Source: an uncultured Blastocatellia bacterium (GTDB taxonomy: Bacteria > Acidobacteriota > Blastocatellia > Pyrinomonadales > Pyrinomonadaceae). From it: a DNA stretch of 64,000 nucleotides. Positions 1-64,000 of the stretch are shown here, one piece after another. The notes below the pieces were generated by a model that was not told where the DNA came from, ran no database searches, and saw only the letters and a list, made by a program, of their open reading frames with translations. Location of the stretch: the NCBI GenBank assembly GCA_946480785.1, contig CAMLLD010000008.1, positions 1 through 64,000 of the forward strand, given 5' to 3'. The translations under genes were made by a program, and so were the position numbers. How positions within the stretch are numbered: the stretch's first letter is position 1; each line of letters begins with the position of its first letter.

Positions 1-2
1 CG

Positions 3-1025
<1,023 letters not shown>

Positions 1026-1028
1026 CTT

Positions 1029-1346
<318 letters not shown>

Positions 1347-1364
1347 CACTCAGGATTAGCGACA

Positions 1365-2018
1365 ATGATTAACGGAATCATCGGAAGAAAAATCGGGATG
1401 ACGCAGATCTTCGCGGCCGACGGCTCGGTTACGCCAGTCACGGTAATCAAGGCTGGTCCCTGTGTCGTCGTGCAAAAGAAAACTGCGGCCGGTCCTGACG
1501 GTTACGACGCGGTGCAGCTCGGCCTCGTGGACGACAGGCCGCTGAAGTTGAAGAACGTCACCAAGCCGATGCGCGGCCACTTCGAAAAGACCGGCGGCGG
1601 TATTCCACCGACGCGCGTCTTGAAAGAGTTTCGCGTGAGCGCCGACGACAACGGCGCGAATGTCGGCGACAAGGTGCTCGTCGATCAGTTTACCGACGGC
1701 GAGATGGTCGACGTGATTGGCCGTTCGAAGGGACGTGGTTTCGCGGGCACGGTCAAGCGCCATCACTTCAATCGCGGTCCCGAGTCGCACGGTTCGATGA
1801 ACGTGCGCGCGCCGGGTTCGATTGGCGCCTCCGCGTATCCGTCGCGAGTTATCAAGGGAAACCGTTCGTCGGGCCACATGGGCGACGCGCGGATCACGAC
1901 TAAAGGTTTGACTGTCGCTCGCGTCGATGCGGAGAACAATCTGCTGATGATTCGCGGCGCGGTGCCCGGGGCGAACGGCAGTGTCGTGATCGTGCGCAAG
2001 GCGACGAGTAAAAAGTAG
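1365..2018 (+). CDS. rplC: 50S ribosomal protein L3
   Basis: L3 is an early assembly protein near the peptidyl-transferase centre. The 217-residue product starts [16 protein letters not shown]. It carries the conserved segment [21 protein letters not shown], including the Gln-site region that is methylated in some bacteria (the residue itself was not checked). A short, normal C-terminus follows. It is the second gene of the S10 operon, with rplD 10 bases downstream. Confidence 0.98.
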
Positions 2019-2028
2019 GAGTTCCAGT

Positions 2029-2739
2029 ATGCCGACAGTAAAGGTGCGCAATACGAAGAATGAAGAGGTTGGCGAAGTCGAGCTGTCTGATGCTGTTTTT
2101 GGCGCGCCATTCAATGAGGCTTTGATCCACGCCGCGGTGCGCAATTACATGGCGAATGCGCGGCAGGGCACGTCAGCCACGAAGACTCGCGGCGATGTGT
2201 CGGGCGCAGGCCGCAAGCTCTGGAAGCAGAAAGGCACAGGCCGCGCGCGTATCGCGTCGCTGCGTTCGCCTTTGTGGAAGGGCGGCGGTAACGTGCATGG
2301 ACCACAGCCCCGCGACTGGTCCTACAACATGCCCAAAAAGATGCGGCAAGGCGCATTGCGCTCCGCCCTCTCGGAGCGCGTGCGCGAGGGAAATGTCTTC
2401 GTCGTCGAGGGTTGGGGACTCGACAAACCGAAGACGAAAGACTTTGCGCAGTCGTTGACGACGCTGGGTCTCGGCGGCAAGACGTTGATTGTCGATTCAC
2501 TCGACAACGAGAACCTGATGTTGTCGGCGCGCAACCTGCGCCACGCGAAAGTCGTGAACAGTTTTGGTCTGAACATCTACGACCTGCTCTATCACGATCA
2601 ACTGGTGCTCTCGCGTGAAGCGGCGAACGAGCTCGAGCAACTGCTCGGCGCACGTAGCAGCGATGAGGCTGCGGAGAACGGAGCAGAGGAAGAAGCTGCT
2701 GAGCCGCAGCAGGCGAGTAACGAAGAGGAGGCGGCGTAA
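2029..2739 (+). CDS. rplD: 50S ribosomal protein L4, acidic C-terminal tail
   Basis: L4 lines the peptide exit tunnel; in E. coli it also represses its own operon. The 236-residue product shows the tunnel-loop region ([19 protein letters not shown]). The start is preceded by GGAG. The last ~30 residues are Glu/Ala-rich ([16 protein letters not shown] and onward) and go beyond the usual ~205-residue family length. rplW starts 2 bases later. Confidence 0.97.
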
Positions 2740-2741
2740 CG

Positions 2742-3047
2742 ATGAGAACTGTTTGGGACATCATCAAGTCGCCGGTGATTACTGAGAAAGCGCTGGCCGC
2801 GAAAGAAGAGTCGCAGGATGCGAGTCAGTTGTTGACCTTCCGGGTCGATCGACGCGCGACGAAGCCGGAGATCAAATCGGCGGTGGAGACGATCTTCCAG
2901 GTGAAGGTCGATCACATTCGCACGATCAACTACATGGGCAAGACCGCGCGGCGCGGCCGTTACGAAGGCCGCAAGCCCTCGTGGAAAAAAGCCTACGTGA
3001 CTCTGAAGCAGGGCGAGAACCCGGTCGATTACGGCGAAGCCATCTAA
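2742..3047 (+). CDS. rplW: 50S ribosomal protein L23
   Basis: L23 sits at the tunnel exit and is the docking site for trigger factor and SRP. The 101-residue product starts [17 protein letters not shown]. It has the typical [18 protein letters not shown] helix and the basic loop [19 protein letters not shown]. Its length and its position between rplD and rplB are standard. Confidence 0.97.
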
Positions 3048-3051
3048 AATC

Positions 3052-3882
3052 ATGGGAATTAAAAAACTTACACCGACATCCGCAGCGCGGCGTTACCAGA
3101 CTTACTTAACGCGCGACGAATTGACCGTCGGCGCTGTTCCCGAGAAGTCGCTGCTCGAGCCGAAGAAGCGCATCTCCGGACGCAACAACGACGGCCGCAT
3201 CACGGTGCGTCGTCGCGGCGGCGGTCACAAACGTTTCTATCGCGTGATCGATTTCAAGCGCGACAAGGACGGCGTGGCCGGACGCGTGACGCAGATTGAA
3301 TACGACCCGAATCGTTCGGCGCACATCGCGCTCATCACCTACCTGGACGGCGAGAAGCGCTACATCATCGCGCCGACGGGTCTGGAAGTCGGCAAGACGA
3401 TCATGAGCGGCGCTGAAGCCGACATTCTGCCCGGCAACACGCTGCCGCTGATCAATATCCCGCTCGGCACGCAGATTCACAACATTGAGCTGCGTCCCGG
3501 CAAAGGCGGCCAGATGGCGCGTTCGGCGGGAACGTTCGCGCAGCTCGTCGCGAAGGAAGGCGAGTACGCGCAGTTGCGTATGCCTTCGGGCGAAGTACGG
3601 CGCGTGCCGCTCGTTTGCAGGGCGACGGTGGGTCAGGTCGGTAACATCGAGCACGAGAACGTTTCGTTTGGTAAGGCCGGTCGTTCGCGCTGGAAGGGTT
3701 TGCGCCCGCACGTTCGCGGCGTGGCGATGAACCCGGTGGACCACCCGCACGGCGGCGGTGAAGGCAAGACTTCGGGCGGCCGCAATCCGGTGACGCCGTG
3801 GGGCCAGCCGACGCGTGGTTACAAGACGCGCAGCAACAAGCGCACGCAGAAGATGATCCTGAAGGATCGGAGAACCAAGTAA
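3052..3882 (+). CDS. rplB: 50S ribosomal protein L2
   Basis: L2 is required for subunit association and peptidyl transfer. The 276-residue product shows [18 protein letters not shown] near the start. The C-terminal signature [16 protein letters not shown] includes the conserved His of the active-centre loop. The stop codon overlaps the rpsS start by one base (TAATG), which suggests translational coupling. Confidence 0.98.
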
Positions 3883-4187
3883 TGGCTCGTTCAGTTAAAA
3901 AAGGACCGTTCATCGACAAGGGCATCGTGAAGGCGGTCGAGAAGGCGCGTGCGGGCGGACAACGTCCCCCCGTGATCAAGACCTGGTCGCGTCGTTCGAC
4001 GATTACGCCCGACATGGTTGGGCTCACGTTCGGCGTGCACAACGGCAAACGCCACCTGCCGATCTACGTGACGGAAAACATGGTGGGCCACAAGCTCGGT
4101 GAGTTTGCGCCGACACGGACGTTCAAGGGCCACTCGGGCACTAAGGTGGAAAAGGCGAGCAAGGTTGCGGGAGCGCCCCCTAAATAA
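3882..4187 (+). CDS. rpsS: 30S ribosomal protein S19
   Basis: S19 is a 30S head protein that pairs with S13. The start was placed at the ATG overlapping the rplB stop, because the product then begins [17 protein letters not shown], the canonical S19 N-terminus. A longer in-frame reading upstream lies inside rplB and is not credible. The 101 residues include [11 protein letters not shown] and [16 protein letters not shown]. Confidence 0.97.
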
Positions 4188-4209
4188 AAGTTAAGTAACG
4201 AGGCTGAAG

Positions 4210-4707
4210 ATGGAAGCAACAGCGAGTGCGAGATATTTGCGGGGTTCGGCGCAGAAGGCCCGGCTCGTCGTGGATATGATTCGCGGCAAGGACGTTAACC
4301 AGGCGCTGGCGATCTTACGGTTTTCGAAGAAGCGCGCGGCCGATCATATCGAGAAGTGCGTGCGCTCGGCGATCGCGAATGCGAACGAGGCGGCCGAGAA
4401 GGCAAACGTGTCGATCGACCCGGATGATTTGTGGGTACGGTCGGCGTTTGTCGATCGTGGGCCAACGAAGAACCGGCGTCGTGTGCGTCCCGCGCCGCAG
4501 GGCCGGGCGTATCGCGAGCAGCGACACTTTTGTCACGTCACGATCTCGTTGAGTAACGACGAGAAGCCGCAGCCGAAAGCCGCGCGCAACGGTAAAGCCG
4601 CTCCGGTTGAGACTGCGTCGAAGAAGCCCGCAGCGAGTAAAGCGAAGAGGCGTGGTGGCGCTGCTGCCGCCCCTCGCGCCAAGCGCACTAAGAAGTCTGA
4701 GGAATAG
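4210..4707 (+). CDS. rplV: 50S ribosomal protein L22, Lys/Ala-rich tail
   Basis: L22 lines the exit tunnel with L4. The 165-residue product has the normal ~113-residue core (ARYLRGSAQKARLVVDMIRG near the start; GRAYREQRHFCHVTI at its end). About 50 residues of Lys/Ala/Pro-rich low complexity follow. The tail is not part of the family core. Identification of the core is secure. Confidence 0.97.
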   Translation: MEATASARYLRGSAQKARLVVDMIRGKDVNQALAILRFSKKRAADHIEKCVRSAIANANEAAEKANVSIDPDDLWVRSAFVDRGPTKNRRRVRPAPQGRAYREQRHFCHVTISLSNDEKPQPKAARNGKAAPVETASKKPAASKAKRRGGAAAAPRAKRTKKSEE

Positions 4708-4716
4708 GAGTAAAGC

Positions 4717-5490
4717 GTGGGTCAAAAAGTTCATCCATACGGTTTTCGGCTCGGCTACAACAAAGACTGGCATTCGCATTGGTTTGCGAAGAAACAGTTC
4801 GGCGAGTTCCTGCTCGAAGACCTGAAATTGAAACGCGATCTGAAACAACGCTTCGCCGGCGCGGGCGTCTCGCACGTCGACATCGAACGGGCCGCGAACC
4901 GTCTGAAGATCATCATCTACACCTCGCGACCGGGCATCATCATCGGCCGCAAGGGCGCGGAGATCGACAAGCTCAAGAGCGATCTCTCGATGAAGACCGG
5001 ACGCGAAGTGCTCGTTTCGATCCAGGAGATCCACAAGCCGGAACTCAACGCGCAGCTCCAGGCCGAGAAGATCGCCGCGCAACTCGAGAAGCGCATCGCT
5101 TTTCGTCGCGCGATGCGCAAGGCCGTCGAGGAGTCGCTGCGGTTCGGCGCGCAGGGCATCAAGGTCAAAGTCAGCGGCCGTTTGAACGGCGCGGAGATCG
5201 CGCGCAGCGAGTGGCACTTGCAGGGCCAGTTGCCGCTGCACACGCTGCGTGCGGACATCGACTACGGTCTCGCCGAAGCGCAGACCACGTTCGGACAGAT
5301 CGGCGTCAAGGTTTGGATCTATCGCGGCGAGATCATGGACCCGAAAGCGGCGATGGCCCGCGGCACCGGTTCCGATCCGATCAATGAAACGCGCGTCGGT
5401 GAACGCGAGCGCCGCCCGCGCACGCGCCGCGAACGCGAAGAGCGCGCCGGTGGTGGTGATGGTCGACGACCGCGGCCGGACAATCAGTAG
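4717..5490 (+). CDS. rpsC: 30S ribosomal protein S3
   Basis: S3 forms part of the mRNA entry site. Translation starts at a GTG that gives [18 protein letters not shown], the standard S3 start; GGAG lies just upstream. The KH domain ([10 protein letters not shown]) and the C-terminal domain are present. An Arg-rich tail (residues ~225-257) extends beyond the usual end. A short repeat lies between this gene and rplP. Confidence 0.97.
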
Positions 5491-5492
5491 GA

Positions 5493-5513
5493 CCACGGAT
5501 AAACACGGACAGG
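5493..5513 (+). repeat. Short intergenic CCACGGAT-type repeat, copy 1
   Basis: The 36-base spacer between rpsC and rplP starts with CCACGGATAAACACGGACAG. This closely matches the spacer between rplE and rpsN at 7813-7840. Each copy is built from a repeated ACACGGA unit. From memory, similar CCACGGAT/ACACGGAT strings recur between genes in several GC-rich bacterial phyla. It has no obvious coding role. Confidence 0.6.
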
Positions 5514-5526
5514 AAACGCATTCATC

Positions 5527-5955
5527 ATGTTGATGCCGAAGAAAGTTAAGCACCGAAAGCAAATGCGCGGACGCATGACCGGTACCGCCACTCGTGGCAG
5601 CGAGATCAGCTTCGGTGAGTACGGGTTGAAGAGTCTGGAGCCGGCGTGGATCACCGATCGGCAAATAGAAGCTGCGCGCATTGCGATGACAAGGCACATC
5701 AAACGCGGCGGCAAGATCTGGATTCGCATGTTTCCCGACAAGCCGGTAACCAAGAAGCCGGCGGAAACCCGTATGGGCAAAGGCAAGGGCGCGCCCGAAT
5801 ACTGGGTCGCAGTCGTTAAACCCGGCCGCATTCTTTACGAGATCGAAGGCGTCGATGAAGCGACCGCGCGCGACGCGATGCGGCTCGCCGCCCAGAAGCT
5901 GCCGATCAGGACCAAGTTCGTGACCCGCGCCGATCAGGAAGGAGGCGCGATCTAG
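5527..5955 (+). CDS. rplP: 50S ribosomal protein L16
   Basis: L16 helps position tRNAs in the A site. The 142-residue product begins [19 protein letters not shown]. The first ATG was kept because L16 proteins commonly begin with an MLxPKR-type start. The conserved [20 protein letters not shown] segment is intact. Length and position between rpsC and rpmC are standard. Confidence 0.97.
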
Positions 5956-5957
5956 CA

Positions 5958-6164
5958 ATGAAGAAACGAGAAGAACTCGACAAGTTTCGCGAGTTGGGCG
6001 AAGACGAATTGCGCGCCGAAGCAGCGCGTCTGCGGGAGTCGCTCTTTCGGCTCAACTTCAAATTGGCGCTCGGCGAAGTCGACGCCGTGAAGCGCATTCG
6101 CCAGGAAAAGAAATCGCTGGCGCGGCTGCAAACCATCGCGCGGCAACGTCCCGAGACTGAATAG
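5958..6164 (+). CDS. rpmC: 50S ribosomal protein L29
   Basis: L29 lies beside L23 at the tunnel exit. It is a small, helical 68-residue product, with LRESLFRLNFKLALGE followed by VKRIRQEKKSLARLQTI matching the family. It sits 2 bases after rplP, in its usual place. Confidence 0.95.
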   Translation: MKKREELDKFRELGEDELRAEAARLRESLFRLNFKLALGEVDAVKRIRQEKKSLARLQTIARQRPETE

Positions 6165-6172
6165 GAAAAGAA

Positions 6173-6535
6173 ATGGCTGAGAACGAAGAAAACATTGGCT
6201 CAGAGAACGCCGTGACTGACAACACCGCCGCGGCGGAGAGCGACGCGACGAAAAAGACGACCAGCCAGGCGACTGGCAAATCGGGCCGCGCGCATCGTTC
6301 GCAAAAAGTCGGCACCGTTGCGTCTGACAAGATGCAGAAGACCGTGGTCGTGCGTGTCGATCGTCTGGTGCGGCATACGAAGTATCGTCGTTACGTGCGT
6401 CGCACGTCGAAGTTCATGGCCCACGACGAGCTCGGCGCGACGGTCGGCGATCGCGTGCGCATCGTGGAGACGCGTCCGCTGTCGGCGCGCAAGCGTTGGC
6501 GTGTAGTTGAGATAGTGCAAAAAGCCGCGAAGTGA
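6173..6535 (+). CDS. rpsQ: 30S ribosomal protein S17 with long N-terminal extension
   Basis: S17 is a primary 16S rRNA-binding protein of the OB fold. The S17 core begins near residue 44 ([20 protein letters not shown]) and runs to the C-terminus ([19 protein letters not shown]). Ahead of it lie about 43 residues rich in Ala, Thr, Glu and Asp that normal ~85-residue S17 proteins lack. The ATG at 6173 is preceded by AGGAAAAG, which supports translation of the extension. A start closer to the core would need a non-ATG codon. Confidence 0.94.
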
Positions 6536-6545
6536 GGGGTTAACT

Positions 6546-6914
6546 ATGATTCAGATGCAGACCTCGTTGGAGGTTGCTGACAATTCGGGAGCGCGGCGCG
6601 TCGAGATGATCATGCCCATCGGCGGATCCACGGGAAAGATTGCGAGCCTCGGTGACCGGATCAAAGTGACCGTCAAAGAGGCTTCTCCCGACGGCACCAT
6701 CAAGAAGGGAACAGTTCAGGACGCGGTGATCGTGCGTACGCGCAAGGAAGTGCGTCGTGCGGACGGCACTTACGTCCGCTTCGATCAAAACGCGGCGGTG
6801 CTGATCAAGGAAGACGGAACGCCGATTGGAACGCGCGTGTTTGGACCAGTGGCGCGCGAGCTGCGCGATAAGAACTTCATGAAGATCGTTTCACTCGCGC
6901 CGGAGGTGATTTAA
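6546..6914 (+). CDS. rplN: 50S ribosomal protein L14
   Basis: L14 contributes to inter-subunit bridges and binds RsfS, whose gene is at 21607 here. The 122-residue product begins [20 protein letters not shown] and ends [19 protein letters not shown]. Both are diagnostic and the length is normal. Confidence 0.98.
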
Positions 6915-6917
6915 GAG

Positions 6918-7253
6918 ATGGCAGGAACAAAGCGCTCGAAGATCCACAAGAACGATCAGGTAACGGTCATTGCCGGGCGTGATAAAGGCAGGCGCGGACG
7001 CGTGCTGGAAGTGAACCCCACGAAGGGCAAGGTACGGGTCGAAGGTATCGGGATGATCAAGCGGCATCAGAAGGCGAACCCGCAGGCCAATCGCGGCGGC
7101 GGTATCGTCGACAAGGAGTCGTTCATCGATATCTCCAACGTGCAATTGATCGATCCGCAATCGGGTAAACCGACCCGCGTGAAGTATCAGGTCGAAAGCG
7201 ATGGTTCCAAGACGAGGGTCGCCTCGGCAAGCGGCCACTCATTAGAGAAGTAG
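6918..7253 (+). CDS. rplX: 50S ribosomal protein L24
   Basis: L24 starts 50S assembly. The 111-residue product shows a KOW motif near the N-terminus (KNDQVTVIAGRDKGRRGRV) and the conserved GIGMIKRHQKANPQ. It lies between rplN and rplE as usual. Confidence 0.97.
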   Translation: MAGTKRSKIHKNDQVTVIAGRDKGRRGRVLEVNPTKGKVRVEGIGMIKRHQKANPQANRGGGIVDKESFIDISNVQLIDPQSGKPTRVKYQVESDGSKTRVASASGHSLEK

Positions 7254-7268
7254 GGGCGGAGAAACAGC

Positions 7269-7811
7269 ATGGCTGCAAGGTTAAAAGAGCGATATCAGAA
7301 AGACGTGGCGCCGCAGATTGCCAAAGACTTTGGCATCACGAATCCCATGGCGGTGCCGAAACTTGAAAAGGTCGTCATCAACATGGGCATGGGCGAAGCA
7401 ATCGGCAACGCGAAAATTCTCGACACGGCTGCCGACGAACTGCGCGCCATCACCGGGCAAAAGCCGGTGATTACAAAAGCGAAGAAGTCGATCGCGTCGT
7501 TCAAGCTGCGCCAGGGCATGCCGATCGGCGTGGTGGTCACGCTGCGCGGCGATCGCATGTATGAGTTTCTCGATCGCCTCGTGTCGGTGGCCCTCCCGCG
7601 CGTGCGCGACTTTCGCGGTGTTTCGCCGAAGGCGTTCGACGGCCGCGGCAACTACACGATCGGTATTCGCGAGCAACTGATCTTTCCGGAGATCGATTTC
7701 AACAAGGTCGACAAGCTGCGGGGCATGAACATCTCGATCGTGACCACGGCGCGCAACGACGAACAGGCCAGAGCTTTACTGAAAGCGCTCGGCATGCCGT
7801 TCAGAACTTAG
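7269..7811 (+). CDS. rplE: 50S ribosomal protein L5
   Basis: L5 binds 5S rRNA and contacts the P-site tRNA. The 180-residue product has [14 protein letters not shown] near the start, then [17 protein letters not shown] and [18 protein letters not shown]. It is preceded by GGGGCGGAGA. The spacer after it holds the second CCACGGAT repeat. Confidence 0.98.
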
Positions 7812-7812
7812 G

Positions 7813-7840
7813 CCACGGATTTACACGGATAACACGGATC
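7813..7840 (+). repeat. Short intergenic CCACGGAT-type repeat, copy 2
   Basis: The spacer between rplE and rpsN is almost wholly CCACGGATTTACACGGATAA followed by CACGGATC: three CACGGAT units spaced 10-11 bases apart. It matches the rpsC-rplP spacer at 5493-5513. No Shine-Dalgarno sequence is evident in it for rpsN. Confidence 0.65.
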
Positions 7841-7846
7841 GAACTT

Positions 7847-8032
7847 ATGGCAAAGAAATCATTGATCGCAAAGGCGGCACGCAAACCGAAGTTCTCGGTG
7901 CGCGCCTACACTCGCTGCAAACGTTGCGGCCGGCCGCGCGGCTACTTGCGGAAGTTTAACCTCTGCCGCATCTGTTTTCGCGAGTTGGCGCTGCAGGGCC
8001 AGATCCCCGGCGTCGTGAAGTCGAGCTGGTAA
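7847..8032 (+). CDS. rpsN: 30S ribosomal protein S14, zinc-binding type
   Basis: S14 is a 30S head protein. This is the short (61-residue) zinc-ribbon form, with cysteine pairs in [11 protein letters not shown] and LCRICFREL. The long Cys-free paralogue is not in this window. It sits between rplE and rpsH as usual. Confidence 0.97.
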
Positions 8033-8054
8033 AGACCAAAAACGGAGTTATTTC

Positions 8055-8447
8055 ATGACAGATCCCATTGCCGATATGTTGACGCGTATCCGCAACGCCA
8101 TCGCGGCGAAGCATTCGCGGGTTGATATTCCGGCTTCCAAGCTCAAACTTGAGATTGCCCGCATCCTGAAGGAAGAGGGCTACATCAACAACTTCGTCAT
8201 CAAGGGCGAAGGTCTCAAGCGTACGATTCGAATTTTCCTGCGCTACGACGCGCGCGGTACTTCTTCGATCACGCATCTCGAGCGCGTCTCGACGCCGGGC
8301 CGGCGCGTGTACGTCGGATCGAGTCAGATTCCGAAAGTGCTCGGCGGTTACGGCATCAATATCGTTTCGACCTCCCGCGGGTTGATGAGCGGCAAGGCCG
8401 CGCGCCGGGAAAACATCGGCGGCGAGCTGCTCGCTCAGATCTACTAA
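8055..8447 (+). CDS. rpsH: 30S ribosomal protein S8
   Basis: S8 is an early 16S-binding protein; in E. coli it represses the spc operon. The 130-residue product begins MTDPIADMLTRIRNA and ends with the conserved GLMSGKAARRENIGGELLAQIY. Its length is normal. Confidence 0.98.
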   Translation: MTDPIADMLTRIRNAIAAKHSRVDIPASKLKLEIARILKEEGYINNFVIKGEGLKRTIRIFLRYDARGTSSITHLERVSTPGRRVYVGSSQIPKVLGGYGINIVSTSRGLMSGKAARRENIGGELLAQIY

Positions 8448-8461
8448 GACTGGATTAGCTT

Positions 8462-9022
8462 ATGTCGCGAATTGGAAAAAAAGTGATTACGGTGCCCAAG
8501 GGCGTGAGCGTCACTGTGCACCAGCAGGAACTCGAAGTTAAAGGTCCGAAGGGCACGCTGAAGACTCCGATCCCGCAGGGGATCAGTTTCAAGCTCGAAG
8601 GCGAAGAACTACGAGCCGAGCGCGTCTCCGACGAACAGGCCGCGCTGCACGGGCTCGCCCGCGCGCTCGCAAACAACGCGATCGTCGGCGTGACCGAAGG
8701 TTTCTCGAAACAGATGGACGTTGTCGGCGTCGGTTACAAGGCCGACGTGCAGGGCAAGAAGATCGTCTTCTCGCTCGGCTACTCGCATCCGATCGAGTTT
8801 CCGCTGCCGCCCGAAGTCGACGCCAAAGCCGAACGTCTGACGACGAAGGGCAGCATTCAGCAGTACCAGACGACGTTGACGTTGACGAGCATCGACAAAC
8901 AGAAGCTGGGCCAGGTGGCCGCCGAGATGCACAAGCTGCGCAAGCCCGATGCGTACAAGGGCAAAGGCGTGCGTTACGCGAACGTGCCGCTCAAACTCAA
9001 ACCCGGCAAGACTGGGAAGTAA
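8462..9022 (+). CDS. rplF: 50S ribosomal protein L6
   Basis: L6 lies near the sarcin-ricin loop. The 186-residue product begins [15 protein letters not shown]. The C-terminal signature [20 protein letters not shown] is a slightly variant form of the usual PEPYKGKGIRY. Both tandem L6 domains are covered. Confidence 0.98.
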
Positions 9023-9027
9023 ATCAG

Positions 9028-9486
9028 ATGGCTAACACAAACAGAGCAGAGATTCGGACCGCGATTCACTCGCGGATTCGACGCAAAGTCAAAGGAAACG
9101 GCGCGAAGCCGCGGCTCGCAATCTATCGCAGCCTGAACCATATCTACGCGCAGTTGATCGACGATCAGCGCGGACAGACGATCGTCTCCGCTTCATCGAC
9201 GGAAAAAGACCTGCGCAGCGGCACCGGCGGTAACGTCGAAGCCGCTCGGCGCATCGGTCAGGCGATTGCCGAACGCGCGCTCGCCAAAGGGATCGACTCC
9301 GTGGTTTTCGATCGCGGTGGTTATCTCTATCACGGCCGCGTCAAGGCTTTGACGGATGCAGCCCGCGCGGCCGGCTTGAACAAGCACGAAGTACGCGCGG
9401 AAGAGGCGAACGGCGATGAGCCCGAGGCCGCAGCGGCGCCGGAAGAGAAGACAGAGAAGAAGTCACGCAAGAAGAGCAAAGAATAG
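9028..9486 (+). CDS. rplR: 50S ribosomal protein L18, charged C-terminal tail
   Basis: L18 binds 5S rRNA. The core runs from residue 1 to ~122 and includes KPRLAIYRSLNHIYAQLIDD and the FDRGGYLYHGRVKALTDAAR signature. About 30 further residues rich in Glu, Ala and Lys form a tail beyond the usual ~120-residue length. Confidence 0.96.
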   Translation: MANTNRAEIRTAIHSRIRRKVKGNGAKPRLAIYRSLNHIYAQLIDDQRGQTIVSASSTEKDLRSGTGGNVEAARRIGQAIAERALAKGIDSVVFDRGGYLYHGRVKALTDAARAAGLNKHEVRAEEANGDEPEAAAAPEEKTEKKSRKKSKE

Positions 9487-9489
9487 AAT

Positions 9490-9996
9490 ATGAGACAACC
9501 CAAACAACGCATTCCCGCGCAGGGGCTGGACCTCAAAGATCAGGTCATCTCCATCAATCGTGTGACCAAGGTCGTCAAAGGCGGCAAGAACCTTTCGTTT
9601 GCGGCGCTCGTCGTGGTCGGCGATGAAGGTGGACACGTTGGCTTCGGCACGGGCAAGGCGCGTGAAGTGCCTCTCGCGATCAAGAAGGGCATCGAGTCGG
9701 CGAAGAAGAACCTAATTCGCGTACCCCTGATCAATAACACGCTGCCGCACCAGTTAATTGGTGAGTACGGCGCGGGCCGGGTTCTGGTCAAACCGGCGTC
9801 TGAAGGAACGGGCGTGATCGCCGGCGGCGCGGTGCGGGCCGTGATGCAGGCGGTGGGCGTGCGCGACGTGCGTACGAAAGTGTTGGGTTCGACGAATCCG
9901 CACAACGTCGTGCGGGCGACGTTCGATGCGCTGCTGCGCATGAAGGATCCGATCGAGTTGGCGCGCTTGCGTGGTAAACAAGTCGAGGAGATGTAA
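9490..9996 (+). CDS. rpsE: 30S ribosomal protein S5
   Basis: S5 affects decoding fidelity. The 168-residue product has the double-stranded-RNA-binding-like N-domain ([20 protein letters not shown]) and the C-domain [20 protein letters not shown]. The length is normal. Confidence 0.98.
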
Positions 9997-10004
9997 GGAG
10001 AGTT

Positions 10005-10211
10005 ATGCCACGCAGACAAAACAACAACGGCGACTCGCAAAAGATTCGTATTCAGTACTACCGCAGCTTTATCGCCGCGCCGAAGACGCACAAGACGATC
10101 GTGCGCAGTCTTGGTCTGACGAAACTGAATCAGATCGTCGAGCGGCCGGACACGGATGCGACGCGCGGCGCGGTGGCGAAGGTGCCGCACCTGCTGCGCA
10201 TAGTGGAGTAA
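10005..10211 (+). CDS. rpmD: 50S ribosomal protein L30
   Basis: L30 is a small 50S protein. The 68-residue product has about 12 polar leading residues, then IRIQYYRSFIAAPKTHKTIV and LGLTKLNQIVERPDT, which are diagnostic. GGAGAG precedes the ATG. It lies between rpsE and rplO. Confidence 0.96.
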   Translation: MPRRQNNNGDSQKIRIQYYRSFIAAPKTHKTIVRSLGLTKLNQIVERPDTDATRGAVAKVPHLLRIVE

Positions 10212-10217
10212 AAATAA

Positions 10218-10685
10218 ATGCCTATCAGTCTGAACACGCTTAAGCCCGCCAAGGGATCTACTCATAAAAAGAAACGCGTCGGCCGTGGACCGGGATCCGG
10301 TTTGGGCAAGACCGCGGGTCGCGGTGAGAAGGGACAGAAGTCCCGTTCGGGTTATTCGCGCAAGATCGGTTTTGAAGGCGGCCAGATGCCGCTGCATCGC
10401 CGTCTGCCGAAACGCGGCTTTACCAACATCTTCAAAAAGCGCTGGCTCGAGATCAGTCTCGCGGCGCTCGATCAGCACTTCAACGCGGGGGAAGAGATCA
10501 CGCCGGAGGTCCTGCACGATCGCGGCTTGATTAAGAAAGCGAAACATGATGTTGTAGTGCTCGGAAACGGCGAGGTTTCCAAGGCGCTGCGTGTTTCAGC
10601 GCACCGCTTCACGAAGAGTGCGCGCGAAAAGATCGAGAAGGCTGGTGGTGCGGTGGTGGAGATTGGTTCGGAGATCGGTTCTTAG
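10218..10685 (+). CDS. rplO: 50S ribosomal protein L15
   Basis: L15 is a late assembly protein. The 155-residue product has the Gly/Lys-rich N-terminus ([20 protein letters not shown]), then [20 protein letters not shown], and a normal C-terminal domain. secY follows after 24 bases. Confidence 0.98.
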
Positions 10686-10709
10686 TCCCGCTCACTGCCG
10701 GGAGGTCGT

Positions 10710-12128
10710 ATGGAGAAGTTTCTAGCAGCCGTTCGCAATATGTTCAATGTGCCGGATCTACGCCGGCGCATTTTGTTTACTCTCGGACTGCTCGCCGTCT
10801 ATCGCCTCGGCGCGCACATCGGCACGCCCGGTATCAACAAGGTGCGTCTCGATGAAGTCTGGCGCGACGTCGCCGGCACGCTGCTCGGCGTACTCGATCT
10901 CTTCTCAGGCGGAAATTTTCGCACGATCTCTGTCTTCGCCCTCGGTGTGACGCCCTATATCACGGCGTCGATCATCCTGCAGCTCATGACCGTCGTCTCG
11001 CCGAACCTGAAAAAACTTCAGGAAGAAGGCGAGATGGGCCGGCAGAAAATCAACCAGTGGACGCGCTATCTGACCGTCGGTCTCGCGGGTGTCCAAACGT
11101 GGTTCGTGGCCCACTGGCTGCAAGTCAACGGCGTAGGCGCGCCCACGTGGGGTTTCCTGTTTACGACGATTCTGACGCTGACGACCGGCACGATCTTCGT
11201 TATGTGGCTCGGCGAGCAGATCACCGAACGCGGTGTCGGCAACGGCATCTCGTTGCTGATCTTCGCCGGTATTGTCATCGGTCTGCCGCGCGGCGTGATC
11301 CAGGTGTGGGACCGCGTGAAGGGCGGCGACACGATGGAGACCATCGGAGTGATCGTGATGATCATCGCGCTGATCGCCATCATCGCCTTCATCGTGTTTG
11401 TCGAAGCAGCGCGGCGCAAGATTCCGGTGAGTTATGCGAAGCGGCACGTCGGCCGGCAGCTCGTCGGCGGGCAACAGACCACGATGCCGTTGAAGATCAA
11501 CATGGGCGGCGTGATCCCCGTGATCTTCGCATCGTCGGTGTTGTCGATGCCGCAGAGTCTGTTCGCGGCATTTCCGCCAGATCCAAACAACACGCATACG
11601 TTGTGGGCGAAGATCTGGGGATTTTTCCAGACGTTCCACGCGAGCGATCCGTATTACGAGTTGATCTTTCTTTCGCTGATCATCTTCTTCACGTTCTTTT
11701 ACGTCTCGATCGTTTTCAACGTGGAAGAAGTGGCAGACAACCTGCGTAAGCACGGCGGCTTCATGCCCGGCATTCGTCCCGGCCGCGCCACGTCGGAATA
11801 CCTGAATACGATCCTGACGCGGCTGACGACAGTCGGCGCGATTTACCTCGCGCTCGTCGCGTTTGTGCCGCAGTTCATGCTGAGTGGATTCAAGGTCGCC
11901 AGGTTGCCGCTGATCGGCGCGTGGCTCGATGCGTTCGTCAGCACCACTCCGGGCTTGTCGTGGATTCCGAACGGCATGGGTTATCAGTTCTACTTTGGTG
12001 GTACCTCGCTGCTCATTCTCGTCGGTGTCGCGATGGACACCGTGGCCCAAATCGAGGCCCAACTCGTCATGCGCAACTACGAAGGCTTCCTCGGCAGTGG
12101 CGGCCGTTTGCGCGGACGGCGAGCCTGA
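10710..12128 (+). CDS. secY: Protein translocase subunit SecY
   Basis: SecY is the channel of the Sec translocon in the inner membrane. The 472-residue product has about ten hydrophobic segments. Family motifs include [15 protein letters not shown], the [17 protein letters not shown] loop and the cytoplasmic loop [21 protein letters not shown] precedes the ATG. It lies between rplO and adk, the usual end of a spc operon. Confidence 0.98.
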
Positions 12129-12134
12129 TCCTTT

Positions 12135-12782
12135 ATGGCAAAAATCATCGTGCTGATGGGTGCGCCTGGTGCCGGCAAAGGCACGCAGGCGCGCTTGCTT
12201 CAAGAGCGCTTGCATCTGCCGCAGATTTCTACGGGAGATATTTTTCGCGCGCTCAAGAATGCCGAAACACCTTTGGCGCGTGAGGTCAGGGACATCATGG
12301 AACGCGGGCAGCTAGTTCCCGATGAGTTGACGATTCGACTCGTGAAAGAGCGCACGGCGCAGGACGATTGTCGCAACGGTTACATTCTCGACGGCTTTCC
12401 GCGAACACCCGCGCAGGCTGCGAGTCTGAATTTGTTGGCCGCGGAGCAGGGTAACGAGATCATCGCGGTGCTGATCGATGTGCCGTTTGAGTTGCTCGAG
12501 AAGCGGATGACGGGACGGCGTAGTTGTCCTGTTTGCGGGGAGATTTACAACATCTATTTTCAGCCGCCGCGCAACGACAACGTTTGCGATCTGCATCCTG
12601 AAACACAGCTCGTGCAGCGTGCGGATGACAATTCGGAGACGGTGCGGGCGCGGCTCGCGACTTACGAACAGCAGACACAGCCGCTCATTGAGTTTTACAA
12701 GACGGCGGGTTTGCTGAACATCGTCAACGGCACGCGCGGGCCGGAAGAGATTTATCAGGACATCGAACGAATCGTTAAATGA
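12135..12782 (+). CDS. adk: Adenylate kinase
   Basis: This enzyme interconverts ATP plus AMP and two ADP in the cytosol. The 215-residue product has the P-loop GAPGAGKGTQA (residues 8-18), the DGFPRT motif, and a long-form LID. The LID carries a Cys cluster (CPVCG, then CDLH) suggesting a structural metal site with Cys-Cys-Cys-Asp/His ligands. It overlaps map by 4 bases (ATGA). Confidence 0.97.
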   Translation: MAKIIVLMGAPGAGKGTQARLLQERLHLPQISTGDIFRALKNAETPLAREVRDIMERGQLVPDELTIRLVKERTAQDDCRNGYILDGFPRTPAQAASLNLLAAEQGNEIIAVLIDVPFELLEKRMTGRRSCPVCGEIYNIYFQPPRNDNVCDLHPETQLVQRADDNSETVRARLATYEQQTQPLIEFYKTAGLLNIVNGTRGPEEIYQDIERIVK

Positions 12783-13552
12783 TCATCGGGAAGTCCAAGA
12801 GGGAATTGGAGAAGATGCGCGCGGCGGGCCAGCTCGTCGGTCAGGTCTTGTTGCATCTGCGCTCGCTCGCCGCGCCGGGTATCACGACGATGGAGATCGA
12901 TCGCGCGGCGGAGAAGATGATTCGCGATGCGGGCGCGCTGCCGACGTTCAAGGGTTACAACGGGTTTCCCTATTCGATCTGCGCTTCGGTCAACGAGCAG
13001 ATCGTTCACGGGTTTCCGTCGAACTATAAGCTGAAGGACGGCGACATCTTTTCGATCGACGTTGGGGTGACGTTGGAAGGGTTTGTCGGTGATACGGCGA
13101 CGACGGTGCCGGTGGGAAATGTGAGTGAAGACCGGTTGAAGTTGATTCGCGTGACTGAGGAGTGTCTCCAGCGGGCCATCGAGCAGTGCCGTCCGGGAAA
13201 GCATCTGGGAGACATCGGTTGGGCCGTGCAGGAGCACGCCGAGGGCAACGGTTATTCGATTGTGCGCGATTACGTCGGGCACGGGATCGGGCGGCGGATG
13301 CATGAGGATCCGCAGATTCCGAATTACGGGCGTCCTGGTTTGGGGCCGAAGATCAAGAGCGGGTACGTTTTTGCGGTCGAGCCGATGGTGAACCTCGGGT
13401 CGCACCACACGAAGGTGTTGGCCGACAATTGGACCGTCGTCACGGTGGACGGCCAGCCCAGCGCCCACGTCGAGCATACGATCGCGATTACAGACGATGG
13501 CCCGGAAGTGCTGACGCTGGTGAAAGAATCCTCATCCGTGGCGATCGGCTGA
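12779..13552 (+). CDS. map: Methionine aminopeptidase, type I
   Basis: This metalloprotease removes the initiator Met from new proteins. The 257-residue product shows the expected metal ligands: two Asp in IDVGVTLEGFVGDTATT, His in GHGIGRRMHEDP, Glu in FAVEPMV and Glu in HVEHTIAIT. There is no N-terminal zinc or SH3 extension. It starts inside the adk stop, so the pair is probably coupled. Confidence 0.97.
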   Translation: MIIGKSKRELEKMRAAGQLVGQVLLHLRSLAAPGITTMEIDRAAEKMIRDAGALPTFKGYNGFPYSICASVNEQIVHGFPSNYKLKDGDIFSIDVGVTLEGFVGDTATTVPVGNVSEDRLKLIRVTEECLQRAIEQCRPGKHLGDIGWAVQEHAEGNGYSIVRDYVGHGIGRRMHEDPQIPNYGRPGLGPKIKSGYVFAVEPMVNLGSHHTKVLADNWTVVTVDGQPSAHVEHTIAITDDGPEVLTLVKESSSVAIG

Positions 13553-13567
13553 TAATCCGACCGCGGC

Positions 13568-13597
13568 TTGGCAAGGTTAAAAGGTGCGTGCTATTAT
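13568..13597 (+). promoter_or_regulatory. Putative sigma-70-type promoter before infA
   Basis: TTGGCA (13568-13573) and TATTAT (13592-13597) are separated by 18 bases in the 87-base gap between map and infA. Both boxes match the consensus at five of six positions. This suggests a second transcription start for infA and the alpha operon, besides read-through from the spc operon. Confidence 0.6.
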
Positions 13598-13639
13598 TCG
13601 CAGTTTGTCGGCAGCGTCGAACCTTCAACCTGAGAGGAT

Positions 13640-13861
13640 ATGGCGAAGGAAGAGGCTATAGAAGTCATGGCAAAAGTCCTGGAGACTTTGCCTAACGCTA
13701 TGTTCCGAGTCGAGTTGGAGGAGAGTCAACATCAGGTGCTGGCACATATTTCGGGGAAGATGCGCAAGCACTTCATCCGCATTCTGCCGGGCGACAGGGT
13801 TTTGGTTGAGCTTTCGCCGTACGATCTCAATCGCGGCCGAATCACGTATCGCTATAAATAG
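13640..13861 (+). CDS. infA: Translation initiation factor IF-1
   Basis: IF-1 blocks the A site during initiation. The 73-residue OB-fold product begins [19 protein letters not shown] and contains the signature [20 protein letters not shown] followed by [19 protein letters not shown] precedes the ATG. Length and position before rpmJ are standard. Confidence 0.98.
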
Positions 13862-13876
13862 TCAACGAGGTTAGTT

Positions 13877-13990
13877 ATGAAAGTCCGTGCGTCAGTAAAG
13901 AAGATGTGCGACAAGTGCAAAGTCATTCACCGCAAAGGCGTGGTGCGGGTGATTTGCGCCAATCCGAAGCATAAACAGAGACAAGGATAA
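13877..13990 (+). CDS. rpmJ: 50S ribosomal protein L36, zinc type
   Basis: This is a 37-residue gene found by reading the gap between infA and rpsM. It translates as [20 protein letters not shown] and continues to a C-terminal NPKHKQRQG. Zinc ligands are CDKC, then Cys (VICANPKH) and His, the C-C-C-H type. Its position between infA and rpsM is universal. Confidence 0.97.
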
Positions 13991-14001
13991 CGAGAAGTAA
14001 C

Positions 14002-14385
14002 ATGGCACGTGTAGCTGGAGTAGATCTGCCACCAAACAAGCGAGCCGAGATTGGTCTCACCTACATTTACGGTATCGGCCGTTCGCGCTCGAACTCGGTG
14101 CTCAAGGAAGCGGGCGTCAACCTCGACACGCGCGTGCGCGATTTGAGCGAAGACGAGCTGAGCCGCATTCGTAACATCCTGGAAGTGCAGGGTGAGATCG
14201 AAGGCGACCTGCGCAAGCGAGTGCAGATGGACATCAAGCGCTTGATGGACATCGGCTGCTATCGCGGCCTGCGGCATCGCCGCGCGCTGCCCGTTCGCGG
14301 ACAGCGCACGCACACGAACGCGCGCACTCGTAAAGGTCCGCGTCGCGCCACCATCGCGAAGAAGAAGGCGCCCGGCAAGAAGTAG
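14002..14385 (+). CDS. rpsM: 30S ribosomal protein S13
   Basis: S13 is a head protein that contacts the P-site tRNA and 50S bridges. The 127-residue product begins [20 protein letters not shown] and ends with the basic tail [17 protein letters not shown]. It is the first alpha-operon ribosomal gene after rpmJ. Confidence 0.98.
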
Positions 14386-14420
14386 CGAAGTAAAGGCACT
14401 GAGTCAGTAACTGAGAACTT

Positions 14421-14819
14421 ATGGCAAAAGCAGGCGGAAAGAAGAAGGTCTTTCGTAAGAAAGAGAAGAAGAACGTTCCCAACGGTATCGTTCACATCGC
14501 GGCGTCGTTCAATAACACGATGATCTCGATCACGGACCTCGAAGGAAACCTGATCGCACAATCATCGGCCGGCGCGCGCGGCTTTCGCGGCTCGCGCAAG
14601 GGCACTCCGTTCGCTGCGCAACAAGCTGCGTTTGAAGCAGCGAAGAAGGCGCACGAAGCGGGCATGCACCAATGTGAGGTGCGTGTGAAAGGCCCGGGCG
14701 GCGGCCGTGAATCAGCGATCCGCGCTATTGCCAACGCCGGCATTCGCGTCACGACGATTCGCGACACGACGCCGATTCCGCACAACGGTTGCAGGCCGCC
14801 AAAGCGGCGTAGAGTTTAA
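14421..14819 (+). CDS. rpsK: 30S ribosomal protein S11
   Basis: S11 is a platform protein near the mRNA exit. The 132-residue product has [20 protein letters not shown] and the C-terminal [16 protein letters not shown]. Its short Lys-rich N-terminus is normal for the family. Confidence 0.98.
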
Positions 14820-14845
14820 TTAATTAACCCAAAGGATGAAGGGTC

Positions 14846-14863
14846 GGTGTTCGCGAGAACACC
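14846..14863 (+). promoter_or_regulatory. Stem-loop in the rpsK-rpsD spacer
   Basis: A perfect 7-bp stem GGTGTTC/GAACACC closes a GCGA (GNRA-type) tetraloop in the 86-base spacer ahead of rpsD. There is no U-run after it, so a terminator is unlikely. A role in S4 autoregulation or as an RNA-processing site is possible, but this is only inference. Confidence 0.5.
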
Positions 14864-14905
14864 ACCTGTAAACTTTTCCGTCTATTTAGACTGGAGGCAA
14901 ATAGT

Positions 14906-15547
14906 TTGGCTAGGTATAGAGAGGCAGTGTGCCGCCTTTGCCGTCGCGAAGGCGCGAAGCTTTTTTTGAAGGGCGATCGTTGTTACAAACCCGCTTGCCC
15001 AATTGAGAAACGCGGTACGCAACCGCCCGGACAGCACGGTAACTCCATGCGCCGCGGCAAAGCGCTCGTCGGCTACGGCCAGCAGTTGCGCGAGAAGCAG
15101 AAGGTCAAACGTATCTACTTCATTCTGGAAGGGCAGTTTCGCAACTACTTCGAACGCGCTGCCCGCATGAAGGGAATCACGGGCGAGAACCTTTTGTTCC
15201 TGCTCGAGCGACGACTGGACAACGCCGTCTATCGCGCTGGTTTTTCCACTTCCCGCCGTCAGGCCAGGCAGCTGGTCAATCACGGTCACATTCTCGTCAA
15301 CGACAAGAAGGTCGATATTCCGTCGTTCCAGGTGAAACCCGGCGACGTCATCAGTGTGCGTGAAGCCAGCAGGAAAAACCCGCACATCGAAGGCGCATGG
15401 CAAACAGCGTCGGGTCGCGGCCGGCCGTCGTGGATTTCGGCCGACGGCGGCGGCGAGATGACCGCGCGTGTAGCCAGTATACCGGTGCGTGACGACATCG
15501 ACCGCCTGATCAACGAACAGTTAATTGTCGAACTTTATAGCAAGTAA
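14906..15547 (+). CDS. rpsD: 30S ribosomal protein S4, zinc-binding (C+) type
   Basis: S4 nucleates 30S assembly and often represses its own operon. The start is a TTG preceded by CTGGAGGC at good spacing, giving [20 protein letters not shown]. Four Cys (CRLC, then Cys in DRCYKPAC) form the N-terminal zinc site. The S4 RNA-binding domain ([20 protein letters not shown]) follows. The product is 213 residues, near the normal length. Confidence 0.97.
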
Positions 15548-15566
15548 TTTTAGGGACTCGAACGCT

Positions 15567-16622
15567 ATGGCTATGGATCAAAATAATCTTTGGCAAGGAT
15601 TTCAAATGCCGCGCCGGCTCGCGGCAGACGCAGAAACGCTGACCGATCGCTACGGCCGTTTTTCGGCCCAGCCTTTTGAGCGAGGCTTCGGCACCACCGT
15701 CGGCAACTCGCTGCGACGCGCGCTGCTGTCGTCAATCGAAGGCGCCGCGATTACGGCAGTGAAGATAGAAGGTGTGGAGCACGAATTCTCCTCGATCAAG
15801 GGCGTGGTGGAAGACGCTACCGACGTCATCCTGAATCTGAAACAGGTGCCCTTCAAGCTGCACAGTACCGAGCCGAAGACTCTGCGCATCAACAAGGAGT
15901 CGGCGGGCGAGGTAACGGCGGCGGACATCGAGACGGATGCCGACGTCGAGATTCTCGATCCGACCGTGCACATCGCTACGGTCAGTGAAGGTGGCTCGCT
16001 GCGCGTTGAAATGCGTCTCAAGCGTGGCCGCGGCTACGTCTCAGCGGACAGAAATTTCGACGAGGATCTGTCGCTCGGTTACATTCCGATCGACTCGGTC
16101 CACACGCCGGTGAAGAAAGTCAACTACCAGGTCGAAGCCGCGCGTCTCGGTCAGAACACTGAGTTTGACAAGCTGACCATTGAGGTATGGACGGATGGCT
16201 CGGTTAAACCCGAGGATTCGATTGGGCTCGCGGCGAAGTTGATCAAGGACCACATGTCGATCTTCATCAACTTCGAGGAAGACACCGACGACTACGCTTA
16301 CACGAAGATGGAGCGCCCACCGTTGCCGCGCAACGACCAGTTGGATCGCTCCGTCGATGAGCTCGAGCTTTCGGTCCGTTCGTACAACTGTCTCAAGAAC
16401 GCCGACATTCGCACCATCCGCGACCTGGTCCAACGCACCGAGCGCGAGATGCTCGCGACCAAGAACTTCGGCAAGAAGTCGCTCAACGAGATCAAGGAGA
16501 TCCTCAACGGCATGGGTCTCGACTTCGGCATGGAATTCGACGAACAAGGAAATCCGATTCCCGGCACCGGCGGTCGCGACGGCGCCGATCTTTCGGATTT
16601 CGAAGGTGATGAGGAACAGTAA
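15567..16622 (+). CDS. rpoA: DNA-directed RNA polymerase alpha subunit
   Basis: Alpha nucleates the RNA polymerase core and its C-terminal domain contacts UP elements and activators. The ATG at 15567 was preferred over an upstream in-frame start, because the upstream stretch lies inside the rpsD coding end. The 351-residue product has the N-domain ([21 protein letters not shown]) and an alpha-CTD with the helix-hairpin-helix region ([20 protein letters not shown]). The exact start is uncertain by two codons (second ATG at 15573). Confidence 0.97.
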
Positions 16623-16628
16623 GCCGTC

Positions 16629-17216
16629 ATGCGACACTTAAAGGCACATCGCAAACTCGGCCGGACCAGCGAACATCGTCACTCGATGTTGCGCAATCTG
16701 GCGACTTCGTTAATCAACTCGCGCGACGAACGCATCGTCACGACTTTGCCGAAAGCGAAAGAGCTGCGGCCTTTCGTCGAGCGCGCCATCACTTTGTCGC
16801 GCCGCGCGCAGAATCTGAACGGCGACGATGCGCAGGCGCTGCATCTGCGCCGCCAGGCCGCCGGATTTTTCCACGCCGGCAACACGACGATGTCTGCGCA
16901 GACGGGCAAACGCGGGCAGCTTCGTCCCGAACGCACCGCGGGCGTTGCCGCATTGCGCCGTCTGTTCGGCGAGCTCGGCGAGCGTTACAAGGATCGGCCC
17001 GGCGGTTACACGCGCATCTTGAAGCTCGGCCATCGCGACGGCGACGCCGCGGAGCTCGCGATTATCGAACTGGTCGACAACCCGCGCGAGCTTGAGGCTG
17101 CCGAAGCCGAGAAGAAGCGCAAAGCGAAGACTGGAAGTTCAAAGAAGAAGGCTTCAAAGAAAGCAGCGAAGAGCGAACCCGCAGAAGAGACGGAAAACAC
17201 GGATCAGTCTGAGTAG
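16629..17216 (+). CDS. rplQ: 50S ribosomal protein L17, Lys/Ala-rich tail
   Basis: L17 lies near the tunnel exit. The core begins [20 protein letters not shown] and includes [20 protein letters not shown]. From about residue 150 a Lys/Ala/Glu-rich tail runs to residue 195, well beyond the usual ~120. It ends the alpha operon; accB starts 14 bases later. Confidence 0.97.
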
Positions 17217-17230
17217 TCTGGCTGAAACGA

Positions 17231-17752
17231 ATGGCTGCACGAAAAGAACAGAGCGAATCCGCGGCAAAAGCTTCCGTCAATATGGAAGAGCTCCGCGAAC
17301 TGATCGCGCTTTTGCGCGATAACGGGCTGGCCGAGCTGGAGCTCGAGCGCGAAGACTTTCGCGTCCGATTGCGCCGCGAGGGTGTTTCGGTTTCGGGCGA
17401 CCACGGAGGGTATATCGCTCCGCCTGTTCCTGCTTCTGCGCCGCCCGCTGGAACTTCAATCCCCGGTCCGCCTCCGGGAACACACGCGGAACCTGCGCCC
17501 GCCGACGATCAAAACGTACACATCATCCCGTCGCCCATCGTCGGCACGTTTTATCGCTCGCCGTCGCCGACCGCCGAGCCGTTCGTGAAGATCGGCACGA
17601 GTGTCGAGCCGCAAACGGTGGTCTGCATCATCGAAGCCATGAAACTCATGAACGAGATTCAGGCTGAGGCGAGCGGCGAAGTGGTCAAGATTTATGTTGA
17701 GAACGGGCAGCCCGTAGAGTACGGCCAACCGCTGTTCGGCATTAAAAGTTAA
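17231..17752 (+). CDS. accB: Biotin carboxyl carrier protein of acetyl-CoA carboxylase
   Basis: BCCP carries the carboxybiotin between AccC and the carboxyltransferase, for malonyl-CoA and fatty acid synthesis. The 173-residue product has an N-terminal helical region (LRELIALLRDNGLAELELER) and a Pro/Ala-rich linker (~62-92). A biotinyl domain with the target Lys138 in EAMKLMNE completes it. accC follows after a short gap, the common accBC order. Confidence 0.97.
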   Translation: MAARKEQSESAAKASVNMEELRELIALLRDNGLAELELEREDFRVRLRREGVSVSGDHGGYIAPPVPASAPPAGTSIPGPPPGTHAEPAPADDQNVHIIPSPIVGTFYRSPSPTAEPFVKIGTSVEPQTVVCIIEAMKLMNEIQAEASGEVVKIYVENGQPVEYGQPLFGIKS

Positions 17753-17812
17753 CGCGCCGCGGCGGCGGCGTTCCTTTGGAGTGCGGTGACCTGTTCACCG
17801 CTTTATTATTTA

Positions 17813-19204
17813 ATGGCCTTCAATCCGCGCAAGTTTAAAAAGGTCCTGATCGCCAACCGCGGCGAGATTGCCTGCCGCATCATCTGGACCTGCAAGGAAA
17901 TGGGAATCAAGACGGTCGCCGTTCATAGCGACGTCGATCGCGATTCGCTGCACGTCCGTTTCGCCGACGAAGCCGCCTGCATTGGACCAGCGCCGTCGGC
18001 GCAGAGTTATCTCAACATTCCCGCTATCATCAGCACCGCCGAAATCTTCAACGTCGATGCGATTCATCCGGGTTACGGCTTTCTCGCCGAGTCGCCGTAC
18101 TTCGCCGAGATCTGCGAGGCGTGCAACATCAAGTTCATTGGCCCATCCGCGAACGTCATTCGCATGATGGGCGACAAGATCGAAGCGCGCCGCGTGATGC
18201 AGGAAGCTGGTTTGCCGGTCGTGCCCGGCAGTCCTGACGCGGTCACTTCGGAAGAAGAAGGCTTGAAACTCGCGCGTGAGATCGGTTTTCCGTTGATCGT
18301 TAAAGCCTCTGCCGGCGGTGGTGGACGCGGCATGCGCATCGTGCGTTCCGAAGGAGAGCTCGGCAAGGCTCTGGAGATGGCTTCGACCGAAGCAGCGGCC
18401 GCTTTCAACGACGGCAGCGTTTACATCGAACGTTACATCGAGCAGCCGCGGCACATCGAGATCCAGGTGCTCGCCGACGAGTTCGGCGAGTGTATTCACC
18501 TCGGCGAGCGCGAGTGTTCCATTCAACGCCGCCATCAGAAGTTGATGGAGGAAGCGCCGTCGACCGTGTTGACGCCAGAGCTGCGCCAGAAGATGGGCGA
18601 CGCGGCCGTCGCGGCGTGTAAGAAGCTTGGTTATGCGAGCGCGGGCACGTGTGAGTTTCTACTCGACTCGCAGAACAACTTCTACTTCATGGAGATGAAC
18701 ACGCGCATCCAGGTCGAGCATCCGGTCACCGAGATGGTGACGCTCGCCGACATCGTGCGCAATCAGATCCGGATCGCGGAAGGCGAACCGCTCGGGTACA
18801 CGCAGGACGATCTTTTGATCGTCGGCCACGCGATCGAGTGCCGCATCAATGCCGAGGATCCCGAGAAGTTTGCGCCCTCGCCGGGAACGATCACGGCGTT
18901 CAACTTGCCCGGTGGCCCGGGCGTGCGCGTCGACACGTTTGTCTATTCGGGTTACCGCGTTTCGCCGTTCTACGACTCGCTGATCGCGAAGGTCATCGTG
19001 CACGCGCGGACGCGCGAGCTCGCGATCGCGCGGATGAAGCGCGCGCTGGACGTGATGGTGGTCGAAGGCATCAAGACGACGATACCGCTGCACCAGAAGA
19101 TCATGGACGACCCGAAGTTCCGCAAGGGCGAGATTGACACCAACTTCATGGAGTATTTTCTGACGAAAAACGGCCGGAAGGTCGAAACCGCCGCCCGGGG
19201 TTAG
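17813..19204 (+). CDS. accC: Biotin carboxylase subunit of acetyl-CoA carboxylase
   Basis: This enzyme carboxylates the biotin on AccB using ATP and bicarbonate. The 463-residue product begins [20 protein letters not shown] and has the ATP-grasp loop [12 protein letters not shown] and the catalytic [12 protein letters not shown] region. The ATG at 17813 gives a standard N-terminus. A GTG at 17786, 4 bases after GGAG, is the better-placed start by Shine-Dalgarno and would add nine residues, so the start is not certain. Confidence 0.96.
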
Positions 19205-19229
19205 CGGCCGCGGCGAGCGCCCTCGGAGC

Positions 19230-19258
19230 TTGCGAGGTACTTTCCCGTTCCCTATAAT
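19230..19258 (+). promoter_or_regulatory. Putative sigma-70-type promoter before rplU-rpmA
   Basis: TTGCGA (19230-19235), a 17-base spacer and a consensus TATAAT (19253-19258) lie in the gap between accC and rplU, about 50 bases ahead of the rplU ATG. This is one of the clearest promoter matches in the window. Confidence 0.75.
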
Positions 19259-19306
19259 ATCCGACTTTTCTATGACGACTTGGCGCGTCTGAGAGGTAAA
19301 CAAACG

Positions 19307-19579
19307 ATGTCACACGCAATTATCAGAGCCGGCGGTAAACAATTCCTGGTCAAGGAAGGCCAGACGATTCGCGTCCCCACGCTCGCCGGCGAGATCGGCA
19401 GCTCGATCGAGCTCGAGACGCTGCTAACGTCCGGCGATAACGCCGCCAAGGCCACCGTCGTTTCCCACGGCAAGGACCAGAAGATCGTCGTCTTCAAGAA
19501 GAAGCGGCGCAAACAGTACAAGCGCACGCGCGGGCATCGGCAGGGTTACACGGAACTGAAGATTGATTCGGTTGGTTAA
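19307..19579 (+). CDS. rplU: 50S ribosomal protein L21
   Basis: L21 is a 50S protein whose gene is usually followed by rpmA and obgE, as here. The ATG at 19307 (after GAGAGG) gives [20 protein letters not shown], the standard L21 start. A longer upstream reading would fall close to the promoter and is rejected. It is a normal-length 90-residue product with [20 protein letters not shown] at the end. Confidence 0.97.
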
Positions 19580-19590
19580 GAGGTCGGTTT

Positions 19591-19863
19591 ATGGCACACA
19601 AAAAAGGTGTTGGTTCATCTCGCAACGGCCGCGACTCGCAGTCGCAGCGTCTGGGTCTGAAGAAGTTTGGCGGCGAGCACGTACTCGGCGGCAACATCAT
19701 CGCGCGCCAGCGGGGCACGCGCTGGAAACCCGGCAACAACGTCGGGCGAGGTAAAGACGATACGCTCTTTGCGCTCATCGAGGGCGTGGTGAAGTTTGAG
19801 GACAAGGGCCGCGCGGGTAAGTTCATCAGCGTCTATCCCCTGGAGCAAACTGCTGCTGCTTAG
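19591..19863 (+). CDS. rpmA: 50S ribosomal protein L27
   Basis: L27 reaches into the peptidyl-transferase centre. The 90-residue product begins [20 protein letters not shown], without the cleavable leader seen in Firmicutes. It also has [20 protein letters not shown]. Confidence 0.98.
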
Positions 19864-19881
19864 ACAAGATACTTTGGTAGT

Positions 19882-19932
19882 CGCGACGCCTGAGCAGCAC
19901 TCCGATGCGCGCCGGGCGTCGCGTTTGATTTA
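19882..19932 (+). terminator. Stem-loop after rpmA, possible terminator
   Basis: Inverted repeat CGCGACGCC (19882-19890) and GGCGTCGCG (19915-19923) with a 24-base loop, followed by TTTGATTT. It lies in the 99-base gap between rpmA and obgE. The large loop and weak T-run make strong termination uncertain. Confidence 0.45.
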
Positions 19933-19962
19933 TAGGTCGCGATTTTTGTTTGGCTGATTTAG

Positions 19963-21000
19963 ATGTTCATTGACCGGGCGAAGATTCACGTCCAGGGAGG
20001 CGACGGAGGTAACGGCGTTACTGCTTTCCGGCGTGAGAAGTTTGTGCCTCGCGGTGGGCCATCGGGCGGTGACGGCGGCCGTGGCGGCGACGTGATTCTC
20101 GTTGCCGATGCTTCGCTGAACACGCTGCTGCACCTGCGCTACAACCCGCGTCACGTGGCCGCGCGTGGTTTGCACGGCGAAGGCTCGAATCGTTCGGGCC
20201 ACACGGGCGAAGATTCGCTGGTCCATGTTCCGGTGGGAACGCAGATCTTTGATGCCGAAACCGGCGAACTGTTACACGATCTCAATCGCGACGGCGATCG
20301 CTGGCTCGCTGCGCGCGGCGGCCGGGGTGGCTTCGGTAACGCCCACTTCACGAGCTCGACCAATCGTGCGCCGCGTTATCACCAGAGTGGCAGCAAGGGC
20401 GAAGAGCGCGAGTTGCAACTCGAGTTGAAGCTGCTCGCGGATGTTGGCCTCGTGGGTTTTCCCAACGCGGGCAAGTCGACATTCATCTCGACTGTTTCCG
20501 CGGCTCGTCCCAAGATTGCCGACTACCCGTTCACCACGTTGGAACCGCACCTCGGCGTGGTCGATCTCGGAGACTTTCGTACGTTTGTCATTGCCGACAT
20601 ACCGGGTTTGATCGAGGGCGCGCATGCGGGCGCAGGCCTGGGCGATCGATTTCTCAGGCACATCGAGCGGACGAAGTTGTTGCTGCATCTGGTCGATGTT
20701 TCTTCTGTCTCGGGGCGCGATCCGGTCGGAGATTACGAGACGGTGAATCACGAGCTGGCTTCGTACAATCCCGAGCTTGCGGCGCGGCCGCAGTTCGTCG
20801 TGGCGACGAAGATCGACGCGCTTGATGAGCCGGAGCGGTTGGAGTTGTTGCGAGCGCGGGCGGAAGCGGATCAGAAACCGTTCTTTGCGATCTCGTCGGC
20901 GACTAATGAAGGTGTTCGCGATCTCGTTAACGCGATTTCCGCGAAGCTCGACGAGCTCGCAGCGACGAGCAATCACGATACGGTGGAACTGGCTTTGTAG
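19963..21000 (+). CDS. obgE: Obg-family GTPase
   Basis: ObgE/CgtA is a GTPase for late 50S assembly and stress signalling. The 345-residue product has the Gly-rich Obg fold (residues 1-~158; [20 protein letters not shown]). The G domain follows, with the P-loop [10 protein letters not shown]3 [10 protein letters not shown] and G4 ATKID. There is no C-terminal OCT domain. nadD begins 2 bases later. Confidence 0.97.
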
Positions 21001-21002
21001 AG

Positions 21003-21629
21003 ATGCGTGAGCGCAAGCGCATAGCCTTGTATGGCGGGACGTTCGATCCGGTTCATTCAGGTCACTTGGAAGTTGCGCGCCGAGTTCCAGAGCTGTTTGA
21101 GATCGACGAAGTGGTTTTTATTCCGGCCCAGCTTGCGCCGCACAAAGTCGGCCGCGCTGTAACCGAGCCGATACATCGCTATGCGATGCTCGCGCTGGCC
21201 ACGCAGGACGACGCGCGTTTGCGGATCTCGACGTTTGAGCTCGACGCGCCCGACCGGCGTTACACGGTCGATACAGTCGCGCATTTCCAGCGCACGTTCG
21301 GCGAGGGCACGGAGTTGTTCTTCATCATGGGCGCCGACTCGTGGTCCGAGATCAAAACGTGGCGCGACTGGGAACGGCTCTTGAAGATGACGAACCATAT
21401 CGTCGTCACGCGGCCCGGTTACGAAACGCCGCCCGCGCCGCCGGAGTTGAAGGAGAAGATACTTTTTACCGATGCGGTGATGAAAGATGTTTCGGCGACT
21501 AACATTCGCCGGCTCGCGAACGAAGGGCGCTACGACGAGTTGGACCAAATGGTCCCCCGCGCCGTAGCTAATTACATCAGGAAGTACGAGATCTATCGAA
21601 ATACGAATGAAGCCAAACTCAACAGTTAA
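21003..21629 (+). CDS. nadD: Nicotinate-nucleotide adenylyltransferase
   Basis: NadD makes deamido-NAD from nicotinate mononucleotide and ATP in NAD synthesis. The 208-residue product has the nucleotidyltransferase signature YGGTFDPVHSGHL near the start and an ISSTxIR-type motif (VSATNIRRL) near the C-terminus. Its 3' end overlaps rsfS by 23 bases. Confidence 0.96.
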   Translation: MRERKRIALYGGTFDPVHSGHLEVARRVPELFEIDEVVFIPAQLAPHKVGRAVTEPIHRYAMLALATQDDARLRISTFELDAPDRRYTVDTVAHFQRTFGEGTELFFIMGADSWSEIKTWRDWERLLKMTNHIVVTRPGYETPPAPPELKEKILFTDAVMKDVSATNIRRLANEGRYDELDQMVPRAVANYIRKYEIYRNTNEAKLNS

Positions 21630-22095
21630 AGAACAGTCGCTCCGTCCTCAACCGGCTGCTCGTACCCAAACGTCTTCTCAGGCCACGCCTGATTCCGAGA
21701 AGTGCGACGACCAACTCGACGAGCGCATCTGCACGGCGCTGCACGCGGGCAGCGAGAAGAAAGCGATCGATCCCGTCGTTCTGGACCTGCGCGAGATCGC
21801 GAGCTTCACCGATTACTTTGTGATCTTCAGCGGTGCGAACGAGCGTCAGGTGCAGGCGATCTCCGATGCTGTTTACGAGCAACTGAAGAAAGCCGGCGAG
21901 CCGGCCGCGCGGGTCGAAGGCTACAACACGGCGGAGTGGATCCTCTTGGACTACGGCGATTTCGTGGTCCATGTGTTCGAGCAGAAGGCGCGCAAGTTTT
22001 ACGATCTCGAACGGTTGTGGCGCGAGTCGAAGCGAGTGGAGTTGCCGGCTGAATTCACCGGCGACGGTGGCAGTTCTTTGAGAAAAGAATCGTGA
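21607..22095 (+). CDS. rsfS: Ribosomal silencing factor RsfS
   Basis: RsfS binds L14 and blocks subunit joining when nutrients are scarce. The 162-residue product has a ~40-residue polar leader, then the DUF143 core (SFTDYFVIFSGANERQVQAI, then EWILLDYGDFVVHVF). The ATG used lies inside nadD; a later start is possible because the leader is not part of the core. It overlaps the next gene by 4 bases (GTGA). Confidence 0.95.
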   Translation: MKPNSTVKEQSLRPQPAARTQTSSQATPDSEKCDDQLDERICTALHAGSEKKAIDPVVLDLREIASFTDYFVIFSGANERQVQAISDAVYEQLKKAGEPAARVEGYNTAEWILLDYGDFVVHVFEQKARKFYDLERLWRESKRVELPAEFTGDGGSSLRKES

Positions 22096-23018
22096 TCGAA
22101 CTGTTTGCGCGCTCACCCGGTATGCGCGAGGCAGTAGGTCTCGCGGAGCGCGTCAGTTCAACCGATGCGAATGTATTGATCACGGGTGAGTCCGGCGCGG
22201 GCAAAGACGTGCTCGCCTCGTTCATTCACTGGAAGTCGCGGCGCGCGACCAAACCGTTCGTGAAGATCGATTGCGCGACGTTGCCGGGCGAGCTGTTGGA
22301 AGCAGAACTGTTCGGCTACGAACGCGGCGCGTTCACGGGTGCGAGTGAAGCGAAGCCGGGACGTTTCGAAGCCGCGCAAAAGGGAACGATCGTGCTCGAC
22401 GAGATCGCGCATCTCTCGACGGGGGCTCAGGCGAAGCTGTTGCGCGTGATCGAGACGCGCGAGTTCGAACGTCTCGGCGGCCGCAACACGATCAAGCTCG
22501 ACGCGCGTCTGATCGCGTTGACCAACGTCGACCTGGCCCAGGCGGTGCAGGCCGGCCGCTTTCGCGAGGACCTTTTCTACCGGCTCGACGTGATTCACAT
22601 TCGCGTGCCGCCGCTGCGGGAGCGAAAGGAAGATCTTTTAAAACTGATCAGGCACTTCGTGAAGCACTATTCGACGAAGCACGGGCGCAAGCTCGACGGC
22701 ATCTCGGCGCCCGCGCTCGCGTTGCTCCAGGCTTACGATTATCCCGGCAACGCGCGCGAGTTGGGAAACATCATTGAGCGCCTCGTGATTGTCGCTGCCG
22801 GTAAGTCGATTGACGAAAGCGATCTACCGTTAGGTCTCAGCGCCGCAGTGCAGGCGCGCCGCTTGAAGGATCGCCCGCGTACGCTCGCGGAGATGGAAGC
22901 AGCGTACATTTCCGAGATCCTGGCGGCGACGAAAGGGAACAAGGCGGAGTGTGCGCGCATCCTCGGCATCAGCCGCAAAAATCTTTACGAGAAGATCGCG
23001 CGTTATGAGCTTGGGTAA
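22092..23018 (+). CDS. Sigma-54-dependent transcriptional activator lacking a sensor domain
   Basis: Such AAA+ proteins remodel sigma-54 RNA polymerase at enhancer-dependent promoters. The 308-residue product begins almost directly with the AAA+ domain: Walker A GESGAGK (32-38), the sigma-54 contact loop GAFTGA (79-84) and Walker B TIVLDEI. A Fis-type helix-turn-helix at the C-terminus includes NKAECARILGISRKNLYEKI. No N-terminal receiver, GAF or PAS domain is present, as in PspF-like activators. The GTG start overlaps the rsfS stop. It lies inside an obgE-nadD-rsfS-rlmH operon, an odd place for it. Its target promoters are unknown. Confidence 0.93.
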   Translation: MIELFARSPGMREAVGLAERVSSTDANVLITGESGAGKDVLASFIHWKSRRATKPFVKIDCATLPGELLEAELFGYERGAFTGASEAKPGRFEAAQKGTIVLDEIAHLSTGAQAKLLRVIETREFERLGGRNTIKLDARLIALTNVDLAQAVQAGRFREDLFYRLDVIHIRVPPLRERKEDLLKLIRHFVKHYSTKHGRKLDGISAPALALLQAYDYPGNARELGNIIERLVIVAAGKSIDESDLPLGLSAAVQARRLKDRPRTLAEMEAAYISEILAATKGNKAECARILGISRKNLYEKIARYELG

Positions 23019-23476
23019 TGAAGTTTCGGATCATTTGGCCGGGGAAGACACGCGACGCCCGATTGCGCGCGTTGATTGCTGATTACGCCGAGCGTCTTTC
23101 GCATTTTGTGCGCTGCGAAGTGACGGAACTGAAGGAACTCGGCCGTACTGACAAAACGGGCATCGATAAGGAGACTAAGCGCATCTCAGACGCTCTTCGT
23201 CCCGGGTCGCTAACGATCTTGCTGGACCCGGAAGGCTCGGAGTGGACGTCGCAGGACCTGGCGGCGCAGTTGAAAAGTTGGGAAGACAACGGCGTTAAGG
23301 AGATCGCTTTCGTCGTTGGCGGTCCGAACGGACTGGCGCCGGAGTTGGTGGCGCGCGCAGACAAGCGTTGGTCGCTCTCCCGTCTGACGCTGACGCACGA
23401 GATGGCAAGAGTGCTCCTGCTGGAGCAGTTATATCGCGCGTTCACGATCGTTCATGGCTTGCCATATCAGAAATGA
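23018..23476 (+). CDS. rlmH: 23S rRNA (pseudouridine1915-N3)-methyltransferase RlmH
   Basis: RlmH is a SPOUT-class enzyme methylating pseudouridine 1915 in 23S helix 69. The 152-residue product has the knot region IAFVVGGPNGLAPELVARAD (family usually VIGGAxG) and the C-terminal HEMARVLLLEQLYRAFTIVH followed by GLPYQK. The start overlaps the previous stop by one base. It follows rsfS with one intervening gene. Confidence 0.95.
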   Translation: MKFRIIWPGKTRDARLRALIADYAERLSHFVRCEVTELKELGRTDKTGIDKETKRISDALRPGSLTILLDPEGSEWTSQDLAAQLKSWEDNGVKEIAFVVGGPNGLAPELVARADKRWSLSRLTLTHEMARVLLLEQLYRAFTIVHGLPYQK

Positions 23477-23522
23477 CTTCGGCAATCCCGCAATATCAAG
23501 TAGGGTGGAGGATTAACGACTG

Positions 23523-23891
23523 ATGGATAAGAGACGCACTAAAGTTTTCCGAGACAAATTATTGGGCCGTCGTGAAGGTTTGGTTGGCCAGGTGCAGGCT
23601 GCCGAGCTTTACAGCCGCGAACGCGACGCCGAAGCCACGCAGGACCCGGCCGACATGGCTGCGAACGCGTACACGAAGGAACTGCTGGTGTCGATGTCTG
23701 ACAATGATCGGCAGTTGCTGAACCTGATCGACGAGGCGCTGGAAAGAATCGAAGCCGCGGGTTACGGCAAGTGCATACATTGCGGTGAGGCGTTGCCGGA
23801 GAAGCGTTTGGAAGCGGTGCCGTGGGCGCGACACTGTGTTCGTTGCCAGGACTTGCAGGAGCGTGGGCTGCTCGGTGACGACGAAGATTAG
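23523..23891 (+). CDS. DksA/TraR-family zinc-finger protein
   Basis: DksA-like proteins bind the RNA polymerase secondary channel and tune transcription, often with ppGpp. The 122-residue product has a coiled-coil region with DPADMA, matching the DxxDxA tip motif. The zinc finger follows, with CIHC and CVRC pairs about 18 residues apart. It is shorter than E. coli DksA (151 residues). A strong terminator follows. Confidence 0.92.
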   Translation: MDKRRTKVFRDKLLGRREGLVGQVQAAELYSRERDAEATQDPADMAANAYTKELLVSMSDNDRQLLNLIDEALERIEAAGYGKCIHCGEALPEKRLEAVPWARHCVRCQDLQERGLLGDDED

Positions 23892-23917
23892 TCGGGTTTT
23901 TACAGTATGAGATAATC

Positions 23918-23954
23918 GCGGCCTCCTCAAATCGGGGAGGCCGCTTTAGTTTTT
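23918..23954 (+). terminator. Rho-independent terminator after the DksA-like gene
   Basis: A 9-bp perfect stem GCGGCCTCC/GGAGGCCGC with a 9-base loop is followed by TTTAGTTTTT. It ends the rlmH/dksA-like transcription unit ahead of the ComF-like gene. Confidence 0.9.
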
Positions 23955-23968
23955 CGACTTACTTAATC

Positions 23969-24709
23969 ATGCTCCTCACGCGTGTCTACGATGCCTTACT
24001 TACTGTTGCTTACCCGCAGGTCTGTCGTGTGTGTGGTGGAAGTGTTGAGGAGCGCGCGCTTGGAGTTGCGTGTCGCAAGTGCTGGGAGTCAACGCGCGTG
24101 TTCGACGGATCAGAGATGAACTGTTGGAAGTGCGGTGCGGTGGTTTTGGGCGTGGAGATCTCCGCGGATATAAGACCCGATGTCAGGTGCCACCATTGTG
24201 ACTCAGACTCGTTTACTGCTGCACGTGCAGTGGGTCTCTACGAGAAGGCGTTACGTGAGTCAGTGTTGGCTTTGAAACGGCAGCCAAGTGTTCCAGGTTT
24301 GTTGGTGGAGTTGTTGGTTGCTACGGCGGCACGCGAACCGTTGAACAAAGCGACCCGCATCATCCCGGTTCCCTTGCACGAGAAGCGCGCCAAGGAGCGC
24401 GGCTTCAACCAAGCCACCGTAATCGCTGAAGCACTCGCAAAACATCTGAAACTCCCTCTCGACGAAACGAGCCTGACGCGCATCCGCAGCTCGGAAAAGT
24501 ACCGCGCCGGCCTCGATCCAACTGCCCGCCGCGACACCGTAAACAACGCCTTTCTCGTTCGTTACCCGCGCCTCGTCGCAGACGAAACCATCCTCCTCGT
24601 CGACGACGTCTTCACCACCGGCGCGACGGTCAACGCCTGCGCCGAAGCGCTCGTCAAAGCCAACGCCCGCGCGGTTTTGGTGTTGACCATTGCGCGAGGC
24701 AAGTCTTAA
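23969..24709 (+). CDS. ComF-family phosphoribosyltransferase-like protein
   Basis: ComF proteins are needed for DNA uptake in some competent bacteria; others are of unknown role. The 246-residue product has paired Cys motifs (CRVC, CRKCW, CWKC, CHHC) forming one or two N-terminal zinc ribbons. The PRPP-binding loop is VLLVDDVFTTGAT (around residues 211-223). The start ATG is 14 bases past the terminator T-run. No other competence gene is nearby. Confidence 0.9.
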   Translation: MLLTRVYDALLTVAYPQVCRVCGGSVEERALGVACRKCWESTRVFDGSEMNCWKCGAVVLGVEISADIRPDVRCHHCDSDSFTAARAVGLYEKALRESVLALKRQPSVPGLLVELLVATAAREPLNKATRIIPVPLHEKRAKERGFNQATVIAEALAKHLKLPLDETSLTRIRSSEKYRAGLDPTARRDTVNNAFLVRYPRLVADETILLVDDVFTTGATVNACAEALVKANARAVLVLTIARGKS

Positions 24710-24728
24710 CGCGTAATATCACGCCGTT

Positions 24729-25265
24729 ATGAATGGCCGGGTTCTAGTACTCAATACCTCCTACGAGCCCATCAATGTGTGCACCGAAAGGCGCGCCATC
24801 GTGATGATCTTCAAGGGCGTAGCCCGGGTCGAAGAACACAACGGCCATGTGCTTCATTCGCAAAGACTCGCTATCCATGCGCCGTCGGTAATCCGGCTGA
24901 CTGAGTACATCCACATTCCTTTCGAACGGCGCTCGCTGTCGCGAAAGAATATCCTGTTGCGCGACCACTCGACCTGCCAGTATTGCGGTAAGCAGTATCC
25001 GCCTTCGGAACTCACGCTCGACCACGTGCAGCCGCGCTCGCGCGGAGGGGAGTCTGCATGGGATAATCTGGTTGCCTGTTGCAAGCGTTGTAATCATAAG
25101 AAGGGCAACCGGACTCCGGAAGAGTCGGGCATGCATTTGCTGCGCAGACCTCGCGGGTTCTCTTTGCACGTGAACCGTCAGATCATGCGTTATCTCGGAC
25201 GTGCCGACGAGACCTGGAGGAAGTATTTGTTTTACGACGCAGAGGAAAGAACGGCGGGTAATTAA
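24729..25265 (+). CDS. HNH endonuclease family protein
   Basis: The 178-residue product has an N-terminal region typical of a conserved HNH family ([20 protein letters not shown]). The HNH zinc-finger nuclease core spans residues ~85-125: [34 protein letters not shown]. Proteins of this kind are widespread stand-alone housekeeping-type genes with no settled role. It is 19 bases after comF-like and 21 before tatA. Confidence 0.9.
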
Positions 25266-25286
25266 GTAATAGTTAAGGAGTCGATC

Positions 25287-25487
25287 ATGAATATTTTGTT
25301 ACTGGGAATGCCGGGCGGTTGGGAATGGGTGGTCATCCTGGCGGTCATCATCCTGCTCTTCGGCGGCTCGAAGCTTCCCCAATTGGCGAAAGCCATCGGT
25401 CAGAGCAAGCGTGCATTTAGAGAAGGTATCGAGGAAGGCGAGAGAGAACCTGTGCCGGCCCCGGCCCCGAAGATCGAAAAGAGCTAG
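25287..25487 (+). CDS. tatA: Sec-independent translocase component TatA
   Basis: TatA forms the pore for folded proteins in the twin-arginine pathway. The 66-residue product has a short lead, one membrane helix (WVVILAVIILLFGGSKLPQL), the F-G hinge and an amphipathic helix (LAKAIGQSKRAFREG). A Glu/Pro-rich tail follows. TatB and TatC are not in the window. Confidence 0.95.
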   Translation: MNILLLGMPGGWEWVVILAVIILLFGGSKLPQLAKAIGQSKRAFREGIEEGEREPVPAPAPKIEKS

Positions 25488-25500
25488 CGGCTTTTAGCTC
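25481..25500. terminator. Weak stem-loop between convergent tatA and methyltransferase genes
   Basis: GAGCTA and TAGCTC form a 6-bp stem around an 8-base T-rich loop at the end of tatA. It could act as a weak two-way terminator between the converging units. There is no clear T-run. Confidence 0.3.
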
Positions 25501-25506
25501 GATTTG

Positions 25507-26331
25507 TCAGTGACTGTGTTCCTTCTGTCCAACGACTAGCGTCGCTTTCACCGAAAGCGCGAACTCAGCCTCATGTCGCTCTTCATTGATTAGCCGTGAG
25601 ATCTCGTGGAACAGGTCTGCTCGCTCGTTTTCCGGAACGAGCGCCAGCCACTGCTGCATCAAAAACTCTGCTACCAGCGGAGAGCTAAGAAACTGTTCGC
25701 CGGAGTCGTAATCAAACTCCTCGATGCGCGTCCACGACGCGATGTCTTTCAAACCCTCGTCTTCCGCCATCCGCTCGACGTCGGTAACTGTTGGGAGTTC
25801 GGTGATCAACTGCTCGACGCCTGTCTCGTGTTCGATCAGTCCGCGGTTGTGCAGCGCCTCCCAGTAGATCGAGAAAAACTCACCGAAGCTCGAGGCGGTC
25901 GGCAGCGCGAGCGCGATCGTCGCGCCCGGCGCTGCGACGCGCACCATCTCCGCGAACATCTTGCGCACTCTCGGCCGCGATACTAACGACGCGTTGCCGA
26001 CGACGAGATCGTAACGATTATCGGGCAGGTCCAGGTCGTCGAGTTTAGCGAGACGAAACTCAGTCGCTTCGTTCATGGCCTTCGCTTTTTCCTGGGCCAA
26101 CTCGATGCACTCGGAGTTTTCGTCGAGGCATAACAGTTCGAGTTTGTTGCCGGCGCGTTCCTGCAGCGCCATCGCGTGGGCGCCGGTTCCGGCAGCGGCG
26201 TACAAAGCTTTGCCTTCGTTGGGCAGCGTAACGTGTTCGTCGATCAGTTCGGCGAAACGCTCGCCCCAATCGGGCGCGATAAACAGGTCTTGCAGAAAAG
26301 CCAATTCTTTATCTGATTTGATATTAGTCAC
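25507..26331 (-). CDS. SAM-dependent methyltransferase, class I
   Basis: The 274-residue product has a Rossmann methyltransferase core. Motif I is AAAGTGAHA (residues ~45-55), an acidic end of strand 2 is in LLCLDENSE, and the motif IV-like region is YDLVVGNASLVSRP. This is followed by LRVAAPG-type spacing (MVRVAAPGATIALALP). The substrate cannot be told. It lies downstream of rarA on the same strand, overlapping it by 8 bases, so they are probably co-transcribed. Confidence 0.85.
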   Translation of the reverse strand: MTNIKSDKELAFLQDLFIAPDWGERFAELIDEHVTLPNEGKALYAAAGTGAHAMALQERAGNKLELLCLDENSECIELAQEKAKAMNEATEFRLAKLDDLDLPDNRYDLVVGNASLVSRPRVRKMFAEMVRVAAPGATIALALPTASSFGEFFSIYWEALHNRGLIEHETGVEQLITELPTVTDVERMAEDEGLKDIASWTRIEEFDYDSGEQFLSSPLVAEFLMQQWLALVPENERADLFHEISRLINEERHEAEFALSVKATLVVGQKEHSH

Positions 26332-27673
26332 TCTTTACCCCAGGGTCGTTTTGATCTCTTGCTTCGACTTCTTCCGAGTGGAAATATTTATGGCCGCGTA
26401 GTTGTTCCGGCAAACACTCCATCTCTTCCTTCGCGTTCGGATCGCTGTGCACGTAGCGATAATCTTTGCCGTAGCCGAGGTTCTTCATCAACGGCGTCGG
26501 CGCGTTGCGCAAGTGTAGCGGCACGGGCACGCGCGCGGTTTCCGCGGCATCGGTCACGGCGGCGAAATACGCGCTCTTCACGGCGTTCGACTTCGGCGCC
26601 TGCGCGAGATAGATCGCTGCTTGCGTCAACGGGAAGAGCGCTTCGGGCAGGCCGATGAGTTGCACGATGTCAGCGGCGGCTGCGGCCTGGACCATCGCCT
26701 GCGGATCCGCGAGGCCGATGTCTTCCGAAGCGAGTATGCACAAGCGGCGCGCGATGAAGACGGGATCGGCGCCGCCTTCGATCATGCGCGCGAGCCAGTA
26801 AAGCGAAGCATCGACGTCGGAATTGCGCAACGACTTAATCAAAGCCGACGCGAGGTTGTAGTGTTCTTCGCCGCCTTTGTCGTAAGCGTAATGAGCGCGG
26901 CCAAGAGCTTCGATTACCGTTTCTTCGGTGACCGTGCGGACGCTGTTTTCGTCCGGCATAGTGGATTCGACGGCGGCGTCGAGGGCGGTGAGTGCGACGC
27001 GTGCATCACCGCTCGCGGCGTGGGCGATTCGTTCGAGCAGTGTGTCGGATACTGACGGATGATAGTCGGCGAGACCGCGCTCGTGGTCGTTCAACGCGCG
27101 TTCGAGCACGGTCTTGATCTCGGCTTCGGAAAGCTGGTTGAGCACGAGCACACGCGAACGCGACAACAGCGCGCCCGTTACTTCAAACGACGGGTTCTCG
27201 GTGGTCGCGCCGATCAGCGTCACGGTGCCGTTCTCAACCGCGTGGAGCAGCGCATCCTGCTGTGCTTTGTTGAAGCGGTGAATCTCGTCGATGAAAAGCA
27301 CGGTACGCTTGCCGTAACGTTGTTCCGTCTTTGCTTCCTGGATCGCCTCGCGCAGATCCTTCACGCCCGAGAACACGGCGGACAGCGCGATGAAACGCAT
27401 ACCGCTCTTTTCGGCGAGCAAACGTGCGAGCGTGGTCTTGCCTGTTCCCGGAGCGCCCCACAGGATCAAAGAGGGAAGCCCGCCCTCACGCGAGAGTAGT
27501 CGCCGCAGGATGCGACCCTCGCCGACGAGATGCTCCTGGCCGACAAACTCCGCGAGCGACCGCGGCCGCATGCGCTCCGCGAGCGGAGCACCATCGACCG
27601 GCCCGGCATCGGGTCCCGCCTCGGGCGTGTCGTCACTAAACAGGCTTCTCGAATTCCAGCGGTCCATCGTCAT
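26324..27673 (-). CDS. rarA: Replication-associated recombination protein A (RarA/MgsA AAA+ ATPase)
   Basis: RarA acts at stalled replication forks. The 449-residue product has Walker A WGAPGTGKTTLARLLA and Walker B VLFIDEIHRFNKAQQDALLH. The sensor-1 region is IGATTENPSFEVTGALLSR and the C-terminal tetramerisation domain follows (ending in LGYGKDYRYVH). A second start two codons later (27667) is equally possible. Confidence 0.95.
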   Translation of the reverse strand: MTMDRWNSRSLFSDDTPEAGPDAGPVDGAPLAERMRPRSLAEFVGQEHLVGEGRILRRLLSREGGLPSLILWGAPGTGKTTLARLLAEKSGMRFIALSAVFSGVKDLREAIQEAKTEQRYGKRTVLFIDEIHRFNKAQQDALLHAVENGTVTLIGATTENPSFEVTGALLSRSRVLVLNQLSEAEIKTVLERALNDHERGLADYHPSVSDTLLERIAHAASGDARVALTALDAAVESTMPDENSVRTVTEETVIEALGRAHYAYDKGGEEHYNLASALIKSLRNSDVDASLYWLARMIEGGADPVFIARRLCILASEDIGLADPQAMVQAAAAADIVQLIGLPEALFPLTQAAIYLAQAPKSNAVKSAYFAAVTDAAETARVPVPLHLRNAPTPLMKNLGYGKDYRYVHSDPNAKEEMECLPEQLRGHKYFHSEEVEARDQNDPGVKSD

Positions 27674-27889
27674 AAAAGGATGTATAATTATCGCCGAAAA
27701 GAATTAAACGCGCGACCGCCGGATCACTGAGACACGACTTTTATCGATGCCAGGATTCCCGTCCCGACCCCATTTTTACGGGCAAAGACTTCGGAATCTT
27801 CATCGGAACGCAGTTACGGGAATCTGCGTACTACTTGCATCGGCGCGGAAGCCGTGAATAAAAGGCGGGGAGCGATTGGAGAGTAGACG

Positions 27890-28117
27890 ATGAAAGATGC
27901 AAAGAACGTTTTGAGAATTGTCGGCATGATTTTTCTGGGGGTGTTTGTATTCGTGGTGGTAGCGCCCCTGGTGCTGAAGGTGATCTTCGGCGTGGTGGGA
28001 ATCGCGGCCGGCATCATTTCTCTCTTGATTGGGTTGGCAGTGCTGGCGATTAAAGTAGCGGTCGTGCTCGCGATTGGTTATCTGGTGCTGGTCGGAATTC
28101 GCGCGCTGTTACGGTAA
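27890..28117 (+). CDS. Small membrane protein of unknown function
   Basis: The 75-residue product is almost entirely hydrophobic, with two or three membrane helices (FLGVFVFVVVAPLVLKVIFG; IISLLIGLAVLAIKVAVVLA). GGAGAGTAGACG precedes the ATG. It lies alone between divergent rarA and convergent ychF. I do not recognise the family. The 216-base gap upstream holds no other gene that I can see. Confidence 0.7.
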   Translation: MKDAKNVLRIVGMIFLGVFVFVVVAPLVLKVIFGVVGIAAGIISLLIGLAVLAIKVAVVLAIGYLVLVGIRALLR

Positions 28118-28134
28118 ACACCAACCACTCGTCC

Positions 28135-29235
28135 TCACACATTAAACCGAAAATGGACTACGTCGCCTTCCTGCATGATGTAGTCTTTTCCTTCCAGCCG
28201 CAGCAAGCCCTTCTCTCTCGCCACTGCGTAAGAACCCGCTGACAGCAGATCCTCATAACTGATCACTTCGGCGCGAATGAAGCCGCGCTCGATATCGGAG
28301 TGGATCGTGCCGGCGGCTGTTTGCGCGCGCGTGCCCTGCGGGATAGTCCACGCACGTACCTCCTTCTCGCCGGCTGTTAGAAACGACATTAAGCCGAGCA
28401 GGTGATACGCGCTCTTGATCAGTTGATCCACACCGCTGGTCGAGACTCCGAGACTCTGCAAGTAATCAACGCGCTCGGCGGGCGGCAACGCGACCAGCTC
28501 CGATTCGAGTTGCGCGCAGATCACCACGCATTCCGCTGCTTCCTGCGCCGCGATCTCGCGCACCGCCTGGACCATCGTGCTTTCATCTGCGTCCGCGAGC
28601 GTGTTCTCATCGACATTGGCGGCATAGATTGTTGGCTTCGTCGTCAACAGGAAAAAGCTCTTCGCAATCGCACGCTCATCGTCAGTCAGTTCTACAATCC
28701 GCGCGGATCTCCCGGCTTCCAACACCGGCTGAATCTTATCGAGTACATCCAGCTCTGCGCGCGCCGTCTTGTCGCCACTCTTCGCACTCTTCTGCGCCTT
28801 GTCGCGACGGCGTTCGACAGTCGCAAGATCTGCCAGCGCCAGCTCGATCTGAATCGTCTCGATGTCGCGCACCGGATCGACTTTGCCTTCGACGTGAATC
28901 ACGCCTTCGTCTTCAAAACAACGAACCACCTGGACGACCGTGTCCGTCTCGCGAATGTTCGCGAGAAACTGGTTCCCGAGTCCTTCACCCTTCGAAGCGC
29001 CGCGCACGAGGCCGGCGATGTCGAGAAACTCAACCGTCGCGGGAACGATCACCTGCGTCTTGACCAGCCGCGCGAGCGGTTCGAGTCGTTCATCGGGAAC
29101 GGAAACGACACCGACATTCGGCTCGATCGTCGCGAAAGGATAATTAGCGGCGAGCGCCGACTGCTGCGCCGTCAGTGCGTTGAATAACGTCGACTTGCCG
29201 ACGTTGGGTAGCCCAACAATGCCTGCTCTTAACAT
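28135..29235 (-). CDS. ychF: Redox-regulated ATPase YchF (Obg-like)
   Basis: YchF/OLA1 is a ribosome-associated ATPase of the Obg family. The 366-residue product has the P-loop GLPNVGKSTLF, G3 DIAGLVRGASKGEGLGNQF and NVDE in place of NKxD (AANVDEN), the change linked to ATP preference. A C-terminal TGS domain includes GTIHSDIERGFIRAEVI. Confidence 0.97.
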   Translation of the reverse strand: MLRAGIVGLPNVGKSTLFNALTAQQSALAANYPFATIEPNVGVVSVPDERLEPLARLVKTQVIVPATVEFLDIAGLVRGASKGEGLGNQFLANIRETDTVVQVVRCFEDEGVIHVEGKVDPVRDIETIQIELALADLATVERRRDKAQKSAKSGDKTARAELDVLDKIQPVLEAGRSARIVELTDDERAIAKSFFLLTTKPTIYAANVDENTLADADESTMVQAVREIAAQEAAECVVICAQLESELVALPPAERVDYLQSLGVSTSGVDQLIKSAYHLLGLMSFLTAGEKEVRAWTIPQGTRAQTAAGTIHSDIERGFIRAEVISYEDLLSAGSYAVAREKGLLRLEGKDYIMQEGDVVHFRFNV

Positions 29236-29311
29236 CGATTCTCACTCTGGTTGATTTTGCGCAAGAAACCTAACCGATCCTTGCTGGGGATGCAAAGCAG
29301 GTCGATCTCGG

Positions 29312-29317
29312 TATAAT
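29312..29317 (+). promoter_or_regulatory. Consensus -10 box before the 660-residue membrane protein gene
   Basis: A perfect TATAAT lies 38 bases ahead of the ATG at 29355 in the divergent spacer with ychF. No good -35 box lies at the normal distance, so only the -10 element is reported. Confidence 0.45.
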
Positions 29318-29354
29318 CCGAATTTAGTTTGCGACTCCATACGGCTCCCGGCAG

Positions 29355-31337
29355 ATGATTGCTTCTCTCTTACTGGCGTTACTCGTCACTTTTAGCGGCG
29401 CCGTTGCAACTTACCTTTACGACGAAAACGCTTCGCTGGGCGCCAGACTGTGCACCGGCCTTTGTCTCGGTCTCGCTGCGTTCGGTTTGATCGGTTTTGT
29501 TATTGCTTCGTTCATCGGTTTGAGCGGAGCCGCGATCCTGATCAGCGCCGCGATAACTTGCAGCCCGATCGCGCTTCTCAGCGACTCGAGATACCGCGCG
29601 CCGTTCCAAAGAGATCTCAACACCGCGTCGCGAAAGCTGAGTAATCCCGATTCGCAGTCGATCGGTTACGCCGTTTTTTATCTACTCATCGCGGTGGTGT
29701 TCTGGAAAATCTTCGATCGCGCCGTCATCGTCGACGAGCACGGACTCAGCACCGGGCTGCTGAACAACTTCGGCGACCTGCCGTTTCACATCAGCGTCAT
29801 CACGGGTTTCGCTTACGGCAACAACTACCCGCCCGAAGATCCGACGTATGCCGGCGTCCGCTTCACGTATCCGTTTCTCACCGATTTCATCTCCGCGATG
29901 TTTCTGCGTTGCGGCGCAGACTTGCGGGAGTCGATGTTTGTTGAGAACTTCCTGCTCGCCGTCGCTTTCGTCGGCGTGATTCATCGCTGGGCGCTCGCGA
30001 TGTTGCGCGACAAGCTCGCAGCCGTGATCACGCCCGTCTTGGTGCTGTTGAGTGGCGGTCTTGGTTGGGCGCTGCTGATTGTCGACGCCGGGAACAACGA
30101 AGGCGGGCTCTGGGGCGCGCTGAACGAGCTGCGTCCGTCGTTTACTGTCATTCCCGATTCCACCTGGCGCTGGGGCAACGCGATCTCGGCGCTGCTGGTG
30201 CCGCAGCGTGGCTTTCTGATGGGACTACCGCTCGCGGTGATCGTGTTCACGCAGTGGTGGCTCGCGACGGAGAAAGAAACGAAAGCGCCGCCGATCGACC
30301 GAGGCAAAAAGAAGAAGGACGTGTGGAAAGATCTACCGCCGGAACCAACGCGTTTTCCACTCAGTCAGCGGCGCATGATCGCTGCGGGAGTCGCCGCCGG
30401 CTTGTTACCGCTGGTCCATGCGCACAGCTTCATCGTCGTGATGGGCATGGGCGCGTGTCTCGCGCTGATCTTTATACGGTGGCGGGATTGGATCACGTTC
30501 TTCATCGTCGCTTCCGCGATCGCGCTGCCGCAGTTGCTCTGGTCCACCTGGCACAGCGCCGTCAACGCGGGCACCTTCTTCGGTTGGGAGCTGGGTTGGG
30601 ACCACGGCAAAGACAACCCGATCTGGTTTTGGCTAAAGAACACCGGCTTCTTCATTCCGCTCATTCTCGCGGCCGTGCTGCTGAAGCCTGACGGTTATCT
30701 CGTGCGCAAACGCGTGTTGCTCTTTTACCTGCCGTTCACGCTCTGCTTCATCATTCCGAACTTCATCAAGCTCGCGCCGTGGATTTGGGACAACATCAAG
30801 GTCCTCTTTTATTGGTGGCTCGCGTCGGCGCCGATCGTCGCGTTGCTGCTGGCGAAACTCTGGCGCGAAGGTCCGATTCGTCGCACCGCGGCGATCGTGT
30901 TGTTTGTTTGCGTGACACTCGCGGGCGCGCTCGACGTCGCGAGCATGACTTTACACTCCGGGAAGTACGATATATTCAACGCGTCCGGGATGGCGTTTGC
31001 CGAGCTGATCAAAGAGAAGACTCCGCCGCGCGCGCTCATCATTCACGCCCCCGTGCACAACACGCCGGTGTTTCTGACGGGCCGCCGCTCGCTGATGGGT
31101 TATCCGGGGCACATCTGGACGCACGGGTTGCAATACCTGCAGCGCGAGAGTGAGATCAAGCGCATTTACCTCGGCACGTCCGATGCCGAGCAGTTAATGA
31201 AAAACTACGGTGTCGATTATGCTGTAGTTGGACCACTGGAACGGCTCATCATACCGGTGAACGAAGCGTTCTTCAGTCGTTTCGAGAAGGTTGGACAAGT
31301 TGGCGAATACAGCCTCTACAAAGTCAGGCGCGAGTAA
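29355..31337 (+). CDS. Large multi-pass membrane protein, glycosyltransferase-like
   Basis: The 660-residue product has about a dozen hydrophobic segments. A cytoplasmic Lys-rich loop lies around residues 310-330 (KEKKAPPID-like region, then KKKKDVWKDLPPEPTRFP). A C-terminal soluble part ends in YGVDYAVVGPLERLI. The last part resembles the periplasmic end of large integral-membrane glycosyltransferases of the GT-C type, but no catalytic DxD or DE motif was pinned down. It overlaps the next gene by 47 bases, so the pair probably work together on cell-surface glycans. Confidence 0.7.
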   Translation: MIASLLLALLVTFSGAVATYLYDENASLGARLCTGLCLGLAAFGLIGFVIASFIGLSGAAILISAAITCSPIALLSDSRYRAPFQRDLNTASRKLSNPDSQSIGYAVFYLLIAVVFWKIFDRAVIVDEHGLSTGLLNNFGDLPFHISVITGFAYGNNYPPEDPTYAGVRFTYPFLTDFISAMFLRCGADLRESMFVENFLLAVAFVGVIHRWALAMLRDKLAAVITPVLVLLSGGLGWALLIVDAGNNEGGLWGALNELRPSFTVIPDSTWRWGNAISALLVPQRGFLMGLPLAVIVFTQWWLATEKETKAPPIDRGKKKKDVWKDLPPEPTRFPLSQRRMIAAGVAAGLLPLVHAHSFIVVMGMGACLALIFIRWRDWITFFIVASAIALPQLLWSTWHSAVNAGTFFGWELGWDHGKDNPIWFWLKNTGFFIPLILAAVLLKPDGYLVRKRVLLFYLPFTLCFIIPNFIKLAPWIWDNIKVLFYWWLASAPIVALLLAKLWREGPIRRTAAIVLFVCVTLAGALDVASMTLHSGKYDIFNASGMAFAELIKEKTPPRALIIHAPVHNTPVFLTGRRSLMGYPGHIWTHGLQYLQRESEIKRIYLGTSDAEQLMKNYGVDYAVVGPLERLIIPVNEAFFSRFEKVGQVGEYSLYKVRRE

Positions 31338-32988
31338 GCAGGCGCGCAGCAAAGTTGCTGAGGAAAGTCGCACGGCGTACGTCGCAGACGTTCCCGAGAA
31401 CGTTTGGCGCATCGCCGTGATCGTGATCTTCTTAGTCGCGGCTTTCTTTCGGTTGTACGATCTGAACCTCGTGCCTTTGCACCATGACGAAGGCGTTAAC
31501 GGCAACTTCCTCGTGCGGCTCGTGCGCGACGGGCAATACGCCTACGACCCTGAGAACTATCACGGCCCGACGCTTTATTACTTCGCGGCGCTGTTTCCGT
31601 GGATCATGCGTGTGTTGGGTGGCAAGACCGCGATGGACAACTGGGGACTCACGACCGTTTCCATTCGCCTCGTGCCGGCTGTGTTTGGTCTCGCGACGAT
31701 CGGCCTCGTGTTTCTGTTGCGGCGCTGGCTCGGCACGGTTGCGACGTTGAGCGCCGCTTTGTTGCTCGCGCTTTCGCCCGGTGCGGTTTATCTCTCGCGT
31801 TACTTCATTCACGAGACCCACTTTGTTTTCTTCACGCTCGGGATCGTCGTGGCGAGTCTTTACTTTTATGAAGAGCGCAACGGTTTTTATTTGATACTTG
31901 CAGCCGCGTCGGCGGCGTTGCTGTTTGCGACGAAAGAGACGGCGATGATTTCCGTGGGCGTGCTGCTGATCGCGCTCGTAGTCACGCTTGTTTATCTGCG
32001 CCTGTACCGCGGCAAGCCTCGCGCGCCGAAGCCACGAGGCTGGGCTCAGCCGGAGCCGTCGTACTTCAGCCGCATGGTTGAGGAGTTTGGTGGTCCTGTT
32101 ATCGTCGGCGTTAGTGTTGTACTCGCGGTGTTCGTGTTTGCCGGATTGTGGGTATGTTTCTACACGTCGTTCTTCACCAACCCGAAAGGCCTTGGCGATT
32201 CTTTCAAGACGTTCGAGGTGTGGACGAAGACCGGCACGGTCGCGCACGTTCATCCGTTTCTCACTTATGTTTACTGGCTGGTATCGCGCGAAGGGCCGCT
32301 GCTGGTTTTGGGTTCGTTGGGTGCGCTGGCCGTCGTCTTAAAACCGAAGAACGCGCTCGCGCTTTTCAGTGCGCTCTGGGCTTTCGGACTGCTGGCGGCC
32401 TACTCACTCATCCCTTACAAAACGCCGTGGCTGTTGCTGAACTTCGTCGTTCCGCTCGCGCTCATCGCGGGCTACGCGGTGCAATTCCTGTTTGAATTGG
32501 AGGGAGGCCAACTGCGTTTGATGGGCGCGGTGTTGGTGATCGCGATCTCTGTCGCCGCTTATCAGATGATCGATCTGAACTTCGTCAACTACGACAACGA
32601 CGACAGCAGTTACGTCTACGTCTATGCGCACACGACACGCGGCTTGCTCGATCTGGTGAAGGAGGTTGACCGCATCGCCAAGGAAGAGGACGGCAGCCGC
32701 ACCGGGATCACGATTGTCAGTCCTGACTACTGGCCCCTGCCGTGGTATTTCCGCAACTACACGCGCGTCGGTTATTACGGCCGCCTGGCGCAAACGACTG
32801 AACCAATCATCATCGCGAACGAGAACCAGAAAGCGGACGTCGACGCGAACTACGGCGAGGTCTATCAACAGGTGATGTCGAACAAGGAAGGCGGCACTTT
32901 CGAGCTGCGTCCGGGCGTCAAGCTGTTGCTCTACCGTCGTCGCCCGGCCTTTAAATCAACTGCGCCGCCACCGGCTCAACAACCCTAA
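31291..32988 (+). CDS. Agl23/TIGR03663-like membrane glycosyltransferase
   Basis: The 565-residue multi-pass product has the family's early periplasmic loop LNLVPLHHDEGVNGNF, with an acidic pair expected of GT-C (ArnT/PMT-like) enzymes, then ENYHGPTLYYF. Agl23-like proteins are described as flippase-associated or dolichyl-phosphate-mannosyl-type. The start was taken as a TTG at 31291 inside the upstream gene. It lacks a clear Shine-Dalgarno sequence, but no better start precedes the first membrane helix (IAVIVIFLVAAFFRLY). Confidence 0.8.
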   Translation: MDKLANTASTKSGASKQARSKVAEESRTAYVADVPENVWRIAVIVIFLVAAFFRLYDLNLVPLHHDEGVNGNFLVRLVRDGQYAYDPENYHGPTLYYFAALFPWIMRVLGGKTAMDNWGLTTVSIRLVPAVFGLATIGLVFLLRRWLGTVATLSAALLLALSPGAVYLSRYFIHETHFVFFTLGIVVASLYFYEERNGFYLILAAASAALLFATKETAMISVGVLLIALVVTLVYLRLYRGKPRAPKPRGWAQPEPSYFSRMVEEFGGPVIVGVSVVLAVFVFAGLWVCFYTSFFTNPKGLGDSFKTFEVWTKTGTVAHVHPFLTYVYWLVSREGPLLVLGSLGALAVVLKPKNALALFSALWAFGLLAAYSLIPYKTPWLLLNFVVPLALIAGYAVQFLFELEGGQLRLMGAVLVIAISVAAYQMIDLNFVNYDNDDSSYVYVYAHTTRGLLDLVKEVDRIAKEEDGSRTGITIVSPDYWPLPWYFRNYTRVGYYGRLAQTTEPIIIANENQKADVDANYGEVYQQVMSNKEGGTFELRPGVKLLLYRRRPAFKSTAPPPAQQP

Positions 32989-33007
32989 CATCCACTTCAA
33001 GTTGTGG

Positions 33008-33037
33008 TTGACATTCTAAGCGACGCCCACTTATAGT
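33008..33037 (+). promoter_or_regulatory. Strong sigma-70-type promoter before smc
   Basis: A consensus TTGACA (33008-33013), an 18-base spacer and TATAGT (33032-33037) lie 80 bases ahead of the smc ATG, in the 128-base gap after the Agl23-like gene. Confidence 0.75.
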
Positions 33038-33116
33038 GGCTCACCCGTACGAATACCTCTCGCCGCCCGACCATCAGGCGCAGAGGCTGGCCCAAAACAG
33101 AGCCGTGAACCAGTAA

Positions 33117-36100
33117 ATGTTCAAACTCCAACGTCTGGAAATCACCGGGTTTAAATCTTTCGCCGACTACACCGAAGTAATCTTCACTGGAGATGGAATC
33201 ACCGCCATCGTTGGCCCAAACGGCTGCGGCAAAAGCAACGTAGCCGACGCGATTGCGTGGGTCCTCGGCGAGCAGCGCGTGAAGCACCTGCGCGGCGGCG
33301 AGATGAAGGACGTCATCTTCCAGGGCGCGCGCAATCGTCCGCCGAGCGGCATGGCCGAAGTCGTGATGCACCTCGTGCGCGACGAGGTCGACGAAGTCGA
33401 GCCCGACATCGAAGACATCGATTCGACGCTCGAGAAGATCGACGACCAGCTCGTCACTATCCAGATCGAAACTTCGGAAACTGAACAAACCACTGAGGCC
33501 GAGGCCGCAGCACCTGAAGCAACTGGTGAAGCTGCAACGCCTGCTGATACTGATCTAAAAAATCCCTCACCTAAGGCCTTACAAAAGCGCCACTGGCGAC
33601 GACGAAACCTCGCGCTCGAGTTCGCACCGGGCGAAGCGGTTTCTGTAACGCGTCGGCTCTATCGTTCAGGCGAAAGCGAATACCTGTTGAACGATAAGAT
33701 TTGCCGCCTGCGCGACATCCAGGATCTCTTTTCAGGCACGGGCCTCGCCGGCGGCCACTACGCCATCATCGAACAGGGCCGCATCGGCCAGATCCTTTCC
33801 GCGAAGCCGATGGACCGCCGCACGATCATCGAAGAAGCCGCGGGCATCACGAAGTTTCGCGTGCGCCAGCGCGCGACCGAAGCGCGACTCGAAAACGCGC
33901 GCGCAAACCTCTCGCGCATATCCGACATCGTCGCGGAGATCGATCGCCAGGTAAACAGTCTGCGTCGCCAGGCGTCGAAAGCCCGTCGTTACGGCGTGCT
34001 GCGCGAAGAATTGCGCGAGCTGTTGCGACACGTTTACGTCGCCGAAGATCGCAAGCTCGCGACCGTCCTCGAAGAGACACATACGAAGCTGAGCGAAGTT
34101 ACCGAGCTCGAACTCCGTATCAGCGAAGATCTCAGTCAACGCGAAGAAGCCGCCCGCACGGCGACGCAACAAGCGCGCGCTTTTGAAGATGAGTTGTCGT
34201 CCGTCCGCGCCGCGGCTGCGGAAGCCGTGTTGCAACGCGACCGGCAAGCGCGCGAGTGCGTCTATCAGCAGGAGCAGTTGACGGAGATCGAGAAGCGCAA
34301 AGGCGAAGTGACCGCCGAGATCGAAGCGCTCACTGCGCGGCTCGTCCTGATCGAAGCCGAGTGTCACCGGCTGCAACAGGAAGACGCGCGGCTGCGTGAA
34401 GAAGCGGATCGCAGCGCGTTGTCGCTGCGCACCGCCGAAGAGACTTACGCGGACAAACTCTCCGCCGCCACCGCCGCGGAGATCGAGATCGAAAACGCGC
34501 GCGCCGAACTGCTTTCACAAACGGCCGTCGCCGAGCGTTTGCGCGAAATCGCGCGCCAACTCGCGACCACGCTGGAACGCCTCTCGCAACAAGCCGAAGG
34601 TCTAGCGCGCGAAGGTGATCGCGCTGCCAGCCAGCACGCGGAACGAAAACTCGAAGCCGAGAGATTTGCGTACGAGCTCGCCGAAGCGCGTGCTCGCGTG
34701 GCACGCCTGCACACCGAACGCGAAGCGGCGGTTGATGCGGTGGTGCGCGGTCACGAAGCAGTAAGCGACACGGAAGCGGAACTCACGCGCGTGCGCGACG
34801 AGCATTCGCGCGCCAGTCATCGCCTCGAGAGTTTGAAGGAGTTGGACCAACGCCGCGCTTACTACTCGCCCGCGGTCCAGCTCGTGTTCGCGCCCAGCGA
34901 AACGCCGCGTGACTTTCATTTCATCGGCACGCTCGCCGACGCGCTCAACGTCGACGCGAAGTGGGAACGCGCAGTCGAAGGTGTGTTGGGATCGTCGTTG
35001 CAATCGATCGTCGTGCCGACTCCTGACGACGCCGTACGCGGTGCGCAATGGCTCCGCGAAAACAACGGCGGCCGCGCGAGTTTTCTCGTCGCGGGTTTAC
35101 ACGGCGGCAGTGACGAAGCCGACACCGACACGATCACCACGCTTGCTTGCCGTCTCGAAGAACGCCCGTTGCTTCTGCCGGCCCAGGTTGAGAGCGTCAG
35201 CGATAATCTGCGCATCTCCGATCTCCTCGGCGCGCCGCAGCAACTCGTCACCGTGCTCCAGCGCACGCTGCCGCAGAAGATGAACGCGCGTCTCGCCGCA
35301 AACCTCGAAGACGCGATGATGAAATCGATCGCGACAGGCGAGATGTACGTCACGCTCAATGGCGATTGGATCGCGAGCGGCCAATTCGTCAACGCCGGCG
35401 ACGCCCGCGATCTCGAAGAAGGCGCCGGCCTGCTTGCTTTCAAACGCGAACTGCGCGAGCTCGAAACCCGCGCCGAAGCGCTCGCGAAAGAAGTCGAGAC
35501 TACGAGCCAACTCGCCAAAGACGCGCGCACGCGTCTCGTCGAGCTTGAAGACAGCGTCGTCACGCTGAACGAAGCGATCGGCCGTGAAGAGCGCGATGCG
35601 ATGCAGCGCGAACACAGCGTCAACGCACTGGACCAGGAAGTCGAACGCGCCGAACGGCACATGCGCGTCGTGGGCCAGGACTCCGCGCGCGTCGACGCCG
35701 AGCGAGTCGAAGTCGAACAACGCCGGGCGCAGGCGCTCTCCGAAGCGGAAGCGGCCGAGGCCGCGCGCGAAGCGGCGGCGGACCAGGTAATCAGAGCTTC
35801 AGCTTCATTAACCGAACTGCGCAAGGCAGCCGAAGTCGAGAGCGAGTCGCTTGCGGAACAACGCGCCACCGCGGCCGCAGCCGCCGAGCGACGCCGCGCG
35901 ACCACTGCCGAACTGCGCCGCATCGAAGGCGAGCTCGCCGACTTCGCCGCGCGCGTCGATCGCTATCGCATGGATCTCGCCGAGATGGACGGCCGCAGCG
36001 CCGAACTCAAACTCTCGATCGCGGATCTCGAATTCAAAGCGAGCACGGTAGAAAGCGATCGCGCCCGCGAAGAAGAACAGATCGCGACGCTGTCGCAGCA

Positions 36101-36962
36101 GTTGCAGCAGGCACGCCAACAAGCCGACGAGTTTTCCGCTGAGCTATCCGAACTCAATCGCCGCGCAGCGGAAGTGCGCGACGCCCGCGCCGCACTCGAA
36201 GTGCAACGCGCGGAAGCCCAGGCGCGCCTGACGTTCGTTCACGAAAACTGCCAGACGGAGTTGGGCCAATCACTCGAAGATCTCGCGCGTGAGCTGGCGC
36301 TGCCGGAAGATTTCGATTTCGAAACCAGTCACGCGCGTGTCGAGGATCTGCGCACGCGTCTCGAAGGCTTCGGCGCCGTGAACATGATGGCGCTCGAAGA
36401 GCTCGCGGAAGCCGAAGAACGTTTGCTCTTCCTGTCGGTACAGCGGCAGGACATCATCGAGGGTATTGCCGCGACCGAAGAAGCGTTGCGCGAAATCAAG
36501 CGCCGCTCGCGCGAGCGTTTCCGCCACGCGTTCGAACAGATCAACAAGAACTTCAGCACGTTGTTCCAGGAGTTGTTCGGCGGCGGTCGCGGCGAAATGA
36601 ATCTGATCGACGCCGACGACGTGCTCGAATCGGGCATCGACGTAGTGGCCCAACCGCCCGGCAAACGTTTGCAGAACGTGTTGCTGCTGTCGGGCGGCGA
36701 GAAGGCGATGGCGGCGCTCGCGCTCGTGCTCGGCATCTTCCATTACCGCCCGGCGCCGTTCTGCCTGCTCGACGAGGTGGACGCGCCGCTTGACGAAGCG
36801 AACGTGGGACGCTTTACTGATAAGGTCGTCCAGATGTCCGCGAACACGCAGTTCATCGTGATCACGCATAACAAGCGGACCATGGAGATGGCACGTGCGC
36901 TCTATGGCGTAACCATGGAGGAGGCAGGCGTTTCGAAGCTGGTGTCGGTAAGGTTTGAGTGA
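33117..36962 (+). CDS. smc: Chromosome segregation ATPase SMC with an insertion in the head domain
   Basis: SMC is the motor of the condensin that compacts and separates chromosomes. Visible parts are Walker A GPNGCGKSN (33-41), coiled coils, a hinge around residues 520-680, the signature LLLSGGEKAM and Walker B FCLLDEVDAPLDE. The product is 1281 residues, about 90-100 longer than usual. The extra length is a segment at about residues 89-165, between MAEVVMHL and LALEFAPGEAVSVTRR. It is acidic, Thr/Ala-rich and then basic (KALQKRHWRRRN), and it sits within the N-terminal half of the ATPase head. No stop or frame change marks it. Confidence 0.97.
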   Translation: MFKLQRLEITGFKSFADYTEVIFTGDGITAIVGPNGCGKSNVADAIAWVLGEQRVKHLRGGEMKDVIFQGARNRPPSGMAEVVMHLVRDEVDEVEPDIEDIDSTLEKIDDQLVTIQIETSETEQTTEAEAAAPEATGEAATPADTDLKNPSPKALQKRHWRRRNLALEFAPGEAVSVTRRLYRSGESEYLLNDKICRLRDIQDLFSGTGLAGGHYAIIEQGRIGQILSAKPMDRRTIIEEAAGITKFRVRQRATEARLENARANLSRISDIVAEIDRQVNSLRRQASKARRYGVLREELRELLRHVYVAEDRKLATVLEETHTKLSEVTELELRISEDLSQREEAARTATQQARAFEDELSSVRAAAAEAVLQRDRQARECVYQQEQLTEIEKRKGEVTAEIEALTARLVLIEAECHRLQQEDARLREEADRSALSLRTAEETYADKLSAATAAEIEIENARAELLSQTAVAERLREIARQLATTLERLSQQAEGLAREGDRAASQHAERKLEAERFAYELAEARARVARLHTEREAAVDAVVRGHEAVSDTEAELTRVRDEHSRASHRLESLKELDQRRAYYSPAVQLVFAPSETPRDFHFIGTLADALNVDAKWERAVEGVLGSSLQSIVVPTPDDAVRGAQWLRENNGGRASFLVAGLHGGSDEADTDTITTLACRLEERPLLLPAQVESVSDNLRISDLLGAPQQLVTVLQRTLPQKMNARLAANLEDAMMKSIATGEMYVTLNGDWIASGQFVNAGDARDLEEGAGLLAFKRELRELETRAEALAKEVETTSQLAKDARTRLVELEDSVVTLNEAIGREERDAMQREHSVNALDQEVERAERHMRVVGQDSARVDAERVEVEQRRAQALSEAEAAEAAREAAADQVIRASASLTELRKAAEVESESLAEQRATAAAAAERRRATTAELRRIEGELADFAARVDRYRMDLAEMDGRSAELKLSIADLEFKASTVESDRAREEEQIATLSQQLQQARQQADEFSAELSELNRRAAEVRDARAALEVQRAEAQARLTFVHENCQTELGQSLEDLARELALPEDFDFETSHARVEDLRTRLEGFGAVNMMALEELAEAEERLLFLSVQRQDIIEGIAATEEALREIKRRSRERFRHAFEQINKNFSTLFQELFGGGRGEMNLIDADDVLESGIDVVAQPPGKRLQNVLLLSGGEKAMAALALVLGIFHYRPAPFCLLDEVDAPLDEANVGRFTDKVVQMSANTQFIVITHNKRTMEMARALYGVTMEEAGVSKLVSVRFE

Positions 36963-36976
36963 ATAGGCAAAATTTA

Positions 36977-37693
36977 ATGAAGCAAGTGCTCCCCGCCGCG
37001 CTGATAGTTCTTAGCGCGGCGATTTCCATTTTCGGACAGGATCAGCAGACCAAACGCAATCAACGGCCAAACCAAACTGTTCCATCTGTCGCGCCGACGC
37101 CCGTCAGCCATAACAGTTCCGATCCGGTCAAGTACACCTACGAGTTCACGCAACCCAAGTTTTACGTCAAGCACATCATGCTCGAACACGACGCCAACGG
37201 ACGCGGCACGGTCACCTTCGAGCGTTTGAATGAAGACACGCCCGTGACCGAGCCGATCGCGCTCTCGGCGGCGGCGCTCGAACGCATAACTACGGCGTGG
37301 CAAGCGTTGCAGTTTCTCGATTCACAAACCGATTACCAGGCGAGCAAACAGTTTCCGCATCTCGGCACGATGCGCATCGGCATGGAACGCGGCGAGCGCA
37401 AACGTGTCGCGGAGTTTAATTGGACCAACGACCACGATGCGGAAACGCTGGTGAACGAGTATCGCAAAGCCGCGGACCAGGCGATCTGGATTTTCGACAT
37501 CTCGATCGCGCGCCAGAACCAACCGCTCAACGCCCCCAAGCTCATGGAAGCCCTCGAATCACTCCTCAACCGCAACGGTATCTCCGATCCGCAGCAATTG
37601 CTGCCGTTGCTCAAAGACCTCAGCAGCGACGAGCACGTCCCGTTGATTGCCCGCAATCACGCGCTGCGGCTCATCAAAAAGATTCAGAAGTGA
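36977..37693 (+). CDS. Secreted protein of unknown function
   Basis: The 238-residue product has a signal peptide (MKQVLPAALIVLSAAISIFG, then Gln). After a short polar linker comes a domain with KYTYEFTQPKFYVKHIMLEH. I do not recognise the family. A GTG at 36959 that overlaps the smc stop is an alternative start; the ATG at 36977 gives a cleaner signal peptide. It overlaps the next gene by 4 bases (GTGA). Confidence 0.7.
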   Translation: MKQVLPAALIVLSAAISIFGQDQQTKRNQRPNQTVPSVAPTPVSHNSSDPVKYTYEFTQPKFYVKHIMLEHDANGRGTVTFERLNEDTPVTEPIALSAAALERITTAWQALQFLDSQTDYQASKQFPHLGTMRIGMERGERKRVAEFNWTNDHDAETLVNEYRKAADQAIWIFDISIARQNQPLNAPKLMEALESLLNRNGISDPQQLLPLLKDLSSDEHVPLIARNHALRLIKKIQK

Positions 37694-38208
37694 CGGGGCA
37701 GGATCAATTCATCATCGAGTGGTGGACCGAGAACGGCAACGAGTCTGCGGGCGCGGCGGAACTCGAGCAGATTCAACACGCGCTCGCAGAACGTTTCGGC
37801 GCGCAGGGGCGTCAGAGTCCGGCGACGATCGCGCGCACGCTCGCCGACAACGGCGTGCGTCTGAAACATCCCGAAGTGCTCGAAGCGGACGTCACGTGGC
37901 GTGAACGCGAGCAGGTTTCGTTGTTCACTTCTGAAGAATTAAACTTCGCGAGCATCGACGCAGCCGTGGCGTGGATGGAGAAGCTCGCGGCCTTGCCTCA
38001 GGGAGCCGAGCTGCGAACGTTTGTCCTGCAACTCAAAGGCGAGCTCGAGCTGTTCGCGAAGAGCATGGTGGTGCCGCTGCCGGATCGTCTGATCGCCATG
38101 GAGGTCGCTCACTGGCTGACCGTCTGGCTGCAAAATCCCGCGATTTTCATCGACTGGCTGGCGCTGCGGCGTGAATCCACGGAGTTTCGCGAACGTTTTC
38201 ACCGCTGA
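37690..38208 (+). CDS. Conserved-looking protein of unknown function
   Basis: The 172-residue cytosolic-type product starts at a GTG overlapping the previous stop. Longer readings of the same frame lie inside the upstream gene and are rejected. It has an acidic N-terminal region (IIEWWTENGNESAGAAELEQ), then a helical central and C-terminal part. No signal, membrane helix or known motif was seen. Coupling to the secreted protein upstream suggests a shared unit with smc, but its role is unknown. Confidence 0.6.
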   Translation: MTGQDQFIIEWWTENGNESAGAAELEQIQHALAERFGAQGRQSPATIARTLADNGVRLKHPEVLEADVTWREREQVSLFTSEELNFASIDAAVAWMEKLAALPQGAELRTFVLQLKGELELFAKSMVVPLPDRLIAMEVAHWLTVWLQNPAIFIDWLALRRESTEFRERFHR

Positions 38209-38251
38209 CCTCACTTTCTGGAACTTTCGCGGCTGAGGACACGAATACCCA

Positions 38252-38896
38252 ATGACCACCGGGCTGATTTTGCGCATGACCGCGAAGAACGACCTCAGCG
38301 ATAACGACCTGCTGCGCCTGATGCTGGGCGGAGACGAAGACGCGCTCGGGCAGCTTTACCGCCGCCGGCAGGGCTCAGTTTTTCGATTTGCGCTGCAAAT
38401 GAGCGGGTCGAAGTCGATCGCGGAGGACGTGACGCAGGAAGTCTTTCTGTTCCTGATGCGCGACGGTCATGTGTTCGATCCGGCTCGCGGGTCGGTGGGT
38501 GCGTTTCTGCTCGGAGTCGCACGCAATCACGTTTTGCGGCGGCTGCGCGTCGAGCATCTGCTGGCGCCGCTCGGGGATGAACACGAGGACGAGTCGGCAG
38601 TGTTCCAAACGGCGGGCGATCTTTGTCCGCTTGAAGATCTGACGCGAGCGGAGACGATTGAAAGCGTGCGCCGGGCGGTGTTGAGTTTGCCGCCGAAGTA
38701 TCGCGAGGTGGTGGTGCTGTGTGAGTTGCAGGACGTGAGTTACGTGGAGACGGCGGAGATTCTGGGTTGTGCTATCGGGACGGTGCGTTCGCGGCTGCAT
38801 CGTGCGCGCGCGTTGTTGCTGACAAAACTTCGCCCTGCTGAGAGCGTCACGGACGATGATTCAGCGAGTGTGAAGTCAGCGAGGTGTTTCGCATGA
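38252..38896 (+). CDS. ECF-type RNA polymerase sigma factor
   Basis: The 214-residue product has region 2 (DALGQLYRRRQGSVFRFALQ, then IAEDVTQEVFLFLMR) and region 4 with LSLPPKYREVVVLCELQDVS followed by the helix-turn-helix IGTVRSRLHRARALL. It overlaps the next gene, an anti-sigma factor, by 4 bases. GGAAC (38220-38224) and CGAAT (38242-38246), 17 bases apart, could be an autoregulated ECF promoter if translation starts at the second ATG (38276). Confidence 0.92.
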   Translation: MTTGLILRMTAKNDLSDNDLLRLMLGGDEDALGQLYRRRQGSVFRFALQMSGSKSIAEDVTQEVFLFLMRDGHVFDPARGSVGAFLLGVARNHVLRRLRVEHLLAPLGDEHEDESAVFQTAGDLCPLEDLTRAETIESVRRAVLSLPPKYREVVVLCELQDVSYVETAEILGCAIGTVRSRLHRARALLLTKLRPAESVTDDDSASVKSARCFA

Positions 38897-39660
38897 ACTG
38901 TCAAAAGTTTGACCACGTAGTTGGCGATCTGGCGCGCGGCCGGATGATGGAAGCTGAGACGCGAACGGACGCGTTGGCCCACGCGGACGAGTGTGAAGTT
39001 TGTGAAGCGCGGCTGCGTGATGAAGAAACGCTCACGCGCGGCTTGCAGTTGCTCGCGTCCGACATGGAAGCGCTGGCGGCGTCGCCGGAAATGGAATCGA
39101 AGCTGCGCGAAGCATTTCGGCAGCGGAAGGTGGTCGTTCCGATCGCCGCACGTTCAGCACGACCACGATACTGGTGGGCGGCGGTTGCGGCAGTGTTGTT
39201 GCTGGCGATGACAGTTGCGGCCGCATGGTGGCGTTCGACGGCGTCGCGGCAAGAGCTTGCTAACGAGACGACACCGAAGAAGCAGGTTGAAGTGCCCAGT
39301 GGTCCAAGTGAACCGCCGGCGCCGAAACCAGTCGACTACAACGCGGTGAACGAACCACTGAAGCCACAACCGCAAACGTTGCCAAAGTCTAATCGCCGAA
39401 ATACGACGCCACACAGAGCGCCCGAAACAGCGATGGCGAACCACGTAACGAATGAGATCGCCACCGACTTCATGCCGCTCGGCGATTTCAACCCCGCGAG
39501 TCTTCAGGACGGCGGACAAATCGTCCGCGTGAAGGTGGGACGTACCACGCTCGTGCGCTTTGGTTTGCCTGTCAACATGGATCGTTTTAATGAGAACGTT
39601 AAAGCTGATGTGTTAGTAGGATCTGATGGCCTGGCCCACGCCATTCGTTTTGTTCAATGA
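38893..39660 (+). CDS. Membrane anti-sigma factor with zinc-binding motif
   Basis: The 255-residue product has an N-terminal zinc-anti-sigma motif HADECEVC (HxxxCxxC). One membrane helix follows around residues 95-115 (YWWAAVAAVLLLAMTVAAAW). An outer Pro-rich linker and a C-terminal domain (LVRFGLPVNMDRF) complete it. The ATG overlaps the sigma-factor stop, so this is a sigma/anti-sigma pair. A start three codons upstream (GTG, 38884) is less likely. Confidence 0.88.
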   Translation: MNCQKFDHVVGDLARGRMMEAETRTDALAHADECEVCEARLRDEETLTRGLQLLASDMEALAASPEMESKLREAFRQRKVVVPIAARSARPRYWWAAVAAVLLLAMTVAAAWWRSTASRQELANETTPKKQVEVPSGPSEPPAPKPVDYNAVNEPLKPQPQTLPKSNRRNTTPHRAPETAMANHVTNEIATDFMPLGDFNPASLQDGGQIVRVKVGRTTLVRFGLPVNMDRFNENVKADVLVGSDGLAHAIRFVQ

Positions 39661-39673
39661 AAGGAACGAGAAG

Positions 39674-40717
39674 ATGAAAAGAGTACTTGGGATTTTAGTG
39701 ACGGCCGCGTTGTCCGTCTCAGGGTTTACCTCCGTGGTGTTTGCGCAGCAGCCACAGCAGCCCGCGACAGCGCCTGAAGGCGGCATCGTGCTGCGCCAGG
39801 AGCGGATATTTCAGACGCCGGATGGACCGCCGATGCCTGGCCCGCACGGTGATTTCGTATTTATCGCCTCCGAAGGCTTCGGTGGGAAGGTCGTCAAGAA
39901 CGCGCCGTACTCGGCCGAGTCCGTAACGGAAACCGTGCAAACGCTCGCCGACGGCAATCGCATCGTTAACAAGATCACGAGCCAGGTTTATCGCGACAGC
40001 GAAGGCCGCACGCGACGCGAGCAAACGTTGAAAGGTCTCGGACCGATCGGCAATGGTGAAGAGCCGTTGCAAATGATCTTTATCAACGATCCGGTCGCGG
40101 GTGTGACCTACTCGCTTGATACGAACACGAAGATCGCGCACAAGAGCGCGCCGTTCAAGTTTGAGTTCACCACGGGCAAACCCGGCCCAAATGGCGAGAC
40201 ACAGCAGTTCGAATTCAAAACGGGCAGCGGCACTAAAGGGAACATCGTGATCACCGGGCAAGCGGGCGCGCCGGGACAACCGGCCACTCGAGTTGCTCCG
40301 CCGCCGGAAGCTAACGAATTCACTTTGCGCGCGGCTGAAGGCGCGGCGACTTACGTGTTTCGCACGCGCAGCGGCGCGGACAATGAAGTGAAGGAACAGC
40401 TCGGCAAGCAGAACATCGAAGGCGTGGAAGCGGAAGGCACACGCACCACCGTTACGATTCCGGCCGGAGAGATTGGTAACGAGCGCGCGATCGAGATCGT
40501 GACGGAGCGTTGGTACTCACCGGAGCTTCAGCTCGTGGTGATGACGAAACACAGCGATCCGCGTAACGGCGAGACCACTTACAAACTCACGAACATCAAT
40601 CGCAGCGAACCGGCGAAGTCGTTGTTCGAAGTTCCGCCCGGTTTCACGGTGAAAGACATGCAGATGTCTTTGCCGATGGCCCCGACACGCATGAAGAAAC
40701 CGGGAAATCCCGAGTAA
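39674..40717 (+). CDS. Secreted protein of unknown function, in the sigma-factor unit
   Basis: The 347-residue product has a signal peptide (MKRVLGILVTAALSVSGFTS, cut after VFAQ). A repeat-free beta-rich domain follows (GIVLRQERIFQTPDGPPMPG; VYRDSEGRTRREQTLKGLGP). The ATG follows AAGGAACGAGAAG. It comes 13 bases after the anti-sigma gene, so it is probably part of the same envelope-stress unit. I do not recognise a named family. Confidence 0.75.
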   Translation: MKRVLGILVTAALSVSGFTSVVFAQQPQQPATAPEGGIVLRQERIFQTPDGPPMPGPHGDFVFIASEGFGGKVVKNAPYSAESVTETVQTLADGNRIVNKITSQVYRDSEGRTRREQTLKGLGPIGNGEEPLQMIFINDPVAGVTYSLDTNTKIAHKSAPFKFEFTTGKPGPNGETQQFEFKTGSGTKGNIVITGQAGAPGQPATRVAPPPEANEFTLRAAEGAATYVFRTRSGADNEVKEQLGKQNIEGVEAEGTRTTVTIPAGEIGNERAIEIVTERWYSPELQLVVMTKHSDPRNGETTYKLTNINRSEPAKSLFEVPPGFTVKDMQMSLPMAPTRMKKPGNPE

Positions 40718-40740
40718 GCACAGCTCTTCTGAGTAAATGA

Positions 40741-40770
40741 AAAAGGCCCCTCGGTTTCGAGTGGCCTTTT
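40741..40770. terminator. Two-way terminator between convergent genes
   Basis: AAAAGGCC, a C mismatch, CTCG, a GTTT loop, CGAG, a T mismatch and GGCCTTTT form a 12-bp stem with A and T runs on either side. It serves both the plus-strand secreted protein and the minus-strand EF-G-like gene. Confidence 0.9.
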
Positions 40771-40793
40771 CTCTATGTGATAGCGTGGTGTAG

Positions 40794-42902
40794 TTACTCT
40801 TCCTCGTCGCCACCGCGGATACGGCCTTCGGCGCGTGACTGCTCCACGATCTTCTGGGCCATCTGACCTGGCACCGGATCGTAGTGCGAAAACTGCATGT
40901 GGAACGTGCCGCGCGCGGCAGTGATCGAGTTGAGAATCGATTGGTAATTCAACATCTCGGCGAGCGGCACCTGCGCTTTGATTACCTGCTGCTTGCCGTT
41001 CGAATCCATGCCCTGAACGCGTCCGCGCCGCGAGTTCAAATCACCCATCAAGTCACCGGCGTATTCCTGCGGCGCGGAGATCTCGACATCCATGATCGGT
41101 TCGAGTAACGAGGGCTTCACCTTTTCCATCGCGGCGCGAAAAGCCTTGCGGCCGGCCGCGCGGAACGAGTGCTCGTCAGAGTCGACCGGGTGATACGAAC
41201 CGTCAACCAATTGCACCTTGAAGTCGACGAGGGGATAACCCGCAATCGCACCCGACTGCGCCGCTTCGATGATGCCTTTCTCGATCGCCGGACGGAACTG
41301 TTGCGGGACTGAGCCGCCAAAGATCTTGTCTTCGAAAACAAAACCACCGCCGCGCGGCAACGGCTCAAACACACATTTGCAATCGCCAAACTGTCCGCGT
41401 CCGCCCGTCTGTTTCTTGTGGCGTCCCTGCACTTCAGCGCGCTGCGTGATCGTCTCCTTGTACGGTACCTTCGGTGGGTGCAGAGTCACTTCAACGCTGT
41501 AACGCTTCTTCAACTTCTCGACGACTGTTTCCACGTGCAACTGGCCCGAACCGGAAAGCAGAAACTCCTTCGTCTGCGGATCGCGGCTGAAATGCAGCGC
41601 CGGATCTTCTTCGAGGATGCGATGCAGCGCGGTGCTGATCTTTTCTTCGTCCTGCCGTGACTTCGGCTCGATCGCAAACGCAATCGCCGCTTCCGGATAT
41701 TCAACCGCGTCGTAAACGATCGGCGCCGCTTTATCACAGAGCGTGTCGCCCGTTTGCGTCTCCTTGAGCTTCACACACGCGATGATGTCGCCCGCATGTG
41801 CTTCGGAAACTTTATCGAGTTGTTTCCCCTGAATCGTGTGCAACGCGCCGAGACGTTCGGCCACACCGCGCGACGAGTTGAACGCATTCGCGTCAGTTTG
41901 CAAACGCCCGCTGATGATCTTGAAAACGTTGATGCGGCCCGCAAACGGATCCGCGATCGTGCGGAAGCAGTAGGCCGAAAACGGTTCGTTGTCGCTGTAC
42001 TTGCGCGCGATCCTTTCGGAGTCTGGACCACCATCGACGGGACGGCCCCATTCGGCTTCGTGATGCGCGGGATCGGGCGCGTAATCAACCAGCGCGTTCA
42101 GCAATGCACGCAAACCGACTTGCGTCGCGCTCGAGACGGCGAACACCGGACACAGTTTGCTTTGCGCGATCGCGTTGTTGATGTTCGGCAGGATGTCTTC
42201 TTCTTCGAGCGTTCCTTGCTCGAAGTATTTCTCCAGCAACTGATCGTTCGACTCGGCGACGAGCTCGACCAGCCGTTCGCGTGTCTTCTCGACGATGTCG
42301 CGGCCTTCGCTGGGAATGTCGATCTCTTTCGCCTGGCCGTCTGCGCTAAGCTCGTAAGCCTTCATGTGCACGACGTCCACGACGCCGCGAAAATCTTTCT
42401 CTTTTCCGATCGGCAAAGTGAAGGGAATGATGGCGCGGCTGAAAGTGCTCTGCGCGCTACGCAACGCTTCGCCGAAATCGGCGTGTTCCTTGTCGAGTTT
42501 ATTAATCACCATGACGCGTGGGACCATGAACTCGTTCGCGTAGGCCCACGTCTTTTCCGTTTGCACTTCCACGCCCTTGACGCCATCGACGACGACGATG
42601 GCGCAGTCTGCCACGCGCAGCGCCGGCCGCGCGTGGGCTATGAAAGCCGCGTATCCGGGTGTGTCTATAAAATTGAGTTTAGTATCGCGATGATCGAGAT
42701 GAGCGAGTGCGGTATTAAGTGTGATTTTGCGGGCGATGGAATCTTCTTCGTAATCCGTGACTGTGGTGCCTTCATCTACCTTTCCCCAGCGCGGTGTGGC
42801 TCCGGCGACGTAGAGAAGCGAGCTGATTAGCTGCGTCTTCCCTGCGTCGCCGTGTCCAATGACAGCAAGGTTTCTGATGGCTTCAGTCGGATAGACTTTC
42901 AT
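40794..42902 (-). CDS. Elongation factor G-like GTPase
   Basis: The 702-residue product has the EF-G domain order. Its P-loop is GHGDAGKTQL, not the AHIDAGKTTT of canonical EF-G. G3 is DTPGYAAFI and G4 NKLD; domain IV and V motifs (GRGQFGDCKCVFEPLPRGGG) follow. This matches the second EF-G-like family (FusA-like/EF-G2 type), whose role in translation is unsettled. The start at MKVYPTEAIRNLAVIGHG fits the family. A 37-residue upstream reading is rejected. Confidence 0.93.
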   Translation of the reverse strand: MKVYPTEAIRNLAVIGHGDAGKTQLISSLLYVAGATPRWGKVDEGTTVTDYEEDSIARKITLNTALAHLDHRDTKLNFIDTPGYAAFIAHARPALRVADCAIVVVDGVKGVEVQTEKTWAYANEFMVPRVMVINKLDKEHADFGEALRSAQSTFSRAIIPFTLPIGKEKDFRGVVDVVHMKAYELSADGQAKEIDIPSEGRDIVEKTRERLVELVAESNDQLLEKYFEQGTLEEEDILPNINNAIAQSKLCPVFAVSSATQVGLRALLNALVDYAPDPAHHEAEWGRPVDGGPDSERIARKYSDNEPFSAYCFRTIADPFAGRINVFKIISGRLQTDANAFNSSRGVAERLGALHTIQGKQLDKVSEAHAGDIIACVKLKETQTGDTLCDKAAPIVYDAVEYPEAAIAFAIEPKSRQDEEKISTALHRILEEDPALHFSRDPQTKEFLLSGSGQLHVETVVEKLKKRYSVEVTLHPPKVPYKETITQRAEVQGRHKKQTGGRGQFGDCKCVFEPLPRGGGFVFEDKIFGGSVPQQFRPAIEKGIIEAAQSGAIAGYPLVDFKVQLVDGSYHPVDSDEHSFRAAGRKAFRAAMEKVKPSLLEPIMDVEISAPQEYAGDLMGDLNSRRGRVQGMDSNGKQQVIKAQVPLAEMLNYQSILNSITAARGTFHMQFSHYDPVPGQMAQKIVEQSRAEGRIRGGDEEE

Positions 42903-43037
42903 GGTGTTTTTGTCCCTTTCGAAGGTGGAAGTTTGGTCGGAAGAATACCCATCCGCATCGGTTGAAAGCAAGTTTACCGCAACCATTCCGCAGCCATCCT
43001 TAGCGGCGTACAAAGCATCACAACCCGCGGATAGGAG

Positions 43038-43784
43038 ATGAGGAAAGCGATGTATTATCGGAAGTTAATGTCTGTGGCAGTAGCCCTGCTGATGGCGCTG
43101 GCAGCGGTTTGGGCTGTATCTGCTACACCAAAGACAAAGGACGAAAACAATCAGCGCGGGCTCCAGACGATCGAGCCCTTGAACATAGCGATTCTGATTC
43201 AGGACGACCTCGTGCCGCAGGTGAGCAACGAGATCGGCGTGACGCGTGATTTCATTCGCTCGTTGCCGCAAGGCTCGCAGGTGATGGTGGGTTACATCAC
43301 TGCCGGCGCGCTGCAAGTGCGACAGCCGTTTACGACTGACCTGGACAAAGCAGCACGATCGCTGCGAATTCCGACGGCCAGCACGGCGAGCACACCATTC
43401 AACCCGTACGTTGAAGTGGTGGAAGCGTTGAAGCAGTTTGACAAGAACGGCACGAACGCGAATGCGCTCCTGCTCATTTCAGACGGTCTCGACACGTCGC
43501 GCGGATTTGATTCGACCGCGGCGGGTCACACAGTCGACATCGAGCGGGCGATCAAGGAAGCGAACAGACGGGGAGTGTCGATCTTCAGTTTCTACGCGCC
43601 GTCAGTTGGTTTGACGAGCCGCAGCCGGATTGCAGCGAGTTACGGACAGAGTTCGCTGAACCGGATCTCGGACGAAACTGGAGGCAAGGCGTTCTTCCAG
43701 GGCACGAGTGGTTTTGTGACGTTCAACTCTTACTTCTCGCGCTTGCGTGAGACGTTGAATCGGCAGTACGCGAAAGCTCGGTAA
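43038..43784 (+). CDS. Secreted VWA-like domain protein
   Basis: The 248-residue product has a hydrophobic leader (LMSVAVALLMALAAVWAVSA) and then a von Willebrand A-like fold (NIAILIQDDLVPQVSNEIGV; NALLLISDGLDTSRGFDS). The first strand lacks the full MIDAS DxSxS. It is probably outer or periplasmic. An ATG at 43050 is an alternative start. A strong stem-loop follows it. Confidence 0.75.
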   Translation: MRKAMYYRKLMSVAVALLMALAAVWAVSATPKTKDENNQRGLQTIEPLNIAILIQDDLVPQVSNEIGVTRDFIRSLPQGSQVMVGYITAGALQVRQPFTTDLDKAARSLRIPTASTASTPFNPYVEVVEALKQFDKNGTNANALLLISDGLDTSRGFDSTAAGHTVDIERAIKEANRRGVSIFSFYAPSVGLTSRSRIAASYGQSSLNRISDETGGKAFFQGTSGFVTFNSYFSRLRETLNRQYAKAR

Positions 43785-43807
43785 GTCGGAAGCGCTTTTG
43801 GCGGTGG

Positions 43808-43846
43808 AATAGGTCCTATATGTCCTATAGGACCTATTTTTATTTG
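43808..43846 (+). terminator. Rho-independent terminator after the VWA-like gene
   Basis: AATAGGTCCTATA and TATAGGACCTATT form a perfect 13-bp inverted repeat with a 5-base loop, followed by TTTATTT. Because each arm also contains TAGGTCCTA-type symmetry, other foldings are possible. Confidence 0.85.
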
Positions 43847-43904
43847 GCAGAGCGAAACTCCAATGGTAAATTAAGCGCCGTCCATTTTTAATGGGCCAGC
43901 AAAC

Positions 43905-44225
43905 GTGCGCGAATACTGTCTCATTGTCGAAGGCGCATACCTCTCCGAATCTGAGGCCGAGCATGCTCTGCGCGACCCGTTCCTCGAAGATTGGGTCGAG
44001 CAAACCGGCCGCTTCCGCATTCACAACATGGACGAGATCCTCGTGACGCCCGGCGTCACGCTCGGCTCGCTCGGCATCGTGATGCTCGACGACCGCGTGT
44101 TTGAGATCGCCAGCACCGACCCGGATCATCCGCTGAACGAACACACCGCGAAAGGCGTGGCCGAAGCACTGCGCCGGATGGATATGTTTGACGAGATCCG
44201 CACCGAGCCACGCGTTGAAGAGTAA
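43905..44225 (+). CDS. Small protein of unknown function
   Basis: The 106-residue product starts at a GTG (VREYCLIVEGAYLSESEAEH). It is acidic and has no signal or membrane helix. It lies 4 bases ahead of the macro-domain gene and may be translated with it. I do not recognise the family. Confidence 0.6.
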   Translation: MREYCLIVEGAYLSESEAEHALRDPFLEDWVEQTGRFRIHNMDEILVTPGVTLGSLGIVMLDDRVFEIASTDPDHPLNEHTAKGVAEALRRMDMFDEIRTEPRVEE

Positions 44226-44229
44226 ATAA

Positions 44230-44775
44230 ATGACGCAGTCGTTTTTGGATGGACGTGTCGTTGTTGTCGTCGGCGATCTCACACGCGAGAACGTCGGCGC
44301 GATCGTCAACGCTGCTAATTCGACGTTGCTCGGAGGAGGCGGAGTTGATGGCGCGATTCACCGCGCGGGCGGGCCGCAGATTTTGAAAGAGTGTGAAGAG
44401 ATACGGCGCACGAAATATCCGAAGGGGCTGCCCACGGGTGAAGCGGTGATCACAACAGGTGGAAAGCTACCGGCGCGTTATGTGATCCACACCGTCGGCC
44501 CGATCTATGGCCGTGAGCCGGCGCGTGATGCGGAGCTTCTGGCCGCCTGTTATCGCAATTCGTTAAACCTCGCCGTCCAGCACGGTGTAACAACCATCGC
44601 CTTTCCCTCGATTTCCACCGGCGCTTACGGCTATCCCAAGCCCGAAGCCGCTGCTGTCTCCTCGCGCAGTATCAAAGAGTTTCTGGAACGCGACGACTCG
44701 ATCGAGCAAGTGCGGCTCGTGTTTTTTCACGACCGCGACGCGCGCGTGTTTCGTCAGTACCAGGAATTCGAGTAG
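44230..44775 (+). CDS. Macro-domain ADP-ribose hydrolase-like protein
   Basis: Macro domains bind ADP-ribose, and the YmdB type deacetylates O-acetyl-ADP-ribose. The 181-residue product has NAANSTLLGGGGVDGAIHRA, then the second loop FPSISTGAYGYP, both typical. It could also act on ADP-ribosylated proteins. No ADP-ribosyltransferase gene was seen nearby. Confidence 0.92.
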   Translation: MTQSFLDGRVVVVVGDLTRENVGAIVNAANSTLLGGGGVDGAIHRAGGPQILKECEEIRRTKYPKGLPTGEAVITTGGKLPARYVIHTVGPIYGREPARDAELLAACYRNSLNLAVQHGVTTIAFPSISTGAYGYPKPEAAAVSSRSIKEFLERDDSIEQVRLVFFHDRDARVFRQYQEFE

Positions 44776-44825
44776 ACTCTTCACTTTTGTAACCACGTCA
44801 AATTAAGGACTGTCAGCAGAAACGG

Positions 44826-46991
44826 ATGATTGAAACGTCGGAAATCGAAAACCGTGCGGCGCAGCAAAACCGACTGCCTGCGCCGCTCGCGCCACTCGAG
44901 CGCCTCGCCTGGAACTACTGGTGGAGCTGGGCCGCGGACGGCGCCGAGATCTTTCGCGATCTCGAGCCGGAGATCTGGGAAGAGTGTGAATACAACCCGC
45001 GGCTGTTGTTGGCGAAAACATCGGCGTATCGTCTGGCGGAAGCGGCCACGGATCCGGTTTACCTCGAGCGCGTGCGGCGCATCGATGAGAGATTTCAAGC
45101 GTACATGGCGTCGGGTATCGGTTGGGCCATCGATCATCCGAAGATCACTGCGGAACATCCAGTTGCTTATTTTTGCGCGGAGTTTGGCGTGCACAATTCG
45201 TTGCCGCTGTACTCCGGCGGGCTCGGCATTCTCGCCGGCGATCATTTGAAGTCGGCGAGCGATCTGCGTGTGCCGCTCGTCGCGGTGGGCCTGCTTTATC
45301 GTTACGGTTATTTTCGCCAGCGTCTGCGTAACGATGGCTGGCAGGAAGAACACTACGGCGAAACGTTTCCCAACGACCTCGCGATCACGCTGATCAAAAA
45401 TCCTGACGGCACGCCGCTGCGCATCGCAGTCTCGATTCGCGAGCGCAACGTGTTGGCCCAGGTGTGGCGCGCCGACGTCGGCACGGTCCAACTCTATCTG
45501 CTCGATACGAACATTCCCGAGAATGTCGAAACGGATCGCTGGGTTACGGGACATCTTTACGGCGGTGATCGCGAGACGCGTATCGTGCAGGAAATGTTGC
45601 TCGGTATCGGCGGTGTTCGTCTGTTGCGCCAGCTCGGCGTCACGCCGTCCGTCTATCACTTGAACGAAGGCCACTCCGCGTTTTTGACTTTAGAACTCGC
45701 GCGCGAAGTGATTCGCGGGCGGCAGGTGAGGATGGCGGACGCGATTCCGATCGTTCGCGAGCAGTGCGTGTTTACGACGCATACGCCAGTCGCGGCTGGT
45801 AACGATGAGTTTGACGCGTCGCTCGTGCTGCGCGCGTTTGGCAGTGAATACGCGAAAGAACTGGGTTTGAGTGAAGAGGAGTTTCTGGACCTCGGACGCA
45901 TCGATCCCGGCGAGAAGAGCGAGCGTTACGGATTGACGCCGCTCGCGATTCGTATGTGTCGTTCGACGAATGGCGTGAGCCGGAAGCACGGTGACGTGTC
46001 GCGCGCGCTGTGGCAGAAGTTGTTTCCCGGCAAAACAGTCGATGCGGTGCCGATCAGTTACATCACGAACGGCGTGCACGCACCGACGTGGGTCTCGCCG
46101 TTGCTGCGTTATCTGTTTGAGAAGTACATCGGCCAGGATTGGCAGAAGCTGTTGCGTGACGAGCGCGCGTGGAGCGAAGCGGTAGCGCGCATCTCTGATG
46201 AAGAGCTGTGGGTCGCGCACTCGATGCTGAAGGAGCGTTTGATCGCTTTCGTGCGTCATCGCACGACGCAATCGCGCCTCGCGGCGGGTGAAAAGCCTGA
46301 TTACATCGAAGCCGCCAAGACGATGTTTGATCACGAAGTGCTGACGGTCGGTTTTGCGCGTCGCGTGGCTGGTTACAAGCGTTGGAATCTTTTGTTGTCG
46401 GACCAGCAGCGGTTGCTGCGGCTTATTAATGACGAAGAGCGGCCGGTACAGTTTGTGTTCGCGGGCAAGGCGCATCCGCAGGATGAGGGTTCCAAGCTGG
46501 TGTTACAGCAGTTGGCCCAGTGGAAATACGATCCGGCGGTGAGGCATCGCGCCGTGTTTCTCGAAGACTACGATCAGGAGATCGCGCGGCAGCTCGTGCA
46601 GTCGGTTGACGTTTGGCTCAACGTGCCGCGGCGTCCGCTCGAGGCTTCGGGAACGAGCGGTGAAAAGGTCGCGATGAACGGCGGATTGAACCTGTCGATT
46701 CTCGATGGCTGGTGGCTCGAAGGTTACGACGGCACGAACGGATTTGCCATCGGAACTGGGGATGGTGTCGCAAGCGCGAGCGAAACGAACGTCACCACGA
46801 TCGATGCGCTTGACGCTGAGTCGTTGTACGGAACGCTGGAACAGGAAGTCCTGCCGGCTTTTTACACGCGCGACGAAACAGGACTGCCGCGCCAGTGGAT
46901 CGCGATGATGAAACACGCAATCCAAACCCTCGCCCCCAGGTTCAACAGCAATAGAATGGTTGAAGACTACGTGCGCCGGATCTATTCTTAA
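44826..46991 (+). CDS. Alpha-glucan phosphorylase
   Basis: This enzyme releases glucose-1-phosphate from glycogen or maltodextrin. The 721-residue product follows the short alpha-glucan phosphorylase family, with the PLP-site region GTSGEKVAMNGGLNLSILDG near residue 620. An N-terminal domain (WNYWWSWAADGAEIFRDLEP) precedes it. Other glycogen genes are not in the window. A hairpin repeat element follows in the 133-base gap. Confidence 0.92.
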   Translation: MIETSEIENRAAQQNRLPAPLAPLERLAWNYWWSWAADGAEIFRDLEPEIWEECEYNPRLLLAKTSAYRLAEAATDPVYLERVRRIDERFQAYMASGIGWAIDHPKITAEHPVAYFCAEFGVHNSLPLYSGGLGILAGDHLKSASDLRVPLVAVGLLYRYGYFRQRLRNDGWQEEHYGETFPNDLAITLIKNPDGTPLRIAVSIRERNVLAQVWRADVGTVQLYLLDTNIPENVETDRWVTGHLYGGDRETRIVQEMLLGIGGVRLLRQLGVTPSVYHLNEGHSAFLTLELAREVIRGRQVRMADAIPIVREQCVFTTHTPVAAGNDEFDASLVLRAFGSEYAKELGLSEEEFLDLGRIDPGEKSERYGLTPLAIRMCRSTNGVSRKHGDVSRALWQKLFPGKTVDAVPISYITNGVHAPTWVSPLLRYLFEKYIGQDWQKLLRDERAWSEAVARISDEELWVAHSMLKERLIAFVRHRTTQSRLAAGEKPDYIEAAKTMFDHEVLTVGFARRVAGYKRWNLLLSDQQRLLRLINDEERPVQFVFAGKAHPQDEGSKLVLQQLAQWKYDPAVRHRAVFLEDYDQEIARQLVQSVDVWLNVPRRPLEASGTSGEKVAMNGGLNLSILDGWWLEGYDGTNGFAIGTGDGVASASETNVTTIDALDAESLYGTLEQEVLPAFYTRDETGLPRQWIAMMKHAIQTLAPRFNSNRMVEDYVRRIYS

Positions 46992-47018
46992 CCGAACACC
47001 GCAGCGTTCACGTTTACC

Positions 47019-47106
47019 AACGCCGAAGGCGTTCACGAGTTTCAGCCCAGGGTTGCTGCAACCCTGGGTTCAAAAAACCTAACGAAGTCACAACGCCGAA
47101 GGTGTT
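47019..47106. repeat. Hairpin-rich intergenic repeat element
   Basis: Two copies of AACGCCGAAGGCGTT/AACGCCGAAGGTGTT (47019-47033, 47092-47106) bracket a near-perfect palindrome of 11-bp arms, CCCAGGGTTGC/GCAACCCTGGG (47046-47068). Each end copy is itself a hairpin (AACGCC/GGCGTT). It fills the gap between the phosphorylase and kinase genes. The design resembles short mobile-like repeats common in GC-rich genomes; only one copy is visible here. Confidence 0.65.
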
Positions 47107-47124
47107 GGCCAGCTCCACTCCTGA

Positions 47125-49143
47125 ATGAAATACTGCACGGTCTGCAAAACAAAATACGAGGACAGCGTCAGCTACTGTTCGATCGATGGCGAAGTACTCG
47201 AATCTGATCCCGCATCGATCGTCGACACCGTGCTCGACGGCCAGTACCAGATGGAAGCGCTGCTGGGCAAAGGTGGCATGGGCGCCGTCTATCGCGCGCG
47301 TCACATCCTGCTCGGCGACCGCGTCGCCATCAAAGTGCTGCCGCCGGAAGTGCGCACGAACGCCGAATGGCTGCGTCGCTTCCGCCGCGAAGGCCAGGCC
47401 GCACGCCGTTTTCGTCACCCAAACTCCGTCACGGTTTACGATCTGCGCACCGCCGCGGACGGCACGATCTACATGGTGATGGAGTATGTCGAAGGACACA
47501 CTCTAGATCTCGCGATCAAAACTCGTGGCCGCTTTACCGCCGCCGAAGCATTCGAAATCCTGACCCCGATCATGAGCGTGCTCGACACCGCCCACTCGAT
47601 GGGCGTCGTGCATCGCGATCTCAAACCCGAAAACATCATGATCGGCAACGCGACCGAGAACGGACCACCGGTCGTGAAGCTGCTCGACCTCGGCATCGCG
47701 AAGATGCGCGAGATTGCCGGCGGCGATAACGGCGGCAACACCGCGTTGACGATGGCGGGCCAGGTGCTCGGCACTCCTTATTACATGTCGCCCGAACAGT
47801 GGGGCGAAATTCCGCGCGACGGCAACCCTGAAATCGACGGGCGCGCTGACATCTACAGTCTCGGTCTCGTTTTCTACGAGATGATTTCCGGCCGGCGTCC
47901 TTTCGTGAGTCATACGCTCAGCGAGTTGCGGCGCGATCACGTCACGACGACGCCGAAGCCGCTGTATGAAGTCGCGCCTGACGTGCCGCGTGGCTTCAGC
48001 GCGGCGATCGAGCGCGCGACCGCGAAGGATCGTGGCGACCGGCAGGACACCGCGAGTCAATTGGCCGCGGAGTTGCGCGCCGGACTGACCACCCCGATCG
48101 ATCCGCGCACTGGGGAAGTGCCTGGGGACCTCGCGGAGACAATCACCCTCGGCAAAGTCGACACGAAGTCAGACGTAACTGCGCCGACCGTGATCACGAT
48201 CGACAGTCCGGTCACTTCGCCGCCAGCGCCGCCGCCACAGCCGACCGTCGCGCCAACAGTTGTTGAAAGACGAAAGCCGGAGCCGCCACCGCCGGTTGAC
48301 GCCGGTATGACCGTGGCCGAATCGGCCTCGATGGCTTCGAGCGTGACGGCGATTCCGAACGTACAGCGTCCAGTTCCCGCGCCGCAGCCTGCGGTCCCTG
48401 CGCCAGCGCCGATCGCGCCCGCAGTGAAGAAAAAGAGCAGCACCGGACTGATTATCGGCGTAATTGCGCTATTGCTTGTTGTGGGGGTAGTCGGAGGTGC
48501 AAGTATCTTCCTGTGGAACCGTTCAAGGACGACAAAGCCTCCGGCTGTGAACGCGTCGAGCTCGATTACAACGACGCCGACAGCGACTGCACCGACCGAG
48601 ATCAGCCGTTATTGGCTGGAGTTGGTGCCGAAAGGTGGCGGCCAGTCGACGCAGGTGGCCGGATCGGGGCAGATTGCGTCGGGGCAGTCGTTCAGGTTTC
48701 ACTTTGTTTTCAGTGAACCCGGGTTTATTTATATCTTCGGTCCCGGCGATAAGAATCAGCCGACCGCGTTTCTGACGACGAAGCCGCTGCCCGACGCCGG
48801 CGTCACGAGTAATCAGGTAAGCGCGGGCAGTGAATTCACTTTTCCGAGTGGGCAGGGAAACAAGATCACGCTCGACAAAAACCCCGGCACGGACGTGTTC
48901 ACGATCGTTTTTTCAAAGACGCAGTTGGCCTCGCCGGCATTTCTGAACCAGCCGGTGACCGGCCAGCCGTTATCGCCATCCGAACAGGCCGAGTTGACCT
49001 CGTTCGTGTCGCAGCACGCGCAGAAGCCCCCTGTTACCGAACTCGATAATTCAAATCCTCGCGCACCGTCGGTGCGAGTCAAAGTGCCCGCGGAGGCAGC
49101 CAGTAATCCGATCGTCTTCGACATCCGTATTCAGCACAACTAG
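47125..49143 (+). CDS. Membrane-anchored Ser/Thr protein kinase with zinc ribbon and outer sensor-like domain
   Basis: This 672-residue product starts with a short zinc-ribbon-like motif (CTVC, then C18). The kinase domain has the P-loop GKGGMGAVYRA, Lys70, HRDLKPEN (D165) and DLG (D188). A Pro-rich linker and one membrane helix (~439-465) follow. The outer domain (YWLELVPKGGGQSTQVAGSG) resembles the DUF4384-like protein encoded next door: FIYIFGPG and FTIVFSKTQ match YLYIFNQ and FFVFTREP of that protein. All key kinase residues are intact. It begins a three-gene run. Confidence 0.93.
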   Translation: MKYCTVCKTKYEDSVSYCSIDGEVLESDPASIVDTVLDGQYQMEALLGKGGMGAVYRARHILLGDRVAIKVLPPEVRTNAEWLRRFRREGQAARRFRHPNSVTVYDLRTAADGTIYMVMEYVEGHTLDLAIKTRGRFTAAEAFEILTPIMSVLDTAHSMGVVHRDLKPENIMIGNATENGPPVVKLLDLGIAKMREIAGGDNGGNTALTMAGQVLGTPYYMSPEQWGEIPRDGNPEIDGRADIYSLGLVFYEMISGRRPFVSHTLSELRRDHVTTTPKPLYEVAPDVPRGFSAAIERATAKDRGDRQDTASQLAAELRAGLTTPIDPRTGEVPGDLAETITLGKVDTKSDVTAPTVITIDSPVTSPPAPPPQPTVAPTVVERRKPEPPPPVDAGMTVAESASMASSVTAIPNVQRPVPAPQPAVPAPAPIAPAVKKKSSTGLIIGVIALLLVVGVVGGASIFLWNRSRTTKPPAVNASSSITTTPTATAPTEISRYWLELVPKGGGQSTQVAGSGQIASGQSFRFHFVFSEPGFIYIFGPGDKNQPTAFLTTKPLPDAGVTSNQVSAGSEFTFPSGQGNKITLDKNPGTDVFTIVFSKTQLASPAFLNQPVTGQPLSPSEQAELTSFVSQHAQKPPVTELDNSNPRAPSVRVKVPAEAASNPIVFDIRIQHN

Positions 49144-49153
49144 GAGATCGTTT

Positions 49154-50077
49154 ATGCGTCTTAGTGTCCTTCTTTTTGCGATGGTTTGCGCGTGCGTCGC
49201 GATTGGTATCGCGGCCCCTCTGCCACAGGATCAGGATGAGGACGTGCGCGGCGCGTTTCTGACGACGCGGCCAAAAGAGAAAGCGGCCGCGTCGGACACG
49301 TCGAGCAGACCAAGCCGCAGACGACCACGGCCGAGCGGCGGTACCACTTCCGGCAGCACGAGCAAAGCACCGGATAAAAAACCCGGCGGCCCTCCTGTGG
49401 TAAGTGGCTCGAACAAACCTGCCGAGACGGGGACGAAGCCCGTAAACGCGCCGCGTCTCGGCCTCGGAATGACGTTGTTCACGCGTGACTCGAACGGACT
49501 CGCGGTGCGCGTGGATCCCGAACACGTTTTCCACAAGGGCGATCGCGTGCGCGTGCTGCTCGAGACGAATGCCGACGGCTATCTCTACATCTTCAACCAG
49601 ACCGATGAAGGCCCCGTGCTGATGATCTATCCCGACAAGGATCTCGATGAGGCGGGCAATTACATTAAGGCCCACGTGCCGTGGGAGATCCCGTCGAGTG
49701 CGTCCGACGAAGAGCGATTGCGCTGGCTCGTGTTTGACGCGAACCCCGGCAACGAAAAGTTGTTCTTTGTGTTTACGCGCGAGCCGCTGAACGGCGTGCC
49801 GATCGAAGACGACCTGATCGCGTTCTGCAAGAATTCGAGCGACGGGTGTCCGTGGCGGCCGACCGCGGAGCTGTGGGACACGATCAAGAAACAGATGCAG
49901 GAGCCACTCGCCACTGATAAGAAAGATCGCTTCGGTCGCGCGCAAACCGCGCCCGAGCAACAAGCATCGACGCGCGGACTCAGTCTGGCGAAGGACGATC
50001 CCGAGCCGTCGTTGATCATGATGGCGTCGTCGAAGAGCCCGATGCTGGTGACCACGCTCGATCTCATTCATAAATAG
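49154..50077 (+). CDS. Secreted DUF4384-domain protein
   Basis: The 307-residue product has a signal peptide (MRLSVLLFAMVCACVAIGIA) and a low-complexity Pro/Ser/Gly linker to about residue 95. A DUF4384-type beta-rich domain follows (VFHKGDRVRVLLETNADGYL; LFFVFTREPLNGVPI). It is 10 bases after the kinase gene and 30 before the CHAT gene. Its domain looks like the kinase's outer domain, which suggests a shared ligand or a partner role. Confidence 0.85.
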   Translation: MRLSVLLFAMVCACVAIGIAAPLPQDQDEDVRGAFLTTRPKEKAAASDTSSRPSRRRPRPSGGTTSGSTSKAPDKKPGGPPVVSGSNKPAETGTKPVNAPRLGLGMTLFTRDSNGLAVRVDPEHVFHKGDRVRVLLETNADGYLYIFNQTDEGPVLMIYPDKDLDEAGNYIKAHVPWEIPSSASDEERLRWLVFDANPGNEKLFFVFTREPLNGVPIEDDLIAFCKNSSDGCPWRPTAELWDTIKKQMQEPLATDKKDRFGRAQTAPEQQASTRGLSLAKDDPEPSLIMMASSKSPMLVTTLDLIHK

Positions 50078-50107
50078 TCGTCACGCAATTTTGAAAGGGA
50101 AGACAAG

Positions 50108-52933
50108 ATGAGTTGTACAACTGTGAAGTCGATTGGCGTCGCTTTGTGTGTAGCGTTAGTTGCGGCGTTGTTGCTTGCGCCAGTTGCCGTGCCGGTGCGC
50201 GCGGTTACCTCGTCGCCGCTCGTTCAGCAAACGGACAACGCAAGCGCGGCGTTACACGAAGGACGCAGACTGTTGAAGCGCGGCCGCGCCGATCAGGCCC
50301 TCGTGCAACTGCGCAACGCTCTCAATCTCTATACGGCGGCGAAGAACAGTAGCGGTGTCGCCGCGGCGCACAATGAGCTCGGCGATTTGTATCTGCGACA
50401 AGGTCAATACCAGATCGCGCTCGATAATTACCAAAAAGCACTCGACGGTTTTCTCAATCAGAAACCGGACGTCGCGGCGGCGGCCGTGGGCTTGGGTGAC
50501 GATAAGTTCAACGCGAATCTGATGCTCGCGAAGATCGGCGACGTGAACTTTCGGCTCGGAAAATTCGACGATGCGCGCGCCGCTTACAGCCGCATGGTCG
50601 TGCAAAAGCCGGAAGGCGCAGCGCAGAAGGTCGGCCGGCGATTCGGCGGTTTGAGCGCCATCACCGGTGGAATTGCTAGCGGGCACGTCAGTGTTGCTGC
50701 GCCGACCGGCGGCGTGACGACGTTGCTCGAAGCAAAGAAGGAACTCGATCAGTATCGCGTTTCGATTGCCTATTCGAGCTACGAGCTCGGCATGGGCCGC
50801 CTTGATTACAACAACGGTGATTTCGAATCAGCGCGGACCCATTTTCAGAATGCGTTGGATGCTGCGGGCAGTAGTCTCGCAGCGATTGCGAGTCTCGGCC
50901 AGGTGCGTCGCTTTCGCGCGGCGGCACGCACGAGTCTCGGCGACGTAGCATTGCGCACGGGAAAGTTTAAGGACGCGACGAAGTTTTACAACGACGCGAA
51001 GAAGGGCGCGCAGGATGACAAGCGACTCGATCTGATGTGGCCCGCGCAACGCGGCCTGGGCCGCAGTTTGTGGCTGCAAGCGATGCAGGAGAAAGATCCG
51101 AAGAAGTCGATGGGCCTGCGCGAGCAGGCGTTGGCGAATTATCGCGAGTCGCTCGCCACGATCGAGACGTTGCGGCAGGGAAGTCTGCGCGCGGATGAAT
51201 CACGCACGACGTTCTTGTCGTCGATCAAAGACGTGTTCGACGAAGCGGCGAGTGCGAATGCGGCGACGGCTTTGTTGTCCGGTTCGACACCCGGCGCGCC
51301 GTTGAACGGGAAGGCGCTCGAGTACGCGAGCGAAGCGTTTCGGATCAACGAGCAGTCGCGCGCGCGTTCGCTGCTGGATCTGTTGAGTGAGACCGACGCT
51401 TCGATCACCGAAGGCGTTCCGGCCGAGCTGTTGAAACGCAAGCAGGAGAATTTAGATAAGCAACAGGACATCGCCGACGTTCTGACCGGAGTCAACGTTT
51501 CAAACGAGGAGTTGAAGAAGAAACCCGCAGAGCTCGACGCGGACCTCGAAAAGCTCCAGGCGGAGTACGAAGAGATCGAAAACCAGATTCGCACGGCGAG
51601 TCCGCGTTACGCAGCGCTCACCGCGAACAAGCCGTTGACGCTCGCCGAAGTGCAGCAGAACGTACTCGATGACAAAACGATGCTAGTCGAGTACTCGCTG
51701 CAGCCTGACGATTCATACCTGTTTGCGGTCAGCAAAGATGCGGTGAGTCTGTTCAAGCTTCCGAGCCGCGCGAATATCGAGAAGCTCGCGATGGACCTGC
51801 GGGCGCAACTGATTCCTTCGAAACTGCAACGGCGCATCGTCGGCATCGACGTGGCCGAAGCGAATCGCGGTTTGGGTGTCGCTGCGGCAGCGCCCGCGGA
51901 CGCCGCGCCATTCGTTGCTGCGTCAAACGCGCTTTACAAAGTCGTGCTCGAGCCGGCTGCTTCGATGATCGGCGAGAAGCGCCTGATGGTCGTGGCCGAC
52001 GGCGCCCTGAATTACATTCCGTTTGAAGTCCTGCTCAAGTCCGCGGACGGCGGCGACTTTGCTTCACTCAATTATCTCGTCAAGACAAACGAGATCATCT
52101 ACGCGCCTTCGGCTTCAGTCGTCGGCGCCATCAAGCAGCAACGCGCGAAGACAGACAGCCGCGCGTTGCTGATCATCGCCGACCCGGTCTTCAATTCGAA
52201 CGACGCGCGCGCGAAGAAAGCCCCCGCGACCGCGGCTGCCGGCACGGATGCAGAAGCCCGTGGCCTCGGCATTCAAAGCGCGCTCGCCGACGTGGACGGA
52301 GGCACACCAGCGCCTGCCGCGACGAACGCGACGATGCAAGGCCTGCCGTTGGCCCGGCTCACCGGCACGCGCATTGAGGCCGAACAGATTTCGAAGCTCG
52401 CCAAAGCGTCAGGCGGACAAGCAGACGTCTGGCTCGATCTCGACGCGAGCGAAGAGAACCTCGACACGCGCGACATGAGCAAGTACCGCATCATTCACCT
52501 CGCCACGCATGGTCTACTCAACGCGGAGCGGCCGCAGTTCACCGGCGTGGTCCTGTCGCTCGTCGGCAACAAGACGCAGGACGGCTTTGTGCGTACTGAT
52601 GAAGTTTTTAATCTACACCTCGGTTCTCCTCTCGTTATGCTTTCGGCCTGCGAAACCGGACTCGGCAAAGAAGCGCGAGGCGAAGGCGTGATGGGCCTTA
52701 CGCGCGCCTTCATGTACGCCGGTGCGCCGACCGTTGGTGTTAGTCTCTGGTCAGTCGCCGACAAGTCGACTGCTGATCTAATGACAGACTTCTACCAGCG
52801 GCTACTGAGCACTACCGCGACCAGCACCACGTCGGGAGCGTTGCGCGGCGCACAGCTAGCCATGATCTCCGGCAAGAAATACAGCGCGCCGTTTTACTGG
52901 GCGCCGTTCGTGCTTGTCGGCGACTGGAACTAG
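50108..52933 (+). CDS. Secreted TPR-CHAT caspase-like protease
   Basis: CHAT is a caspase-like cysteine protease domain. The 941-residue product has a signal peptide (VGALLLAPVAVPVRA-like region, ~1-32) and several TPR-type helices (~50-420). A coiled-coil stretch follows, then a C-terminal CHAT domain. The catalytic dyad is intact: His in HLATHG (His801) and Cys in LSACETG (Cys848). It closes the kinase-DUF4384 run, so the three are probably one unit. The substrate is unknown. Confidence 0.9.
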   Translation: MSCTTVKSIGVALCVALVAALLLAPVAVPVRAVTSSPLVQQTDNASAALHEGRRLLKRGRADQALVQLRNALNLYTAAKNSSGVAAAHNELGDLYLRQGQYQIALDNYQKALDGFLNQKPDVAAAAVGLGDDKFNANLMLAKIGDVNFRLGKFDDARAAYSRMVVQKPEGAAQKVGRRFGGLSAITGGIASGHVSVAAPTGGVTTLLEAKKELDQYRVSIAYSSYELGMGRLDYNNGDFESARTHFQNALDAAGSSLAAIASLGQVRRFRAAARTSLGDVALRTGKFKDATKFYNDAKKGAQDDKRLDLMWPAQRGLGRSLWLQAMQEKDPKKSMGLREQALANYRESLATIETLRQGSLRADESRTTFLSSIKDVFDEAASANAATALLSGSTPGAPLNGKALEYASEAFRINEQSRARSLLDLLSETDASITEGVPAELLKRKQENLDKQQDIADVLTGVNVSNEELKKKPAELDADLEKLQAEYEEIENQIRTASPRYAALTANKPLTLAEVQQNVLDDKTMLVEYSLQPDDSYLFAVSKDAVSLFKLPSRANIEKLAMDLRAQLIPSKLQRRIVGIDVAEANRGLGVAAAAPADAAPFVAASNALYKVVLEPAASMIGEKRLMVVADGALNYIPFEVLLKSADGGDFASLNYLVKTNEIIYAPSASVVGAIKQQRAKTDSRALLIIADPVFNSNDARAKKAPATAAAGTDAEARGLGIQSALADVDGGTPAPAATNATMQGLPLARLTGTRIEAEQISKLAKASGGQADVWLDLDASEENLDTRDMSKYRIIHLATHGLLNAERPQFTGVVLSLVGNKTQDGFVRTDEVFNLHLGSPLVMLSACETGLGKEARGEGVMGLTRAFMYAGAPTVGVSLWSVADKSTADLMTDFYQRLLSTTATSTTSGALRGAQLAMISGKKYSAPFYWAPFVLVGDWN

Positions 52934-52958
52934 ATTGTTGTTCTTCTAATCCGCAAGA

Positions 52959-53657
52959 TTAGGGCTGCGATTTCGCAGCCCTTCTTCTTTTTCTCACGCC
53001 ATACAAACCACTCAACCCACTAACCAACAGGATCGCGCTCGCAGGCTCGGGCACACCACTCGGCGTTCCTTCGACCACAAAGTTATCGATCCGGTTAGTG
53101 CCGGTCGCAGAGCTCGCGCCATTGAAGACGATGCGAAACGCGGCGTTCGGATTGTCGTTCAGCCCCACAATCCCCACGAGTGAAAACACGAGCGGTACCG
53201 ATCCGAACGCACTTGCGGGCGTAAACGGCGCGCCGAAATTCACGAACGTATTACCGTCGAGACTGTATTGAAACTGGTTGCTGTTGAAGCCGGTACTCGT
53301 TCCCTGGGTCGCAAAACTCACGATGATGTTTGCGAAACCGAGCGTGCCGACGTTGAAGGTGATATTCCGGCCGTTGTTCGCGGTGCTCGTGCCGCCTTGG
53401 AGCGAGAGCGCCTGGCCCGCGACGTCTCCAAGCCGCGCATTGTTAGTTGTGCCCGCGGCGAAGAGAATATTCGCAACATTCAGGTTGCTCGACAGCGTGC
53501 CGCTGCCGTGGTCCACGATCAGATCTGAATCGTTGAAGTTCCAGACCGCCAATTGATCCGCCAGCGTCGCCGGCGCGGTCGCCGCGAGCAATACCAAAAG
53601 ACAGATGAGGTTGAAGGGAATTCGTCGAGTGAGACGACGATTCGACTTATTAAACAT
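52959..53657 (-). CDS. PEP-CTERM sorting-signal protein
   Basis: The 232-residue product has a signal peptide and a beta-rich central part. The C-terminal PEP-CTERM tripartite signal is VPEPASA, a hydrophobic stretch (ILLVSGLSGLYGV) and RKRRR. Such proteins are processed by an exosortase at the cell surface. Its stop codon lies inside the terminator hairpin of the convergent CHAT gene. The 230-base upstream gap is mostly featureless. Confidence 0.88.
   Translation of the reverse strand: MFNKSNRRLTRRIPFNLICLLVLLAATAPATLADQLAVWNFNDSDLIVDHGSGTLSSNLNVANILFAAGTTNNARLGDVAGQALSLQGGTSTANNGRNITFNVGTLGFANIIVSFATQGTSTGFNSNQFQYSLDGNTFVNFGAPFTPASAFGSVPLVFSLVGIVGLNDNPNAAFRIVFNGASSATGTNRIDNFVVEGTPSGVPEPASAILLVSGLSGLYGVRKRRRAAKSQP
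52962..52991 (+). terminator. Terminator after the TPR-CHAT gene
   Basis: GGGCTGCGA, a 2-base loop and TCGCAGCCC (9-bp stem) are followed by TTCTTCTTTTT. It lies inside the last codons of the minus-strand PEP-CTERM gene, so the same bases serve two roles. Confidence 0.85.
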
Positions 53658-53846
53658 ACACGTTCTCCTTTAATGAGGTTTTTAGACATAGCTCGACTGT
53701 GAGAAAGCAGGAGAATCTTGTTCAGAGATTCGTGAGGCTAGTCAGTAGTAGTCGCCCGGCTCTGAGGACAGCCAAAGCTTTCTCGGTTGCATACGCACCA
53801 TATGCCGAAACATTTCGATCGTCAATAGAAAAGTGATGGGGGTTTG

Positions 53847-53865
53847 ACAGGATCGCTACTCCTGT
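53847..53865 (+). repeat. Inverted repeat before the bacilliredoxin gene
   Basis: ACAGGA and TCCTGT form a 6-bp inverted repeat with a 7-base spacer, starting within a TTGACA (53844-53849). It could be a promoter-linked operator, but no matching -10 box at normal spacing was found. Confidence 0.35.
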
Positions 53866-53894
53866 GAGGTTATTTTCATGGTGGAGGTATGGGT

Positions 53895-54227
53895 ATGGGG
53901 AAGAGCTTCTTCAAAATCGACAACAAGGAAACACTCGACAAACTAATCACTGACTCCAAAACGAAACCGGTCGTCATCTTCAAGCACAGCAACGCCTGCG
54001 GCATCAGCGCATCAGCTTATCGCGAGATGGAGAAGCTCGATGGCCAGGTGAACCTGCTCGAGGTGCAGAGCGCGCGCGATGTTTCGCGTGAGCTGGCGGA
54101 CCTGACGGGTATTCGTCACGAGACTCCGCAGGTGATCGTGCTGAAAGATGGCAAGGCCGTTTGGAATGCTTCTCACTTCGACGTGAAAGCGGGTGCGGTG
54201 CTCCAGGCGCTGGAGTCTAACGCATAA
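53895..54227 (+). CDS. YtxJ-like monothiol bacilliredoxin
   Basis: The 110-residue thioredoxin-fold product has SNACGIS at the redox site, a single Cys, and a cis-Pro near TPQVIVLKDG. This fits the YtxJ/BrxC family, which removes bacillithiol from proteins. The second ATG was chosen because it follows GGAGGT and gives MGKSFFKIDNKETLDKL. It stands alone. Confidence 0.85.
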   Translation: MGKSFFKIDNKETLDKLITDSKTKPVVIFKHSNACGISASAYREMEKLDGQVNLLEVQSARDVSRELADLTGIRHETPQVIVLKDGKAVWNASHFDVKAGAVLQALESNA

Positions 54228-54385
54228 AGGCGGGAGCGCTCGTGCTGAGCGCTCCTCTCCCACCTAAAACAACTTCATTGACTTCGCCTCACTGACTGCG
54301 ATAAAAGTTTTTTCAGCTTCGTACGTGTCTTACCAGCGGTAATCCCGGGCCTCGCATTAGTAGTTCAATAGTTCGACAGGTGCAC

Positions 54386-55621
54386 ATGAAAAATATAAGT
54401 CTATTGAGCAGAGTGCTGCTTCTACTGGCCTTATTTGCCACCGCCGTGCTGGCGCAGGATGCCACGCAAACCCAATCACCCACGCCGACGCCATCGCCGG
54501 CGGCATCGCCGACACCGAGTCCCGCGCCATCACCACACGTCGATGGGATGCAAGGCCATCTCGAGTTGGATGACATTGTGGAGCTTCATATCGAGAACCT
54601 GGAGAAGTGGGCCGAGACTCACGACGTCAACAAACTCGTACCTTATATCAATGGCCGCACCATCCGCAGCAACTACCCCGACGAGCTTCATCTGGAGCGG
54701 GGCCGCGTGATCTTTCACTTGCAGATCACGCCGGAGAGCAAGGACGCATGGACCGATCTACTCGGTGAGCCGAGCGCGACAAAACGCCCTGTCAGCCTGA
54801 GCGCGGGATTAGAAAACGGATCGGCGTTCGATACGATTTACGGAAAGGACAACACAGTTCCGCTAACGGTGATCTCTCCCGTTTACGGCATCGTGGCCGT
54901 CGCCGTGATTCTGGTCACGCTTATTCTTTTGCTCTGGCTCGCGCGCAAGACGAACATCATTCGTGAACCCGGGCCGCCCGCGGTTTCAGGCAAACGCCGC
55001 CCCTACAATCTCGGCCGTGCGCAAATGGCGTTCTGGTTCTTCCTCATCTACGCCTCGTACATGACCATCTGGCTAATCACGAACGCCCTCGACACGATTA
55101 CTTCTTCGCTGTTGGCGTTGATGGGTATCAGCGCGGGCACGGCGCTCGGCGAAGCGCTGATCGACAATGGCAAAGACACATCGAAGACGAACACGGTGAT
55201 CGAGCTCACGTCAGAAAAACAGGCGATCGAACAGACCATCGTCCAACTCCAGGCGCAGGTCGACGCCATCAACACGTTGTCAGCGCCGACTGTCACTGAC
55301 CAGGCAAATCGTGACGCCATCAACCGGCAACTCATCGACGGCCGCACGCGCATCGGCCAGATCGATCAACAGTTGTACTCGCTGACCGCTGAGAGCGCGC
55401 CGACGGTGTCGCAGGGTTTCCTGCGCGACATTCTCTCCGACGGCAGCGGTTACAGTTTTCATCGTTTCCAAATCTTCGCGTGGACGATTGTGCTCGGGAT
55501 CATTTTCGTCTCCTCGGTTTACAATAGCCTCAGCATGCCGGAGTTCAGTCCGACCTTGTTGGGGTTGATGGGACTGAGCGCCGGCACGTATATCGGGTTC
55601 AAGTTTCCGGAGCAGAAGTAG
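54386..55621 (+). CDS. Membrane protein of unknown function with an internal repeat
   Basis: The 411-residue product has a signal peptide, a Pro/Ser/Thr-rich linker and an outer domain. About four membrane helices follow. Two short motifs repeat: ALMGISAGTALGEALID (~250-270) and GLMGLSAGTYIGFKFPE at the C-terminus, each after a helix. A coiled-coil stretch lies between. I do not recognise the family. DUF971 follows 8 bases later. Confidence 0.7.
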   Translation: MKNISLLSRVLLLLALFATAVLAQDATQTQSPTPTPSPAASPTPSPAPSPHVDGMQGHLELDDIVELHIENLEKWAETHDVNKLVPYINGRTIRSNYPDELHLERGRVIFHLQITPESKDAWTDLLGEPSATKRPVSLSAGLENGSAFDTIYGKDNTVPLTVISPVYGIVAVAVILVTLILLLWLARKTNIIREPGPPAVSGKRRPYNLGRAQMAFWFFLIYASYMTIWLITNALDTITSSLLALMGISAGTALGEALIDNGKDTSKTNTVIELTSEKQAIEQTIVQLQAQVDAINTLSAPTVTDQANRDAINRQLIDGRTRIGQIDQQLYSLTAESAPTVSQGFLRDILSDGSGYSFHRFQIFAWTIVLGIIFVSSVYNSLSMPEFSPTLLGLMGLSAGTYIGFKFPEQK

Positions 55622-55629
55622 ACTCGAAT

Positions 55630-55956
55630 ATGGAACGGCGGGGAGCGGAGATCGAGCCACGGGAGATCAAGCAGGAAGACGACTCGACGTTGAGTATCCT
55701 GTGGGGCGACGATCGCCGTTGCCGTTATGGCGCCGCCGAACTGCGGCGCGCCTGTCCGTGTGCACAGTGTGTGAATGAGTGGACGGGTGAACGCATGTTG
55801 AAGCCCGAGAACATTTCTGAGAATATTGAAATCCGCGATCTCAGCCTGGTTGGGCGTTACGCCATCAATTTTCGCTGGAGCGACGGACACGAAACAGGCA
55901 TTTATAGTTTTCGCTATCTGCGCGAGCTGTGTGAAGCTCAGGACACGGGGTCTTAG
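55630..55956 (+). CDS. DUF971 family protein (BBOX1-like N-terminal domain)
   Basis: The 108-residue product has RRACPCAQCVNEWTGER, the signature of this short family, and ends with GIYSFRYLRELCE. The family may work with Fe-S cluster biogenesis, but this is not proven. It follows the membrane-protein gene closely; the link may be only positional. Confidence 0.88.
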   Translation: MERRGAEIEPREIKQEDDSTLSILWGDDRRCRYGAAELRRACPCAQCVNEWTGERMLKPENISENIEIRDLSLVGRYAINFRWSDGHETGIYSFRYLRELCEAQDTGS

Positions 55957-55969
55957 TGAATAGAGGTTT

Positions 55970-56242
55970 ATGAACGAGCGTGATTTTTTCAACGAGAAGG
56001 AAGAAGTAAAGAAAGCGGTCTACAGTTGTCCTCACTGCCGCGAGCGAGGCGAGTATGACGTGAGGTGGTTGAAGCGGACGAAGAAACCGCAACCACCGCG
56101 CGGCATGAACGAAATGGATCGCGCTCGCTTTCAGAAATCGCGGGACTATATGGTTAGGATCGACGACATGTTGGCCTGTCGAAACGTTCGCTGCCGCCGG
56201 CGCTTCGAGATCCCCAGCTCTCAATCCGTAGTCTTCATCTGA
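55970..56242 (+). CDS. Small protein with a zinc-ribbon-like Cys pattern
   Basis: The 90-residue product has CPHCRERG and, about 40 residues on, CRNVRCRRR, a C-x2-C and C-x4-C arrangement. It is very basic and probably binds nucleic acid or metal. It lies 13 bases past the DUF971 stop. The family is unknown to me. Confidence 0.6.
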   Translation: MNERDFFNEKEEVKKAVYSCPHCRERGEYDVRWLKRTKKPQPPRGMNEMDRARFQKSRDYMVRIDDMLACRNVRCRRRFEIPSSQSVVFI

Positions 56243-56364
56243 CGAGAAAACCCGACACCCGTCGGATCGATCTCTCGCTGTTTTCTCTGGTTTCCTGCGA
56301 AATACTGGGATTATAGCTGGCTCGGGCTTTGCACTCCGGCCTGCCGCAAGGAAACCGGAGAACC

Positions 56365-57063
56365 ATGACTGAAAGCCAACAATTCGCGGGCGCGACCAAG
56401 TCGAACAATTCGTTTCTAACACCTTTCGAGCGGCGACTCGCTCCGAAGGTGCTGCCGCTGATTCCATCCTGGCTCGAGACGTATCACCTGACGATGCTGA
56501 CGCTCGTCTGGACGGCGCTGATTCTGTTGTTCTCCAATTGGGCGGCCAAAGACCTGCGCTGGCTGTGGGGTGTGTCAGCGATGGTCTTTATGCAATACGT
56601 GACCGACCATTATGACGGAAAAGTCGGCAAGTATCGCGGGACCGGGCTGGTGCGTTGGGGCTATTACATGGATCACCTGCTCGACTACTTTTGGCTCTGC
56701 TCGATCATTGTGGGTTACGCGTTCATCCTGCCGGAACGGTCGCGTTATCAGATACTGATCCTGCTCGTGATCGTGTCGGGTTACGAGGTGAGTACGTTTC
56801 TGGCGTTGACCGCCACGGATCGGTTCAAGATCAGCTATCTGCGGCTGGGGCCTACTGAATTTCGGATAGCCATCATCATAATCAACGCCTTGTTAGTCCA
56901 GTACGGAACGCGGAAGATGATCGGCGGTTTGAAATACGTGAATATCGGCGGGGCCATCTGTCTCGCGCTGATGGTTTACAAGACTCACAAGGCGATTTGG
57001 GCGCTGGATATGGAGCAAAAGCGCGCGCTGGGTAGCGAAAGCGCCACGCCTCTGTCTCGCTAA
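56365..57063 (+). CDS. CDP-alcohol phosphotransferase-like membrane protein, variant motif
   Basis: The 232-residue product has about six membrane helices. The catalytic motif is D81-x2-DG-x2-GK-x9-G-x3-D-x3-D107, so all four Asp are kept. The usual AR pair is replaced by GK and the spacing differs by one. Such enzymes make phospholipids from CDP-activated lipids. The start at ATG 56365 avoids an upstream non-conserved lead. The variant could change substrate use. Confidence 0.8.
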   Translation: MTESQQFAGATKSNNSFLTPFERRLAPKVLPLIPSWLETYHLTMLTLVWTALILLFSNWAAKDLRWLWGVSAMVFMQYVTDHYDGKVGKYRGTGLVRWGYYMDHLLDYFWLCSIIVGYAFILPERSRYQILILLVIVSGYEVSTFLALTATDRFKISYLRLGPTEFRIAIIIINALLVQYGTRKMIGGLKYVNIGGAICLALMVYKTHKAIWALDMEQKRALGSESATPLSR

Positions 57064-57297
57064 ACGCCATATCGTCACGGGTGGCTGTACGGTTAACGAC
57101 CGGCGCATCCTCTTCTCCCTCGAAAAGGCGCGAGTTTAGTGACCCTTTTTACGCTGCGATTGCGCGTTAGCGGATGTGGCCTCTTCTTTGCAAGCCTAAC
57201 GGCGACTCAGCGTTCTTAGTTTGATAAATCGGGAACTGTGTGGCGAGAAATTCGTTGGATACGACATAGATTCCAGCGAACAACTCGGTTAATTAGC

Positions 57298-57507
57298 ATG
57301 TCTGAGAAGAAACAAATTCGAATAGTGAAAAAGGGTGAAAAGATCCGCCCGGCAGTCAAAGCGAAAACGAATACCGCCCGCGAAACGGCGCGCGATATGG
57401 TTGAGACCGTGACCAATTGGGTTAATGAGTTTCAGCAGCGTCGCCGCGCAGAGACCACGAACGCGCTCAGAATTCTCTCCAAGACGCCTCGTGGCAGCGA
57501 AGCCTAA
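57298..57507 (+). CDS. Small basic protein of unknown function
   Basis: The 69-residue product begins MSEKKQIRIVKKGEKIRPAV and then has a helical stretch (ETARDMVETVTNWVNEFQQR). It is Lys/Arg-rich, so nucleic-acid binding is possible. The ATG is preferred over an upstream GTG at 57238. The 234-base gap ahead shows no gene. Confidence 0.5.
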   Translation: MSEKKQIRIVKKGEKIRPAVKAKTNTARETARDMVETVTNWVNEFQQRRRAETTNALRILSKTPRGSEA

Positions 57508-57656
57508 TCAAGCTACTGGCAAACTGTAAAAGTCGCAAAGACTCGGTGACTTGGTGGATCCTCTTTCAGCCGGAGGTGTATTCGTTGACACCGGCTTGCG
57601 CGCGGCGCTAGCATCGCCGCAGATCCGCTTATAAGAAGGTGAGTGGAGGCGCTGAT

Positions 57657-57848
57657 ATGGCTAGACGAGGTTCTCCGCCGAAGTCGAAGCGCGTGCAGGC
57701 GAGGCCTGTGTTTGACAGCATACGGAAACCCGTGGCGCCTCCGGGACATCCTCTGTCGCGCGCGAAGCCGGACGAAGTCGCGCGGCCGGCGCAAAGGAAG
57801 GCGAAGCATAAGCGACGTCCGGACGAGTCGAATGGAGATGAGTCGTGA
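57657..57848 (+). CDS. Small, very basic protein of unknown function
   Basis: The 63-residue product begins MARRGSPPKSKRVQARPVFD and is Lys/Arg/Pro-rich throughout. GGAGG lies 7-8 bases before the ATG, supporting expression. It may bind nucleic acid. It stands just before the DinB-family gene. Confidence 0.5.
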   Translation: MARRGSPPKSKRVQARPVFDSIRKPVAPPGHPLSRAKPDEVARPAQRKAKHKRRPDESNGDES

Positions 57849-57884
57849 GTTTCGTCTTGAATTTCGTCTGAAGGAGTCACTCCG

Positions 57885-58436
57885 ATCACCACACCCGCTG
57901 AACGATTCATCGCCTGCGCTCGACAGTTTCTCGTCGACGACTACTTGCCGAAAATCGAACGCTGTCTGGAGCGTTTGACGGACGAGCAGATCTGGTGGCG
58001 TCCGAACGAAGAGTCAAACAGCATCGGAAATCTGGTGCTGCATCTCTGCGGCAACGCGCGGCAATGGATCGTGTGCGGCGTCGGCGGCGCAGTGAGCACG
58101 CGCGATCGTGATGCGGAGTTCGCACAACGTGAAACGATCGAGCGCGATCGATTGTTGAGTCTGCTGCGCACGACGCTCGCGGACGTCGACTCAACCTTGC
58201 TCAACCTCGTTCCAAAGCTGGACGATCCAAAAACACTCCTCGCACGCCGCACAATTCAAAGCTCTGAGGTCGATGTACTCGAAGCAATCTTCCACGTCAC
58301 CGAACACTTCTCGATGCACGCTGGACAAATTTTCTTGCTGACAAAGTTACTCACCGCAACCGACCTACAGTTCTATGATTTCGAAGCCGATGCACCAGTT
58401 GAGCGCTGGCGTTCTGGTGCCTGTAGTTCGTCTTAA
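57885..58436 (+). CDS. DinB-family putative metalloenzyme, apparent ATC start
   Basis: DinB-fold proteins are four-helix metal-binding enzymes, often thiol-dependent. The metal-site His are visible in LVLHLCGN and in HVTEHFSMH. The reading frame has no ATG, GTG or TTG before the first conserved helix; a TTG at 57945 would cut it. An ATC at 57885, 8 bases after AAGGAG, gives (M)TTPAERFIACARQFLVDD and a 183-residue product. So either ATC is the start or an ATG has mutated. An in-frame stop lies at 57858. Confidence 0.75.
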   Translation: MTTPAERFIACARQFLVDDYLPKIERCLERLTDEQIWWRPNEESNSIGNLVLHLCGNARQWIVCGVGGAVSTRDRDAEFAQRETIERDRLLSLLRTTLADVDSTLLNLVPKLDDPKTLLARRTIQSSEVDVLEAIFHVTEHFSMHAGQIFLLTKLLTATDLQFYDFEADAPVERWRSGACSSS

Positions 58437-58585
58437 ATGCCCCGTGAAAGTACTGAACGCTTTTGAGGAGAGGAGATCTCGGCTTCCCTGTGGGGGGCGT
58501 GTCTCCAGTCGACTCACCTAAACTATAAGCACTTGGGTTGGGAGGACTTCAGTAACTCCTTATCGGGTCGCCTGTGATTGCTTGA

Positions 58586-58625
58586 GGTTATTGCTAGCCC
58601 TTTCGCAGGGCCGGGCAGAATAACC
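58586..58625 (+). other. Long imperfect hairpin after the DinB-family gene
   Basis: GGTTATTGC pairs with GCAGAATAACC (one bulged A) and inside it GCCCT pairs with AGGGC around TTCGC. CTCTTTCC follows. It may be a terminator or the edge of the island; the sequence does not decide. The whole 275-base gap before the next gene is otherwise without a gene. Confidence 0.45.
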
Positions 58626-58628
58626 CTC

Positions 58629-58673
58629 TTTCCATTAGACGGCCAAGCTATATATTATCTTGCCTGAGGCAAG
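58629..58673 (+). promoter_or_regulatory. Possible promoter with adjoining palindromic operator before the island genes
   Basis: TTTCCA (58629-58634), 18 bases, and TATTAT (58653-58658) form a weak promoter. Directly after it is CTTGCCTGAGGCAAG (58659-58673), 7-bp arms about one base, over the likely transcription start. Such a site suggests a repressor, but no repressor gene was found in the window. Confidence 0.4.
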
Positions 58674-58711
58674 CCTCGTCAGAACACCGTTTTTCCGGTA
58701 TAACGAGTCAA

Positions 58712-60028
58712 ATGGAACAGTCCCTAACAGAGATTAAGAACCGTCGCGACTTTGCCGAAGCGTTCGACATTGCAATGGCGGGCGCAGATCAATCTCTGCG
58801 CAGCATCTGGCAATTTGGCAAGGATCAAAATCTCCCAAAGACGTATTTAGTAGAGTTCCATCCGAATGTTAATGACCACTTTGCTGAGAGGTGGACAACA
58901 GAACAGTTGTTCTTAACGCTGGCCCAAGGGGGCGAACAGTTTGGAGCTATGGTCCGTCGAACCGAGGATGACTCGCTGTTATACCTTTCGCACACTGAAC
59001 AGAGCCATTCAGCTGAGTTCATAATCGATGCTCTAAACCCGCGGTTCTTAGCATTCCATACGCTGTCCAATGCCAAGTCAACGGACAGATTCATTCTTGA
59101 GCGGTTAACGCATCACCATACTGCATTTGATTCGTTTTGGCTCCCTGTCAGTCTCTTGGAAGGTGTAGAAAAACGTGAACAGGTAACAGGTTGGGAAGCC
59201 TCTTTTGAGCCTTTAATGAATGGGCTGGATTTTTCTCCAGACGATCACGATGACGATGACATTGACGACATTCATAGTTCGTTTTCTGAGCCCTTGGAAG
59301 CATTAGATGACGAGGTTCCTTCAAGCATCCCCTATCATCCGAGCCTTCGCATAAATATTTTACGACGTAATGCGATGAAAGCCTACAATCAGTTGAGGAA
59401 TTCCAAAATATTACCTGATGTTCCTCTCAGTAGCATTCTTGCTGAGCGATACGACAATGAACTAGATACAAAAGCGCGTGCGAGGATTAAGTGGAATGGC
59501 AAGGTGACAGGACGGGGCACGGACTTTTCAGCGTATCTCCAAATAGTCAATGGAACTCTTGATAACTATGCGAGCGTTGTGACCTCATTAGAATCGAAGT
59601 ACTGGTTGGGTTTATGTGCGCCGCAGCACGAGAAGGCTTCGGGATTTCGGCTTAAAGGGGAGCCATTCTGCATTACTTTCGAATCGGAGATTAATGTCGA
59701 ATCTGTAGTTAACGGAATGTTCAATTGTAGGCCGCCATTTAGGTTAATGGGTGAGCCGCAGAAAATATCTGAGAAATATTATGTGATTGATGCCGTGGAC
59801 TTGCACGTTGGTCAACCACTAGCTATTGAAGTGTCCCCTTGGTTTATAAGAATTTACCTTTATGAGGGAACTTGTGGAAATACAATTGTACGCATTCTAA
59901 GGTCGTTGCAGCATTACATAGATTCCAACCTGTGGCACCCGCCACTACTGACTCAAAATCGCTCGGCAGATGATGGTGTTTCGAAGTTCTCAAGTACATC
60001 CTCCTTGAAACCGGAGGAACAAAGATAG
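58712..60028 (+). CDS. Unrecognised 438-residue protein of the accessory island
   Basis: The product has an alpha/beta-looking N-terminal half and an acidic linker (residues ~177-187, mostly Asp). A second half includes FSAYLQIVNGTLDNYASVVT and ISEKYYVIDAVDLHVGQPLA. No signal peptide, membrane helix, ATPase or nuclease motif was found. Base composition is visibly richer in A and T than the flanking genes. It is followed after about 206 bases by a PD-(D/E)XK-like gene, so the two may be a system. The function is unknown. Confidence 0.75.
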   Translation: MEQSLTEIKNRRDFAEAFDIAMAGADQSLRSIWQFGKDQNLPKTYLVEFHPNVNDHFAERWTTEQLFLTLAQGGEQFGAMVRRTEDDSLLYLSHTEQSHSAEFIIDALNPRFLAFHTLSNAKSTDRFILERLTHHHTAFDSFWLPVSLLEGVEKREQVTGWEASFEPLMNGLDFSPDDHDDDDIDDIHSSFSEPLEALDDEVPSSIPYHPSLRINILRRNAMKAYNQLRNSKILPDVPLSSILAERYDNELDTKARARIKWNGKVTGRGTDFSAYLQIVNGTLDNYASVVTSLESKYWLGLCAPQHEKASGFRLKGEPFCITFESEINVESVVNGMFNCRPPFRLMGEPQKISEKYYVIDAVDLHVGQPLAIEVSPWFIRIYLYEGTCGNTIVRILRSLQHYIDSNLWHPPLLTQNRSADDGVSKFSSTSSLKPEEQR

Positions 60029-60175
60029 CAGAGTATAGAAAAGCGCAAGGGAGACACTTGGCACTGGTGCTCGAATTGTTCCAGTTGGCCGACAGGTGTT
60101 GATACGGACGAACAGGATGGAAAACCCACGAGCGGGCGAGCCATGTAACCGAGTGTCAGGCAAAGCACCTTCATG

Positions 60176-60194
60176 GTAAGTGTCGATAACTTAC
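60176..60194 (+). repeat. Inverted repeat before the nuclease-like gene
   Basis: GTAAGT and ACTTAC form a 6-bp inverted repeat with a 7-base spacer, 40 bases before the start used for the next gene. It could be an operator or RNA hairpin. The rest of the 206-base gap shows no gene I would trust; it has several short complementary segments. Confidence 0.35.
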
Positions 60195-60234
60195 ATCACC
60201 GTCGAAATTCGCAAGATCAAAGACTATTGGAGCT

Positions 60235-61239
60235 TTGTGTACAGAATTGGTGTCGCAAAGACCATTAACGTTGACTGTGGGATTAACCGAACTTCAACAA
60301 ATCAATGCAATAATCGGTCTCAGCAAGAATATCGCTGGATGGCCGAGTACGTTGGCAGATCATAGATACAGCCTTGATCGAATTGAACTCAAATTAACAG
60401 TTCCCGATCCATCGAAGCCGGGGATCAATCTTGTGATCAATCCTGATTTGCTATTCGTCTCTGATGAACGCAACCATAGTCTAATTGTCGAATTGAAATC
60501 GGGTTCATATCAAGAGCATGATTTTGAGCAGTTAGAAAAAGTACTTACATTGACTGCCAGTCAATTGGTTAGATCTGGAAGAGTTACCCTTCAATATGCG
60601 GCCAGCGTTGGGACTCATCAGATTTCAGTCATGTTAGTAGTCAACGAAAACAAGTTGGCGGGGTTCAAGACAGCTTTAACAGCCTCTCCAAACGCGTGTT
60701 TGGTAAGTATCGGGACAAGCTTGATCCAAACGCAACTTGGTGCATTACGGGATAGATTGTTAGACAATGAGTTCAGACGGGGCGTCGTCATTGCGAAAAA
60801 GTATTTACCCACCAGACTACTCAGAGTCCTTCCGACAACCAATCAGACAAAAGACATAAAGAGATGCATCGTTGAAACGATACGCGACCTGTGGGTCAAT
60901 AACGAACGATCAGTTAATCCTCAAAGAATCGCAGATAGACTTTTTAGCAATGGGATCTGGGCTTTATTTGATTCAGATGCTAAGAAGCGGTTCGTACGGA
61001 TCGCGGAAGATGTGCTCAAAGACATGCGTGAGACTGAATTCAATCGGTATCTTCAACGGGTGCCTGGTGAGCGTCACGAATACAGATTACTTAGGCTGCC
61101 TGAAACCGAAGGAAGAGGTCTATTCCGAGCCCAACAGACTTTTCAAAGGGCAGTTCGCGAGTACAAGACTCGTTTACTGAATGACGAGGACTATCGTGGA
61201 CGATTTATTGACCAGTATACGTTAGATGACATTGTTTAG
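60235..61239 (+). CDS. PD-(D/E)XK nuclease-like protein of the accessory island
   Basis: The 334-residue product has a nuclease-like core: Asp71 in INPDLLF, then a hydrophobic strand ending in Glu86-Leu-Lys88 (SLIVELKSG) and a helix with Gln99. This is the D-x14-E-x-K pattern of PD-(D/E)XK enzymes. The C-terminal part is helical (NPQRIADRLFSNGIWALFDS). The start is a TTG at 60235 with a poorly placed GGAG; TTG at 60247 and GTG at 60250 are alternatives. It is AT-rich like its neighbour. The target, DNA or RNA, is unknown. Confidence 0.75.
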   Translation: MCTELVSQRPLTLTVGLTELQQINAIIGLSKNIAGWPSTLADHRYSLDRIELKLTVPDPSKPGINLVINPDLLFVSDERNHSLIVELKSGSYQEHDFEQLEKVLTLTASQLVRSGRVTLQYAASVGTHQISVMLVVNENKLAGFKTALTASPNACLVSIGTSLIQTQLGALRDRLLDNEFRRGVVIAKKYLPTRLLRVLPTTNQTKDIKRCIVETIRDLWVNNERSVNPQRIADRLFSNGIWALFDSDAKKRFVRIAEDVLKDMRETEFNRYLQRVPGERHEYRLLRLPETEGRGLFRAQQTFQRAVREYKTRLLNDEDYRGRFIDQYTLDDIV

Positions 61240-61549
61240 ATATTTTCGTCGCCTTGCGCCAACTCAATTTGCTCAGTCATTGGTCAACCGCAAGTCCATC
61301 GTTCGCTAAACAACTGTCGATGGCATTTTACCAATGCACACCACTGAGGCGATGGAGCATTGAGCTCCTTCCATCTCACGGCCTGGCTAAGTAGGGAAAT
61401 CGGACCAAGTTTGCTAGCGCTTTGGAAGCGCGAAAATGCGGGCCTCCGCTGGGGTGTCGCCAAACTTGCAACCGTCAAGAAGCCGTCAACCGAGGTTTAG
61501 CGAGTCTGCAAACAAAAGACAGCAAAGCGGTTGACGTTCCGCTTCCCAT

Positions 61550-61625
61550 CACGATGCACACCGGACAGATTATTTTGTTAACTAAGCTGTTAACCGCCTC
61601 CGATCTGCATTTTTATGATTTGTAA
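61550..61625 (+). pseudogene. Remnant of a second DinB-family gene
   Basis: The frame encodes MHTGQIILLTKLLTASDLHF and YDL, which closely matches the end of the intact DinB-family protein (MHAGQIFLLTKLLTATDLQF). The DNA differs at many positions, so it is a paralogue, not a copy made recently. The rest of the gene is absent; upstream sequence of the same frame is unrelated. The 508-base stretch from 61240 to 61747 otherwise shows no gene. Confidence 0.8.
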
Positions 61626-61747
61626 AGGGATGTGCCGGCCCGCAAACGAAGATGAATTACTGGCAATGGTATTCCTGTAACCCTTGCTCTCCCGCATGAG
61701 ATGAGAAAGCTTCAGGGGTAGCCCTCAGTAGTGTACCTTTGAATCCA

Positions 61748-62203
61748 ATGCCTAAGACACGACCATTTGGTGTAATCGCGCTGATTATGCTCTTCGCCAT
61801 CGGTACGTGTGCAAGTTTCATTTCGGCGGTGTCTCTCGCAGCTCCGGGGAGTTTTCTGGAGCCGATTTGGAGTCTCAATCCTAACGCGCAGGCAGGATTC
61901 ACTCGCATCGGTTCCGCAGCCATAGTGCTTATGATTGCTGTTTGTATCGCGTGCACTTTCACCGCCATCGGGTTGTGGCTGGGACGGCGCTGGGGATATT
62001 GGCTAGCCGTTGTGATGCTGGTTGTGAATCTTTGCGGCGATGTGGTCAACGTCATTACTGGCGCTGAGCCAAGAGCCATCATCGGTATCCCAATAGTCGG
62101 CGTCATCCTTGTTTACCTTCTGCGCAAAAGAACGAGGCACCATTTCAACACCTCGCCTATCTCTAACCGGCTACTACGCAGTAAGACTCGTCCTCAAAGC
62201 TGA
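61748..62203 (+). CDS. Small four-helix membrane protein of unknown function
   Basis: The 151-residue product begins MPKTRPFGVIALIMLFAIGT and has four hydrophobic helices, ending in a basic tail. The ATG is preferred to an upstream TTG at 61739. It looks like a general multi-pass integral protein; no family was recognised. It is convergent with the cytochrome gene, 8 bases apart. Confidence 0.6.
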   Translation: MPKTRPFGVIALIMLFAIGTCASFISAVSLAAPGSFLEPIWSLNPNAQAGFTRIGSAAIVLMIAVCIACTFTAIGLWLGRRWGYWLAVVMLVVNLCGDVVNVITGAEPRAIIGIPIVGVILVYLLRKRTRHHFNTSPISNRLLRSKTRPQS

Positions 62204-62211
62204 TTCTACCT

Positions 62212-63411
62212 TTACGGCGTCGCGGGCTTGGGCGCTGGCGGCATGTTGAACTTCGTCTCATCGACAGGGACATTCAGTTTTAATTCGGTGAACGTTCGCG
62301 TTGAGGTCGGATTTCCGAGCTCAAGCGTCGCGGCGCGAGCGGTGAGCGGAAACTTCAGGCCGTCAGCTTCACGGTAATCTTCAAGATCGACCTGGTCAGG
62401 AATGATGCCGACGATCGTTGGCATCGTCGTTGTGCGTCGCAGCAATAATCCCGACGCAGCATCGAAATAAAGCCGCATACGCCGGTTGTCAGTGGTCGTA
62501 CCGTCGACGATATAAACGTCGCGGTCCCCAAGTTTATCTTTGCGGACGCGCGGTGGCCGGCTGTATTGCTCTTTAAGCTTCAACAAACTAAACAAACCGT
62601 TTGCCGCCTTGAAAGTGAGCAACTCCGAGCCCGTTATTTCTCTGACTCCGCGAGCAGTTTTCTCCCAACCCACTTGACCGTTGAAGCCGCGTTCGATCGT
62701 CCCTTGCGGCGTCGTCACTAACAAATAGAACTTGTCAGGCGCCGCTTGCGTCAGCTCGAACTGAAAGGAATTTCCGTTTGCCTGGGTGATCGTGCCTTTC
62801 GCGGTTCGCGATTTCAGTTTGTCAATCGTGGTCTGGCCGCCGAGTGCCGCTGCATACTTGCTGAAGATCTCGTCCGCTGATGGCAATGCCAGCGTAGCGA
62901 CAGGTGATGCTTGGGGTGACGCCTGCGGTGATGCGCCTGGGGTTGGCCCACCAGCCCCGCCCGCGTTAGGAGGGGGAGAGGGCAAAGCCAAGGGCAACGC
63001 CGGGATCGATTGCGGCGACGTGCGACCGCGATGGCACGTGTAACAAGACACTGGATCCAGCTTAAGCCGTTCGGTCGTCTTGTTGATATCCATGACCAGC
63101 TTGATCATTTCACGGGCGGCGGCCTTCTCCGGCTTCGCGTCTGAGGCGTAGTCCCACTGGCCCTGATTGTTGACGTGGCAGTAATTGCAGCGCCGACCCA
63201 TCGAAGCCGAAAAGAAATTCATTACCGGAATTAGTTGCGACTCTGGCATGCCGGTAAGAACTTTAATGTTCTTCGCGACCTGTTCGACAGTCTTCTCCTG
63301 CGGCGGCTGCGCTTTAGTGGCGCGCACTACTTCGCTGCGATTGTTGAAGATTAGAAAAATAGCGACGATCGAAAAACCGAGGGCGATGGACTTCAGAAGT
63401 GTTCGTTGCAT
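62212..63411 (-). CDS. Di-haem cytochrome c protein (reaction-centre cytochrome type) with extra C-terminal domain
   Basis: The 399-residue product has an N-terminal hydrophobic lead, then two haem-c sites, CNYCH (75-79) and CYTCH (123-127), with spacing and context like photosynthetic reaction-centre cytochrome c subunits in acidobacteria. A Pro/Ala-rich linker (~137-170) leads to a ~210-residue beta-rich domain (KLKSRTAKGTITQANGNSFQ; YFDAASGLLLRRTTTMP), similar to lipoprotein-sorting-like folds. This fusion suggests a periplasmic electron carrier with a lipid- or protein-binding part. The start at ATG 63411 is chosen over one at 63438. Confidence 0.85.
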   Translation of the reverse strand: MQRTLLKSIALGFSIVAIFLIFNNRSEVVRATKAQPPQEKTVEQVAKNIKVLTGMPESQLIPVMNFFSASMGRRCNYCHVNNQGQWDYASDAKPEKAAAREMIKLVMDINKTTERLKLDPVSCYTCHRGRTSPQSIPALPLALPSPPPNAGGAGGPTPGASPQASPQASPVATLALPSADEIFSKYAAALGGQTTIDKLKSRTAKGTITQANGNSFQFELTQAAPDKFYLLVTTPQGTIERGFNGQVGWEKTARGVREITGSELLTFKAANGLFSLLKLKEQYSRPPRVRKDKLGDRDVYIVDGTTTDNRRMRLYFDAASGLLLRRTTTMPTIVGIIPDQVDLEDYREADGLKFPLTARAATLELGNPTSTRTFTELKLNVPVDETKFNMPPAPKPATP

Positions 63412-63538
63412 AAACAGCAGTATAAGCGAACTTCTCAAATAAGCGTCACAATGCAGTTGCCCCGGCTCACCTGCGCGAGAACACTCGTCTAAGGATTGAT
63501 TTTGAGTGGCGCTAGTCAGAAGCTTCGTCAGTCGTTCA

Positions 63539-64000
63539 TTAACGCCGAACAGGCGTGGCCGTCTTCAGCGCCGCGGTAACACTCTCTTTCAACTCCTCAT
63601 AACTCAGCGCCGTTACGCGGCGGCCGTTGATGAAGAGGCTGGGAGTTCCTTTCAGGCCGAGCCTGACTCCGTCGTCAATATCGCTTTGGACCACGTCCGC
63701 GAACTTCCGTGAATCGAGAGCCGCATCGAAACGAGCCCGATCCAGTCCAAGCTGCGTGGCGAGGCTCTTCAACTTTTCCACACTCAACGACGACTGGTTT
63801 TGCAGCAGCAGGTCGACGTATTCCCAGTATTTTCCCTGTTCGCGCGCCGCCTCCGCCGCTTCAGCCGCCTTGAACGCGTCCGTATGTTGGGTGAGCGGGA
63901 AATCGCGCGCGACGAGCCGCACCTTGTCGCCACTCTCTTTCACCAGGCGCTCCAGGGCCGGGTGAATCGCAGCACAACTCGGACACTGATAATCGGTAAA
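63539..64000 (-). CDS. DsbA-like thioredoxin-fold protein (N-terminus beyond the window)
   Basis: The frame stays open to the window edge, with FTDYQCPSCAAIHPALERLV near the end. CPSC is the redox motif; the cis-Pro is in LKGTPSLFINGRRV. The part seen (~154 residues) fits the DsbA/DsbG-like oxidoreductases of the periplasm, with the helical insert between. A start at 63943 would lose the CPSC motif and is rejected. It may support the cytochrome c gene downstream on the same strand. Confidence 0.88.
   Translation of the reverse strand, partial: FTDYQCPSCAAIHPALERLVKESGDKVRLVARDFPLTQHTDAFKAAEAAEAAREQGKYWEYVDLLLQNQSSLSVEKLKSLATQLGLDRARFDAALDSRKFADVVQSDIDDGVRLGLKGTPSLFINGRRVTALSYEELKESVTAALKTATPVRR

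Follow-up and report, generated by a model that had tools for sequence, protein, structure and literature searches.

A two-gene island at 58437-61640 of the window (the whole stretch of 64,000 nucleotides analysed, from an uncultured Blastocatellia bacterium) carries a real, unnamed module: a protein of no named family (gene 1) stands before a putative nuclease made of a PD-(D/E)XK domain and a winged helix (gene 2). We regard the pairing of the two genes and the nuclease identity of the second as very likely and a role against foreign DNA as likely. At a probability of roughly 0.5, the island is a solitary defence module, moved horizontally, in which gene 1 would be the sensor and gene 2 the DNA-degrading effector. 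The features of the island and its borders are the following.

58309..58392, + strand: tail of a DinB-family gene, near copy of the flanking repeat; end of an intact gene (57945-58436)
58712..60028, + strand: gene 1, 438 aa, family PF25924; predicted repeated alpha/beta domains, weakly RexA/RdgC/CENP-L-like
59219..59338, + strand: gene 1 residues 170-209, acidic linker of varying length and low model confidence
59798..59893, + strand: gene 1 residues 363-394; across 25 sequences no variation at D363, H365, C388, N390 and R394 and almost none at G389
60029..60200, + strand: Cys-rich small reading frame (two CxxC) between the genes, judged by eye to be a frame-broken remnant
60277..61239, + strand: gene 2 (nuclease), 320 aa with a GTG start, family PF27326
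TTG at 60235, + strand: start of the alternative reading of gene 2, 334 aa
60286..60774, + strand: PD-(D/E)XK domain, residues 18-180 of the 334-residue reading; D71 at 60445, E86 at 60490, K88 at 60496, Q99 at 60529
60847..61188, + strand: winged-helix-like C-terminal domain, residues 205-318
61549..61632, + strand: second, diverged DinB tail at the downstream border of the island

Both open reading frames that the first-pass annotation had placed here were found, and the island is AT-richer, as it had claimed (46.6% G+C, against a minimum of 55.0% in 553 upstream segments of the same size; mean 58.8, sd 1.5). The count of 438 residues for gene 1 stands; that of 334 for gene 2 probably does not, a start at the GTG at 60277 (320 residues) being likely because the alignments of nearly all homologues begin only at residue 15 of the longer reading. 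The DinB remnant noted at the far border is genuine: 61549-61632 and 58309-58392 are identical at 60 of 84 bases with no gaps, and the alignment scores 36 against 16 for the best of 200 shuffles. The paired tails are what an element entering the 3' end of the DinB gene might leave; no integrase was seen at the island despite these flanking 3' ends. Acquisition agrees with both the composition and the paired tails, whereas the attribute "recent" that had been attached to it is undated. The palindrome near a possible promoter was not borne out. The strand at 58560-58660 folds no better than its shuffles (z -0.56; 58 of 200 equally good), the seven promoter-like matches are at chance level (4.2 +/- 1.8 expected), and the sole palindrome in the repeat-finder output, at 58760-58785, lies inside gene 1. 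The two-CxxC frame is fused to gene 1 in a 97% identical relative (P0001), where this part has no Pfam match. For both proteins, the few close relatives with organism names are from Pyrinomonadaceae and Blastocatellia, which makes an acidobacterial host probable.

The pairing was followed through 13 loci outside the acidobacterial clade, representing several bacterial phyla and two archaeal plasmids, that came from a genome scan (4 distant loci), plasmid searches (4) and whole-genome searches (5). Co-occurrence, which had been proposed as the check on the module, was seen throughout: the two genes lie side by side in 13/13, the neighbouring frame of ~300-440 aa carrying the nuclease motif in every case under a search pattern written to admit motif variants. 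Gene 1 precedes gene 2 in 12 loci, and the order is inverted in Streptomyces (L003/L024). With E-values no worse than 2.4e-4, the partner profile A4 matches 12/13 loci, 8 of which served as its seeds; on the five non-seed loci the values are 1e-74, 9e-47, 1e-7, 2e-4 and 0.71. The last of these, L023, was counted as a partner because it has the motif and because phmmer matches it strongly to partners within the reach of A4, such as L064. A profile built from acidobacterial partners only matched 8/13 loci. In the reverse direction, A4 matched 3/400 Chloroflexota genomes (one a seed), and every match adjoined gene 1; the partners in G183 and G319 scored below the A4 threshold in this search.

Protein searches with gene 1 returned 87 relatives, and those with gene 2 returned 58. 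For 29 of the 58, the longest contig is exactly the same size as in one of 69 gene-1 relatives (69 of the 87 rows were used, with 18 distant rows left out), and one pair of relatives, P0053 and P0137, has the consecutive locus tags VF397_11575 and VF397_11570. The two proteins diverge in step (r 0.98, with L022 and its split gene 1 left out and the shared ancestry of the hosts ignored). The flanks are variable, as the first-pass annotation had anticipated for a system, and the genes around the pair differ from locus to locus; judged by eye, two cytochrome-biogenesis-like genes enclose the pair in L025, and a DNA-polymerase-I-like gene adjoins it in L001. At L022 (7528-9916), gene 1 of G183 is split by a transposase-like insert.

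The D71-x14-E86-L-K88 core is present in gene 2, and its aligned partners keep D/E in 25/25, E/D in 25/25, the lysine in 23/25 and the following Q in 25/25. Both the catalytic-motif residues and the core fold of the PD-(D/E)XK superfamily were found, and the structural matches include NucS/EndoMS-type enzymes. Gene 2 differs from XisH and other PD-(D/E)XK proteins by its added winged helix and its conserved partner gene. In the partner nucleases of L004 and L025 a threonine replaces the lysine (E-W-T, against E-x-K elsewhere) and a lysine follows some residues further on; their core may therefore be shifted or inactive.

The spread of the pair within phyla is sporadic. Gene 1 was found in 5/400 Chloroflexota, 2/396 Actinomycetota, 1/14 genomes of the phylum of L002 and 1/60 relatives of G355 (seeds included in each), and in 15/149 relatives of the actinobacterium G679. 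The pair is also present on large plasmids, including one of Methanocaldococcus jannaschii. A fifth, weak plasmid match, in Natronosalvus (E 5e-5, a 146-aa frame), was left out of the 13 loci, no nuclease being recognised in the one neighbouring frame read by eye; this frame (L011, 5959-6399) resembles the end of gene 1 and lies inside a run of small genes. Among viruses, IMG/VR gave 21 pattern matches, none of which was confirmed, and no relative was found in phage records.

The expectation that the pair would lie next to defence genes held for some loci, most clearly for those with DISARM, and no clear defence gene was seen in 7/13. Clear defence neighbours occur in four of the 13 diverse loci (L007, L021, L022, L023), and candidate-system matches lie beside two (PDC-M04A at L019, PDC-M41A at L020). 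At L021 (2506-4513) a SMODS nucleotidyltransferase and a below-cut-off S_4TM-like gene adjoin the pair as a CBASS-like unit, and type I restriction-modification-like frames adjoin it in G979 (by eye). At a PADLOC threshold of E 1e-25, 101 neighbour frames matched 72 families (25 of the 72 among the matches listed) and 101 control frames, sampled down from 152, matched 15, an excess that is weak because families rather than proteins were counted and one DISARM gene matches many models.

In G679, drmD comes directly after the pair, with a 4-nt overlap, and drmMI, drmA and drmB come next. DISARM genes are on the surrounding stretch examined in 7 of the 15 gene-1 loci (G679, G896, G899, G903, G860, G861, G907), with drmD only in G860 and drmA and drmB only in G907. 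G896, G899 and G903 have gene 1 between drmMI and drmA, where further frames are interposed, and a frame with an HKD motif (motif only) comes after drmB. Across the 149 relatives of G679, gene 1 was found in 15, DrmB in 16 and both in 10, against ~1.6 expected (Fisher p 1.8e-8, a value that ignores kinship); DrmB is distant or on a different contig in 4 of these 10 genomes.

Gene 2 looks full-length in eight of the 15 genomes (G679, G974, G865, G880, G896, G991, G979, G906), is shortened or broken in six (G899, G903, G862, G860, G861, G935); no copy was found in G907. Full-length copies occur in just 2/7 DISARM-linked loci against 6/8 elsewhere, and we therefore gave up the reading of the pair as a whole as a nuclease arm of DISARM; what DISARM retains is gene 1. 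Assembly faults can explain part of the decay, which fits a costly effector. In four loci (L071, L072, L073, L069) most of the nuclease core is gone from gene 2 and gene 1 is kept. A rival reading is an arrangement like a toxin and its antitoxin, in which gene 2 would be a self-harming nuclease held by gene 1, the pair would stabilise plasmids and islands, and defence would be a by-product. An adjacent pair conserved on plasmids agrees with it, as does the finding that gene 1 remains long in 5 of the 6 genomes with a shortened or broken gene 2 (82-92% identity to the G679 gene 1 in three of them), as if the toxin had been lost and the antidote kept. We consider this reading unlikely: at ~400 aa gene 1 is far bigger than the usual antitoxins, it is more conserved than the nuclease in pairs compared by eye (e.g. 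75 vs 65% and 44 vs 36% identity to the window proteins), and its linkage to DISARM holds also in genomes whose gene 2 is broken or missing.

That gene 1 matches no known family, as first noted, was upheld: neither it nor gene 2 has a match above cut-off in Pfam, NCBIfam or PADLOC, and none of the sequence relatives of gene 1 is named. The family accessions, PF25924 and PF27326, were read from the protein-search tables of relatives, where family names are not given, and no mention of either was found in the literature searched. A sequence search of solved structures with both proteins gave a best E of 0.24. Of 21 gene 1 positions checked in 25 sequences, whose diverse members are 20-30% identical to the window protein, twelve are invariant (E48, R111, D140, W143, G263, Y286, E294, D363, H365, C388, N390, R394), so that there are at least twelve overall. 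This would seem to exceed what a scaffold needs, and such constancy in spite of the low identity is what speaks for a restriction-like reading, with gene 1 as an enzyme or ligand receptor that might modify or sense DNA ends or a nucleotide. The pair has no methyltransferase, and no enzyme fold accounting for the invariant residues was recognised among the top structural matches, which makes this reading quite improbable.

The model of gene 1 (pLDDT 81.2) shows repeated alpha/beta units by eye. CENP-L, Iml3 and CENP-N are the most frequent structural matches, together with RdgC. Sliding-clamp, TBP and RnlA chains are also among the matches, a KA1 chain outranks RdgC by Z, and KICSTOR chains have slightly lower Foldseek E-values and also a lower probability. 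Against viral models, the matches were TBP-like proteins and one phage RdgC (E 0.11). The model weakly resembles the CENP-L/Iml3/RdgC fold, which is also the fold of lambda RexA, and we treat this as a lead because the scores are near the level that the tool rates as common. A passage in PMC11077077 groups RexA, RdgC, Iml3 and Chl4 as one DNA-binding fold, and gene 1 may likewise bind DNA. No sequence homology to RexA was found; hhalign of the A3 profile against the lambda RexA sequence gave no match (probability 0.5, E 0.12). We consider it very unlikely that the module serves mobile elements in DNA repair or replication, with a clamp like RdgC working alongside a nuclease that processes branches or ends. 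The action of RdgC in recombination (a passage in PMC11077077), the NucS/EndoMS-type matches and the presence on large plasmids speak for this reading; the sporadic occurrence within phyla and the linkage to DISARM speak against it.

No account of the pair was found in the openly accessible literature, among the matches listed. RexAB of lambda likewise consists of two genes, one for a putative DNA-binding sensor whose predicted fold may belong to the class indicated for gene 1, and differs in that the partner of gene 1 is a nuclease and not RexB, a membrane protein; no rexB was seen beside gene 1 in the 13 loci, where the neighbour has the nuclease motif, and there is no sequence match to RexA. 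Several Actinomycetota, two of them with gene 2 at full length as well, carry gene 1 in or against the class 1 DISARM genes drmD-drmMI-drmA-drmB, whereas the window pair and most other loci stand apart. No Drm model or family matches either window protein, nor was a Drm family found for the 49 other frames of the window among the matches listed (25 of 35 families). The sensor of Hachiman HamAB is a helicase, according to PMC12278908, whereas gene 1 has no helicase match and neither protein matches PADLOC at E 1. TOTE/TALON combines a TBP protein with a nuclease effector, TALON being largely from Chloroflexota (PMC12458937); a TBP-like character of gene 1 is weakly indicated, and no TPR-CSD gene was recognised by eye beside the pair. 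With respect to restriction-modification, no methyltransferase Pfam match was found in the pair or in three flanking frames.

We thus return to the solitary defence module. Because its genes keep together in bacteria as well as archaea and in some cases lie inside a known antivirus cluster, the pair probably represents an antivirus system that is so far undescribed. Gene 1 would bind DNA as a sensor or clamp with a structure akin to RexA/RdgC/CENP-L; it would recognise a state of foreign DNA, e.g. replication or recombination intermediates, and recruit or release (aim or restrain) gene 2, which would then degrade phage or plasmid DNA; this sensor-clamp mechanism is tentative, at somewhat less than an even chance. 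What was observed is the pairing, the conserved nuclease core, the sporadic spread, the linkage of gene 1 to DISARM and the decay of gene 2 in some genomes; we infer DNA binding by gene 1, nuclease activity of gene 2, a possible complex of the two proteins, their target and their part in defence. In some Actinomycetota DISARM loci gene 1 may serve with or without gene 2. DISARM may use it with its own or another nuclease, because the nuclease there is often shortened or lost; a passage in PMC9142583 describes the nuclease step of DISARM as a mystery and drmC as dispensable. A broader reading is unlikely: gene 1 would be the founding member of a branch of CENP-L/CENP-N/RdgC DNA clamps in bacteria and archaea, reaching even the M. 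jannaschii plasmid, the pair would be an ancient autonomous immune module, and DISARM would repeatedly have adopted the clamp as a targeting component with or without the nuclease.

If the defence reading is true, it would give a function to two protein families known here by accession number alone and to a gene pair of an M. jannaschii plasmid long annotated as hypothetical. It would provide a candidate partner protein for DISARM and, in two genomes, a candidate nuclease, and it would tie a kinetochore-type fold to prokaryotic immunity.
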